Made by a program: the position numbers and the translations under genes. From the NCBI RefSeq assembly GCF_000001735.4, contig NC_003070.9:6696001-6760000 (forward strand): a DNA stretch of 64,000 nt. Direction: 5' to 3'. The stretch comes from Arabidopsis thaliana (Eukaryota; Streptophyta; Magnoliopsida; Brassicales; Brassicaceae). Under the pieces are notes generated by a model. It searched no databases. It saw only the letters and a list, made by a program, of their open reading frames with translations, and was not told where the DNA came from. Below, piece after piece: positions 1 through 64,000 of the stretch; the stretch's first letter is position 1; every line of letters begins with the position of its first letter.

Positions 1-870
1 CTTAAGACCGACATACTAGCATATCACACATTAATATACTAAATTGTTATTTTTTTCTACTCTTCTTCCACAAGTTTTTTTTAATCACTCAAATGGCACG
101 AAATATGCTTTGAAACCTAATCATCTCTATCGGGTCAATACCCTTTTCTTACTAGTTGACTACTAGTGTTTGGGACCATATAGGAAAGAACATTTATAAA
201 AGTCATGATGCCATATGAATTTGTGTAGTAAACATGGAATATATTGAGCTTTTTGTGGATATATTTATATGAAAATATAACTTCTGGAATGATTCTTTTA
301 TCTATCCACGAGAGATGTTGGGAACGAAAGCTGCTGCCCATTTATATAGGATAATGTTTTTTCCCTCTCCGACTTTTGCATATAGGGCATTATGGCTTAT
401 CTGAGTAATACGAGAACAACAAGTTAGCAACACCATCGGTCAATTATTTAGCTACTACACTATTTACACCGGTAAAAGGATGTTGTTTTTGTGGTATAGT
501 AGAGTCTTTATAGGTATAGTCACTATGAATGTTGCAGTCGTCTAGTTGTTTTACCGCACTGATTGAGATAAATCGATCGATTATTGTTGTACACATACGT
601 CAATCAGGAGAGATTCAAATGTTTAATGGGTGACAAGTCTATACTTGTCCCATGAAATCCAATTACCAAAGATTGATAGTCCAAAAAGTACTAAACAAAA
701 CCCAAAAGGTCGATGATATACACTTGATGGTTTTAGTAATCGAATATTCGTGCTCAGTCCAGACCGAACCTTTTACATATGGACGACGATTCTCTATGGA
801 TTTGTTTTAGCCACATGCTTATAACAATATTCGCACATTTGAGGGTTTGAGCCAATGTTGGGTCAAACAT
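1..870. other. intergenic, no gene seen
   Basis: AT-rich sequence with only short open frames that resemble nothing I know and lack coding character. It lies upstream of the snoRNA promoter. No RNA gene, repeat or transposon end was recognised. Confidence 0.5.
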
Positions 871-872
871 GT

Positions 873-1022
873 TGGGCTCTTTAAACTCCTTATCTGCCCA
901 AACATGTTGGGCTGAACCTTTTCTGAGTAACTCTAGCCCGTTAGGTCATTATAATTATAGAAAAATAAAAAGCAAGGCCACTATAAACTAAACCCTAGTC
1001 CGTCATCTCTTCGCTATATAAA
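873..1022 (+). promoter_or_regulatory. snoRNA promoter: site II elements, telo-box, TATA
   Basis: Site II cores (TGGGCT) lie at 873-878 and 908-913, with an inverted TGCCCA at 895-900. A telo-box AAACCCTAG is at 990-998 and a TATA box TATATAAA at 1015-1022. Telo-box plus site II is the known promoter signature of plant snoRNA and ribosomal-protein genes. No protein gene begins just downstream, but two box C/D snoRNAs do, so this is inferred to be the promoter of a polycistronic snoRNA transcript. Confidence 0.7.
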
Positions 1023-1047
1023 CTCTTTAGACAATCCAGCATCCAAA

Positions 1048-1091
1048 ACCTCCTAGATCGCTCATAGTTCTCCTAGATCGCTCATAGTTCT
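1048..1091 (+). repeat. short direct repeat in snoRNA precursor leader
   Basis: A roughly 20-bp sequence, CTCCTAGATCGCTCATAGTT, occurs twice in tandem just after the inferred transcription start. It is probably a replication-slippage duplication. No function is assigned. Confidence 0.8.
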
Positions 1092-1175
1092 TTCATCAAT
1101 TTGTTCGGAAGTGATTGCTTTATGTTTATCATTGTTTTGTACTTGATAGATTTTAAGAAATTAGGGGTTTATGAT

Positions 1176-1256
1176 TGGCAAATGATGAGTAGAATCTTAT
1201 CCTACACACAGATGTATCAGTGTTGACTACCAATCTCTGCTTATTATCTGATGCCA
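1176..1256 (+). ncRNA. box C/D snoRNA (25S guide candidate)
   Basis: A terminal stem TGGCA (1176-1180) / TGCCA (1252-1256) brackets a C box AATGATGA (1181-1188) and a D box CTGA (1248-1251), giving an 81-nt box C/D snoRNA. Upstream of a D'-like CAGA (1209-1212) the stretch CTTATCCTACAC (1196-1207) is complementary to the 25S rRNA motif GUGUAGGAUAAG as I recall it. It would guide 2'-O-ribose methylation in the nucleolus together with fibrillarin, NOP56, NOP58 and the 15.5K protein. The D' box is degenerate, so the exact methylated base is not assigned. It shares the telo-box/site II promoter with the next snoRNA, suggesting one processed precursor. Confidence 0.75.
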
Positions 1257-1429
1257 TATTCTAAACCCTGTTTTCAAAAGTTTTTACAGTTAATCCGTTC
1301 GTTTTCAATTTTGTTCCAGCGTTTTTTTTTAAAAAGGATCTTCTGGGTAAATGTTGGTTTTTAAAATAAGTTCTTAATTGTAATTCTCTTTTTATTCCTG
1401 TGAAAATGAGAAGAAAATTAGAACAACCT

Positions 1430-1532
1430 AATGAAGAAACAATGATGAGATACTTGCAGACGGGCGGTCTGAAATTGATGTCGTGTTGATTGTCTGCCAT
1501 AAGCTACATAAGCATTCTCTGAGTTTCTCATT
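1430..1532 (+). ncRNA. box C/D snoRNA, U43-like (18S guide)
   Basis: The C box AATGATGA is at 1441-1448, the D' box CTGA at 1469-1472 and the D box CTGA at 1519-1522. The terminal stem is AATGAAGAAAC (1430-1440) with GTTTCTCATT (1523-1532), paired with one bulged base. The guide GACGGGCGGT (1459-1468), directly before D', is the exact complement of the conserved 18S 3'-region motif ACCGCCCGUC. The D+5 rule points to the C after ACCG, the site methylated by human U43 and yeast snR70. This is a U43-family snoRNA, second in a cluster under the telo-box/site II promoter. An alternative D box near 1493 fits less well because it does not read CTGA. Confidence 0.8.
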
Positions 1533-2128
1533 CACTCGTGAACACATCTGTTATGTCTTAAACTGTTGAGATTGTAATGAACCAGTGAATTAGTTAACTA
1601 TACAAAGAGTAGACACATACATCTTTGGACAGGTGTAACCTCTTTTAATATGAAGAACGGCTACATTGAAAAGGATGAACTGAAGTAACCGTAAGCCAAA
1701 ACATCCAATGATAATAAGACTTTTGTTCTGGTTATTAATTAGTCTTATAATCAATAATTCTACAGTTCTTTAATTTTCGTTTCCAAGTTCCAAAGTTTTA
1801 AATCATTAGACTTTGGTCAGACTATAAAACGTGTTCAAGGCTTGTGTTTGTCTTTTATATAAACGTAAAGACTGTTTGGACATGAAGACTTATTTATCCA
1901 CCGTCTGGATTATCTACACACCTAAAAAAATGATAGCAATCGCAGCCATAATAAGAGAGAACGCGTTAGTAAAAGTCAACACGAAGTCAACTCCTTTGTG
2001 GCTTTTAGCCCATCCCACTTGGCGCTATTTAAGTAAAATCCCAGTATTACCAACTTCAAAAAAGTCTCTCTTTCACATTGATCCTGTGTTTTATAAAACC
2101 GAATTTTGATTCAGAGATCAGCTCAAAA
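1533..2128. promoter_or_regulatory. spacer and upstream region of the DUF1195 gene
   Basis: No further snoRNA boxes were found after 1532. Around 1973-2000 there are two W-box cores in reverse (AGTCAAC), about 130-155 bp before the start codon. W-boxes are WRKY sites, so stress or pathogen control is an inference. Confidence 0.4.
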
Positions 2129-2662
2129 ATGAAGTTTGATGAATCGAAAACGCTCTTACCGGTGAGAAAACCTGTAAATGGCAACCGCAAAACCGCTGGT
2201 TACAAGCTTTGGGTTCTAATCGCTGTTCTACTCTTGGCCTTTGGTTCTATGTTAACCGGTTCCGTCTCTCTCAAAGGAATCGGTTTGTTCCATTCTGCTG
2301 ACGGCGTTAACGCATTCTCTTTCGGCGATGATCTCGACGTTCTGGTACGAATTTATTCATAAATTATTATTGATTTTTGTTTTCTTCCAAAATTGGTCTT
2401 TCAAAATTTTGAGAAATTTTAAAAATTCTGACAGGAAATTGAAGAGAGAGAGAAAGTGGTGAGACAGATGTGGGATGTGTACGGACGCTCCGGTGGCGTT
2501 AAGGTTCCTCGGTTCTGGCGAGAAGCTTTCGAAGCGGCGTATGAGTTTCTCATCAGTGATTCCGCCGCCGTTCGAAATGCTGCCGTTTCCGATATCGCAA
2601 AGTTGTCTCTTGTTCGTTTTGTTAAGTCAGAGTCTACTTCGGCCCAGCCCAATCTTCATTGA
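2129..2662 (+). CDS. small DUF1195-type membrane protein (At1g19380-like)
   Basis: Two coding exons, 2129-2344 and 2435-2662, with a clean GT-AG intron of 90 bp at phase 0, give a 147-aa protein. Residues about 25-48 form one hydrophobic segment (KLWVLIAVLLLAFGSML core) after a basic, hydrophilic N-terminus. This predicts a single-pass membrane protein or uncleaved anchor with a soluble, charged C-terminal half. I recall the family as plant-specific DUF1195 with no established biochemical role. The upstream W-box cores hint at stress regulation. The last codons and 3' flank have a diverged copy near 8 kb, split by a Copia insertion, so the gene lies at one end of a local duplication. The start was chosen as the first ATG in frame with the hydrophobic segment. 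Confidence 0.85.
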
Positions 2663-3970
2663 CTTGTGAAGCCCATGAGGATCACATAAGATTTTAATTG
2701 TATATAGGATTAAATATTAAATACCGAATATGTAGCCTTAATAATGTATTGAGAAAATAAAGAAATGAAAAAGCATGAATTGCTTCGTTCAACATAATTG
2801 ACAACCAAATTGTGTTCTCTGTCTATTTGAAATTATTTAATTTCTGAGTTTAATCCCATTGTTTATCCAAGATAAATATTAAATAGTTAACCAAAATCCC
2901 ATTCTGGTAACCTATATACATTAGGATCCCATAACTAGTTCATAAGAAACTATTTTTTATTTTTTATTTTAAAACCACATAACCTAGCAAAGTGAAGAGA
3001 AAATAATAATAGAATAAATCAAAGAAAAAAGTTCGTACAATTTTTTTTGGTGAATATAATTCTACATTTATCATACGCTTTAAAACTAGTATTACACTTG
3101 CAAATCAGTTTAATAAACTATTTACATCATCTAGACATGCTTTGAACGTTTTATCAACCTTTTTGTCTCTAATGAATTGATCCTACCAAAATAATTACGG
3201 TTAGACATTCAAAATTAACATCTAGTATTAGTAAGAAAACAGGTAAGCGATCACTCACACTATCCTCCAAATCATTATAGACAACGAAATCGAAATCGCT
3301 TGAGAGCCTTTGTGTTGCATCTTTAAGAAAAACTTGAATTACCGAGAGTCTACCCCTAAATTCAAATTTATTTACTCTCCAAAATCGGATTTAAAAACTG
3401 AGATATTTTACTTATTATGTTGTTATCTATTTTTATATGATTGGCATTTGCACATGTTTTTTTATTTGAGCTTTTAAACTGAAAAAGACTAGAGTTACAC
3501 AAAAATAGGGAGGGGATCGTATGATATGATTACTGTTTTCTCTAAATGTTATTAGAGAAGCTCAAATAAATTGAGGTGTAATCTCTGGTACTGATATTTT
3601 AAGGTGGTTGTATACATGTCTGATCCTTGACATATTCATATGAAACATAGGTATTGGGCTTCAAATTTTTTAAGCCCATTTTGTGGGGAGAATCTTTTTT
3701 ATTTTGGAAAAATAAATTAATTAAATAAACCTCGTAATTAACAAAAAGTCTTCTTAATTAATAAAATAGATCCTTTAGTTAAGCGAAAAATCACCAAAAC
3801 TTAGCAATAAGGCCACATAATTAGCAAAAAAATGCTCATACTTAGCAAAAAAAAAAGCCTCAAAATTAAGAAAAAGTAATAAATAAAAATTATGAATACC
3901 TCATAATTAGCAAAATAAAATAGTAGTTTTTATTTGAAAAAGGCTCCGTATTTTGCTTCAGTTACTGATA
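2663..3970. other. AT-rich spacer with duplicated segments
   Basis: The 3' flank of the DUF1195 gene, to about 2955, aligns by eye with 8003-8195 continued at 13325-13445. A second block near 3450-3530 (TTTGAGCTTTTAAACTGAAAA) aligns with 15004-15070, the start of exon 2 of the candidate gene there. The remainder is AT-rich. Repeated 'cttagcaaaa / attagcaaaa' runs at 3780-3920 look like simple-sequence decay. No gene was seen. Confidence 0.55.
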
Positions 3971-3974
3971 GACG

Positions 3975-4760
3975 GAAAGTGCAGTAACGTCTGCGAGAGT
4001 GGATGATATAGAAACTTATTGTATTTTGTGGGTGATGAGTGAGTGAGGCACTCAATAATCAATCAGTACAACGTGTGTAATCATGGTTAAGGGAGTAATA
4101 AGAATTAGGGTTCCTTACTCTCGTTGTTATCAAGTTACCCGATTGAAACCACTTGTGCATGGTCATGATGGATGTGCAGTTTTCCTCATGGTTGGAAGCT
4201 GTGTACGAGGTTGTAGCCATATTGTCGGTTGTGTTCAACATGTAAAAAGATCGCTTCAATCTAATTTGAGTTGCTATTCAGACGCATAGAAGCCAAAAAT
4301 AAAATCTTATCGATCTCAAAGTGGAATCAATGCTCTAATGCAAGCCAATGGAGCCAAAAAAATTCAACTTAGAATTTGTAGACCAGTCTAGTTACAGAGC
4401 TAGTTTGCAAGTTCTCATCAGCCAAATTCTAAATAAAAAAAGAAACTACACTCTCATTCCTTTATTTACAGCAAAACAAAGACCAACATATCCACACACC
4501 AAACTGTTTGATTCACATCACACCCAAATACAAACGGTTTAAAAAAGAGGATGCTTTCAAAATTTCAAGGTAACAAAAAGAGGTGCAAATGTATATATTA
4601 CTAAACTAGAGAAGCCTCCTCCTGAAGGTTCTGGTAGTTGATTGATAAGTACGAACGAGAAGACCGACACCAATCCCAAGACAAACACAGACACCAATCT
4701 CTTTGTAATTCGTGTACTCTGTTGCTTGCAGACAAAAGGAATGATACTTACTGAAAAAGG
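3975..4760 (-). pseudogene. truncated copy of the glycine-zipper membrane gene 3' end
   Basis: This stretch aligns with 15650-16460, the 3' flank and last exon of the intact gene at 16.2-17.7 kb. The stop codon (4606-4608), the C-terminal codons for an RTYQSTTRTFRRRLL tail, and the acceptor-side intron sequence are present. About 100 bp of the middle of the last exon is missing and the first exon is absent. It lies on the same strand immediately downstream of the receptor-kinase stop at 4772, so it probably forms that gene's 3' UTR. No independent function is expected. Confidence 0.8.
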
Positions 4761-4771
4761 AATGATGATTT

Positions 4772-7368
4772 CTAAATCCATGTGGGGTGAGGAAACAATG
4801 GTTGAACATCTGAGGAGGAAGACGAAGCCACAATACTAGGGGCTGGAGCAGTAACATAAATGGTCTGTGAATCATCTATGTTTATCATAGTCATTCCTTC
4901 TTCCTCATCATCAGCACCATCGTCATTTTCAATATTTACCAATGAATCCTCTTGAGACGCAAGTATCTTTTCCAAGTCGGTAAACACTTTTCTCATACAT
5001 GGCCGCTTCTTTCCCTTAGAATTCAAACATCTCCTTGCTAGATTTGCCACTGCCATTACTTGTTCCGGTTTGCAGCCATCTCTTATTCGAGCATCCATGA
5101 TCTCAAAGAATCTGTTCTCTTTCATAGCAACTCTGAAATGATCCGCTAGACCTCTTATTTCTTGAGAATTCGAAACGGTTATTACAGGCTTCTCTCCTGT
5201 AATAAGCTCAACGAGGACTACGCCAAAACTATAAACATCACTCTTATCAGTATATTGGCTAGACCCGTAGTACTCTGGATCCACATATCCAACTGTACCT
5301 GAAATAACTGTTGTCCAGTGAGTATGATCGATTGTTACTGATCTTGAAGTACCGAAATCAGACACCTTGGTTCGATACTTCTCATCTAGTAATATGTTTG
5401 TTGACTTGATATCTCTGTGATAAATTGGAGAGCTTGCAGCAGAGTGCAAATACGAAAGAGCTCCTGCGATATCAACTGCAATGCGCAAACGCATGCCCCA
5501 GGTCTTTGTGTAGTCATCAGATTCTTCGTGGATATGCTGGAAAAGGTTACCGTTGGGGATAAACTCATAAACAAGAGTAGGAACTTCGGTCTCAAGGCAA
5601 CATCCTAGGAGCTTGACGACATGTCTATGGTTGATCTGAGATAGAATGACGACCTCGTTGATAAACTCCTCTAGTTTGTCTTCATCAACAACTTTTGATT
5701 TCTTGACAGCAACAGTTCTACCATCGACAAGCATTCCTTTGTACACAGTGCCTTGACCGCCCTGTCCAAGTATCCTGCTTTCGCTGAAGTTATCAGTGGC
5801 TTTTTCAAGCTCTCTCGAGCTGAATATTCGTGTCTTCTCGACGTTGCCTTTATTTGTATTTAATTGTTGTTGCAACAATAGTCCTCCGTTACGTTTAAAG
5901 AACTTTCTTTTCCTCTTACTCATCCTTCTCTTCTTAAGGAACTTTCTCAACCACCAAATTCCAACCACTAGGACTAAGATGCCAAAAGCAGAACCTACTC
6001 CTGAAAACCGTACAAAAAGATTGTATGGATATGTTAATCATCACATGTTTCCTATCATCACGATGTTAACTAAATCTAAAGATATATTCACACTGTCTTA
6101 CCTATCATTGTTACTCTAGTCTTATTGCCAATGCAATTAAATGTTCCGGGAAGATTCACACAAGTATCGCTTTCTCTACAATTTTGGCGTTGTCCATAAG
6201 AGTTACGTAGGCACTCATTAATATCTGGATAGTGAATACGAAAGGTCTTTAAGAAAATTGTGAAAATACACTCCGTACAATCCTACGTACTCTGAGGTTA
6301 CCAGATGTTTTACACATAGAATAAGAGAGGACTTTAGAAACAATTTAACTGACCTTTGCATCCGCCAGGGAGGTATGGGTTACCTTCGTAACCTTGGGAG
6401 CATCCACAGTTTGCATAATCTGTCCCAGAAATGGTGACATTGTTGCATATGCAACTTGTTACGAGTTTAATATTATACGTAGAGTTATCGTACTCTTTCG
6501 TGTTTTTGCAGCTCAAGGAGTTTACAAAGGAGAGATTCTTCGTCTGGATGACCCATCCTAAACTAACTGTAGCATATCTTTTAGCAAATAACCTTTTTGG
6601 TTCGCTTGCATTCGAAAACGGGGAGACGTCATCTGTTAAGAAAGCGACTCTGCATTCTAGTTTTGTCGAGTTTCCATGATCAAAGCTCTCTATGTTGATG
6701 CCGATCACTTGTGGAGCCTCAGAATCCAGTAGACCTGCGATGCAGCATCCGTTACCATCACAGCTTCTTTCATCTTCCCCGTTGTTCTTTGTACAAAGCG
6801 AGCTGTAATAGGGCAACTTGTTGTTTGAGCAACCAGTTTTGTCGAAAAAAGGAATGCTTTTACTTGGCAACGTCTCTTTGCTTGCAGTGCAATTCAACTC
6901 GCATCCCACCTTGCTCGGATTGATGTTAGTCAACGACGCCTTGCTGTTGCAACCAACAGCAACCAGGCTGTTTCCAATCCCAAAGTAAAAAGGACTGTCC
7001 GTAAAATTTAGAACCGATCCAGACTCTTTTCCATCTCTCGAACATCCAATGGATGTTATTGGGATTTTGACACGAATTGATCCGTATGACACAGGATTAT
7101 TATAACCATCGTCACCTGGAAGAGAGATATTCACAACTGCCATGCCCATCTTGAAGAGGAACGGGTAAGTAGCGTTTTTGCATTCGATTTTGTACCATTC
7201 ATTGAGATAACAACCTTTTTCAATTCCAAAAGGATATGGGATATTTATATTTCCACATACGGATTTGGATTGACACGAAGTCGAAAGAGAGACAACTTTT
7301 GAATCAAGGATGAGTATAAGCAGAAGAGAGAAAAGAATCGAGAAGGAGTAATTGTTGTCGCACCTCAT
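4772..7368 (-). CDS. WAKL11: wall-associated receptor-like kinase (WAKL11-like)
   Basis: Three exons on the minus strand (7368-6354, 6224-6102, 6000-4772) give 788 aa in frame. The order is: signal peptide (about 1-28); galacturonan-binding GUB_WAK region starting [16 protein letters not shown]; cysteine-rich WAK-associated region; an EGF-Ca motif (DINEC...[10 protein letters not shown]) encoded mainly by exon 2; one transmembrane helix near 381-397; and a Ser/Thr kinase. Kinase landmarks are the glycine loop GQGGQG (458-463), VAVKK with Lys479, HRD with Asp576, and DFG at 594-596. All catalytic residues are present and the HRD marks an RD kinase. WAK family members sit in the plasma membrane, bind cell-wall pectin or oligogalacturonides and signal in growth and defence. 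The symbol comes from recall of At1g19390. A W-box core lies upstream near 7573. Ligand and output are inferred from the family. Confidence 0.92.
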
Positions 7369-8002
7369 GATGTTGCTTGTCTTGTTGGCGCAGACCTTGT
7401 TCCTTGCTAAACCAGCAAACCTGCGAGTGAAGTAAAAAAGTTCCGGTTACTTGCAACAAAAGTTACAGAACAATTAACAGATATCTCAGAATTTCATAAG
7501 AAAAGTTTGGGTATTGTGTCGGAAACAGTTTTCGCCCGCGAATAAATCAGCCATCTGATAGCACAAGCTCAAAAGTCAACTCCATTGTTTTAATATATAT
7601 ACTATAAGATAATAAACGCAAGCAACCTTTTAGTTGCAAGTTTCATTTTAGTCCCTCTCAAAAATCACATTATCTCTTACTCTTAATACTTCTTAATGTC
7701 TTAGTAGCAGTTAATTAAGCACTAGTGTCACACTTAGAAAGAAAAAGAAGAAGACTTTTCCCTCAGGGAGATTACTCGGCAAATTTTGATGATAAAATTA
7801 TGGTTGAGGAAAGTCTGCCCAATTCCCCACTACTAATAAAGTCTAATGGTCAATATTTCCTCTAACCCGACGAACTTATTTCCTCTTACCCGACGAACTT
7901 ATCAAGCAAAAATAATTGTATGGGCCACTAAGTAATGAATATATAGAAGAAAAACGGTGTTAAAAATGAAAGAGGTGAGGGTTGAACACTTGAACCTCTA
8001 TG
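7369..8002. promoter_or_regulatory. WAKL upstream region
   Basis: Upstream flank of the minus-strand receptor kinase. It contains an AGTCAAC W-box core near 7573 and a short tandem duplication (ACCCGACGAACTTAT, twice, 7865-7901). No coding sequence was seen. Confidence 0.4.
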
Positions 8003-8195
8003 TTAAGTCAGAGTCCCAATCTTCAGTGTGTTGTGAAGATGAAAGAAAGGCCATCAAGAAAATTTCTTGTATATAAGACTAAATATTACATACTGAAAAA
8101 TGTAATCTTAATAATCGATTAATCTGTGAGAACAAATAAATGAAAATGCATAAATTGGCGTTTTCGTTGAACATTGTGGAGGAAAAATAGCTACC
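8003..8195 (+). pseudogene. relic of DUF1195 gene 3' end, left part
   Basis: Sequence starting TGTTAAGTCAGAGTC matches the last codons and 3' flank of the DUF1195 gene (from about 2628), with scattered differences. The match breaks at 8195, where a Copia LTR begins, and resumes after the second LTR at 13325. It is the end of a duplicated gene, later split by the transposon. Confidence 0.75.
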
Positions 8196-8356
8196 TGTTA
8201 TGAATAAAGATGGATGCCCATTATAAGGCCATCATCGAAGTCCATCATCTAGATGTTTCTAGGGTTTTACCCTTTCCTTGTACTCCTATATAAAGAACCC
8301 TTTATCTCAATGGAATAACACACTCATTTCCTCTATCTCTTTCTCTGTTTATAACA
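8196..8356 (+). repeat. 5' LTR of the Copia element
   Basis: A 161-bp terminal repeat bounded by TG...CA, with a TATA-like TATATAAAG in its second half. It is a direct copy of 13163-13324. Confidence 0.9.
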
Positions 8357-11300
8357 CGTTATCAGCACGCTCTAAAAGGTAGATATAGAGATTCTTACAT
8401 CTTTTTAAGAACCATGTTTACTTATCGACTCATGGTTCATAGTACTTATTTTCTATTATTGAAACAAAACAATATGAGCCGATCGATGATTATAGTATAG
8501 ATCGGTAAAAGCATGTTTTCAATGATTCAATAAAGAAGAGAATCATGCTTATCATTTGTTTCTATAATTACTATCGCATGATTTAATGATTCTACAAAGA
8601 AAATCGTTAAAGAAGAGAATCATGCTTGTTAATTGTTAATTTTTGTGATTTACTATTACAATATTGAATATATAAATTACCAATTTTATAATTATATAAC
8701 TAATTTTGTAACTATTCATAGCCCGGTGGTGGGTGATGCAAGCATGTATTAATGTTTTAGCATTCCAGTTTTGAATAGTTGCATCTATATTCAATATCAT
8801 TTTATAAATATTATATTGTCTAAAATCTATTTATGATTGATATGATATCCCTTATTTAACTCCTTTGATTAAAACTTTATACATATCTTATCACTTTTAG
8901 ATATTGACTTTTCCATATTAAATATTTGATTTCCATATATTTGATTGTATTATTATTATTTTTACTAAAAACGTTGCAAGATAATTTTTCTTTTTATAAG
9001 ATTCCATATATCTAAATCTTTGTGTTATTATTATCTAAATCTTTTTATAAGATTTTCATATATTTGATTGTGTTATTATTATTTTTACTAAAAACGTTGC
9101 AAGATAATTTTTCTTTTTATAAGATTCTTTTCTCTAAATCTTTGTAGTATCTAAAAAAAAAAAAAAAAAAAAATTGTTCATGGTTTTGCCCTAATTTTGC
9201 ACGAAATCATTTTACCCAAATCTTGCACGAATTCATATTACCCTAAATAAAAATTTTGTCAAGATATATGTAAAATCCAGATTTTGCACAAAATAGTTTT
9301 ATTCTGATTGGTTTTACAATATTGCATTAAAATTGTATTAGTATATAATACTTGATTATTTTATGAAATAAATTGATTGATAAATAACTTAATTTAAAGG
9401 TATAATCACTTATAGAAATTTTCATGAATGACTAGTTTAATGTATCTTAAGAAGATATCATATTTTTGATGGTCAAAGTTTTTTCAAGAACTTAAATTAT
9501 CACCAGAAGTTGAGAAAATAAATATGGTAAAAAGAAAAAAGAAAAAAAAAAGAAAAATTTCTAACGATGAAATAATCTAGTATATCAAGTAGTATAAACT
9601 CTTATTAAAAGACTTTAGATGAGCATATACATTGTTTTCTATGAGAATACAAAATTAAAATCATCGATGCGGTATAATTCTCCAAATTTTAAAGTTAATA
9701 TGATGAGATATAAAATACATTATGATTATAGAGTGGAATTAAAAACGAGATGGATGAACTTGAAGTTTCATCATTTCGAGAAGGAGAAGTAATGAATCTC
9801 ACATGGATAATAAGTGACATATCCAGAAGATTATGTTCAATCTTTGACTACTAAAGATCTAAAAGTTGTATAAAGCAATTCTTATACGAATGTGTTATTA
9901 GATAAAATAAGTTATAATTAATTATTTCTGAAACTTCAAGACTTGAAGTCTCTTTGTGAATATAACTCACATTGTTAAGAGAATATCTATGATGCAGAGA
10001 TGGTAAAACAGACGCTTAAACTTTTACGCAAGTATTGTTGTCCTGTAGACACAATATTTTGAAAGAAATTTTGAGAACTAATATAAACTTAAATCGAGTG
10101 TTTTTCAAAGGCTAAGAAAACATATGAGTTATCGATGATAAGTAATACTCATATTCTGAAGTGAATATAAGATCTTACATAGTTAGTCAAATTTAATATC
10201 GTTTATACTAGAATATAAAATTTTAATTATTATCTCGTTATTGTTTTATTAACATATGATTGATTATTAAAATACATAGAAGTAATTTTGATTATAAGAT
10301 CTCATTAAGGGAGTAACTGATAAGCAATGAAAAGTAAATTAGAAGTTTTGAAAGAACTAGAAGTTTCAAAAGAACTAAAAGTTTCAAAAGTATATTTGGC
10401 TTAACCGGATTGGTCATCCTGGTTTAATGATGATGTGAAAGTATTGAGAATTATGTGGACATTAGGTGAAAAACCAGAAGATTCTCCCTAATGATTTATC
10501 AAATGTTACTTGCTCAGAAAGCAATATGATAATGTGATTTTTACCAGTGTAAGTAATTTGAACTTTATCTATTCGTAAGTATATACAAGGAGATGATTAT
10601 GGGTTGATCACCCACTATATGACATTTAGATACCTAATGGTTATAAAAGATGCATCGATTCAATGGACGCATTGACTCGATTGTTGCATCGACAAGAAGG
10701 TCATATTTATCCTTGTTATAAACCTGCAACATAGAGTTTGCGAGATTACTTTCTTGATTAAAGTACAAGAGTATTTCAGTGTTTATTTATAATAACCATT
10801 ATTGGATATCCGTTGGGATAAGTGTTTAACATTTTGAAATTCATGTTCATACACAAAATGGTTTAGTAACATCGATACGCATCAAGCCAATGAATAATTA
10901 ATAGTTTTCCCCATTATTATTGGTTTTGGGTCAGAAACCAAATAGTTTTCATCTAAAAGCTTTGAATGTGAAAAGTGCTCCACCACAGCACGCAGAGATG
11001 AACCCTCAAAGGAGGATAAGAATACATGTTGGATATGAATGATAACTAAGCCATCCTAGAAGGATTTATATACCGCTCGTTTTGAAGACTATCATATTAT
11101 ATAGTCAGCTATTCCAACATAATGGGGAGAATGTATACAGCTGGTGAAAAAGATAAATAGAAATGAATTATCAATGATCCTCGGAGTAAAGAATGTATAT
11201 TAAGAGTCCAAAAGATAATTCAATTACAGAATTTAGCATTGTAATTGCCAGACGCATTTGCTAACCCAAATAAAGTGATGAAGTCACTTATACCAGTTGT

Positions 11301-13162
11301 AAATTAAATGCTCCAGAATATAATGAATGTCCTGTAAGGACCAATTTTAAACTGCTATTGAGTCTTAAGATCGCATGAAACGTAATAGACCTTGGTTCCA
11401 AATATAAATATCCTCGTAAAAGTGAAGGAGCACAAAATTAAGAATGACCAAAATTGAGGAAATAAATATTTTGATGATCTCTTGAAGAGAGTGAATGATC
11501 TCTAAAAGAGACATAAACATGACAAATGAAACATTCAAGTACTTGACAATGACGAGATCTAGCTAGCTATGTCATGTCAAAATATAATGGAATCAAAAGC
11601 AAATCGACGTCGTAATATATTTGCATGCTATGAGCAGTTGATATTATAGACAAAAAGAAGGATCATGAAAGAAAGTCTATTGAAAAGTGTACACAAAGTA
11701 ATGATTAGCCAAAAATGGAAAAGAAGAAATAGACATATAATTATAATCTCTAGTAGAGATATTTGGACTAGTAGTCTATGCACATGATGTGTAAAACGAG
11801 TGGAAAATAAATGAGTCTTTATGTGAAAGAATAGTGAAATTAATGAGATTTTCACAAAGATAAGAAATGTATTATGAAGAGATATATTCTCTTGTGGTGG
11901 ATATAATATTTTTTTTTAAGTATCTAAAGTCTGACAATAAGAGACGGAACACTGGATATGACATTTATATGAAATTCTTGAAAGATATAATCTCTGAAGG
12001 ATTAATTATATGAGAATTATGTTCTCTAGAACTCTACTCGATCGAATAAAAAGAAATATATAACATGGCATATAATCATATAAATGTATATTTATGTTGA
12101 GTTTGTCAAAATATATTGATCAAACTAATATTTGTTTTGAAAATCATTAAAACTCCTACAGAGTTATCATAAGTAATACGATGACAATAATGTATGATAA
12201 AATATCACTAGATAATGATATTTATAAGTCTATATGAAAACCAATTAATTTTGATCATTAAGATTATGGTTATTAATTCCAACGAGATATTGTATTTGAT
12301 TGAAAATCATCTCCTGAAGAAGATGTTTCCGAGGGGGAGATTGAATGATATGCGTGTATGTACCCTTTTTCCTTATAATAGTTTTTATCCCACATGATTT
12401 TTTTATGACAAGGTTTTTAACGAGACATTAAAGAACACGCAAATAATACACTTGATAAATATTAAGAAATTCTATCAATCATCCAAATGAATATTATACA
12501 CTAATGATATTTAGAGAAATAAATAAGATGGTCAAGATGAATCATCTAAAAGATTCATGAGCTGCAGAAGAATGGCGTTGTACTTTATCTAGAAATTTGT
12601 TCAAGAGAAGATTTGGCAGACTTATTCTCAAATACTGTTTATTCTCTGCCACATCTTCTAATCATGCAGAGATTTTACCAATTCATGAAGCTCCCCGCGA
12701 GTGTGTATGGCTAAGATCCATAGTTCACCATATACAAGAAGACTGTGGTATGTATGCAGGGAAAAAGACTCTAACAATTATGTACGAAGACAATGCAGCA
12801 TGCATCGCACAACTCAAAGACGAATACATCAAAGGCGATAGAACAAAGCATATCCTACCAAAATTCTTCTTCACACATGATCTACAAAAGAGCGACGATG
12901 TACAAGTTCTACAGATCCGTTCGAATGATAATCTGGCTGACTTATTCACCAAGGCGCTACCAACTTCTACTTATTCATCGTATCGGATTACGCCGTCTCA
13001 AAGATCTCGACGAATATACTCATAAGGGGGAGTAATTGTGTGTTGCACTCTTTTTCCCTTAACCATGGTTTTTCCCATTGGGTTTTCCTGGTACGGTTTT
13101 TAATGAGGCAACATTTCAAATACTTTACGAGTTATGATACTATAATGGTCATCAAGGGGGAG

Positions 13163-13324
13163 TGTTATGAATAAAGATGGATGCCCATTATAAGGCCCAT
13201 CATCTAAGCCCATCATCTAGATGTTTCTAGGGTTTTACCCTTTCCTTGTACTCCTATATAAAGAACTCTTTATCTCAATGGAATAACACACTCATTTCCT
13301 CTATCTCTTTCTCTCTTTATAACA
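13163..13324 (+). repeat. 3' LTR of the Copia element
   Basis: A 162-bp terminal repeat directly after a polypurine tract. It is followed by TTACC, one base different from the CTACC before the left LTR. Confidence 0.9.
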
Positions 13325-13445
13325 TTACCAAATTTATTTAATTTTTGATTTTTATCCCATTGGTTTAGTCAAGATAAATAGTTAAAAGATAATTAGACTA
13401 TGGTTAAACTTAAACACATTAGTAGGATCCTATAGTTAATTCATA
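13325..13445 (+). pseudogene. relic of DUF1195 gene 3' flank, right part
   Basis: This continues the match to 2810-2945 (landmarks TCCCATTG, GATAAATA.TTAA, AGGATCC.ATA, TTCATAA). Together with 8003-8195 it was one duplicated segment before the Copia insertion. Confidence 0.7.
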
Positions 13446-13458
13446 ACGAGAAATTATG

Positions 13459-13780
13459 ACACGTGGCTCTGTAGCATTGGTGAATCTTGCCAACTTATCA
13501 CGCGCAAACATATTAACCGCCTTTTCTCTTTGTGTTTCATCTGGACCGTCGATTGATTTAGACTTAAACAAATAGCAACCGTAGGATCTCTCCGAAATCT
13601 AAATCCGACTAGGATTTTGCCAAATGAAATTTTAATTAATTGGTCCGTAGTTTAATTCGATTAATCCGATGATCCGGTGATCCAGAAGGTAGTCCGGTTC
13701 ACTGTGTGGGTCGGTTTTAAAAACATTGGATTTTGGGTTTTGCTTCCCTCTATATATATACAAAAAAGATCGATGCCTGT
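13459..13780 (+). promoter_or_regulatory. candidate promoter with ABRE/G-box and TATA
   Basis: ACACGTGGC at 13459-13467 is a full ABRE/G-box. A TATATATATAC stretch follows near 13750 and a transcribed-looking leader begins after it. It probably drives the candidate gene with exon 1 at 13953. Abscisic-acid or bZIP control is an inference from the motif. Confidence 0.45.
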
Positions 13781-13952
13781 TCGGTATCCTTTTTTTTTAG
13801 TTGCGATGATTGTTTAGCTGAGTTTCTTATTGCTTATCTATATATTATGTATCAAATCTCCTTGTTTGATCTATGATCATCTTTCTAGGGTTTTGCTCGA
13901 TTTCCCGGATTCGGGTGGGAAATCATCATCTGATCGATTATCGCGGCTGGAC

Positions 13953-15336
13953 ATGGAGGTACGTTCTTATATAGGGATAGGGTTTCTAGATTTCGTTATT
14001 ACAGTTTATGAACCTGTTGGGTCTTTTCCATATATGTCTTGTAGAATTGGATTACTTGATTGTGTTTGGTTCGTATAAACTCTGCTAACTCAATCTCTGT
14101 TCGTACTCTCGTAGGGATTTATACGGACAAAACAACATCTCGTTGATCTTAACTAATCAACATCTCGTTGATCTCTATCTTATCAACTCCTCGTTGATCT
14201 CTATCTTATCAACTCCTCGTTGATCTAACTGATCAATTCTCGTTGATCTCTCGAATCAACATCTCGTTGATCTAACTGATCAATTCTCGTTGATCTCTCG
14301 AATCAATCCCTCGTTGATCTTGTTAAATCAATTCGTTGCTCAGTAATTAGAATTCTGTGTACGCATGAGAAAAGAAAGGATTTTGGTCCGGTTATTTTCA
14401 TGTTTCTAATTGCGATTAATTTATGGCTGTTGCTCTCTTTTATTAACCTTTGAATCTCCTTATCTAGGGGAAAAAAACAACATCTGATCAACTCTCATTG
14501 ATCCAATCATCAACTCTCGTTGATCATAGCCACTTATCATCAACTCTCGTTGATCATAACCACTTATCATCAACGCTTGTTGATCCAACCATCAACGCTC
14601 GTTGATCCAACCATCAACGCTCGTTGATCCAACCATCAACGCTCGTTGATCCAACCATCAACGCTCGTTGATCCAACCATCAACGCTCGTTGATCCAACC
14701 ATCAACGCTCGTTGATCCAACCATCAACGCTCGTTGATCCAACCATCAACGCTCGTTGATCCAACCATCAACGCTCGTTGATCCAACCATCAACGCTCGT
14801 TGATCCAACCATCAACGCTCGTTGATCCAATCAACTCTCGTTGATCCAATCAACTCTCGTTGATCCAATCAACCCCTCGTTGATCATAACCTCTAATCAT
14901 CAACGCTCGTTGATCCAGTTATCAACTCTCGTTGATTTAAAAGAGAAGGAACCTTGATTTTAGTTAGTGTTATCTATCTCCATAGATTTTAACACTTGTA
15001 CAGGTTTTTTGTTTGAGCTTTCAAACTGAAAAGAAACAGATGTACCAAAAACACAGAGAGGGGATTTTGTACATGACTTTTGCCATGACAGGTGCGCTTG
15101 CTTGGCAGGTCACAAACCCTTTAATAAAAAGATACAGTTTTTGGTTTCGTGGAGGGATGAGGGAAGGTACGGGGTTGGTTAATAAACTTTCTTTGCCCGG
15201 CTCTCTCTCCCTCCTGAATGTGTGTCTACTGTCTTGTTTCATATGCTTCTTGCATACTACACAGACCACAATTATTGAGGCATCACTTGTGCTCTTTAAT
15301 ATGCTTCTTGCATGTGCTATGATCGAAGAACATTGA
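13953..15336 (+). CDS. candidate two-exon gene, unknown small protein
   Basis: Exon 1 would contribute only ATGGAG (13953-13958) before GTACGT. Exon 2 begins after CAG at 15003 and stays open from 15004 to the TGA at 15334-15336, in the same frame, giving 112 aa. The intron of 1,045 bp holds the palindromic minisatellite. The protein begins MEVFCLSFQTEKKQ and has a hydrophobic stretch in its second half (SLLNVCLLSCFICFL), a possible membrane segment. I recognise no domain. A promoter with G-box and TATA lies upstream, and a diverged copy of the start of exon 2 sits near 3457-3530 in the paralogous block. The splice reading is inferred; the transcript could instead be non-coding. Confidence 0.4.
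14118..14945 (+). repeat. palindromic minisatellite, 22-bp core unit
   Basis: The core (about 14588-14830) has roughly eleven nearly identical 22-bp units, CCATCAACGCTCGTTGATCCAA. It is flanked on both sides (14118-14340, 14480-14585, 14830-14945) by looser units of 17-30 bp sharing the same centre. Each unit contains the inverted repeat ATCAAC-GCTC-GTTGAT, able to form a 6-bp hairpin in DNA or RNA. The centre varies (GCTC, TCTC, CCTC) while the arms are kept. The array lies in the inferred intron of the candidate gene. Confidence 0.95.
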
Positions 15337-16221
15337 GTTTCTAATGACCAAGGTATTGATTATGTTTTCTTATCCTGTTGAGATGTTTAATCTGTTTGCT
15401 CATATTTTTTCAGAAACAGAGTGAGCAGGGTACGTTATAGTCTCATTCAAAGTAGGACAATGGAATATAGTCTAACCTGAAGAATTGTTAGGAGGTTGGT
15501 CCCTGTGGAATTGCGCACGGATTGTTGGTAAAAACTATCTTCTAATCGTCAGGTTTTGTCTGAATGTTACTTGTCCTCATTACTTGTATATTCGCTAAAA
15601 TATAAAGGGGATCAATCAGCTCAAATGTGGAAGGAATGGAAGAGAAAGAGATAAACAGTAACGTCGGTGAGAGTGGGAGATAAAGAAACTTTTTGTATCT
15701 TGTGGATGATGAGTGAGTCTGACACTCAATAATCAATCAGTACAACGTGTGTAGTCATGGGTAAGAGTAATAAGAATTATAATTGCTAACTCTGGTTGTT
15801 ATAAGGACCCTATTGACACCACTTGTGCAGAATCATGATGGCTGAGCAGTTTTCCTCATGGTGGAAGCTGTGTACGAGGGTGTAGCCATATTGTATAGGC
15901 TGTGTTCAACCAATAAAAAGATCGCTCCAATCTATAAGGATTTAAGTTGCTATCAAAGTAGAATCAACGTTCTAAGACGGCGCTGAAGTTAAGGAAATCA
16001 AATGATAATTTGTAGAACTGTCTAGTATGCAAGTTCTCATCAGCCAAATTCTGAATACAAAAGAAACTACACTCTCATTCCTTTATTTACAGCAAAACAA
16101 ATAGTACCATCATATCCACACACCAAAGTGTTTGATTCACATCACACCCAAATACAAAAAAAGAGAATTCTTTCAAAATTGCAAGGTAAAAAAAAGAGGT
16201 GCAAATGTATATATTACTAAA
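15337..16221. other. spacer with 3' flank of the membrane gene
   Basis: The first part may be 3' UTR of the candidate gene (a TTTTTTCAG acceptor-like site precedes 15412). From about 15655 the sequence matches 3980-4605 in the other duplicated block. No separate gene was seen. Confidence 0.45.
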
Positions 16222-17676
16222 CTAGAGAAGCCTCCTCCTGAAGGTTCTGGTAGTTGATTGATAAGTACGAACGAGAAGACCGACACCAATCCCAAGACCA
16301 ACACAGACACCAAGTCCTATCCCAACACCAACCCTTACACCTGCATTAAACCATGACATCTCCCCATCAATGCACTCACTTCTCCAATACATGTCTCCTT
16401 CGTATTCCTCTTTGTAATTCCCGTACTCTGTTGTTGCCTACAGACAAAAGGAATGATAATTACTATACAGAGAATGATGAAATTTAAAATGGTCTATCTC
16501 CGAAGAATAGAACAAACTTCAAATCATAACATTACACCAAAGCAAATATTGGGGGATTGTAAGTGACCAACATATGTGGGTCATAGAAGCAGCAGACAAA
16601 AGGATAAGAGCTTAAAGATAAAGGAGGCAAATGAGAGATTCCTATTTATCTCTTCATTCGTAAACTGTGTCTAGGCCACATGCCAAATTTATAAGGAGGA
16701 GACTGGTCCACTTCAATTTATTAAGGACTTTTATCTTCATAAAACTACCAACAAACATGTATTCATTCAATGGGGAAAGAAGAGGATCCAAAAACCATCA
16801 CAACATTTTATGACTTATAAGTTTTTCATCAGGGATAGTAATTAATGTGTTGAACACAAACAAAATATTCAAGAAAACTGTGAGCATTGCGAAGAAAGAG
16901 GGTTTTATCACGCATATGCTATATCTTAGAACAATGAAAGAACGAATTTAGATCATGGCATATGACAACTTGAAAGTTACCTGAAGATCAAGTGCATAGG
17001 AGGTGTCTTTCTGAGGCTCTGCAGTTTCATACTCAGGAATTGCATCCAATGCCATTCTTCTACTCTGCTTCTTTTTCAAACCAAGTTGCAGAGTCTTGGT
17101 TAAGATGATGGGTGTTCCTGAGAAGCAACCAGTAACATAGACCTCGATAGTTGGCAATGGAGACGATAACTCTTGACCGTTTATGCTCTTCTCCTTAAGG
17201 AAACCAGACCCTGCAGTGACCTCAGCCTCACAATTCATTTTCCATCGATTCTTTGATTCCCCAGTGAAACCATTACTACCAGACATCTCAAGAGTTCCAG
17301 ACAAAACTAGCTCATTTTTGTCATAAACCTCAAACTTCACACTACCAGTTAACCTGATATTGTCTGTGCTGACATAAGTAGCTTCTTCAGATTTCTTATC
17401 AACCCGATCTCTCCTAAGCTGTGAAGAACCTCCTTCTGAGTACATTCCCATTCTAACACCGTTAATCTCCAAAAGCGTATCTGGATCCAGAGGAATGTGA
17501 TTGATAGTGAGGACCTCAGGAGTTGAATCTTCCACCACGAAATTGCTTATCCGGACATAGAACACTCTCAAATCCAACCAGGGAGATGAGCTTCTGGAGC
17601 TGTGTTGGTTATAGTTATGATATCTAGATATTTGATAGGCTTCACCACTGTCAAGTGTCTCACAAGGCTCCTCCAT
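16222..17676 (-). CDS. plant protein with C-terminal glycine-zipper membrane anchor (At1g19400-like)
   Basis: Two coding exons, 17676-16981 and 16437-16222, with GT-AG ends at phase 0, give 303 aa. Residues about 30-215 form a soluble, beta-rich-looking region (WLDLRVFYVRISNF, NRWKMNCEAEVTAGSG). The last exon ends in a glycine-zipper hydrophobic segment (VGVGIGLGVCVGLGIGVGLL) and a basic tail RTYQSTTRTFRRRLL. This predicts a tail-anchored or single-pass membrane protein. I recall the Arabidopsis annotation as 'erythronate-4-phosphate dehydrogenase family', but no Rossmann GxGxxG or dehydrogenase motif is visible, so that name looks misleading. A GGTGAGT donor near 18170 suggests a 5' UTR intron. 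A truncated copy of the last exon lies at 4.6-4.74 kb. Confidence 0.88.
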
Positions 17677-18689
17677 GACCAGAGGAAGAGAATCAACAAT
17701 CCAAACTTAATTCTCACTCCAAAAACTATTCGGAAAACACATGTGTATGCTCAATTCCAATGAAAAAAAATCCCAAAGAGAAGAGACCTGGTTTTGAGGA
17801 ACAGAAAAGCCTTATTATAAGGACATGAAACGAGGAATACTAAAACGAGAAAAGAGAATCATTCTGTCCCAAAAGGGAAGATTCCCATTGAACACAGAAC
17901 AGAGGCAATAACACAATCGCAAACGCTAAAAGATATTTAAAGATTCAAACTTTTGCTAGATGCAGAAACCCTAAGATTGTCTCTCCCACAGAATCTCAAA
18001 ACTCTCAAGATTGAGCCAGATAAGAAAATAAGTTTCAAGAAGCTCTAAAATTGAAACTATGTTTCTTCAGCGACAAAGGAACTACCTTTAAAAAACACTC
18101 GAAGCTTCTGAAACTATGAAGATCCAAAGAGAATGAAAGAAACAATAAAAAAAGAGGAGAAAACTCACCAAAAGAAGAAATCACATCCACAAATCCTCTA
18201 AATCTGGTTAAAATTGACTCGTCGAGTCTCCTAGTGTATACGATATTAATCTTCTTGTCAACCTCTAGAATAAAAAGATTTAAAGAAGAAATTTAGTTAG
18301 TGGCAAAGATTAGACTTCTCGAACCCACCACCAAAATCACAGTTTTTTCTTGTCGATCTAATGAGAACGCAGCGCGTGTCCGAGGATTACGATGGACCCC
18401 GTTTGAGCTGATATAATCTTGTTTAAGAAAAATATCTTGTCGTTATCTCTTTCATTACAAATTTTAAATGTCGGTTAAAATGGCGAAAAGTCTACGGTGA
18501 CGAAGAGGAAGAAACATAAATATCAGAAACAGTGATTGCAAAGAAGAAGATGATGTGTTCTTTTCTTTCTGACCTAACGATCTTATCGTCTAAAAGTTTT
18601 ACCATTTCGTTTTTCAGAACCAAAACTGTTCGCTGTTTAACACACACGAAAACGACATGCGCTGTTTTTATTGATAGACAAATATATTA
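17677..18689. other. 5' leader of the membrane gene and spacer
   Basis: The leader of the minus-strand gene is purine-rich and contains a plausible 5' UTR intron. The rest, up to the end of the F-box gene, shows no other gene. Confidence 0.5.
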
Positions 18690-20439
18690 TTACCACGAAA
18701 AAGAAACATGCATCATCGAACCGAGACTATATGTCCCATGGGCCGGTTCAGATTTTAACATACGAGAATTATTGGTTATATAATCAACCATATCTCTCGC
18801 TTCTTGTCTTGGTGGTAAGTCTGTCCACTTGAAAGTCTCTAGACTAGTCAGCAAACATTCAGGCACAGGTGTCACTTGATCCCAGCAAACCAGTGGATCC
18901 TTAAAACACAATGGCATTTTCTGAGAACGAAAATGAGAGATAAATCAAACAATAGAGACAATTAAGACCCTAGTCATAGTAATAGATTAATGAACCTTAC
19001 ATTGTCTGTGAGCTCAAGGACTTTTAGATTAGGAGATCCTTTGAGCAACCGGAGAAGTATTATCGACCAATATGGTTTACAAGTACATATCTTTAGACTT
19101 TCAAGTTGATTGAAGCAAATTGCAGAAACATTCCTAGCCTGCTCATAGCATAATCACAAGTTAGATTATAATGATAAGTAATAAGATTAGAATTTCATAT
19201 ATAAAGATTAAAAAAAAAATATATTACCTCGGATCTTTGGAGCATTAAGCACAAGTTTAGACCATCTCCTTCGGTCTAATACTGTATGGGTTTCTCAACA
19301 ATATTATTTAAATCAGTTTATAATAATTAAATTATTTATCTAAATTTTAAACTATAAAAAGAGAATTTAACCAATAATATGAAGACATGTGGAGAAACAG
19401 TTTCTCAAAGTTTCTGAAACCAGAAACGTTTCTGAAACCAGAAACGTTTCTGGACGTTTCTGACTCTCTCTCCTACTTTTTCATTATTTTATATTTTTTT
19501 AGTCACCAGATATTCTCCCAGATACTATTGATGGAGATGCCCTTAGACGCTTAACAGATGTGAAAGCTCCAAGAAATTTCTCATATTCAAAGATATTAGC
19601 ATCAATGTATGCCTCTTCAAGCTTAGGCATATTCTCTATCAAGAATTTATTGTCGCTGTGATCATTTAGTTTGATGTACTCCAAAGAAGGAGCGACAATT
19701 TCAACTACATTGGAAGAACGATCACAATCTATATCTAATGATAAACTCTTCAAAGACGGTACAATGATGTGGACAGCTCCCAAAGTATCATATTCATCTA
19801 GTTCCATGACCAATTCTTCAAGAACAGGGCAATTGGCAAGAAGCGATCGAAGATATCTTTCATCGGAGGAGATTACTTCTTTAAGGTGCAAAGATTTCAG
19901 GGAGGGAAAACAAACCGTATGAGATTCATCGAGTAGTTGAAAAGATTCATCTACGTATCTCACTCCTTGTAGTAGCAAGTTTTTCAGAGATGGAAGACAA
20001 GCCATACGAGGAACAACCATGAGAATTGCATAAGAGAGTGCAAGGGTCTCGAGCGATTTGCAGGTGTACACGCAAAATGGCAATGTAGCAAATTTGTATG
20101 GATGAGGATAATAATCAATGAAAAGCTCCCGCACACAGTGAGAAACTGCAGCTTCAACGCATAGTTTGATATCTTCTGGTTGAAATGGTAAAGTACTAAA
20201 CTTGAGAGGCAAGCTTTCCAAAACCGGAACTCTATGTAGCGGCAATGTCCTTCTGATAAAACGTCGAAACCTCCGGCGATTGGAAGGTTTAGTGTCGCGG
20301 TCTTCATCATACTCAAGCTTTGGCACCCGCAACCAAAGAAACTTCCACGTTTAGACAAAATGCTAGTGGTCACAGCAACTTTTGTTGGAAGAAATGATAA
20401 AATCTTCACCAGCAAGTCATCAGTATTGATCTTTTCCAT
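18690..20439 (-). pseudogene. F-box/LRR/FBD gene, disrupted (At1g19410-like)
   Basis: Exon 1 is 20439-19228, exon 2 19138-19001, exon 3 18920-18690. The N-terminus MEKINTDDLLVKILSFLPTK is an F-box start. LRR-type repeats follow (CVYTCKSLETLALSYAIL, FPSLKSLHLKEV, CPVLEELVMELDE) and exon 3 carries an FBD-like LETFKW...DMVDYITNNS. Such proteins serve as SCF ubiquitin-ligase substrate receptors. Two defects are seen. Near 20347 a base is missing in the conserved SKRWKFLW turn (CGTGGAAG where CGTTGGAAG is expected), shifting the frame after about 30 codons. A 283-bp MITE sits inside the LRR part of exon 1 and adds an early stop at 19499. A transcript starting inside the gene could still make a shortened LRR protein. 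Confidence 0.8.
19260..19542. mobile_element. Harbinger/Tourist-like MITE inside F-box exon
   Basis: A 283-bp insertion flanked by TTA on both sides (19257-19259 and 19543-19545). Ends are inverted and imperfect: GACCATCTCCTTC on the left, complement of the right end GGGCATCTCCATC. A 3-bp TTA target duplication and this end type fit PIF/Harbinger MITEs. It carries a 2-3x repeat of GAAACGTTTCTG and no coding capacity. Reading across the insertion minus one TTA keeps the host frame (VKRL to NLCLML), confirming that it landed in coding sequence. Confidence 0.85.
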
Positions 20440-21193
20440 ATCTTGAAAATTTCAGGATTTTTTTTTTTTTGTGGACAGAAACACCGAGAGCGACAAAAAC
20501 AGAGTAAATAATTAGAGAGCAAACGGTGCAAAAGCAATTGATATTGTGGAAGGTTGGGGTGGGGGTGAGATATTTTCTACCGACAAGGTTATTTCCGTAT
20601 ATATAATGGAAAATAAGAGAGTGCTCAAACGTCGTTTTATTTTTCTGAATTTATATTCTGGTCAAAGTTTGTATTCGATGTCTTTCTATATTTCTTGGGA
20701 AGATGTTTTTTTTGGGAATTAAAATGTGTGTTTAGGAACTAAAAAGATAATTAAATTACAAAAAGTTCATATTCGATGTCTTTCTATATTTCTTGGGAAA
20801 ATGTTTATTTTTTTGGGAATTAAAATGTGTGTTTGGGAACTAAATAGATAATTAAATTTCAAAAAGTTCATCTACTTGTAATAACTAATAAGCACGACAA
20901 CCTTAATTGCAATTTGGAACAAGGGTTGACGTTTAAAAAGAAGGGTTGACATTAAAAAAGAAGATGAAGAAGAAGATGTTGATGTATTAAGAAGTATCCC
21001 ATCGTCACATAATGTATATCGTTTTAACCATCGTATCGATATGAGAGTTGTTTCGCCAGATGGTGGTGTGGCAACATTTTATTTTCTCAAGGTTTAATTC
21101 GCTTGTTGTGTGCTAAATTGTGTTCCGTCGACTGAGAGTTAAAATAGAGCGAAATTGTGTTGTCTGAGATTTCCCTGTTTTTGTTTCTTTTCT
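20440..21193. other. spacer upstream of the F-box gene
   Basis: Promoter side of the F-box gene, with a tandem repeat listed separately. No gene was recognised. Confidence 0.5.
20667..20873. repeat. tandem duplication of about 103 bp
   Basis: Two adjacent copies of a segment running from GTATTCGATGTCTTTC to TTACAAAAAGTTC / TTTCAAAAAGTTC, differing at a few positions. It is a recent local duplication with no visible coding role. Confidence 0.9.
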
Positions 21194-21427
21194 GACCATC
21201 CACATTGGTGGGCTTTTAGCAAATGTTTTTAACAATAATTTTATTATTTATTTTGAAGTTAAGAGTTTTGATAAGAGTTTTTTTTTCTTAAGAATGTATT
21301 TTGTCTCTTAGAATGTATTTTATCTCTTATATAAGAGTCAAATCTTAACTATTTTACCAATTAAACATTAAATTTAAATCTTAATATCTCTAAGAATTAT
21401 ATTAAGAGCTCATCAATGTGGATGCTC
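21194..21427. mobile_element. short MITE with inverted ends
   Basis: The left end GACCATCCACATTGGTGGGC matches the complement of the right end, GAGCATCCACATTGATGAGC, at most positions. The element is 234 bp, AT-rich and non-coding. The end type resembles Harbinger/Tourist MITEs. A clear target duplication is not visible. It abuts the HCF106 fragment. Confidence 0.65.
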
Positions 21428-21439
21428 TAAACATAAGCT

Positions 21440-21725
21440 CCCTTCATGGTTTTCACTTATGGGTTTTTCTCGTTTCTCTCCTTACATTGGTTTAAAACAT
21501 TTGGGCATCTCAATCTCGCCCAAATCATCAAACTCAGGTTTCGATTTCTCTTATCTTTATTTCATTTTTTCTGGATTTTGTAAAAAGTTGTTCAATTTTT
21601 ATAGTTTAGTGGTTTGTTTGCTGACAAGAAGAGAAGATGTAAGAGTATGGTGATTAGTGCGTCTCTGTTTGGTGTTGGAGCACCTGAGGCTTTGGTTATT
21701 GGCAGGTGTTGTTGCTTTGTTAGTC
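21440..21725 (+). pseudogene. fragment of HCF106 (thylakoid TatB-type) gene with introns
   Basis: The piece encodes GFSRFSPYIGLKHLGISI, then intron-like sequence (about 21537-21611), then KKRRCKSMVISASLFGVGAP and EALVIG. I recognise these as the transit-peptide/N-terminal region of Arabidopsis HCF106, a thylakoid Tat translocase subunit encoded on chromosome 5. After EALVIG a second intron is reduced to a few bases, followed by the nucleotides of VVALLVF, where similarity ends. Intron 1 is kept and its acceptor AG reads TG here, so the piece was copied as DNA, not from mRNA, and is not functional. The gene's usual length is over 250 aa; only about 60 codons remain. Confidence 0.85.
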
Positions 21726-22637
21726 TTTGTATTGTACTGAGTAAAAGCAAATATGTGCAACCAAGAGTTGTTTCTTTTCTGAATATGTATTATAAAGCAA
21801 TGTATTGTAACCAAACAAAAAGATATATGTATTGTTTTACAAAATTTTAGTTTTTTCTTAGAGAACCCCATTAGTGGTTTTAAATTTTTAATCATTGGAG
21901 GACACAAAACTTAAGAGCTTCTATGCAAGTTTTTAAGTTTGAAAAAGCTAAATTTATACTTATAAAATGCAAAAAACTCATCATGGGCTTGTAACCATTG
22001 AAGATGCTTTTAGAACTTTTTTTCAAAAATAAAATAAGAAAATTGGCTTTGTAGAAGACAAGGCACTCAATTAATGGCGGCCCATATTTTTTAAATAGCC
22101 CAAGAGCACACTATGCCGTTTTCGTTTTAGGTTCCGTCCAAAAATTAACAATATTTTCGTCGAAGTTTTTCATTTTGATTTTACTCCCTTTTTATGTCAT
22201 TTGGAGTTTTTGTTACATTTCTTTTTCTTATATCTCTTGTTTTTTAACGCAATTTATTTTGATTCTAGTAGTTAAATCTTGTATTCATTTTTTTAATAAT
22301 CCTTTTGGTAACTCAAAAATAAAAATTGAATTGAAAAAAATAAATAGAAAAAATTGACCTAATTTAACATGTTTATCGTGTATGCCAAACCTATTTTGAA
22401 ATTGGGATGTCGTCCTCTTAGTTACACAAAGATTAACCTACTTCGTTAAGTCTTATATTATCCTTAATATTAAGACAAGAATAATTCTTTGAGTGTCCTT
22501 TTCAAGTAAACAAAGAATATAACTTGATATAGATTATTTGATGGAGTATAAAAGAATATCTATCATCGTTACCTGAAACCAAAACATAAGAAAACCATAC
22601 ACAAAACTAAAAGTAAAAGCATAGATTTATTTCATCT
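21726..22637. other. spacer; upstream flank of DC1 copy 1
   Basis: From about 21930 the sequence is a close duplicate of 24760-25455, the upstream flank of DC1 copy 2 (shared GGCGGCCCATATTTTTTAAA and other stretches). No gene was seen. Confidence 0.7.
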
Positions 22638-23091
22638 ATGGAAATACTAATGAAAATTTACTCACTATCACTAATGTGACGGCTGCAATCAAGGCGAAGA
22701 TTCTTATAGCGATGGGTATCGTTGTTTCCGTTCTGGACTCTTCTTTCATAAGCAATGCTCCAACTCCGATATAGAGATCCATAATCTCTATCATCCACAA
22801 CATTCTTTGCATATCAAAGTAGTTGCTGAAAATGAAGATGTACATGAAAAATGCAAGCTTTGTAGAGGTAACTTGCCAAAGATGTATTACTATTGTTCTA
22901 CATGTGACTTTGCTATCGATTTGGTATGCGCAAGAAAAGAAGTCATTCTTACAATTGAAAGTCTAGAGACCCACGGGCATCGTTTATCACTTATTCCAAA
23001 GATGGTTATGTTTACTTGTTCTCTATGTGGACTGCTTGATGATCGGTTTCCTTATGCATGTATTAAATGTATTAAATGTTTGGTTTCATAA
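22638..23091 (+). pseudogene. DC1 zinc-finger gene copy 1, truncated
   Basis: The start (22638) and the following sequence are nearly identical to the DC1 gene at 25459. A small deletion near codon 12 brings an early stop. After the codons for LLDDRFPYAC the sequence jumps directly into the 3' flank that copy 2 has at about 28055. Roughly 2.1 kb present in copy 2 is therefore missing here, with TGTATTAAATG-type short homology at the junction. Residual codons keep C-H-rich DC1 modules (CKLCRGNLPKMYYYCSTCDF). Non-functional. Confidence 0.88.
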
Positions 23092-23318
23092 TATTTAACT
23101 TATAAATTTGTATACCTGCTATCTCCTCTTTCGTTTAAATTTAAACTTTCTTCGTTATTAAATATTTTATTTTTATAGTATATTTTAGAATGTTGAGTAC
23201 CCCATTTCTCAAAATATATTATGGGTATTTCTACTGCAATGTATAGAAATTTTCATCATTTAAATTTATTGAAAAGGTTTCTTTGAAAGGAAGGAAAATC
23301 GAATTTATAATTTTTAAA
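23092..23318. other. 3' flank of DC1 copy 1
   Basis: AT-rich; matches 28075-28314 downstream of copy 2. Similarity stops at 23318, where the Copia fragment starts. Confidence 0.75.
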
Positions 23319-24759
23319 AACCTTGTGCTGGCCGTAACTCAAACACTGTCTCTGCGGGTCCATCATCAAGCAAGGGATCTAATTCGGTTCAGGCAAATCA
23401 CATGTTCACACCAAACAGCGTTACATCTCCCGGTTTTTGTTTTCAACATGACAACTCAAGCTCCCCTCGCACCTGCAGATCTCGTTGGGATTAGTGGTCT
23501 AAACGATGATGATTGGAAATTGTTACAACACATGCTTGCAGAGCGCAAGAACAAGTCAACAGAACGTCTCTCCGGTAAGTTTTTCTTTGAATCATGGATC
23601 ATTGATACAAGCGCGTCGAATCATATGACGGGTACACTTGAGTTTTTGCTTGATATACATGGCATGGCACCTGTTTTGATAAAACTTCCGGATGGACGGT
23701 TCACAACCTCCACAAAACATGGTCGTGTTTTGATGGGTTCTTCATTAAGTCTCCAAGATGTGTTCTTTGTTGATGGGCTTCATTGTCATCTCATTTCAGT
23801 ATCACAATTGACTAGAGACAGTGGATATATGTTTCAGATAACTGACAAGGTTTGTGTTATTCAAGACCGCATCACGAAGACGCTGATTGGCGCAGGTGAA
23901 CAGCTTAATGGTCTTTATTTCTTTAGAGGATTGGGAGTTGCAGCGCCTGTTCAACACAAAGATTCTACACCCATCGATGTGTGGCATAGACGTCTCGGGC
24001 ATCCATCTTCTAAAGCTATGGAGATGTTGAAATTCTCAGATTTTAGTAGTAGTGGTTTTGATTCAAAAGATTGTGAGATTTGTATTAGTGCCAAGCAGAC
24101 AAGAGATTCGTTTCCTTTGAGTTCAAATAAAACAAGTTTTGCTTTTGAATTGATTCATTGCGATCTATGGGGTCCTTATCGATCATTCTGCTTGTGAATT
24201 CTCGCGACGATCTCTCACGGGCTGGTTTATACAACTAGGTGGTTCTCCTATTTCGTGGAAGACAAATAAACATGATGTGGTCTCACGTTCTTCCGCTGAG
24301 GCTGAATACAGGGCCATGGCTGACACCTTCAGTGAGTTATTATGGATCCGTCAGTTACTAAATGTTTTAGGAATTGATTGTTCACAGCCTATCACACTAC
24401 ACTACGATAGCTTGTCTGCAATTTAATTGGCTGCCAATCCGGTTTATCATGCAAGGACAAAACACGTTGGCCGTGATGTTCATTTCGTCCGTGACGAGAT
24501 AATTCGTGGAGTAGTAAAGACAACGCATGTCAATACAAAGTCTCAGCTCGCCGATATCATGACTAAAGCTCTTGGTCGAAAGGAGTTTGAAGAGTTCCTT
24601 TGCAAGCTAGGTATTGGGCTATATGGGCCTCGTTTAACTTAGTCCATATCTTGTAATTAGGTTAAGTCATAAGACTAATGTCTTCTCTTGTATATAAGGC
24701 AACGATCATGTATCGTAGCAAAATAAAAAAATCTTTTACATCTTCTGGGTTTCTTGACA
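23319..24759 (+). mobile_element. Copia (Ty1) retrotransposon fragment, broken
   Basis: Recognisable parts, in Copia order, are: a linker after gag; an aspartic-protease motif WIIDTSASNHMTG; the GAG-pre-integrase region (WHRRLGHPSSKAMEML, CEICISAKQ); and the RNase H C-terminal part (SRSSAEAEYRAMADTF, NTKSQLADIMTKALG). The element is much shorter than a full Copia and is broken, with a few breaks. A possible 3' LTR remnant covers about 24650-24759, ending in CA with TATATAAGG inside; no matching 5' LTR was found. It separates the two copies of the DC1 locus and belongs to a different family from the element at 8.2 kb. Age cannot be read without paired LTRs. Confidence 0.85.
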
Positions 24760-25458
24760 GTTTTTAAATTTGAAAGAGCTAAATTTATACTTATAAAATG
24801 GAAAAAACTCATGGGCTTGTAACCATTGGAAATACTTTTAGAACTTTTTTTCAAAAATAAAATAAGAAAATTGGCTTTGTAGAAGACAAGGCACTCAATT
24901 AATGGCGGCCCATATTTTTTAAATAGCCCAAGAGCACACTATGCCATTTTCGTTTTAGGTTCCGTCCAAAAACTAACAATATTTTTGTCGAAGTTTTTCA
25001 TTTTGATCTTATACTCTTTTTTTGTCATTTGGAGTTTTTGTTACATTTCTTTTTCTTATATCTGTTGTTTTTTAACGCAATTTATTTTGATTCTAGTAGT
25101 TAAATCTTGTATTCATTTTTTAATAATCCTTTTGGTAACTCAAAAATAAAAATTAAATTGAAAAAAAAAAAAAATTAACCTAATTTAACATGTTTATCGT
25201 GTATGCCAAACTTATTTTGAAATTGGGATGTCATCCTCTTAGTTACACAAAGATTAACCTACTTCGTTAAGTCTTATATTATCCTTAATATTAAGACAAG
25301 AATAATTCTTTGAGTGTCCTTTTCAAGTAAACAAAGAATATAACTTGATATAGATTATTTGATGGAGTATAAAAGAATATCTATCATCGTTACCTGAAAC
25401 CAAAACATAAGAAAACCATATACAAAACTAAAAGTAAAAGCATAGATTTATTTCATCT
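24760..25458. promoter_or_regulatory. upstream region of DC1 copy 2
   Basis: Duplicate of 21930-22637, with only scattered differences. It presumably contains the promoter of the DC1 gene; no specific element is claimed. Confidence 0.55.
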
Positions 25459-26883
25459 ATGGAAATATTAATGACAATTTACTCACTAGAACTAACCCGT
25501 GGGCTAAAATGTGATGGCTGCAATCTAGGCGAAGATTCTTATAGCGAAGGGTATCGTTGTTTCCGTTCTGGACTCTTCTTTCATAAGCAATGCTCCCGCT
25601 CCGACATAGAGATCCATAATCTCTATCATCCACAACATTCTTTGCATATCAAAGTAGTTGCTGCAAATGCAGATGTGCATGAAAAATGCAAGCTTTGTAG
25701 AGGTAACTTGCCAAAGATGTATTACTATTGTTCTACATGTGACTTTGCTATCGATTTGGTATGCGCAAGAAAAGAAGTCATTCTTACAATTGAAAGTCTA
25801 GAGACCCACGAGCATCGTTTATCACTTATTCCAAAGATGGTTATGTTTACTTGTTCTCTATGTGGACTGCTTGATGATCGGTTTCCTTATGCATGTACCT
25901 TATGCAATATGAGTTTTCACAAAGATTGCGCTGAATCCACACCAGAGATCAACTACTCTTGTCATCCTTGTCACATTCTCAAGCGTTTCACTCGTGTTCC
26001 AAGTTACACAGATGGAAAATGTTGTTTGTGTGGAAACACACCTTATAATGTATTTTATCATTGTTCTATTTGCGATTTCAGCGTGGATGTTAATTGTGCA
26101 AAGAATCCACCCCCTTTCACTCTTGTTCAATCTAAGGCCCATAAGCATGCACTCACTTTTATGCCGCAACGATATTTTGTTTGTAATGCTTGTGGACTGG
26201 ATGACGACCCTAATCCTTATATATGTATTCCATGCAATTTCATGATCCATCGAAATTGTATTGATATACCACGCGTCATAAAGATCAGTCGTCATGATCA
26301 CCGTATTTATTACAATCATTATCTTGAAGCCGGAGACTGGAATTGTGTGATGTGTCATAAAGAGATAAAGTGGACATGTGGAGCTTATTTTTGTTCGCAA
26401 TGTCCTAGTTTTGCCATTCATGTCAGATGTGCCACAAGGTACGGGGTTTGGGATAGGATTGAACTGGAAGGCATACCAGAAAATACTTTAGAGGTTAGAT
26501 CATATAAAGTGATCAAAGAAGGAGTAATAGAGCATTTCACTCACAAGGATCATACTTTAAAGCTTAGAGAAAAAAGTGATAATGATGAATGCATCTCCTG
26601 TAAAGCATGCACCTATCCCATATTTTCTAGCCCATTCTATAGTTGCATGGAATGTGAAAATTTTATCCTTCATCAAAAATGTGCTTATCTCCCAAAACAA
26701 AAAGTAGATTCCCTTTACAAGATGTCGACTACTTTATCTACGAGAGGTGTGGGAAGCAACTCCTTTGAAATTTGCAGTGCTTGTCACAAAATTTATAATG
26801 GTTATACATACGAAAGTGATGATAAGTGTGTAGGCCTAGATGTGCGATGTGGTTCTATTTCTGAGCCTTTTGTCCATTGTTGA
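25459..26883 (+). pseudogene. DC1-domain Cys/His-rich protein gene, first part (copy 2)
   Basis: A single open frame of 474 aa rich in DC1 (C1-like) modules with Cys-X2-Cys...His-X2-Cys patterns: CDGCNLG, CKLCRGNLPKMYYYCSTCDF, CSLCGLLDD...CTLCNMSFHKDC, CCLCGNTPYNVFYHCSICDF, CNACGLDDD, CVMCHKEIKWTC, and CSACHKIYNGYTYE. Plant DC1 proteins form large tandem families; several members take part in defence or cell-death signalling, but most have no known partner. The frame ends where a solo LTR begins (26878), so the 474-aa product lacks the last modules, encoded further on. Most exon content is continuous, as is usual for this mostly intronless family. It may be transcribed, but the intact protein is not made from this arrangement. 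Confidence 0.85.
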
Positions 26884-27421
26884 GGGAAGAATTGGACAAG
26901 TCTCAATTCTGGCCCAAAAGGAGTTAACAGCCCGATTTCGATTTATAAGTCAAAGCCCGTTACAAACAAAGCCCAATCTGTTGAAAATGAATGTTCTAGA
27001 GAAAGGACAGATCATCACATTAAACAGAGGGAATTGGCCGGATTACCCTCGTCGTACGCCCTAAACAAGCGGCTATAAATAAAGAATGGAAAGAAACGTT
27101 GATGGGACAGAAGAGGGGCTCTAATACAACGACAGTACGACTACAAGCGAAGAAAAGATTGTCGACGCCCTCGTTCGACGAGCTGAACCACGGAGGAAAG
27201 ATCGCCCCGACCTCAAAACCGTTGACGCCCTCGTTCGACGAGCTGAATACTCGAGGAAGGATCACCCCGACCTCAAGATCGCCACCCCCACTCTTCCCCG
27301 TTCCGAAATCGTCCTCCTCAACTCGTCCACCTCGTTTAGCTTCCGGCTCGAACAACTTGAAGATTCTTCTTACTTCTCCAGAGATCCCATTCGTTGTACT
27401 TGTTTGATTCCTGCATCAACA
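26878..27421 (+). mobile_element. solo LTR of an LTR retrotransposon
   Basis: The 544-bp segment starts TGTTGAGGGAAG and ends GCATCAACA (TGTTG/CAACA terminal inversion). It is flanked on both sides by the perfect 5-bp target duplication TCCAT (26873-26877, 27422-27426). It has a TATA box CTATAAATA at 27073-27081 and an internal 60-bp tandem pair (27161-27220, 27221-27280). There is no interior, so it is a solo LTR left by LTR-LTR recombination. The family is probably Ty3/Gypsy, but this is not certain from ends alone. The perfect target duplication suggests a fairly young insertion. Confidence 0.9.
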
Positions 27422-27426
27422 TCCAT

Positions 27427-27930
27427 GAAAGTCACCCTCTTCATTCATTATACATCAACTATTCAAAGGGAAACATGTTTTGTAATGCTTGTGGAGATAA
27501 TGCAACTATGGTCTTGAGTTGTGAGGAGTGTGAATTTGTTTTAGACATCAAATGTTCTGTTTTACCAAAGATATGTGCACACAAAAATGATAAAGATCAT
27601 TTTCTCTCTCTATGCTACGGAGAAAACACGAGTGAGCGGTACTGGTGCGAGGTATGCGAGGAAGAACTAAATCCGAAAAAATGGTTTTATACATGTTATC
27701 AATGTGCTTTCACTTTTCATATCAAATGTGCTCTCGGAGACTTCACATGGATGGAAACGAATTGTGATGATGAATATACCAAAAATGTGTTTCGTAATAA
27801 TCGTATGTCTCGACCGATATGTACTGTTTGTTATTCTCGTTGTCAATTCCCATCCGTCTTGCTCTTTGATTTAACCTGTTGTTGTTCTCTAAGATGTTTC
27901 CAAAAAGCGGTCCACATCGAACCCGAATGA
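27427..27930 (+). pseudogene. DC1 gene, last part after the solo LTR
   Basis: The open frame continues the DC1 family pattern: CNACGDNATMVLSCEECEF, CEVCEEELNPKKWFYTCYQC, FHIKCALGD and CTVCYSRC, ending at the stop at 27928-27930. It is the C-terminal part of the gene at 25459, separated from it by the solo LTR. It lacks its own promoter unless the LTR TATA box at 27073 provides one. Confidence 0.85.
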
Positions 27931-28054
27931 GATCCTTGCATCCGGCTTGCTATTGATTTATCTCAAGTGGATTTACAACAAATTCATTGTTGACAGGTTG
28001 TTTCGCCTCAAAAATAACATCTAAACACACAATTTATTATTTGTAAATAGAAAA

Positions 28055-28500
28055 TATGTATTAAATGTTTGGTTTCATAATATTTAACTTATAAATTTGT
28101 ACATCTGCTATCTCCTCTTTCGTTAATATTTAAACTTTCTTCGTTACTAAATATTTTATCTTTATAGTATATTTTAGAATGTAGAATACCCCATTTCTCA
28201 AAATATATTATGGGTATTTCTACTGCAATGTATAGAAATTTTCATCATTTAAATTTATTGAAAAGGTTTCTTTGAAAGGAAGGAAAATCAAATTTATAAT
28301 TTTTAAAAACCTTAACTTGTTAGCTGTTTTTACATTATTACAGAAAGCAATCATTTTGTAAATAAAATAAAAGTCTTATGAGCTGTTAAGATTGTAAAAT
28401 CAATTTGGACATCAAATGCTCTGTTTTTACAAAAGCTGATATGAACACAAATATGACTAAGCATTATTTTCTGATGACTTATATTTAGTTATTTTTCTAA
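28055..28500 (+). pseudogene. 3' flank of DC1 copy 2 and a further small DC1 relic
   Basis: 28055-28314 matches 23062-23318. After it, 28400-28490 resembles the DC1 coding stretch at 27540-27610 (LDIKCSV... then AD/AH-N-K-H-F), so a third, very short DC1 remnant is present. Confidence 0.6.
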
Positions 28501-28668
28501 CGACCGATCTAACGAGCATTTAACTAGCCTTTAAATGCATGTCTTTTTTCCAACCACAAACAAGACAGAGACAAGTAGATGAAAGATGTATACAAATAAT
28601 TAACTGTAATCTGTGATAGATGATGTACAGAACTATAGATAGACAGTAACAAAAAAAAAGTAAAAGAA

Positions 28669-31533
28669 TCATGGACGCCACAAAGTCTTTTGGGCACATA
28701 ACATTCCTTCTTTGTCTTGAGCATAAGTCATTCGAATCTCCCAATGCAAGCTTCTTAATATCTCTTCCAATGGCTCTAATATCTCCACTTTGTCACGCAC
28801 AACCACCCAACCTCCAGGCCTTGTCAATCTATCCATCTCCACCACGATCGAAGCCGGCTGCTTACACCTGCGACAACAACAAAGATATGGAGATTTCACG
28901 GCCAGGTTTCTCATTTGACAAGCAAATTTGGATTCAAGATCCCTACTAGTTTACCTGTTTTTGAGCCGCGAAAAGAGATGATCAGCATGAAGAAGGTCAT
29001 AAGATCTTGGATATGTTCCAAATGGTTCACACCAATCATGGTATATACCAAGGAGGCCTCTTTCGTATATGAATGGAAGTGTGTCTGGTGAATGCACAGG
29101 CACTACATTCATTACCCACACATTCTGCTTCACAAGTGATGCCCCAAATCTGTTGATTATTTTGTGAGAATTCAAAACCAGTAAGAATCACCAAAATTCT
29201 GTTCTAAGAAGAGTATAAATGATCTCTCCTTTTTTCATACCCGCCATAGATAGCTGTCATGTCCATCACATTCCGGATATGTAACCAGTCGATGCCTAAT
29301 CCAGTGAGGTAAGATTTGTTTACCATAGCATTCCAATGATTTGTATCTTCCATAGCTTTCTCTTTGCTGGTTAACCACTCAGGGTATGTTTCAAGTCGCT
29401 TTGGCCATTCTTCAGGCCACTCTGCTCCATGTTGTTCTATAGCCGACGGTATTTCATATATACAAGTTTTCATCGGCACATACCTATCCAAGGATGGAGC
29501 ACGTGAAAATGTTCATCATAATGGACATAAGAAGAAAGAAAAAGTCATGCCATTTAGATTATCACCATTGCTTTACTTACCAGGCTGCATCTGGGTTTTC
29601 GTTGTCCTCGCAAAGAGGTGGATTTTTCTTCCTTCTCAGTTCATAAATATCATTTGATTCTGGTTTCTGATATATCCTCACTCCCATTTCACTTGCTTCT
29701 TCGGTCTTGTGTGCAAGAATGTTCCAACAAATAGAAGCTGTCAATGCAGTCATCGCTGCAAAACCCACACCAGAGACAAGTTGATAAATGCTAAAAGCAC
29801 AAGTAAAATTTTGATGTGTTCAAAATCTTAGATACATCATGTTGATGAAAAGCTTAGATCCACCATTTTCCTAATATTATGGATTTTTCAGTGCGAGTTA
29901 AATGACATATGAATATATATACCTTCATCATCCTCAATCTTGTCATTATTACTTGACAAAATGAAATATCCATTAGGCCTTAATATTCTGTTCATCTCCA
30001 GGAGAAGTTTACCACCTGTGATTGCGGAAGTATAAGTACTCATGACTCGAAAAGCATATTGACAATAATGACACTGTTAGAGAAACTATTACTTACCATG
30101 AGAATGCCAGTGGACTCCGCAAGCAGCACAATGAATGGTATCGAAGACTCCACTAGGAAAAGGAAGTCTTCTACTTGCTAAAGAGCTGACAAAAGTAGGA
30201 AACCCGCGCTCAAGAGCGACCTGTGCTAAGTCGACTAGATCGTCCTTTAAACCTAGAGACACCGTCAAAACATCCTTATCCAGCAATGCAGCTACAAAAC
30301 TTGAATCTGAGCATCCAATGTCCAACACTATACGAACATTCTTCCCCCATTCAATATCTGGTACCATCTATCAAACACCAATCATGTTTTTATCTCTAAC
30401 ACAGAACTTGTCTCCAATGAAAAGCCAACTTCAGAGAGTAACAAATGATACTCACCTCTTGAATGAATTCAAGGTACTGTAGAACATTTCCGTTGAACGT
30501 AGTCTGGTTCTGTGGAAAAGATAGGTATTCACCGGTTTCATTCACCCAATTATGCTTCTTAATATACGCAGCCAACTTCGGATGTGCCACGTTCTTATAC
30601 AATATCTGATGTTAATAAATAAAAAAGACATTAGATCAAAAGAACTTGAACCAAATATCTCAAAGAAGCTCCAAAAATTTAAACCTTAGATTTGCTTTCA
30701 GGCCAGGAAACAGGAGGATCATAGCCATCATGTGGAAGAGGAACAAGACACATAACTGGTTTCTTAGGACAACTCCTCTCTCTATGTCTATAACTCTGAA
30801 GCCTCCCTATTAACCCATCATTATCAATACATGGCATGTAATTGTGCTTGCTCCTAGTGTTACACAATCTCCAGCTATACTCAGCTTTAGGATCAAACAC
30901 CGGACCTTTCCTCTTCCTCTTTTTACTTATCTCGTTTACAGTTACTTCCTCATTCTTTTCTTCCACTTCTTCATCAACTGATGCACTTGAATCATCCACA
31001 CTTCCATCTCCATTTCCATCAGATTCTCCTTCATTGCCATCTGACTCAGTTCCTTCTTCTCCATCTTCCTTATTAGACTGATCAGAATCGTCAGATTCCG
31101 CCTCTTCATGTTCTTGATCCTCCTTAACCACAACTTCTTCAACCACAGGCTTTGGCACATCCTTCTTCTTATGTGGATGAGACACAGCATGCTCTTTCTT
31201 TTTCTTGGTTTCATGTTTATGAACAGACGAACCTCCAACTTTTTTCCCCTCTTTAGATTTCGAACCAGATTCAACTTTACCTCTCTCATGTAATTTGCTA
31301 GATTCAGACACCTCATGAGCTGACTTAGTGCGAGATGACACTGGCTCAGCTATGTCGTCGAAGCTTTCTCTCTGGACATTAAAGGTAGAAGCAGAGGAAG
31401 ATAAGAAGGACCAGAAGAAGACGAAGCAGAGACCCAAAACAACTATGAACGTCATCTTCACCCAAATCCCTCGTGGCTGTTTAATCCTACGCGCGAAATA
31501 AGCAATCCCCATTTCTCGTTTTCTCTCCATCAT
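28669..31533 (-). CDS. PMT28: PMT28-type putative methyltransferase (QUA2/PMT family)
   Basis: Eight exons on the minus strand (31533-30685, 30605-30456, 30367-30097, 30015-29923, 29755-29581, 29483-29241, 29149-28955, 28867-28669) give 724 aa. The N-terminus has a basic patch and one transmembrane helix ([20 protein letters not shown]), marking a type II Golgi protein. A long acidic and lysine-rich stem follows (about residues 60-215, many E/D/S and KK runs). Then comes the PMT catalytic domain, with the SAM-binding motif [19 protein letters not shown] and the later [16 protein letters not shown]. Plant PMTs act in the Golgi on cell-wall pectin, QUA2 being the homogalacturonan methyltransferase. 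The target of this member is inferred. The frame is open further upstream to 31698; 31533 is chosen because PMTs begin just before the basic patch. Confidence 0.93.
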
Positions 31534-33118
31534 TTTTAAAATCTTAAAGAAACCACTTTTAACGCAACTGAACAACAGAGATCTGCAAAGAAGTACTTTA
31601 ACCAAACTTGAGATAAGCTCGGAGGCCAAGAATTTGATCAAAACTAAGCAAACTCTGGGAGCTAAATCAGGATCTCCGCAAGTAAGGTTCTTGAGCACGA
31701 TTTAGTAGGAATTTGCAGTACCCAGATTGGAAAAGCTGCTAAAAGAAGAAAATTTACAAATCTCAGATTTCTATCACGGGAGAAAAGAACGAAACACAGT
31801 AGAAATTTGCAGTACCCCAAATCGAATCGTAAAAATTTAAGCTTGATAATCAATCACATAACTGAAAATTACGACTCTTTTTTAAGCTAACACTAATAAT
31901 ATTATCCTCAATGCTTTTTTCTCACTTTTTTCCTTGTATAGTTGAAAGTTGAAAAAGAAAAGAGAAGAAGAAATGGGAAATTCTGGCTTTTCACTTTTGG
32001 TAATAAATAATAACTGAGAAGTGGTCAGAACTCAGAAGTTGGTCGGGTTTCGGAAAAGTGCCAACAAGAGAGTCGAAACAGCCGGAGGTGACGGAGAATT
32101 TTAATTTTTGGTCTCTCTTTAACAGATCAGGCATTAAGCCCAAATGGATTTGAAGTAAATCAGCCCAATGGGCTCATTACGGTTGTACAATATACATGAA
32201 TGTTGATTACTGTATAGGTAATAAATACACAGTAATGCATCATTTCATCACTGTTGTTACTTGTTAAAATTCGAAAGAGCATAATAGAAATCTCAACTTC
32301 CAATGAGATTTGGATTCCATAAATTTTGCCACAATTTATTTAGAACTCACAACAAAGTCAACATTGCTGTTAACTCTAGATATCTTGCTTCAATTACAAT
32401 AGTCTTTACATCCTTTAAAATCTTTCAATTTTTTTCTTTATTCATACATTACTTGTTCTGATTTTCCCATTATACTACTCCTTTCTATTTCAAACTCTTG
32501 CTTTCTGTCATTAGCAAATAGAGAAAGTGATTTCTTAACCAAACTTACAAAATTGGAACTTAACAAGAAAGAAGAAAGTTCGTTTTGTTCACGTATAAAA
32601 GGAACATGCTGCCATTTTAGGACAAGTTTGTACATTTTTAAAATTTTAAAAACTTTTACAATTACAGAATTTAGCTAATAATTCCGACATGCTAAAAAAA
32701 CTCTTTTTACTATTTTTTTTTTAAGAAAAGGAAATAATAAAAACAGCTCGTCATGATGCATAATTATGTCAAGATTCGTTTCAAAAAAACGTGGACCCCT
32801 ACCGCCTCCTCCTCCACTACTACTACCACCACCACCTTTGGTTTCCGTTTCTCTGTATATTCATTCCTCGAAACCCTCCAAAAACCCATTTCAATCAATT
32901 TCTCGCTTTTGCCCTCTACGTTTCTCGTCCTGGGTTTCTCAAATCCAGCTCAGTTTATTCCCCAATTCAATAATCAAAACTCTGTCTTTTGGTGGGTCTT
33001 CGTCAAAGCTCTCTCCTTTACGGTCCTTTTCTCCAGCGCATGAAATAATAAAGGACACCTGTATTTATTAAAATCACTACATTTTCCGTAACAAAAAAAA
33101 TCAAACTTTGTTTTCTCA
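31534..33118. promoter_or_regulatory. bidirectional spacer between PMT28 and KCS4
   Basis: Head-to-head spacer of about 1.6 kb. Site II-like motifs (AAGCCCAAATGG, GCCCAATGGGCTC) lie near 32138-32175. The KCS4 leader contains a CCT/ACC trinucleotide-rich stretch (32800-32840) inside an upstream open frame beginning at 32753, a possible uORF. No other gene was seen. Confidence 0.5.
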
Positions 33119-34669
33119 ATGGACGGTGCCGGAGAATCACGACTCGGTGGTGATGGTGGTGGTGATGGTTCTGTTGGAGTTCAGATCCGACAAACACGGA
33201 TGCTACCGGATTTTCTCCAGAGCGTGAATCTCAAGTATGTGAAATTAGGTTACCATTACTTAATCTCAAATCTCTTGACTCTCTGTTTATTCCCTCTCGC
33301 CGTTGTTATCTCCGTCGAAGCCTCTCAGATGAACCCAGATGATCTCAAACAGCTCTGGATCCATCTACAATACAATCTGGTTAGTATCATCATCTGTTCA
33401 GCGATTCTAGTCTTCGGGTTAACGGTTTATGTTATGACCCGACCTAGACCCGTTTACTTGGTTGATTTCTCTTGTTATCTCCCACCTGATCATCTCAAAG
33501 CTCCTTACGCTCGGTTCATGGAACATTCTAGACTCACCGGAGATTTCGATGACTCTGCTCTCGAGTTTCAACGCAAGATCCTTGAGCGTTCTGGTTTAGG
33601 GGAAGACACTTATGTCCCTGAAGCTATGCATTATGTTCCACCGAGAATTTCAATGGCTGCTGCTAGAGAAGAAGCTGAACAAGTCATGTTTGGTGCTTTA
33701 GATAACCTTTTCGCTAACACTAATGTGAAACCAAAGGATATTGGAATCCTTGTTGTGAATTGTAGTCTCTTTAATCCAACTCCTTCGTTATCTGCAATGA
33801 TTGTGAACAAGTATAAGCTTAGAGGTAACATTAGAAGCTACAATCTAGGCGGTATGGGTTGCAGCGCGGGAGTTATCGCTGTGGATCTTGCTAAAGACAT
33901 GTTGTTGGTACATAGGAACACTTATGCGGTTGTTGTTTCTACTGAGAACATTACTCAGAATTGGTATTTTGGTAACAAGAAATCGATGTTGATACCGAAC
34001 TGCTTGTTTCGAGTTGGTGGCTCTGCGGTTTTGCTATCGAACAAGTCGAGGGACAAGAGACGGTCTAAGTACAGGCTTGTACATGTAGTCAGGACTCACC
34101 GTGGAGCAGATGATAAAGCTTTCCGTTGTGTTTATCAAGAGCAGGATGATACAGGGAGAACCGGGGTTTCGTTGTCGAAAGATCTAATGGCGATTGCAGG
34201 GGAAACTCTCAAAACCAATATCACTACATTGGGTCCTCTTGTTCTACCGATAAGTGAGCAGATTCTCTTCTTTATGACTCTAGTTGTGAAGAAGCTCTTT
34301 AACGGTAAAGTGAAACCGTATATCCCGGATTTCAAACTTGCTTTCGAGCATTTCTGTATCCATGCTGGTGGAAGAGCTGTGATCGATGAGTTAGAGAAGA
34401 ATCTGCAGCTTTCACCAGTTCATGTCGAGGCTTCGAGGATGACTCTTCATCGATTTGGTAACACATCTTCGAGCTCCATTTGGTATGAATTGGCTTACAT
34501 TGAAGCGAAGGGAAGGATGCGAAGAGGTAATCGTGTTTGGCAAATCGCGTTCGGAAGTGGATTTAAATGTAATAGCGCGATTTGGGAAGCATTAAGGCAT
34601 GTGAAACCTTCGAACAACAGTCCTTGGGAAGATTGTATTGACAAGTATCCGGTAACTTTAAGTTATTAG
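33119..34669 (+). CDS. KCS4: 3-ketoacyl-CoA synthase (FAE1/KCS family)
   Basis: A single-exon gene of 516 aa, the usual length for the family. Two N-terminal transmembrane segments (about 47-68 and 86-107) anchor it in the ER. The condensing-enzyme domain follows, with active-site Cys248 in [10 protein letters not shown], His415 in HFCIHAGG and Asn448 in RFGNTSSSS, the known catalytic triad. It condenses malonyl-CoA with a long-chain acyl-CoA, the first step of very-long-chain fatty-acid elongation, working with KCR, HCD and ECR. All key residues are intact. The identity with KCS4 is from recall. The start was chosen as the first ATG before the acidic glycine-rich leader [16 protein letters not shown]. 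Confidence 0.96.
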
Positions 34670-35670
34670 CTTCGTTTGAGGAACTGTTATTGTGTAACTT
34701 CGAGACTAATCCATGGTTGTTTTTTTCTTAGAGAAGAAACCCTTAGATTTGATCTCTGACAATGTCAATGTGTTTGTTGTTTATGTGTTTTGGAGAGTTT
34801 GTGATATTTGAGTTACAGTTCTTGAGCTCATGTTTTCAGATCTTAGATGTGTAATGACGAAATCACAGAATAAAATTAGGGACATTGTTAAACAAAAGGT
34901 TGTTTGTTTACTATTATTGAAGTTTGCTCCAATTAAATTACAGAAACCAAAACTTTCGTTTGTCCAACTTTGCCTTTCACTGACACTCACTCGTGTTGAA
35001 TGGTGTGAATATGTGAATCCGTTACTTTGAGAATATAAACAAGGAACGGTAACTACAAAAACCATTTTCATGTTCTTGTAACGTATTATTTCGTTACTAT
35101 CTGTAAATTGTCTAGATATTTTCCTAGTTTATTACTTTTGGAAGAAAATGACCTTAGTATTGTTTACTTGGTTCTGATTTCTTAATGAATGGTCAAATTG
35201 GACAGTGGGACATGCCAAGAATGTTATATAAAGAATGATTTTAAAATTGTTATTATATTGTTGTTTTCTTTTTCAAATCGACCGCCGTTTGCATTGGAAA
35301 TAGTCCTTTCATGTTCGCCAAACAACAAAACTCCCAAAGCAGTTTCTATCACATGGTAGCTTTCCCATTTGGATCCAAAACACTAACATTTGCATTTCTG
35401 ATTTTCTATACTTAATTCAAGATATTGTTGAATACACAAATATAGTGCTATTAATCTTGAGAATCCGAAAAATTACACACAAAAACAAAAAATCAAATTT
35501 AAAGGTATAATGATATGCTTGTACAAGATAAACAAATTATAATCAATGTCAAGAAGAAATACATTGAACAAAGCATGAAATACAGACACAGGGAAGGGAC
35601 AAAAGAATGATCTGTAATGGAGAAAGCAAAAAGTGAAAATTTTGTCTTCTTCTTCCTCTTCTTGTTTTGA
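34670..35670. other. convergent spacer between KCS4 and ERD6-like gene
   Basis: 3' flanks of two convergent genes. AT-rich, with no coding region, repeat or RNA gene recognised. Confidence 0.55.
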
Positions 35671-38633
35671 TCATCTGAACAAAGCTTGGATCTCTTCAAG
35701 CGTTTTTCCTTTAGTCTCAGGAACCCAAAGACTCACAAAAACCACAGTGAATCCACAAACCAAAGCGTAGAGAGTGAAAGTTCCCCCACTGCTCCATGCT
35801 AACAGCATATTTGCAGTCATTGTCACTAACCATGACACGAACCAGTTTAACAAAGTTGCTATACTTCCGGCTAAACCCTTTATATTCACTGGCAGAATCT
35901 GTTTTACCAACATTAATCAGTATTAAAATTTCCAGTTGTGATTTTAACACTAAGGAACACCATGTTTTAATATTTAGTACCTCAGACATAATCAGCCATG
36001 GAATTGGTCCCATTCCTAGAGAGCAAGAAATAACCATAGCCTGTAAATAACTCAGCCAGATTTAGTACACATACCGGGAAATATGTAAATAAGAAAGTAT
36101 CTTTCGTTGTGTGAATGTATAAAACAAACGACTTACCACAACTCCAACTACGGAAACCATGCTTAGAATGTTGTACATGTTGGAATCAGGTGATACAAAT
36201 TCCTAACAAAAGATTAAGAAACCTCAATATCTCATAATTAGAGTGACACTCTTACATTGTACAAGTAGAGATGTCAAAAGTTAAAATGTTACCTTAAGGT
36301 AAAATGCAACTGCTACAATCACGAGGCTTATCGTCATTCCGATAGAAGAGATCTGCATTTCAGAAGAAAATGCTAATATTATGTTATGCATACATAAATT
36401 CTTCAGACTTTGTAAGATATACAGATGAATCTCAAATATTCTTCACCATGAGTAGAAGCCGACGACCTGCTTTATCCACCAACCATGTCGCTATCCCAGT
36501 CGCCACTACCTGGTATAGAATGAACAACGGTTAGAAAAATCGAATCTAATGTCTCCTAGATTGAAATGATATACCTGAACAACGCCAACTCCAAATGTCG
36601 CCACATTACTTGATGTCACCCCTTAGTGAATGATAATTGCAAACAAAGAAGCATAGTTAGAAATCTGTTTATTCTATCTTAGGACCATTCCAATAATCAA
36701 AAAAAACATATGACTCTACCTGCAGATTCAAAAATTGTACTCGAATAGAACAAGACACCATTGATTCCTCCAAGTTGTTGAAGTGCAAGCAGCCCTATAC
36801 CAACCTGTAACACAGATTACAGGAAAAGAGTGAGTTTCTCTCATGTGTTGACAAAATTAGTTCAAGAGAGGTAAGAGAAATTGCACCATCAGTGGGAAAT
36901 AGTATCTCCTGCGCTTGAGGTCTACAAACCGAACTGCAGAACGTTTGCTAGATGATGCCACAGATCTCTGCAGAGTGCATAAAATGAAAATTTTAAATAA
37001 GACAAGAAATCACATCAAAGCATTTCTTCAGTTTAGTCACTACCTTGATTTCATTAACCTCAACGGTAATATCAGTCTCAAATCCACGAAGAACTTGCAA
37101 TGAAGTTTCGAAATCATCTGTCAAACCCATCTTTGCCTACAATTACAACACCAAAACAATTTAGGATAACCAATAATGCAACAAACTCAACAATATAAGC
37201 AATACGGTTGTAGAGGCATACCAACCACCGAGGAGATTCAGGAATGAAAAAAAGACCCGGTATCAACAATGTACATGGCAATACTCCTAAACATAAAGAA
37301 GACAAACAAGAAAGTGATTAGACTGTATCGATCAAAATAAAATAAAAACAGGTATAGTTTCTCCCAAGTCAAGTCAAAATGTTTTGTGAGTTACCCAAAA
37401 CTGCAAGAATTCTCCATGGAACAAAGAGACCGAGTAAATACGCCAGCATTATCCCAATTGTTACAGAAAGCTATAAACACAAAACATTTATTGTTTAGTG
37501 TTAACATATGAATCAGCTCATAAAATGAAACATAAAAATAGTGAAGCTAACTAAACATGACAAACCTGGTTAACTGAACCTAAGGCTCCTCTCATGGTCT
37601 GTGGAGCGATCTCAGCTATATATACGGGAACCTAAAATCGCAATTCAAAGGTGTGTAATTATATTGATCACTCCAAACAAACATTGCTGAAATCAAAGAA
37701 ATAGTTGAATCTAATATTACCGTATAGGAGATAATCCCAACTCCGAAGCCTTCTAACAATCTTCCCATGTAAAGAAAAGAAGTATCCTAAACAAAAACCA
37801 AGAACAACAACAACTTAGTAGGTATAGAGATAAGCCAAGAATATCAGAAACTTTGAGAACACCAAAACACTCACTTTTGCAAATGATATCGAAAGCCATC
37901 CAATAATATTGGGAATTGCAGCAATCATCAGAGACTGTCAAAAGGAAAGAAAAACACAGTAAATAAGATACAACAAGAAAGAAGATGTTACATGACAAAT
38001 TGTCACAGATGAGAACATGTTTTAGAATCAAGAAACAAAACTATTATACCCCTTTCCGTCCAACGTATTCAGCAATCTGACCACTCGCAATTGCTCCAAC
38101 CATAGCACCCACATTGGATAGAGACCCAAACACAGAGTACTAAAACATCAAACAAGAAACCTAAAAGTCAGAAAATTACAGAACAAGAGTCTTTACAAAA
38201 AAAAAAAAAAAAAACAGAACAGTTCTTAAATAAAGATGGGACCTTCATACCTCTGATACAGTTAAACCAAGATCCTTAGTAATGGCAGCTTGAGTTGGTG
38301 AGGAATAACCACACTGAAAACAAAAAGATAAATCAAAATCAACACTTTCTTAGTCAATTTGAGCAAAAGCAGAGAAATCCACATTGATAAAAAAAAATAT
38401 AAGAAAGTTGAGATATTTGTTTATGTTGTTCTTACAGTGAATCCGAATTGAATAGGACCAAGAGCAACAATCAAAACACAAGCTAAGACAGAAATTGAGC
38501 TGTCTCGAATAACTTGAGACGATTCCAACATACTAGATTGTCTCGAACCCATCCGATACCAACTTCCTGTGTGTAAGAACGGTCGCCGAAGATCATTTCT
38601 TCCCTCTTCCGTATTATCATCCCTAAAACTCAT
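35671..38633 (-). CDS. ERD6-like sugar transporter (MFS)
   Basis: About 17 small exons on the minus strand, the first at 38633-38436 (66 codons), the second at 38313-38251 and the last at 35898-35671. The expected product is about 488 aa with 12 membrane helices. Family landmarks visible are [11 protein letters not shown] after helix 2, [16 protein letters not shown] after helix 6, [16 protein letters not shown] in helix 7, DKAGRRLLL, and [15 protein letters not shown] at the C-terminus. This matches ERD6-like 4 as I recall (At1g19450), a tonoplast or endomembrane H+-coupled monosaccharide exporter group. The hydrophilic N-terminal 45 residues are typical of ESL proteins. The many tiny exons are usual for this subfamily. 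Confidence 0.93.
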
Positions 38634-40372
38634 CTTTTTGTTTTTCTTAAATCTACAAAACAATCGTAATCTACAGAGAGAAAAAAGCACGAATCTTTCG
38701 GAGGATAAAAATGTCGATCCTAAACTAGAAAATGCAGAAGAAGAAAAATACGAAATTTGAGGTAGGATTTGAGTTTTGGGTGAATTCAAAAAGATGTTAG
38801 ACTTGTTTTGCTTAAGAATTCTTCATGGTTTGTAAAAATTGAGCCTTTGCGTGGAGAGACGCAGACTGTTTCATAGTTTTCCACCTCAGAACGCGTCGCC
38901 TAACATCGATTTATAGAATTCGTAAAGGGACCTGTTTTTTTTCTTCTCTGTCGACAAAAAAAAACTTAATTTAAAAACATTTTAATTTGTAATTAAATAA
39001 GATATCGTTCATTTTAAATTCTTTTATATCAAATTTAACTATTGTTTTTTTTTGTCTGATTGTCGTTTTCGAGTTATTTTTTGCGCAAAGATAATTTTTT
39101 GAATCATTGTCCCATGTTCGCTCACATATACAAGCATTTGTAGTCGCTTTGAATCATTTATTTTCTTCTACATACTTCTACATACTCATTAGTATTATAA
39201 TGAGCTTTTACAATGTAACTAATTACGCAACAATACTATAAAATTGTGGTACAGGCTGAGACTAAACTATATTGTATTTTTAAGAAAATGTTTTTCTTTT
39301 TGTTTAGGTAAACTGTCTACTTCAAAGATATTTTTTGGTAGGAATAATAATTAAAACTTCCCATATTAGAATACGAGGCCACTAGACATTCCTTTTGACA
39401 ACAAAAAGTGACAATGTCATTTTATATTTTAGCACTTATAATAATAGTTAGCATGCATTATAGAATTCATATTTAGATGTTGTCCTAACTCTTAACAAAA
39501 TCAGAATAACAATATTGTGGGAGAAAATTTAGCTAAAACTTCAATTTAGGACAAATAATAAGATTATTAAAGTAACACTTAAATATGAATATAATGCTCG
39601 AATCCTCCTCTACTTTTTAGCATTTTCGCTACCTCGTTGATATTGATGTCGATAGGTCACAAATATGCAAGTGACATTATTTTATTAGATAAACTCGAAT
39701 AATTATAGTTTTTGTTTTCTAGTATATGAAAAATATATGGATGTCATTAATTTCGAATACTTCAATAAATATAAATATTTATTCAGATACAACATTATTT
39801 ATTTATTTTCAATATTTAAAATCTTTGAGAATACGACATGTTATTTCAATGTTTACCAATAACATCCTACTATATTATTTAGGAAATACATTTTAAATAT
39901 AACTTTATTTTTTTGTAAGTAATTACATAGGTATGTCATTAGAAATAAGATTTTAAAGAGTAAATTAATTTATTTCTTTAAAAATTAAAAGTCAAATACT
40001 AATTTAATTAATTAAATTTAACTCAAAAACGAAATACATTATTAATTTCCAAAAAAGTAACCAATTAAAATCAACAAATTAGATTTGATATCTAAATTAT
40101 CATATTAATTTTTTATTAATTATTATAGTTCACCTCTCATCTTTATATGATTCTATTTTTGCAAAAAAATAATATCATCGTTATAAAAAAATAATTAGAA
40201 TTTTTTCGCATATGCCACAATTTGAATTTTTAAAAACGAATATAAACTGTTCAATACATGAAAAAATACTATAACGGGTCAAAAGTAGATTTAAGAAATT
40301 TTTTTACTGAGTACTGTGTCATAGTTTGAATATTTATATTCAATTTCATACATATTATTTTAAAATTTATAA
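38634..40372. other. AT-rich intergenic region
   Basis: Upstream side of the sugar transporter, then strongly AT-rich DNA. No genes were seen. A motif near 39845-39870 (TTTCAATGTTTACCAATAACAT) recurs at 41396-41420, probably a shared transposon remnant. Confidence 0.5.
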
Positions 40373-41364
40373 TCTTATATACTACAATAATTAATAACAT
40401 ATTAGATTTTTTAATGTGTATGATGTGATTCAATTTTTAATACAAGCTGAAAAATCCTACAATTGACGGGTTTAAATCAATATTAATACAAGATGATATA
40501 CTATATGTGAAACTTTAAAATTAACAATCAAAATACAAGTATATAATTTTAAACACTAAACAATATAAATAATATCAACAAAACATATACAACTCGCAGT
40601 TTACTATACATTTAAAATCAAATAAAATAATATCATATATTTATAATCAACTTTACAATAAAAGTTTTTAGTTTAACTAAAATATAAGACTACCTGCTGT
40701 ATAATGCAAGTTAAAATTATAAATAAGCCGATTACCATCACGATGGATGTACCATCTCACATACACACCTATCAAAAACTTAAAACCTTTCAAAACCTCT
40801 TGGTATATTCAAATTAGGATTCTTCATTCATGGAATCATTATTCCAAGGGTTTTGGGATGTCTTATGAAATGATTTTGGCAGAAGAAGATGTAAATTTTT
40901 TTGAATAAAAAGTAGTCACCAAAACATATGTTTTATTGGGATTTTTTAGATAATTAAATCAGAGAATAGGGCTAGGCATATGAGTAACCCATTCGAGTTC
41001 GGGTATAACCCGTTCGGATTTGGGATTAATGGGTATATGATTTACTACCTAATAGAATAATTCTAAATATTCGGTTCGGATCGCGTCCATTTGGGTTTAG
41101 GTCAGTTTGGATAAAAAGTTTCAGGCCCTAAAAATACTCAAAAAATAGAAACAGGTATTTTGTATGTAGATAATGCGTCTCCAAACAACAAAAACTTTTA
41201 AATTTATTAAATTTTAATAAATTTAATTATATTTAAATATATTTTACTAAAGTTTGACAAATATAACAAATAATTTTGACAAACATAGCAAACATAATAA
41301 AGTATACAATTTAATTTATACAAAATATTAATGTTCGTGCTGTATAGCACGAGTTATGATCTAG
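40373..41364 (+). mobile_element. non-autonomous Helitron (AtREP-like)
   Basis: The 3' end has a perfect hairpin CGTGCT-GTAT-AGCACG (41336-41351), nine bases before a terminal CTAG (41361-41364). This is the Helitron signature. A 5' end starting TC (TCTTATATACTAC) lies at 40373. Flanking bases are A before TC and T after CTAG, the AT insertion site of Helitrons. No Rep/Helicase coding is present, so it is non-autonomous. The 3' end is firm; the 5' end is a best guess. Confidence 0.65.
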
Positions 41365-42483
41365 TTATGTTTTAAAACATAAGTTTAGATGACATTTTCA
41401 ATGTTTACCAATAACATTATGTTTTAAAACATAAATTTAGATGACATTTGATGTTGTATTGGTGAATAAAATATATGTATTGGAAAAAAAAAAAAAAATC
41501 TCCACAAAAGTCATTCTCTCTTTTTTCTAAAATTCATTGAAGATATATTTTTAAAAAAAAAGAAAAACAGAGTGTTATTTACAGATGAATGAATTGGGAA
41601 ACATTTAAGTAATTTTTTAAATATGATACGTATGTAACCTGTTAGTTGTTAATCTTCTTAGTTGTTAATAACGTCGGCATAATTGAGATCCCAAAATCAC
41701 ACAAGTTACATACACGAGGTTTTATTTTTTTAAAGAACTTCTAAATCGAGATAAATCTATGGTCGATAGAGGCAACGACAAGAAAGGCCAGTAGATATCA
41801 CACCAAACACGTCTTATTGGGGTTATGATTCATAGGCTCTGATTCATCGTTCAACATATAATAATATTCTGTTGACCCAACAATGCAGATTCGTATATTT
41901 TCACTGTTCTGGGTCTTTTGTCTCTTTCTCATCTCTCACGTGTTAGTGCTTACATCTCTGTGTAGCCGTTTCCGGATCCCGACACAAGCATTCTCTTCCA
42001 TTGTCCCCACTTTGCTTAGTTGGTCTGATACTTTTATCGGTTTTAATATCAATAAGTAACACGATTTTCACCATTTAACGAGTACATGCAACACGATTGT
42101 ACATGTCACATTTATCTTGGCATAAATCTATCTATGATCGTTAACACGATTATACATTAAAAACTTTGGATCAATTATTTTTTATTTTCTCTTTTATTGT
42201 TGGGAGTAGTGTTCTAATTGATTTAATAATTTTTATTGAGAATAATAATCGAATTTAAAATGCAGTGTGTATTAGACAATTAGTGGACTTATAGAGGCTA
42301 ATTTAAGTAACCAAATTTGGGCTTTAATAAGGATCCATACTCTTCGGCTTGAAAGCCCACATTGTAAAGTTAAAACACTATATCAGGCTCTGTTTTCATT
42401 ATGGCTATAAATACACGAGTTTTTCCAGAAACCAAATCAGGCTCTGTTTTCATTATTTCTCGCTGCTGACTTCACAGACGACG
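41365..42483. other. AT-rich spacer and leader of kelch F-box gene 1
   Basis: Contains a tandem duplication of about 52 bp (ATGTTTTAAAACATAA(G/A)TTTAG repeated, 41367-41440). From about 42420 the sequence is a near copy of 45230-45295. No other gene was seen. Confidence 0.5.
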
Positions 42484-43734
42484 ATGGCTAATATCTCTGA
42501 AATTTCCGGCGACTCTAATGACGGCGGAGATCCAAACAAGAAACCAGAAGAACAAGTTTTGAGAAGAAGTAGAAGAATCGCGACAAGAAACGAGAATCAA
42601 AACAAGAAGCCCAAGGAGGAAGAAGAAAAAGATAATCGCTCGGTATCTTTTCCAATTCCAAACGAGCTCACGGAAGCTTGCGTCGCACTCATCCGGAAAT
42701 GTGATTACCCTAGTCTATCTTCCGTCTCAAGTTACTTTTTCAATCTCATCGCTTCGTCAGAACTCTACGAAACGCGTTCGCGCCTCGGTCTTTCCGAAAC
42801 CTTTCTTTACGCCGCCATCCGATTCCCTGACACAAATCCCCCAAACTGGTACATTCTCCATCGAAACAAGGTTTCTTCTTTACGTTTGAGCAAACTCGAA
42901 TCACTTCCACCTGTGCCTTATGGATGTTCTGTCGTCACAATCGGTCAAGAGATGTATGTAATCGGTGGACTCCTCGATGTAAGACGTTTACAGTTGATGA
43001 CTCTCATCGACTGCAGAACTCACAAATGTCGCTCGCTTCCGAAAATGAAAAGGGGTCGTTACCATGCAGCCGCCGGAGTATTCGACGGAAAGATTTACGT
43101 AATCGGAGGTTTCAGGATGAGAAAACCGGATGCTGAATGGATTGAAGTGTTTGATCTAAAGAAACAGATTTGGGAATCTTTGCCTGGTCCGTACCCTAAA
43201 ACTAGTATGGATTCCCAGTTTTTTGCACATGCGGTGATGGAAGACAAGTTATACATTTTGGGCTCACGTTGCTTGATTTACGAACCAAAAAGAAACGGTG
43301 AATGGGACGCAACCGTCAATGCAAATCCAATATGGAATCTGTGGAAAGTGCCATGTACTATGCAATGTGTGATAGATGATATGTTGTATACGATTGATCC
43401 TCAGTGTACTCTTGGACATCCAATAGTCGTTTATAATCCAAAGGACAAAACGTGGAGACCTGTGAAAGGTGAATCTTTGAGGACATTGCCTAGTTATTTT
43501 GTTTCTGATGGGTCTGAAATGGCGAATTTTGGTGGAAAGTTGGTGATTTTGGGCAGTAATGGGAGCTGCTATGATACTGGTGATTGCATTGGAGAAAAAG
43601 GTATTTGGTGCGTAATGATCGAGTTGGAAAAACGTGAAGGAGGTGAGATTTGGGGGAAGGTTGAATCACTCGACTGTGTGCTTGGAGACATAAACTTTCT
43701 GTCGGTTTGGCTTTGTCAAACTCTGACCCTTTGA
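42484..43734 (+). CDS. kelch-repeat F-box protein, copy 1 (At1g19460-like)
   Basis: A single coding exon, 416 aa. The N-terminus is low-complexity and charged (KKPEEQVLRRSRRIATRN). The F-box covers about 56-105 (PNELTEACVALIRKCDYPSL). Kelch repeats follow with YVIGG, IYVIGGFRMRK and LYILGS motifs to the C-terminus. These proteins act as substrate receptors of SCF E3 ubiquitin ligases; plant kelch F-box genes are numerous and fast-evolving, and substrates are mostly unknown. An in-frame upstream extension exists to 42349, but the copy at 45296 aligns from the MANISEI/MVNISEI start, which is chosen. It is part of a duplicated block with the second copy. Confidence 0.92.
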   Translation: MANISEISGDSNDGGDPNKKPEEQVLRRSRRIATRNENQNKKPKEEEEKDNRSVSFPIPNELTEACVALIRKCDYPSLSSVSSYFFNLIASSELYETRSRLGLSETFLYAAIRFPDTNPPNWYILHRNKVSSLRLSKLESLPPVPYGCSVVTIGQEMYVIGGLLDVRRLQLMTLIDCRTHKCRSLPKMKRGRYHAAAGVFDGKIYVIGGFRMRKPDAEWIEVFDLKKQIWESLPGPYPKTSMDSQFFAHAVMEDKLYILGSRCLIYEPKRNGEWDATVNANPIWNLWKVPCTMQCVIDDMLYTIDPQCTLGHPIVVYNPKDKTWRPVKGESLRTLPSYFVSDGSEMANFGGKLVILGSNGSCYDTGDCIGEKGIWCVMIELEKREGGEIWGKVESLDCVLGDINFLSVWLCQTLTL

Positions 43735-44261
43735 TGATACAAGGGATGGTTTCTTGCAGGTACGTTTATGTGAATGAGTATGAACCTTTTTTGATATTCA
43801 GGCCTCTTCTTTAGCCTCAAGGCTTACATACTTGTCCTTTTTCATGATCTTGTTGCAGATGAAGGATCTTTATTACTCAAGAGTCAAGAGTAACTCGGTC
43901 CTTGTTAACCTTTGTGTACAATAATAATACTCTTACATAATTATCATAGCCTTGAGTAGATTTATTAAGCTGTAACAAGAGTGGGGCTATCTGCAGTTAT
44001 ACAATACATTCCTTACCAAAACTTGTTGAAATGCATCTTTAGTTACAGCTATGTTTTGGATATTTTGTGCAGTTTCACACTTTCACTAATATGCTATGTG
44101 CTCTCTATTTGTTCTTTTCTGTAAGTAATAATCACACACAATCAGGTAGTAACAAAAACTCATTCTGTTTCTACTATATGTGCAAATATGAAATCATTTA
44201 GAATTCAGATGAAGCAAAACTAACCGAGTTTAGTTAACTTGAAGATTCAAAGAGAACAGGG
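43735..44261. other. 3' region of kelch F-box gene 1
   Basis: Aligns well with the region after 46535 in the second block. A CTTGCAG/GTACG site just after the stop suggests a 3' UTR splice site. No other gene was seen. Confidence 0.6.
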
Positions 44262-44445
44262 TAAGAAATACCAAGTAGCCGAATGTGGGCTTTAAAAAGC
44301 CCATATAATGGTCATCGCGTAAAAGACGTGTTAGAGAAGATATAAAGCCTAGTTAGGGCAGACTAAATCCCAAAGTCCACCACAATCACCCAAACCTAAA
44401 ACCCGTAACCTAATTCCGCCGCAATCCACCGATGCATGTCATGGG
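44262..44445 (+). pseudogene. relic of DNA glycosylase promoter and first codons
   Basis: The sequence matches 48250-48610, the leader and first codons of the HhH-GPD glycosylase gene (AAGTAGCCGA, TTAGAGAAGATATAAAGC, CACAATCACCCAAACC, AATCCACCGATG). Parts of the leader are missing. The match breaks near 44445. It is the far end of the first duplicated block, non-functional as a gene. Confidence 0.8.
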
Positions 44446-44594
44446 GACTCCTTGAGATGAAACGAAAACGCAGTTTAAGAGGAGCTATGAACTTGTTTTG
44501 CTTCAGGTATGATTGACTTCAAAAAATACCTTGAAACTATAAACCTCAGTTTCTTTGAATTTGATTTTTAAAGTCAATAATACCTTGAAGCAAA

Positions 44595-44675
44595 GCTCGC
44601 GTTCATCACCGCCATTCGAGTAGTCCGAAATTTCAGAGATATAAGCCATCGCCGTGTGAAGTCAGCAGCGAGAAC
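44595..44675 (-). pseudogene. inverted relic of the kelch F-box gene start
   Basis: On the minus strand, ATG at 44648 follows TCTCGCTGCTGACTTCACAC, the leader of both kelch F-box genes. It encodes MAYISEIS...NGGDE before diverging. A further short + strand piece near 44763-44785 (TGGTACATTCTCCATCGAAA) also matches their coding region. These are small, scrambled pieces of a third copy. Confidence 0.75.
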
Positions 44676-45295
44676 TAAAGGAATCCAACCCTAATTTGAG
44701 CTCTTGTATATTGAAGTCAGCAGCGAGCATTAGGCTCACGATTTATTCTTTAGGAGATGGTAATGGTACATTCTCCATCGAAATCCCTACTCTTACTTAA
44801 CCTTTGTGCAGAATGTGAATATAAACCCTTATGTAGCTTCTTTTAGCTGCCTTTTTATACGATATTCTAATCAAACCCTTGTTGAGATCCATATCTAGTC
44901 ATAGCTATGTTTTGGATTGTTGTGCAGTTTCACTAACGTAGTCTCAAGTTCAGTTGGTAAGTAATCACAATCAGATTTAACAAAAACAAATTTGCTTCTA
45001 CTGAGAGGCAGTTTCACTTAGGAGAATAAGTGGAGTAACAAATGTTAAAAATAAAAATGATAGAAAAAATCATATGAAAATTTGAAAGTGAATTTCTGTT
45101 TTGATTTTTCTGGTTCAATGTGAAAATACAGTTTAGTGAGGAAAAAAACAGCTAAATTGTAGTATTGTATTAAAACGAGTTTTAAGGAAGAAAATACAAA
45201 TGAAATTATGGGTATATAAATACCCAAATACCTTTCTCAAAAACCAAATCAGGCTCTGTTTCCATTATTTCTCGCTGCTGACTTTACACACGACG

Positions 45296-46534
45296 ATGGT
45301 CAATATCTCTGAAATTCCCGACGACTCTAATGACGGCTGCGATCCAAACAAGAAACCAGAAGAACAAGTTTTGAGAAGAAGTAGAAGAATCGCGACAAGA
45401 AACGAGAATCAAAACAAGAAGCCCAAGGAGGAAGAAGAAGAAGATAATCGCTCGGTATCTTTTCCAATTCCAAACGAGCTCACCGAAGCTTGCGTCGCAC
45501 TCATCCGGAAATGTGATTACCCTAGTCTATCTTCCGTCTCAAGTTACTTTTTCAATCTCATCGCTTCGTCAGGACTCTACGAAACGCGTTCGCGCCTCGG
45601 TCTTTCCGAAACCTTTCTTTACGCCGCCATCAAATTCCCTGACACAAATCCCGCAAACTGGTACATTCTCCATCGAAACAAGGTTTCTTCTTTACGTCTG
45701 ACGGAAGTCGGTTCACTTCCACCTGTGCCGTGGGGATGTTCTGTCGTCACAGTCGGTCAAGAGATGTATGTAATTGGTGGACTCCTAGACATAAGACGTT
45801 TACAGTTGATGACTCTCATCGATTGCAGAACTCACAAATGTCGCTCGCTTCCGAGTATGAAAAGAGGTCGTTACAAAGCAGCCGCCGGAGTTGTCGACGG
45901 AAAGATTTACGTAATCGGAGGTTTCAGGATGAGAAAACCGGATGCTGAATGGATTGAAGTGTTTGATCTAAAGACACAGATTTGGGAATCTTTGCCTGGT
46001 CCGTACCCTAGAACTAGTGCGGGTTCCCAGTTTTCTGCACATGCGGTGATGGAAGACAAGTTATACATGTTGGGTTCTAAATTTTGTTTGGTTTACGAAC
46101 CAAAAAGAAACGGTGAATGGGACGCATCCGTCGGAGCAACCCCATTAAAAGATTTGTGGGACAAGACTTGTTGTGTGGTAGATGATATGTTGTATACGAC
46201 TGATCCTCGGCGTACTCTTGGACATCCAATAGTCGTGTATCATCCAAAGGACAAGACTTGGAGACCTGTGAAAGGTGAATCCTTGTGGAGTTTGCCTAGT
46301 TATTTCTTTTCTAAGTCTGAAATGGCGAATTTTGGTGGAAAGTTGGTGATTTTGGGCAGTAACAAGAGCTATGTTACTGGTGATTGCATTGGAGAAAAAG
46401 GTATTTGGTGCGTAATGATCGAGTTGGAAAAACGTGAAGGAGGTGAGATTTGGGGGAAGGTTGAATCACTCGACTGTGTGCTTGGAGACATAAACTTTCT
46501 GTCGGTTCGGCTTTGTCAAACTCTGACCATTTGA
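45296..46534 (+). CDS. kelch-repeat F-box protein, copy 2 (At1g19470-like)
   Basis: A single coding exon, 412 aa, closely similar to copy 1 across the whole length. F-box at about 56-105, then kelch repeats (YVIGGLLDIRRLQLM, IYVIGGFRMRK, LYMLGSKF). The most different part is around residues 280-310 (GATPLKDLWDKTCC versus NANPIWNLWKVPC), in the substrate-binding kelch side. This suggests divergence in target choice, which is an inference. Predicted SCF ubiquitin-ligase adaptor. A 3' UTR splice acceptor (TTCTTGCAG) follows the stop, as in copy 1. Confidence 0.92.
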   Translation: MVNISEIPDDSNDGCDPNKKPEEQVLRRSRRIATRNENQNKKPKEEEEEDNRSVSFPIPNELTEACVALIRKCDYPSLSSVSSYFFNLIASSGLYETRSRLGLSETFLYAAIKFPDTNPANWYILHRNKVSSLRLTEVGSLPPVPWGCSVVTVGQEMYVIGGLLDIRRLQLMTLIDCRTHKCRSLPSMKRGRYKAAAGVVDGKIYVIGGFRMRKPDAEWIEVFDLKTQIWESLPGPYPRTSAGSQFSAHAVMEDKLYMLGSKFCLVYEPKRNGEWDASVGATPLKDLWDKTCCVVDDMLYTTDPRRTLGHPIVVYHPKDKTWRPVKGESLWSLPSYFFSKSEMANFGGKLVILGSNKSYVTGDCIGEKGIWCVMIELEKREGGEIWGKVESLDCVLGDINFLSVRLCQTLTI

Positions 46535-46978
46535 TGATACATGAGATGGTTTCTTGCAGGTATGTTTATGTGATTGAGTATGACCTTTTTGCTGTTCATG
46601 CCTTTTCTTTAGCATCAAGGCTTACTTGTCTTTTTCATGATCTTGTTGCAGGTGAAGGATCTTTATTACTCACCTTAACCTTTGTGCACAATAATAATAG
46701 TCTTTTACATAAGCCTTGAGTAGATTTCTTAAGAAAGTGGGCTAGATGCATTTCTACAATATTCTCACCAAAACTTGTTGAAATGCCTCTTTAGTTACAG
46801 CTATACTTATACAATTTCACTAACATGCTCTCAAGTCTTTTTCTGTAAGCAATAATCACACAATCAGATTATAACAAAACCTAATCTGCTTCTACTATAT
46901 GAGCAAATATGAAATCTTTTAGAATTTAGTTGAAAGCAAAACAAACCGAGTTTTAAAACTTTTAAGTTAACCTGAAGC

Positions 46979-48230
46979 TAGAGATGTTAACGATGGGTTA
47001 AAACCCACTGGGTACCCAAAACCCACATAAAATTTTAAGCCCATAAATCTACTTTTTTAAGAAAAAAAATACATGTTTAAAATGGGCTAAGTACCCAAAT
47101 AAATAAAACCCATATGGGTTTACCTCATTGGGTTATGGGTACCCACGGGTTTTTTTAAAGTCATTTTTCAAGTGAATCAACATTTTCTTGTCAAAAAAGA
47201 TTTCACATTTTTCCGCCAAAAAAGACATTCAACATTTTCCCGCCAAAAACGACAATCAACATTTTCCCGCCAAAACGCAATTTAACATTTTCCCGCCAAA
47301 ACGCAATTTAACATTTTTCCGCCAAAAAAGACATTCAACATTTTCCCGCCAAAAACGACAATCAACATTTTCCCGCCAAAAAGCAATTTAACATTTTCCT
47401 GCCAAAAACGACATTCAGCATTTTTCCGTCAAAACGACATTCAACATTTTCCCGCCAAAACGACATTCAACATTTTTCCGCCAAAACGCAATTCAACATT
47501 TTCCGCCAAAACGCAATTCAACATTTTTCCACCAAAACGCAATTCAACATTTTCCCGTCAAAAACGCAATTCAACATTTTCCCGCCAAAAACGAAATCAA
47601 CATTTTCCTGCCAAAAATGATTTCACATTTTCCGGTCAAAAACCCAATTTAACATTTTCCCACCAAAAATGATATTCAACAACATTTTTCCGCCAAAACC
47701 GCGATTTAACATTTTCCCGCCAAAAACGACATTCAACATTTTCCCGCCAAAAAAGACATTCAACATTTTCCCGCCAAAAACGACAATCAACATTTTTCCG
47801 CCAAAACGCAATTTAACATTTTCCCGCCAAAAACGACATTCAGCATTTCCGGCCAAGAAAAGGATTTGACATTTTTCCTGCCAAAAACGCAATTTAACAT
47901 TTTTCCGCCAAAAAACGCAATTTAACATTTTCCCATCAAAAACGAATTCAACTTTTTTCCCATCAAATATATATGTAATTCAGAAAATAAATACAATTTA
48001 AAATATATTTATAAGCAAAATATAGATACAATATACATATAATAGTATATTAGCAGTTAAACATAAACTCTAAGAAAATGACAGAAACCAAGTTGGATAC
48101 CCACAAGTAGTCTCGGAACAATCAGGTTTTTTTGGGCTTTACCCACTAAATAAAAAACCCATAGGTTTTTGGTAGGGGTTTTTTTTGGGTTCAAGTCGGG
48201 CTGGGCTTTTTTACCCACCACAACTGCCTA
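46979..48230. mobile_element. transposon-like segment carrying the E2F-site array
   Basis: The left end TAGAGATGTTAACGATGGG resembles plant hAT ends. The right end, read inverted, is TAGGCAGTTGTGGTGGGTAA, partly matching it. It is bracketed by TAACCTGAAGC (46968-46978) and TAACCTATAAGC (48231-48242). The paralogous block has this sequence only once (TAACTTGAAGA near 44234) with no insert, which supports an insertion. Flanks hold repeated GGGTACCCA/AACCCA words. There is no transposase, so it is non-autonomous. A target duplication of about 11 bp would favour a Mutator-like class and the ends a hAT class, so the class is left open. Confidence 0.6.
47185..47965 (+). repeat. minisatellite of about 29 E2F-site-like units
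   Basis: Units of about 25-28 bp read CAACATTTTCCCGCCAAAACG with variants. I count about 29 units, of which about eleven carry exactly TTTTCCCGCCAAAA, and six carry TTTTTCCGCCAAAA. TTTCCCGCC is the E2F-DP consensus (WTTSSCSS). The centre is better kept than the spacer, which varies (CGACAAT, CGCAATT, AGACATT). It lies inside the transposon-like segment between a kelch F-box gene and the glycosylase gene. Confidence 0.9.
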
Positions 48231-48519
48231 TAACCTATAAGCTATCACTTTTAAGAAATACTAAGTAGCCGAGTTTGGGCTTTAAAAAGGAAGTAAAAGC
48301 CCATATAAAGGTCATCGGAGCGTGAGAGCCACTCTCGTACAGAGCGCGTTAGAGAAGATATAAAGCGACGGAGCAGATTCTTTTTCTTCCCTCTCTCCTG
48401 AGAAGAAGAAGTAAAGAAGTAAGATCAATTCTCGGCCGTAGTTAGTTATCCTCCGAATAGATTTCCGATTCTCTGTTTCTTCTAGATTGAATTTAAAAAC
48501 CCTACTTTTGAATTTTCAC
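48231..48519 (+). promoter_or_regulatory. DNA glycosylase promoter and leader
   Basis: Contains a site II-like GGGCTTTAAAAAGG and AAGCCCATA near 48275-48305 and a long leader with pyrimidine-rich CTTTTTCTTCCCTCTCTCC. The same motifs are kept in the relic at 44262-44445. Confidence 0.55.
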
Positions 48520-50144
48520 ATGGGAGAACAATCACCTTCTCAACCATCGACTCAATGCCAAAGTCATCCACAATCACCCAAACCCGATACTCATAACCTA
48601 ATCCCACCGGAATCCACCGATGAATGTCTCGATTCAGCTGGAGTTTCAGGCTCAATCGTCTCATCTACCACAATCGACGCTCGACGGATCACTGAACTAG
48701 GCAATGTATCGTCTCCGCCGTCCAAAATCCCTCTCCGCCCTCGGAAAATCCGGAAACTCACACTCGACGGAGACGTCTCCGGTGAAGATTATAAGGCGGA
48801 GGATATCTCCTCATCTCAAGTAAACTCTCCGCTCGCGACGGATGGAAAATCTCCCGGTAAAGGTAAATTGTCGCACTTACGAGCTATAACTGTGCCGAGG
48901 ATCCAAGCTCGTCCTCTGACATGTGAAGGTGAGCTCGAAACAGCGATTCACTATCTCCGTAACGCGGATCCTTTGCTCGCGGCGTTAATCGACGTTCATC
49001 CACCGCCGACGTTTGAGTCTTTTAAGACTCCGTTCTTAGCTCTGATACGAAACATCCTCTACCAACAGCTTGCAATGAAAGCTGGGAATTCAATCTACAC
49101 ACGATTTGTTTCTCTCTGCGGCGGCGAAAATTTGGTTGTACCTGAGACGGTCTTATCATTAAATCCTCAGCAGCTTCGTCAAATTGGTGTCTCGGGACGT
49201 AAGGCGAGTTATCTTCATGATTTAGCTAGAAAGTATCAAAACGGAATCTTGTCGGATTCGGCGATTTTGAACATGGATGAGAAGTCTTTGTTCACGATGC
49301 TAACAATGGTTAATGGAATTGGGTCATGGTCTGTTCATATGTTCATGATAAATTCTCTTCATCGACCAGATGTTTTGCCGGTTAATGATCTCGGTGTTAG
49401 GAAAGGAGTGCAGTTGCTGTATGGCTTAGATGACCTGCCTCGGCCATCGCAGATGGAGCAGCATTGTGCTAAGTGGAGACCGTACAGATCAGTGGGTTCG
49501 TGGTACATGTGGCGGCTCATTGAAGCTAAGAGCACATCAACGAGTGCTGCTGTTGCAGCCGGAGTGTCATTACCTCCATTGGAAGATATTCAACAAGAAC
49601 ATCAGCAGCAACAGCTTATGGACCCTCTTAATGGTGTGTTCAGTATCGGGTAAGTAAAGTTTGTTTCTTTTGGAAACTTTTGAAAGTTTTTCTCTGTACT
49701 TGGAGTGTGCTTAGCTTAAGTAGATAGATTATTGAAAACTGTTACTTGCTGCAAATACAAACTAATATGTTTGGTTTGGATCACTAAGATTAAATATCTG
49801 AGCTTTGGCCAACTATTTGTGGAATGCGCTTATGGTTGATAAAGTATTTTAGGCCTCCAAGATTAGGTGTAATGTTTAGTTGGTGACATTCATGTATATA
49901 GGAGACTAATAATGAGCTTACATTTCATGTTTGACAAAAAGTAGTTGCTTGAAACCATCTAGTGAGTAGTGAGTGAGGCTATATTTTTCATCACCTCGAT
50001 TGACTGACACCTTCAGGGTGTCTACATAGTGTCGTAGGAGAGTTTTTCCAGCTATGGTCTTGATTTCTCTCCATGATTCTTTCTACGCTAATTCTTCTGA
50101 TTATCGATCTATGACTCTTTAACAGGGCTTGGGGACAATCGTAG
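48520..50144 (+). CDS. HhH-GPD DNA glycosylase (3-methyladenine glycosylase/AlkA-like)
   Basis: CDS is exon 1, 48520-49649, plus a tiny last exon, 50126-50144 (ATCGG/GGCTTGG), giving 382 aa. Without splicing the frame ends at 49653 (377 aa). The N-terminal 125 residues are low-complexity with Ser/Pro and basic runs. The catalytic domain follows: helix-hairpin-helix TMVNGIGSWSVHMF (about 264-277) and catalytic Asp290 in VLPVNDLGV, as in AlkA/MAG enzymes. These excise alkylated purines and start base-excision repair in the nucleus; the substrate here is inferred. The start is the first ATG in the CACATGGGAGAAC context; a longer reading from 48487 has no ATG. Its promoter and first codons are duplicated at 44.3 kb. 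Confidence 0.92.
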
Positions 50145-51166
50145 CTGTTCTTCCACGTTGGTCCTGGATGGTCTGATGGCTTACATGAGTTATTTTGTTC
50201 TGGACTTGGGGTTTGTGCCTAGTAAAAAAAAAACTGTGGGAGAAAGAATAATAAAAGGATGTGCTAGTCTGGGTTCCTTGAGACACAAGCTGAAGTAACA
50301 GTGAATATGATCTTCTTAGTTGAGTGAAAGAGTCTGTAATGTTAAGAGTGAGTAGCTAATGACAAAGTAGTGTCTTCTTTATTTTTGTCGGAGACCTAAC
50401 TCTCTTGACAGAGCTTCCTCATCATCTCTAAAACAGATCCACACTTCTGTATCGCATCGTTGCTCAGTCTAACTAACAATGAAAATACTACTATAAAGAC
50501 TGGCGACAGCGAGTCACTGCCGTTAAATTTACTCTGTTTCATCCGAAGCCATTAAATATATACTCTGTTTCAAAATTAGGTACGGGAAAACTGTTGAAGT
50601 TGATTTTGCTCATTCGAATGTTTGCCTCATCCTTGTGGGCCTGTGTTAATCTCATTTCTAGATTTGATGCCAATGTCGTCACGAGAGCACTTTTCTGGAC
50701 AAGTATGTATGTAGGCCCAATAACAGCCCAATCACACATTATTTATATAAAAAAATGAAAAGGTAAATACTAAATTCAATAGGCACGAATCGATCTGTGG
50801 ACGGGAGGAAAAATATATCAAAGAGTTTGTACCCGCCTTCGCCGCAACCGTCGTTCCTGTCGCCGGTAAATTCTGTTCCTCGGTTCTCTTCTTTGCTAGA
50901 TCTCTTTTTCTCTGTTTTGACTTTTTTCCTCCCTCAAATTTTCAAAATTCCTGATTCGAGATTCTTCGTTATGCAACTTTACTGTTGCTAAGCTCGTAAA
51001 CCCTAGCTCGGCAAACGTTTGCTACTTGTTTCTGGTTTTTCGAGAAAGAGTGTGGATATATCTTGAATGTTGAATGAAACAATTGAATTCTCGCTTTAGA
51101 CAATCATCAAACACTGACTGATTGTTGCTTCAGTACTAATTCCCAGGAACAAGTGTGGACAGATCA
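50145..51166. other. spacer and upstream exon of the WD40 gene
   Basis: 3' UTR of the glycosylase to about 50400, then the promoter side of the WD40 gene. A first exon probably ends at CTGTCGCCG/GTAAAT near 50862. Its ATG at 50797 opens a short frame that does not run in frame into the next exon under the splice sites I can see, so it may be a uORF. Confidence 0.45.
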
Positions 51167-54100
51167 ATGGATGGAGAAGAATGTAATATATCACTGTTTG
51201 ATTATTCTGCTGAGAGTCATCTAAAGGCAGTGGAATCTATCACTGATTTATGTGGTGAAGCTAATGCTGATATTGATGAGAATGATATCAACATATTGTC
51301 ATCATCAGTTACATTCTTGAGGTGCGTAAAGAATTAATTATGTATTCATATAAGCTTCTTTCTATTGTAACTTATGTTGAAGTGGTTATAGAAAGTGTTT
51401 CTCAATGTGGCGGTAAGAGTATTCTACTAGACGATTTAACACTCACAAATCTAATTCTTGCCTACTGAATTTTTGTATAGGGAATGGAGGCATTATAATT
51501 TCGAACCAAAGAGTTTTGCATTCTACAACGAGGCTGAGAAAAACCATCAACCAAAGGATATAAACAGTCAAACTTTGCCTCAATTTTCTTCCGCACGAGC
51601 TCCCAAGGTTTTGTGTAATTACGCTAAAAAATTATTTCTACTTTGGTTCTTAACTCTCCATTTACTTCTTAAATTGCTTCAACGACAATGCATTTTTTAA
51701 TCTCTACTCTTATTGGTGCAGGTTAAGATACATGACGATGAGTCATCATCATCTGGTGAAATCAGGTAATAGTTAAAATATATATGAGCTGTGATCATTT
51801 AAGCTGTTCAACGGGTTCTGCTGGCTAGCAAAAGTAATCTTGACCATGGGAGATGAACATAGGTTTCCCCAGTTAGATGAATGTTAATTCACTGCTAAAG
51901 TGCTAATTTAATGTTCAATCCGAACCAGGACTAGGTTGCTAATTGGTTAGACAGGACATTGACATTCCATGTTTGTGTATATGTGTCTGCTCTTGTCCCT
52001 CTTTAATTATCAAAAAGAGTTGTGCTAGTCATGATCGTTTATCTGATGGATTATTATTCACCTCTGCAGCAAGGACTTTGTGATGCATGTTGGAGGCTCT
52101 GTTTGGGCAATGGAGTGGTGTCCCAGAGTTCATGGGAATCCAGATGCTCAAGCTAAATGTGAGGTGATTAGGTCATATTTTTTTGTTTCATTACTCCGTA
52201 GAAATGGGAATCTTAGGTTTTCATTGTTGTGAACTTTACTGTTGCAGTTTCTAGCTGTGGCTACTCATCCGCCTGACTCATACAGTCACAAGATTGGTAT
52301 TCCTCTTATAGGTCGAGGCATCATTCAGATATGGTGCATTATAAATGCCACTTGCAAGAAAGATAGCGGCCAAGTTTCAGATAAGGGTAAAAAATTGACA
52401 GGAAAGTCTCGAAAACAACCATCTGGTGAAACTACTGAAACAACAGAACCTAAGAAGCCGAGAGGCAGGCCCAGAAAGCATCCAGTAGAGACAACAGAGC
52501 CTAAGAAACCAAGAGGTAGACCTAGAAAGAAGAGTACTGCCGAGTTACCTGTTGAGCTTGATGATGACGTTCTGTACGTTGAAGCTCTGTCTGTTCGGTA
52601 TCCAGAAAATTCAGTTGTTCCCGCAACTCCTCTTCGGATACTACGAGAAACTCCAGTAACAGAAACTAAGGTCAACAATGAAGGTTCAGGACAAGTGTTG
52701 TCTTCGGACAATGCAAATATCAAGCTTCCAGTACGGAGAAAGAGACAAAAAACCAAAAGTACTGAAGAAAGTTGCACACCCATGATATTAGAATATAGTG
52801 AAGCTGTTGGAAATGTACCGAGCAAACCGTCCTCTGGTATTTCTGAAGACATAGTAGCTCTTCCAAGGGTTGTCTTATGCCTGGCCCACAATGGAAAAGT
52901 TGTCTGGGATATGAAATGGCGTCCCTCATATGCGGGTGATTCTCTTAATAAGCATAGTATGGGATATTTAGCTGTCTTGCTGGGGAATGGATCTCTGGAA
53001 GTGTAAGCTAGTTACTTCTTCTCTTCTTTTTATCCTAATGCATTCTGTGCCCTGCACGATTTTTCCCTTCTGCTTTGATTTCTATCACCGTATGCCATCT
53101 GCAATGATGTAGCACCTTTCTAGACTGCATATACTCTGCAAAATGAACGACCTTATGCAGGTGGGATGTTCCAATGCCTAAGGCAACATCAGCTCTATAT
53201 TTATCATCAAAGAAAGCTGCGACTGATCCCCGTTTTGTGAAACTGGCTCCCGTTTTCAAATGTTCAAACTTGAAGTGTGGCGACACAAAGAGGTCAGTAA
53301 ATTTCTTCAATATTTCCAGTTTTTGCTTGTTTGGTGGAATGAAAAACAAAGCAGTCCTTCTATGTTTTTAAGAGTTGAATATATAATTGATTTTCAGTTT
53401 CCTTATGCTTTATCTATTGGCTTTCTCTTGATATGGTGCTCCTCTATTTTTATACAGTATTCCTTTGACAGTTGAATGGTCGACTTTAGGGAACCCTGAT
53501 TTCTTACTGGCTGGTTGCCACGATGGCACGGTAATTAGTAAATTATTTCACTTTCTTCACTGACTCTATCATATTTTTGTCTCTGTTTTCTTGCATATGT
53601 GTAAATGTATTCAGGAACAAGAATTGCAGTGCTTAATTGCGTTGACCCCTTTATTTTTGTTATCTTGCATCAGGTTGCTCTCTGGAAGTTTTCTACAACC
53701 AAATCTTCAGAAGGTAAGACCTGATATGTTTGTCCTGATGCCAGATAGTTTCTTTTCACACGGTGGCCAGAGAAAGTGATTTCATCTGTTGATTTCATAT
53801 TTACCTTTCACGTTTTTTTGTGCAGATACAAGACCTTTACTTTTCTTCAGCGCAGATACAGCTCCTATTAGGGCAGTTGCATGGGCTCCTGGTGAAAGGT
53901 AGTGACGTAAAATCACACCCATAAAATCAAACTGTGAAGAGGATTCGCTTATTAATCAAAAGTAATTTCTGAAAGTTTTCCAGTGATCAGGAAAGTGCAA
54001 ACATAGTAGCAACTGCTGGACATGCTGGTCTGAAGTTTTGGGACTTACGGTACACTTCATTAACCTTATCAGCTATTACATAATTTTCTTTAAACTTTGA

Positions 54101-55443
54101 TGCTCATGCAATTAATTAACAAGACTGCACTGTTTATTCTTTTATTTGGCTCTCCATAGCTTCTTGCTTACTTCCTATGTTTTTTCTGCAGTGATCCGTT
54201 CCGTCCTCTGTGGGATTTGCACCCAGTACCAAGGTTTATTTACAGCCTTGATTGGTTACAAGATCCAAGGTATCAATCACTGTTCTATCCTCAGTTGATT
54301 ATACAGTCTTTAGATCAATGGTTTGAAGTCCTGCTTAAACATGTGGTTTCAAATATCTGTAGCTGCGTTCTATTGTCCTTTGATGATGGAACATTAAGAA
54401 TCCTAAGCTTGGTGAAGGTTGCGTATGATGTTCCTGCTACTGGAAGGCCTTATCCTAATACAAAACAGCAAGGGTTAAGCGTTTATAACTGTTCAACTTT
54501 TCCCATCTGGAGTATTCAAGTATCAAGGCTAACAGGTAAATGTTCTTTATGGGCTTGTCTTTGTGTTCAAATTCGTAATCATCGGTTCATCATAATAAAT
54601 AAGTCAAAATATAACTTCTCAGGCATAGCAGCGTATTGCACTGCAGATGGGTCCATTTTCCATTTCGAGGTTTGCATAAACTGCACAATTACTTCACCTC
54701 TTATGTTCTTTGTCAATTTCTTTGAGATTTCATTTTGTCTTGTTGGGATTCCTTACAGCTTACGACCAAAGCAGTGGAAAAAGACACGAGAAATCGGACT
54801 CCACACTATCTCTGTGGACAGTTGACAATGAAAGATTCCACCTTCATAGTGCATAGTCCAGTTCCAGACATCCCGATCGTATTGAAGAAACCAGTTGGTG
54901 AGACCGGTGAAAAACAGAGATGCCTTCGAAGTCTCTTGAACGAATCTCCTAGCCGATATGCATCTAACGTTTCAGATGTTCAGCCTCTAGGTCAGTTGAA
55001 ACCAGTCTAAATTAGACTGTCTAATAGATCAATCTCCGGAATCACTTAGTCCTTACCTTGAACTGGTTTACTTGATCTTTTCAGCTTTTGCACACGTTGA
55101 GGATCCAGGTTTAGAGTCTGAATCCGAAGGAACAAATAACAAAGCAGCAAAATCAAAGGCTAAAAAAGGAAAGAACAACGCAAGAGCAGAGGAGGACGAG
55201 AACAGCAGAGCACTGGTCTGTGTCAAAGAAGATGGCGGAGAAGAAGAAGGAAGAAGAAAAGCAGCTAGCAACAATAGCAATGGAATGAAAGCAGAAGGGT
55301 TCCCGCCTAAAATGGTGGCGATGCATCGTGTGCGGTGGAACATGAATAAAGGAAGTGAGAGATGGTTATGTTATGGTGGAGCCGCCGGGATTGTTCGGTG
55401 TCAAGAGATTGCTCCAACCTCAGATTGGAAACCTCGGAGATAA
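51167..55443 (+). CDS. WD40 protein with AT-hooks, TFIIIC subunit-like (At1g19485-like)
   Basis: About 15 exons, with the largest near 52249-53003. The early exons encode an acidic N-terminus. The large exon carries two AT-hooks, KKPRGRPRKHP and KKPRGRPRKKS, in a lysine-rich linker. WD40-type repeats come before and after (GGSVWAMEWCPRVHG, CHDGTVALWKF, APIRAVAWAPGE, TAGHAGLKFWDLR, LSFDDGTLRIL). A charged, lysine-rich stretch precedes the conserved end (HRVRWNMNKGSERWLCYGG). This arrangement resembles GTF3C2/TFIIIC110-type proteins, which help recruit RNA polymerase III; that function is inferred. AT-hooks bind AT-rich minor grooves. The start at 51167 is the first ATG in the open frame of the second exon, and the N-terminus could be longer. 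Confidence 0.85.
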
Positions 55444-55952
55444 CAATTAAGTCCCTTGTAACAATACACTTATATAACATCTTCAAGTGTTTATTCCAAA
55501 AAGAAAATTAACGTAGGATTTTGTATTAAAAGAAGATTATTTGCAAGAAACTGATTCAATTGAAGAACTTTTTGATTCTGCGGTCAAAAAAGGGAACAAA
55601 CCCTGAAAATATGTTATAGAACTGATCAAGACCGGAACGGAACTTCAAGCGAGAAGCAAACAGATTCCGGATGATCTTACAAAATGGCACTTTTAACTTT
55701 GTGCCAAATAACCCTAAATCTTACAATGGTACAACATTTGCTATTACCTTGTAAAAACAAAACCAGAAACTCCCGAATACTAATCTTGGATAAGTATAAC
55801 AATAATCCAACTTTTGTTTGGTGGATGAGTATGACTCTTTGTTTTGGTGTTTATGTAAGAAAGCCGAAACAATGCGAAAATGCCCCGGACAAAAAGAAAG
55901 GGATCATGAAGTACCTTCAGTGTTTTAACTGGTAAGATGAAGAATATATGAG
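55444..55952. other. convergent spacer between the WD40 and bZIP62 genes
   Basis: 3' flanks of two convergent genes; about 500 bp with no other gene seen. An open frame from 55684 on the plus strand is antisense or UTR and not supported. Confidence 0.55.
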
Positions 55953-57959
55953 TTATCCGACCTGCATCCGACATTGACGGCCATGGAGGTTCTTGAGCCT
56001 TGTGAGTTCTTTCCGTCTCTTTCTAGCTTCCGCTGCAGCCAACGATCCATGCTTTTTCTCCGGTAGAGAAATCAAAACATGATGACCAGGCGGCATCAGT
56101 GTAACTCCATTAGTTGTCTCAGAAACATCTTCATGCTTTAAACTATAAGCTTGCTGCGTTACAGGAAATCCATCTCCTCCTTCTGAGAGGACTTCAGTAG
56201 CAGATTCGTTGAGATCATATAAAGGTCTGGTTTCGGGTGAACCAGAGTCCTCTTCTTTGATTCTAGTTGGTAGATGGGACCGCGGAGTTTCTGTGACATC
56301 CATCGGTCTTGCAGAAGAATCATCGATATGGTGCCCGTTTGAAAAAGTACCTCTTTGTGTATCTTGAAGCCCGAAAGGAACACCATTGCTGTGATCAGGA
56401 GGAGGGAGAAACCAAGGGCAAGGTACAACGTAAAAGTGAGTTTTTTGCCCATTATCATCTGCAGCATTTTCATGCTCCTGCGTGGTAATAGTTTTAGCAG
56501 AAGCTCCTCCCGAAGTAGGGAATTCAAGTGGCGATATCATTGGATTTGATGATTGAGTAACATGAGGCCAGCAGAAAAGCTGATATGGATTCTGGTTGTA
56601 GAAGTAAAACGGAGTAGATGATGTAGACATCTCAACTTGTGATGGCTTGGGTGATTCTTCAGGCTCTTTTGTATCGGGTTTTACTGACTTCAATACCTAT
56701 TAAAACAGACGGTAAATCAGATATAGCAGTGTGAGCAATAGTGCTCCTGATACTGATATGGTCTTTGATAGATTGTGTAACCTGTTCCTTTAAATGCTTG
56801 TTAATCGTCTCCAAAGACTGAAACTCTTTCAAAGCCCAATCCTTTTCCTACCACAGCAGAAATGTCATTAGCTATAACAACGGTCTCTAAGGTTCACTCG
56901 ATGGAAACGTAAATCGAATAGTTTACTCACCCTCCTCAAATTCTCATTCTCATATGTCAGATCAGCTGCTTTTTTACTCAACTCCTCACACATTGCCTGG
57001 ATATATACGGTATAATTAATACTTAACAACACTAGTCTACTATTCAGCTAATTTTCCCAATATGGACCTTGTTGATAGAAACAAGGCATCAGTAAACAAT
57101 ACCTGTCTTCGCCGAATTGTCTGCCTCGCAGATTCTCTATTAGCTAATATCCTTCTGATTCTACGTTCTTCTCTTTCAGCCTAGAGATTAGTATTAGCAA
57201 AAGTAAGTTCAAGTGTCACAAAAAAAGAAATATGGTAGACAAAACTTTTGGCCTTGTAATAATCATATACCTCACTTAAATTCTGTCTTGATCGGCCACA
57301 ACCATTTGATCTACTACACCTTATTAGAGTCGAAGCAAGAATTGGTTTAGGTGTTTCACCATTGATTTCAGATTTAACCGGAGCTTTAGTTAGTTCTTTA
57401 GTTATTGGTTCAACTTCTTCTTCTTCCTCTTCTTCTTTCACTAATCGTTCCTGTTTTAGAAACATCTTTTATTATCATCAGATTGTTTTACCAGTAGCTT
57501 ACTAATTGTAACATGTTATTCACCTAATCAGTGCAATCACTATTTCTATCTATTCAAAATCGATTATTTGGATCTAAAACATAAAAGTTTCACAATTCTA
57601 AAAACAGAATCAATGAAAGTGAGGTTCTTTGAAAAAACAGACTAATAAAAAAAATAGGGAAAGCGAAGAGACAGAACCTCAGCTAGATCCGGAGTAGGTA
57701 ACGTATCAGAGTCAGGTGGTTTCAAAAGCGAGTCAGAAGGAGGAGACTCAGTCTTGACTCGCTTCCTCACCCGTTTCCCTTTACTTCCCCAACTCGCTGC
57801 AGATTCGAAAACCTGCTCTCGCATTATCGCAAGCTGCGCTAAATCCGCCAATGCTTCTGCCGCCTCCATCTCCGTCATGTTCGCCGCCGCAGTATTCTCC
57901 TCCCCAGAAGAAGAAGAAGACGACGAGCAACAACTCGATGATATAGGCTCCAACTCCAT
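55953..57959 (-). CDS. BZIP62: bZIP transcription factor with atypical basic region
   Basis: Six exons on the minus strand (57959-57678, 57450-57271, 57180-57103, 56996-56931, 56847-56782, 56696-55953) give 471 aa. The basic region is ERRIRRILANRESARQTI (about 159-176) and leucines follow at 186, 193, 200, 214 and 221, with Ala at 207. The conserved N-x7-R signature is altered: Asn168 is kept but the +8 position is Ile176 instead of Arg/Lys, and the +6 Arg is Gln174. Because the +8 basic residue contacts DNA backbone in canonical bZIPs, binding to ACGT sites is expected to differ. The long C-terminus is rich in Pro/Ser with a basic end (EARKRRKELTRLKNLHGRQC). Identity with bZIP62 is from recall. 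Confidence 0.92.
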
Positions 57960-59284
57960 CGACAAACCAAAAAAAATTCAAAACCCAAAAGATTTTCCCA
58001 ACAAAGAAAAAAAAAACGTAACCAGAAGAGAAAAAAAAAAAGGTTATAGAGAGAGAGAGAGAAAAACTGTAACTTCTCTCGAGAAAGAGAGAGAGTGGGA
58101 AAAAAATTGCCAAAGAGGAGCCCACAGAGGGTGAGAGAGCGACACGTGTAATGCCAGCTCATCGTCTACAATTGGTTGCTTAAGTATAGCCCATGTATCT
58201 GTGACCGCCACGTCTCGCTTTTTGTTACCAAGTCAGCATACTCGGCACGTGCGGAGTTGATTCGTGCGTGCGAAGCCGAGAATTGGGACCGCCGCGACCT
58301 CAGAACTGGGAAGAGGCGCAGAGTTTAAGATTTGCAAGGTCGGTTTTGAGAGTTGCTCAGATTGCGACACGTGTGGTGGTTTTATTGGATATTTACGTGG
58401 CGACGTCTGAGCCATGAGATTCAGTGGTGAATAATTACGGCTGAGGTTTTTGGGTGCATCCACCAACACACAATCATTTTGGTTCTAGACCTCTTTGTTG
58501 GACATATAAATGGGCCAGGTAATTGGCCGGTTAATAACAACTGGCCCGTCGCAATCATAGTTGTGATAGTGATTTACGGTTTTATTAGTTGGAGAGCTCA
58601 TGCATGATAGATAATTGTCACAGTTTATGGCCGCCTAGTCTCTAGAGCAAGTTTTAGAACATTGCCACATTGGTATAGATGTTAACGGATATAGAAATGG
58701 GCCTAGTAATGTATGATAATGGCCACATCCTTGTGAAACTAAACGTTGTCGCACATATATTTCTTGAGAATTATGCGGTATGATAAGAGGAATAATCAAG
58801 CTAATGCATTTTGTTTAAGAGATTGGGTTACCGTTTACATATATATGCATTGAAGATTAAATAAATATAATCAGTTACACATAAGTCGATTTGGGACCTC
58901 TTTTGGTATTAAACACACCACAACTTAAAAGAATTTTGTGCATTCCTCCTTTTAGAAGTGGATTCCCCATTCCCTGAAGAAAGATAACAAATCATATATT
59001 AAGGAGGGATTATGGAAATTGATTATTAAAACAAAATTGGTGCTTACAGTTGATAAAATCATAAAAATTTAATGTTTAACCTAGGCAAATTACTATTAAA
59101 TAGATACAGAAATCATGGTATCATCAAATAGATTTATAACGCCATGGGTTTCTGTGGTGTTTTGTATGAATTATCATGTTACTATATATCGAATTTAGAT
59201 TCAGTTTTTGTGTTGTGGTGTTGTATCGTAGGAACTAAAAATTAAAGTTACGGGATAGTAAAAGTGATTTTTGTACCAAAAAGA
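57960..59284. promoter_or_regulatory. bZIP62 promoter with three ACGTG boxes, and spacer
   Basis: The leader has a GA microsatellite (58048-58095). ACGTG-core sites lie at 58142-58149 (ACACGTGT), 58245-58252 (GCACGTGC, a G-box) and 58367-58374 (ACACGTGT), all within about 415 bp upstream of the start. They fit bZIP or bHLH control, possibly autoregulation, an inference. The rest to 59284 shows no gene. Confidence 0.6.
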
Positions 59285-59536
59285 TTAAAAATATTCAAAA
59301 GAATCGTAGACATACTTGGCTTTATCACCGAACCATCCGTAAACGGATTTGAAGGTGGATGATACGGTGTCGACGGCTTGTGGGCCGCCGTGTTCATTGA
59401 ATGCATCGGTGACACTCGTCATGGCGGAGTCTACCCTCTGCCCAACCGTTGGTTCTTCCTCGGCCAAGATATCCACCGAGTTTATCGAGACAAGTAGCAT
59501 TACCGACAACAGCACGGCCACCGATATTTTCGCCAT
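59285..59536 (-). CDS. small secreted protein, unknown (At1g19500-like)
   Basis: A single-exon frame of 83 aa. Residues 1-22 (MAKISVAVLLSVMLLVSINS) form a clear signal peptide, with a likely cut near the SVDILAEEE region. The mature part is about 60 residues, acidic to neutral, has no cysteines and ends with aromatic residues (VYGWFGDKAKYVYDSFEYF). I recognise no family. A TATA-like TATTTATATG lies near 59710, about 170 bp upstream. It could be a secreted peptide or cell-wall protein; no function is assigned. Confidence 0.75.
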   Translation of the reverse strand: MAKISVAVLLSVMLLVSINSVDILAEEEPTVGQRVDSAMTSVTDAFNEHGGPQAVDTVSSTFKSVYGWFGDKAKYVYDSFEYF

Positions 59537-60482
59537 CCTATCTCCGGCAAACTTTTTTGCTTCTTCTTCTTTTATTGGTTTATAAAAACAAGAATGATTT
59601 AATAACTAGAGGTAGCTCGTAAATTTGTCTTAAGCTTGTAAGAAACAAAAGTCTATTTGTTTACGTACGTGTTTTTCGTGTTTCGTTTGGTTTAATTTGA
59701 AGTTCCTTATTTATATGTGAAGGAGATTTAAAATTTGGTTTTATTTACTGGTGGAACGATCCAACGTTGGTAGTGGTTACGCCGAAAATAGTACGACGTG
59801 AGATGGCTTTAGTTTCATGCCAGTTCCAAATTAAGCAACAGTTTTATGGTTTTCGATTTCATTTTTTTTTTGGGTCCATATAGTGAATTGGTGATATTCG
59901 TTTCTTTTAAACTTTATTATAAATGCTTTATCTCTAAGAAATTTAAAACGTTATAAATGTATGCAATTACATGTGATGTTTAAGCTTTAGTTTATTTTAT
60001 AAACAAAAGTGATTGTTAAAATATTTATCAAAGCTCTAGATCGAGATGCTAACCAGCTGATGATTGGTTGGAGGATTTTGCAGGGGAATATTCAAGTCTT
60101 TGCATTTGGGATTTCAATCATGGTACAATGTATACGTTTTTAATGGTAAAAATACTCTCATTTTCAACAAGTTTTGGAAATTGAGATTACGAAATGGAAA
60201 TCAGTTGTTTTACTAGGTGGAATAGATGTGAACCAACTATACTGTATAATGATAAATCCCCGTCCATAGACAAATTAAAAAAATAAGAATTTGACAAAAA
60301 TAGATTAGAATTATAAATAAACAAAACCAAAATAGCTAGATGATTTGTTGTGAAATAAGATTAAACAGAGCAAATAAGAAACACAATGAAAAGGGAATGA
60401 TACACTCATCAGTATAAGAAAGAAGAAAACATATCCCTTTGAATCCTTAGACATATAGCAATCTTCACATCATGTAACAACT
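59537..60482. other. promoter of the small secreted protein and spacer
   Basis: Upstream region of the minus-strand small gene and 3' flank of the RADIALIS-like gene. AT-rich. No further gene was seen. Confidence 0.5.
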
Positions 60483-61290
60483 TCACTGGATTCTCATATT
60501 CTTCATTAACCTGTCAAAAAACAATAGATTAATTAATATAACTTGACACTAAGATACCACTTTTGTTGATCACCGACCAGTGAAAAATCAGAATCACTTT
60601 TGCATTAATATATACCGTTATATTTAATCGTATTCGAATAATATAGAATTAGCTAGATATATACATATATAACATTATATCATTCATATAAGATTCAAAA
60701 GTTGAGGACAATGTGCATGTGATGGTGCACAAACAGGATTAGATTTCATGTGACTCCTTTCCTTTTAATGAGAATGCCGGAAATAGAAGGGATGGTGCGT
60801 GTGGTTGCATGTTTCTTATTATTATACCTATATTATTATTATTATATAGTCCAACGTTCATCACTAGTTTTAATATACTACTACCAAAAGAACTCATTTA
60901 TATAATCAGATTTTGAAATTATTTGAACTAAACATATGTTTCTACTAAATCACTATAGAAATCACAAAAACGACCACAAACTCTAAAAGATTTGGTAAGG
61001 ACAAAAAGATTTCACCTCAAATCAAAATCATCGATGCCTCTAGATTTACTTCCAACATCGACGGTTTTGTATTTAGGCAAAGGTACTAAGTCTTGTTCGA
61101 TGTTCATGAGATCTTCAACGAGGATGTCGTAGTGACGTTTAACTTCCTCTGCAGATTTACTTCCAACTGCTTTAGCCACGTTTTGCCAACGGTCGGGAGT
61201 GTCTTTATCGTAAACGGCTAAAGCCCTCTCGAACATCTTGTTTTGCTTAGACGTCCAAGAAGAGCTCGAGCTCATAGAACTAGAGGCCAT
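60483..61290 (-). CDS. RL5: RADIALIS-like SANT/MYB protein
   Basis: Two exons, 61290-61016 and 60510-60483, give 100 aa. The single SANT/MYB-like domain covers about 11-60, with the tryptophans [10 protein letters not shown] and [10 protein letters not shown] and the helix-3 stretch [14 protein letters not shown]. It has Tyr in place of the third Trp, as in RADIALIS-type I-box proteins. These small proteins lack an activation domain and compete with larger DIV/DRIF-type MYB partners; RL genes act in plant morphogenesis. The tiny second exon adds LMKNMRIQ. It matches RL5 (At1g19510) as I recall. The serine-rich start ([15 protein letters not shown]) is the first ATG of the domain frame; an upstream extension to 61479 has no support. 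Confidence 0.92.
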
Positions 61291-63170
61291 TTTATTTAAA
61301 TTCTTTTGGGAATATATGAGATATATATAGGGAAACAAGAAAAGAGAAAGAAAAGGGATCGATACTAAGTTACGAATACAAACGAATGCCAAAATAGGCT
61401 CCTTATATGGAGGAAAAGAGAGTTGAGAGATTCCGCAAGTTGTAGTGTTTATCCAATATTTTTTTAGTTTGTATACCAAAATAAAGAATTATAGTTCTTT
61501 TTATGGGTCTACATTTTTTAAGGTCCATAAGGGTTTTCAGAGCATAGTGTCGTATTGTATGAAGAATGTCGAGAAGTCAACCGTTAATTAACGCTCGTAT
61601 GTGTTCTTATGAAGTTTAAAATTAGTAACCTCTTTAAATTATAGGGTTTAAGCGTTTAATGGTTATTTGTTGAGCCTATGACTTGCAGGGTACGTAGTAG
61701 AATCATCTTTGGTTTTAACATAATAACGTAAAGGAATCATTAAAAACTCAAAAGAAAAGTTAAAGACATTGGTATTCATAGAAAAAAAGAGTGGACAAAC
61801 AAGATCCCGTCTTTTATACTCCAATGAATCAGATTCACCTTAGCTATAATGTAAGTACGTACAAAGTTGTGCTAAGACGATGAATTATGATAGTTTATTC
61901 ACATACGAAATAGTTTTTGTTAAACTGGTAAAATGGTTTTATATAATCATCGTTTGATATGAAAAGAAAAAGAAAATTCCTTAATATCGAATTAATGGAT
62001 TCGATATGTCATCTCCTGTACTAAACTTCATAGAGATTTTTCATAACTTTTATTTGTTATTAACTTATTATCGATTAATATACAATAATAATAATAATTT
62101 GAAGGAGATGGGATCGATACTCTTGGGCACTTTGTTTTAATTCTAATAACTTATCCCGTGTGATGGAGAAAAGTAAATTTGGACGACAACCATTTTGATA
62201 AGAGCCACTTAAATTTAGCTGAAAAAAGAATAATACCATAAGAGATATTATCGTCTTCTTTTGGGATAAAATTCCAATATCCCTATCTCTGCATTGATTC
62301 TCATTCATAGTTGTACATTTTTATCCAATCCTTTCTTGTTTTATGAAAATGAATTCATTTTAATAATTATAAGTTATAACAAATTATATGTTTTTTTTGT
62401 CAAAAATATAGTAAAGTGTATGTTTCATTATTTCTTTTTCTTAACAGAAATTATATATGTATAATTGATTCTGATAATTATACAAGAATTTGGAGATTCA
62501 GTGTGGTCTCATAGCATAATAATGTCTTTTTGCACCATTCCTCTATGGTGCAGCAAAAACACCACATAACGTTTATTGTGAAAAGTTTTAAGACACGTCG
62601 TACTACAATCTCTTCCAATATAAGTTAGAAGATTACACGACTCATCTAAATTATGTGGTTTTTACTCCATATTGACTAGAGTGAGAGTGATGACCACACC
62701 ATTCACCATATCCTACTCTCTATAGGTTTTTGTTAGCTATGAGAGAAATAGTTTCGGTCACTATGGCAAATTTAATCCCGACATGAATGAATTATGATGT
62801 TTTGGTGAAGGACATTTTTGAGAACAACTAATTGAGTCTTCATAGATAATACATGATCCGAGTTTGGATATTGGATGCACGAGTTTTTGATGTAGTCACC
62901 TTTGTTATCACTCATTCTTACTCAAGTACTAGGTAATTTGTTTTTAGTTTTTAGTATTAGTTACTAGTTAGACCATTTTATTTTGTGTGGATTGTATATT
63001 ACTATATTTGTATGTATCATTTTTGTGCTTACTATATCAAAGAATTGCCATGATTACCGCAACTATACGAAACCTTTATCTACTTCTGACTTAGAAACAC
63101 TAGTTACAATTTGGAAAGAACGCAAACTTATTTAGAAAAATGCACTCACGCCGCCTAACTTTGACATACA
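61291..63170. other. AT-rich intergenic region
   Basis: Upstream side of RL5 with a TATATATAG near 61320-61330, then AT-rich DNA. I see no supported gene, RNA or transposon end before 63170. Confidence 0.5.
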
Positions 63171-63610
63171 GTAAAACCTCTATAAATTAATAATATTTGG
63201 ACCAATAAAATTTATTAATTTAGAGAGGTATTAATTTATCGATAAATAAATAAAATTGTACAAATTTTGTAAATTCTTACAAAAATTCGATATAAAATAT
63301 AGTTTTTTTCCCTATAATCAATAGTATTTCTAAAACCAATTACAAGTAGAAAGCAATTATTAAGTTTGAAAAACAATACAATTTTTTCGATATTGTAAAA
63401 TATTAGAATTGAACACTACAAAGAATTAACAAAAATTGAAGAAAAACATTACTAGACTCATATTTTACATATGATATTTATAATATATATTGATAAATTT
63501 ATATAATTATTAATTTATACTATTGATGGACCATATAATTATATAAGATTTTCAAAAATATTATTATCTTATTAATTTATCGATTTTTATCAATTTTTAC
63601 ATTGGTCCCA
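63171..63610. mobile_element. Emigrant-like MITE, incomplete
   Basis: TA followed by CAGTAAAACCTCTATAAATT (63171 on) is the terminal repeat of Emigrant, a pogo/Tc1-mariner MITE of Arabidopsis. An internal ATTTATTAATTTAGAGAGGT stretch also fits. The matching right terminus is not seen, so the copy is truncated or rearranged; the right limit is approximate. Confidence 0.65.
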
Positions 63611-63611
63611 A

Positions 63612-63852
63612 CTTGCTCAGAATCTGTGCTCATTCTTATGCATTCTAAAGAACTTGCTCAGACTCTCTGCTCATTACAGCAAAACTTCTATAAATTAATA
63701 CTTGAAAAATTTATTAATTTTTCAAGTATTAATTTATAGAAGTTTTGCTGTATATGTTTGGCTTATGATGTGTAATTTGTTTGAAATTGGAGGGAAATGA
63801 TGGGACTCTGAGCACAGGGTCAAAAGAGAAACTTTAGAATGCATAAGAATGA
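63612..63852. repeat. direct and inverted repeats around the palindrome
   Basis: CTTGCTCAGA...CTGCTCATT-type sequence occurs twice in direct order before the palindrome (63612-63640, 63653-63677). The 21-base TCATTCTTATGCATTCTAAAG unit at 63631-63651 recurs inverted at 63832-63852, with CTCTGAGCACAG-type sequence inverted as well. It looks like an inverted duplication centred on the small MITE. Confidence 0.75.
63678..63751. mobile_element. minimal Emigrant-type palindrome
   Basis: TA-flanked, near-perfect palindrome of about 74 bp. The arms start CAGCAAAACTTCTATAAATT and AATTAATACTTGAAAAATT, and the other half is the reverse complement. It is essentially two Emigrant terminal repeats joined head to head with no interior, able to form a long hairpin. 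Confidence 0.8.
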
Positions 63853-64000
63853 TTTAAGTATTATTTCTAAACTTGAGGGTTCTTTTTGAAAATTACAAAT
63901 AAACGGCAAGCCAACCCTAATTCGAGTCCCATTTCTGTGATCTTGACCTCTTCCTTTCTCACTCAATTTCTGAGCTAAAGTTAGGGTTTTGCCGAGATTT
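63853..64000 (+). promoter_or_regulatory. probable leader of the next gene
   Basis: The sequence changes to a CT-rich leader (CTTGACCTCTTCCTTTCTC) with telo-box-like words AACCCTAA and TTAGGGTTTTG near the edge. It probably belongs to a gene starting beyond 64000; no coding start is inside the window. Confidence 0.45.

Follow-up and report, generated by a model that had tools for sequence, protein, structure and literature searches.

We analysed a window of 64,000 nucleotides of Arabidopsis thaliana DNA in which an insertion that carries an array of short direct repeats lies ahead of a gene for a DNA glycosylase (Table 1). The ORF that opens this gene spans 48442-49650, with its ATG 290 bp past the insertion and 568 bp past the array. 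Its PF00730 domain places it among the HhH-GPD glycosylases of the AlkA type and its relatives in the PDB are 3-methyladenine glycosylases, so that the DNA-repair gene which the initial annotation of this locus had placed downstream of the array is indeed there. By its position in the gene order, we take it to be probably At1g19480, on Arabidopsis chromosome 1. Upstream of the insertion we found two Kelch ORFs and, farther off, KCS-type, methyltransferase, WAK-type and AT-hook ORFs.

Table 1. Coordinates, within the window, of the features at the insertion and around it.
Feature	Coordinates	Strand	Description
Block A	42331-44440	+	Paralogous Kelch ORF and fragment matching the 5' end of the glycosylase gene (to 44440); empty site at 44233-44244
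Kelch-repeat ORF, block B	45140-46531	+	FKB95-type; upstream of the insertion
Left target-site-like duplication copy	46968-46978	+	TAACCTGAAGC
Transposon-like insertion	46979-48230	+	1252 bp; starts with TAGAGATG, ends with CTGCCTA; flanking duplication, empty site in block A
Left subterminal region	46979-47165	+	13 RCCCA motifs (both orientations) within 187 nt
Direct-repeat array	47182-47952	+	29 units (cut by hand), core TTTTCCCGCCAAAA, steps of 25-30 bp, mean 26.6 bp
AT-rich interior	47958-48090	+	No RCCCA
Right subterminal region	48091-48230	+	7 RCCCA motifs (both orientations) within 140 nt
Right target-site-like duplication copy	48231-48242	+	TAACCTATAAGC
First ORF of the DNA glycosylase gene	48520-49650	+	HhH-GPD (AlkA/MAG-type); Pfam PF00730, E 5e-22

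At1g19480 has been listed among the AlkA-type enzymes (PMC10573277). A KW test, but not the AMM analysis, was reported to link SNPs of AT1G19480, AT1G19485 and AT1G19490 to NO2 damage, and a T-DNA line of AT1G19480 was reported to be sensitive to ozone and NO2 (PMC9627343). In the titles and abstract openings of the papers found to name AT1G19480, E2F does not appear, nor did it turn up in one of them when its passages were searched for the term. Repeats of other kinds are found elsewhere in the window: the segments 21928-23062 and 24759-25897 are direct duplicates, 95% identical, near C1-domain ORFs, and a retroelement ORF of the gag-pre-integrase/Pol type (23247-24194) lies between them. Another minisatellite region is located at 14133-14936; its part at 14568-14868 consists of 14 copies of a 22-bp unit, CATCAACGCTCGTTGATCCAAC, with 97% matches, and each of these units holds the palindrome-like ATCAACG-CT-CGTTGAT.

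The array was delimited in two ways. Tandem Repeats Finder reported it at 47177-47957 with a period of 27, 29.4 copies, 81% matches and a score of 850, and cutting it by hand gave 29 units, in agreement with the roughly 29 repeats initially proposed; the coordinates 46979-48230, which had been attached to the array, are correct for the insertion and too wide for the array proper. The E2F consensus sequences used for scoring are TTTSSCGS and WTTSSCSS. The exact 14-mer TTTTCCCGCCAAAA, which forms an E2F site on either strand, is present in 11 of the 29 units, as had also been stated (about eleven). With TTTSSCGS, we counted 11 matching units on the plus strand and 18 on the minus strand; 18 units match on either strand and 11 on neither. 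Seven units without a plus-strand match thus keep one on the minus strand, and the description of the inexact units as near misses was an understatement, since 7 of these 18 match the consensus on that strand. In the whole window we observed 12 occurrences of TTTSSCGC, 11 of them within the array, compared with a mean of 2.65 after shuffling; the maximum among shuffles was 9 and none of 100 reached 12. When the array is excluded, TTTSSCGS occurs in the rest of the window twice on the plus strand and four times on the minus strand. Sites of the LIN54/TCX (DREAM) type in the spacers were considered by eye and dropped.

The sequence TTAACCTGAAGC before 46979 and the sequence TAACCTATAAGC after 48230 are identical in 10 of 12 aligned columns, with one mismatch and one gap, and flanks this alike are found at 20 of 8955 sampled places with the same spacing. 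The near-identical flanks of the initial annotation are therefore present, as an imperfect duplication (11/12 bp) which starts exactly at both proposed ends of the element. Block A (42422-44231) and block B (45233-46953) share 87.7% identity. As previously noted, the flank is single and insert-free in the duplicated block: block A holds GTTAACTTGAAG once, at 44233, uninterrupted, and once the insert is taken out of the alignment, block A meets the right flank again at ...TAAGAAATAC.AAGTAGCCGA. Because this empty site is kept in block A, the insertion appears to be younger than the block duplication, and a duplication followed by an insertion is, on the sequence, the simplest order of events, as the initial annotation had proposed. 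The bases immediately to the right of the junction align poorly, so it is formally possible that block A lost an insert; an insertion after the duplication is nevertheless the simpler reading.

Both ends of the element are rich in RCCCA. Among windows equal in length to the left subterminal region, we found at most four occurrences elsewhere (0/6238 reach 13), and among those equal to the right one also at most four (0/6246 reach 7); within the element, a single RCCCA falls in the array. As the motif had been chosen by eye, the scoring was repeated with all 5-mers competing: ACCCA ranked first, and among 1205 control segments matched in length none was as extreme. The insertion has ORFs of at least 90 codons (stop-to-stop) of 102-128 codons only, all running through the repeats. 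To judge from the sequence, the segment is laid out like a DNA transposon that carries subterminal motifs. Within the 64-kb window there is no second copy of the element ends. No second copy of the left end was found in the plasmid collection either, where a single short match in Priestia (E 0.05) was rejected.

The ends had been called hAT-like. The hallmarks of hAT elements are a terminus YARNGNTG at both ends, an 8-bp target site duplication, short terminal inverted repeats, and subterminal motifs at both ends and in both orientations. The left end, TAGAGATG, fits YARNGNTG, and the RCCCA clusters are subterminal motifs of the expected kind, although these are not exclusive to hAT. On the other hand, the reverse complement of the right end reads TAGGCAGT and does not fit, the adjacent 8-mers CCTGAAGC and TAACCTAT differ and give no 8-bp duplication, and the score of the terminal inverted-repeat alignment is within chance (equalled by 160 of 2000 shuffles and by 241 of 2510 window pairs). 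Membership of the hAT superfamily is thus only partly supported by the sequence: that part of the initial description which concerned the left end stands, and the remainder does not. The target site duplication is 9-11 bp long in Mutator-like elements (MULEs) and 8 bp in hAT elements, and MULEs without terminal inverted repeats (non-TIR) occur in Arabidopsis. A duplication of 11-12 nt that begins exactly at both proposed ends would suit a MULE better, keeping in mind that the duplication observed here (11/12 nt) includes one mismatch and one gap and has its equal at 20 of 8955 control places. However, the fit of the left end to YARNGNTG, the ends reading TAG...CTA and the clusters of subterminal motifs in both orientations all speak against it, and we consider a MULE rather than a hAT element to be possible, though less likely than not.

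We also compared the units column by column, with the spacers right-anchored. Within the core, mean conservation was 0.99 in the A/T columns and 0.86 in the C/G columns; in the spacer columns it was 0.75. The centre had been described as better kept than the spacers; this holds for the 14-mer as a whole, but its C/G columns are the least-kept part of it, and the last seven spacer columns range from 0.62 to 1.0. Of 24 changes in the core C/G columns, 19 are C>T, three are G>A and two are C>G, so that 22/24 are C>T or G>A, compared with 16 of the 26 spacer changes from C or G. These core changes are not independent, since variants were copied during the growth of the array; in addition, 9 of the 19 C>T changes share one column beside the T run, where a change in the length of the run could mimic them. 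Between-unit similarity shows a weak peak at a lag of four units. Taken as it stands, this bias resembles what deamination would produce in a methylated, decaying transposon, and the pattern of core changes gives no sign of strong selection for keeping E2F binding. As most core C/G changes are of these two types, the element is probably silenced.

Of 72,556 plasmid records searched, a single one was hit, CP036489.1, which bears the label Rahnella aquatilis pMEM40-2. Its genes include sopA, repE and catA1, together with a ParB-type gene and a resolvase gene, a set which we take to be that of a BAC vector, and it also carries plant-type TIR, NB-ARC, LRR and PPR genes (TNL-type and PPR). The record (1-49310) looks like plant DNA cloned into a BAC, and its Rahnella plasmid label is probably wrong; the plant insert would presumably come from Brassica. 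The idea that its array is a bacterial iteron array was rejected, the BAC-vector genes adjoining plant-type genes. In the other prokaryote, viral and plasmid collections, whose zeros are uninformative on plant copy number, the array-unit patterns gave no match in viral contigs or in genome contigs. The core-only pattern gave none in genome contigs and one in viral contigs (IMG/VR; L003 12202-12251), which has 2.4 copies of a 21-bp unit with TTTTTGGCGGGAAAA and was judged too short and unrelated. Neither the window element nor the CP036489.1 array had a match in phages, the window array had none in E. coli genomes, and among plasmids the CP036489.1 array matches only its own record.

The array of CP036489.1 (3676-4496, period 27) resembles that of the window in its unit of about 27 bp with the core TTTCCCGCCAAAA, in the size of the element that contains it (1262 bp vs 1252 bp) and in the motif clusters at both ends. 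It differs in its spacer, in its ends, which are clearly inverted (GGTGCTGTTCGTTTG and, inverted, GGCCCTGTTCGTTTG, alike at 13/15 positions), and in its subterminal motif, CATCY instead of RCCCA. Indeed, the two consensus units have 13 of 14 core positions in common and only 5 of the remaining 13. A likeness of inverted ends as high as 13/15 occurs at one of 48,048 places at that spacing in CP036489.1, namely the element itself; CATCY is found 8 and 10 times at the ends and at most 7 times elsewhere. These ends and this motif were chosen by eye; in the scan with all 5-mers, one of 910 control segments was as extreme. No matching duplication flanks the ends of the CP036489.1 element. When its array was cut, 10 of 33 pieces matched TTTSSCGS and 23 did not, the cut being rough, as two of the pieces are parts of one unit; a direct count gave four TTTSSCGS on the plus strand and 11 on the minus strand. 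The exact TTTCCCGCC occurs four times there and 11 times in the window array. Since this array was found by its likeness to the query, the core common to both arrays gives no independent support for enrichment. As far as the sequences tell, the same plan, motif-rich ends around a central E2F-core minisatellite of about 27 bp, does occur with other ends and other spacers, an observation that is new here.

Altogether, the explanation we consider probable is that a MITE-like element was inserted after the duplication, that it contains an E2F-like minisatellite, and that it is now silenced and decaying, affecting the gene modestly at most and contributing little to titration. The Kelch gene and the 5' end of the glycosylase gene would first have been duplicated locally, and a non-autonomous, MITE-like DNA transposon would then have entered ahead of the glycosylase gene. 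In the interior of this transposon, a minisatellite built on a unit with a two-way E2F-like site would have expanded by tandem duplication, the repeat structure itself being observed. Each of the 18 matching units could bind E2F/DP, and the insertion would supply a dense candidate E2F platform to a gene whose own upstream stretch is without a consensus match. E2F or RBR complexes may touch the silenced, decaying element in dividing cells; its effect on the glycosylase gene would be at most modest, and it might take a small share, jointly with other such elements, in the titration of E2F. This explanation draws on the 18/29 matching units, on the empty site with the flanking duplication and the subterminal clusters, on a C>T/G>A bias that is stronger in the core (22/24) than in the spacer (16/26), and on the second plant element with the same plan. 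It is weakened by inverted repeats within chance, by a duplication that is imperfect and longer than 8 bp, by the 11/29 units without an E2F consensus, by the absence of any further copy of the ends from the window, and by the non-independence of the core changes, including the 9/19 C>T changes in one column adjacent to the T run.

The same observations could be read otherwise: the minisatellite grew by slippage or unequal exchange as a passive passenger of the element, and neither E2F nor the glycosylase gene is at present affected by the E2F match. The predominance of C>T and G>A among the core C/G changes agrees with this, as does the proportion of repeats devoid of a consensus match, 11/29 in the window and 23/33 pieces in CP036489.1. 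However, a match on one or both strands persists in 18 units, and E2F sites in such elements are reported to bind E2Fa in vivo (PMC12595863, PMC4110626). We hold a purely passive array to be a real possibility, a little short of an even chance.

A stronger effect on the gene was also considered, in which the array has turned it into an E2F and S-phase target. In favour of it, the array ends 568 bp and the insertion 290 bp ahead of the ATG, there is no match to TTTSSCGS or WTTSSCSS between 48231 and the ATG at 48520, and E2F and RB are said to act in plant DNA repair too (PMC7956360); yet the word glycosylase is absent from the main text of that review, and the element is probably silenced, judging by its core changes. 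Such a rewired promoter seems unlikely to us. Many arrays across the genome could instead act as a sink, soaking up E2F and lowering its effective amount, as proposed for E2F sites in transposons remote from genes (PMC12595863). The 29-unit array is a dense cluster of sites, but a single array contributes at most 18 matching units, and we rate such a role as unlikely too.

The locus lends itself to a compact natural test of whether cell-cycle control of a DNA-repair gene can be conferred by a transposon: 18 matching units, a stretch free of consensus matches from the insertion to the start codon and an adjacent paralogous empty site are found together. Two elements with unrelated ends and a common plan also raise the question of whether E2F arrays recur in such transposons because they are of use there or arise as a by-product. 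Speculatively, and with a quite low probability in our view, E2F-core minisatellites of about 26-27 bp might have arisen repeatedly, or been exchanged, in unrelated Brassicaceae transposons because binding of E2F/DP or RBR/DREAM helps the elements, for example by S-phase access or escape from silencing. If so, the array would be a working organ of the transposon, and its near-constant spacing, about two and a half helical turns, would be part of it.

Amplification of E2F sites by transposons in Brassicaceae was reportedly described by Hénaff et al. in 2014 (Plant J 77:852). The initial annotation had named this amplification as known in Brassica relatives, and it is indeed already published (PMC12595863, PMC4110626, PMC13317346, PMC8725346). 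E2F motifs are reported to have been amplified there in hAT, PIF/Harbinger and MULE MITEs as well as in Helitrons (PMC12595863, PMC4110626, PMC13317346), and some of the E2F-carrying elements of A. thaliana are described as near genes and as variable between ecotypes (PMC12595863). In the literature on E2F with MITEs or tandem repeats and on minisatellites in hAT elements, no title or abstract opening among the matches listed describes this array, and the string TTTCCCGCCAAA is absent among the matches listed in the E2F and transposable-element literature. The Short Interrupted Repeat Cassettes (SIRC) of A. thaliana resemble it in their short direct repeats, variable spacers and enrichment in MITEs, but they are described as 2-8 repeats interspaced with diverse DNA that escape standard repeat finders (PMC10342631), whereas the window array has 29 repeats with related spacers and is detected by a standard finder. 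With the E2F-site MITEs of Brassicaceae it has in common a feature described in these reports, namely E2F consensus sites within small DNA transposons of Arabidopsis and Brassica, some of them near genes: in the window, such sites are found in 18/29 units, inside the insertion. The array is therefore a vivid example of a known phenomenon, not a new phenomenon.
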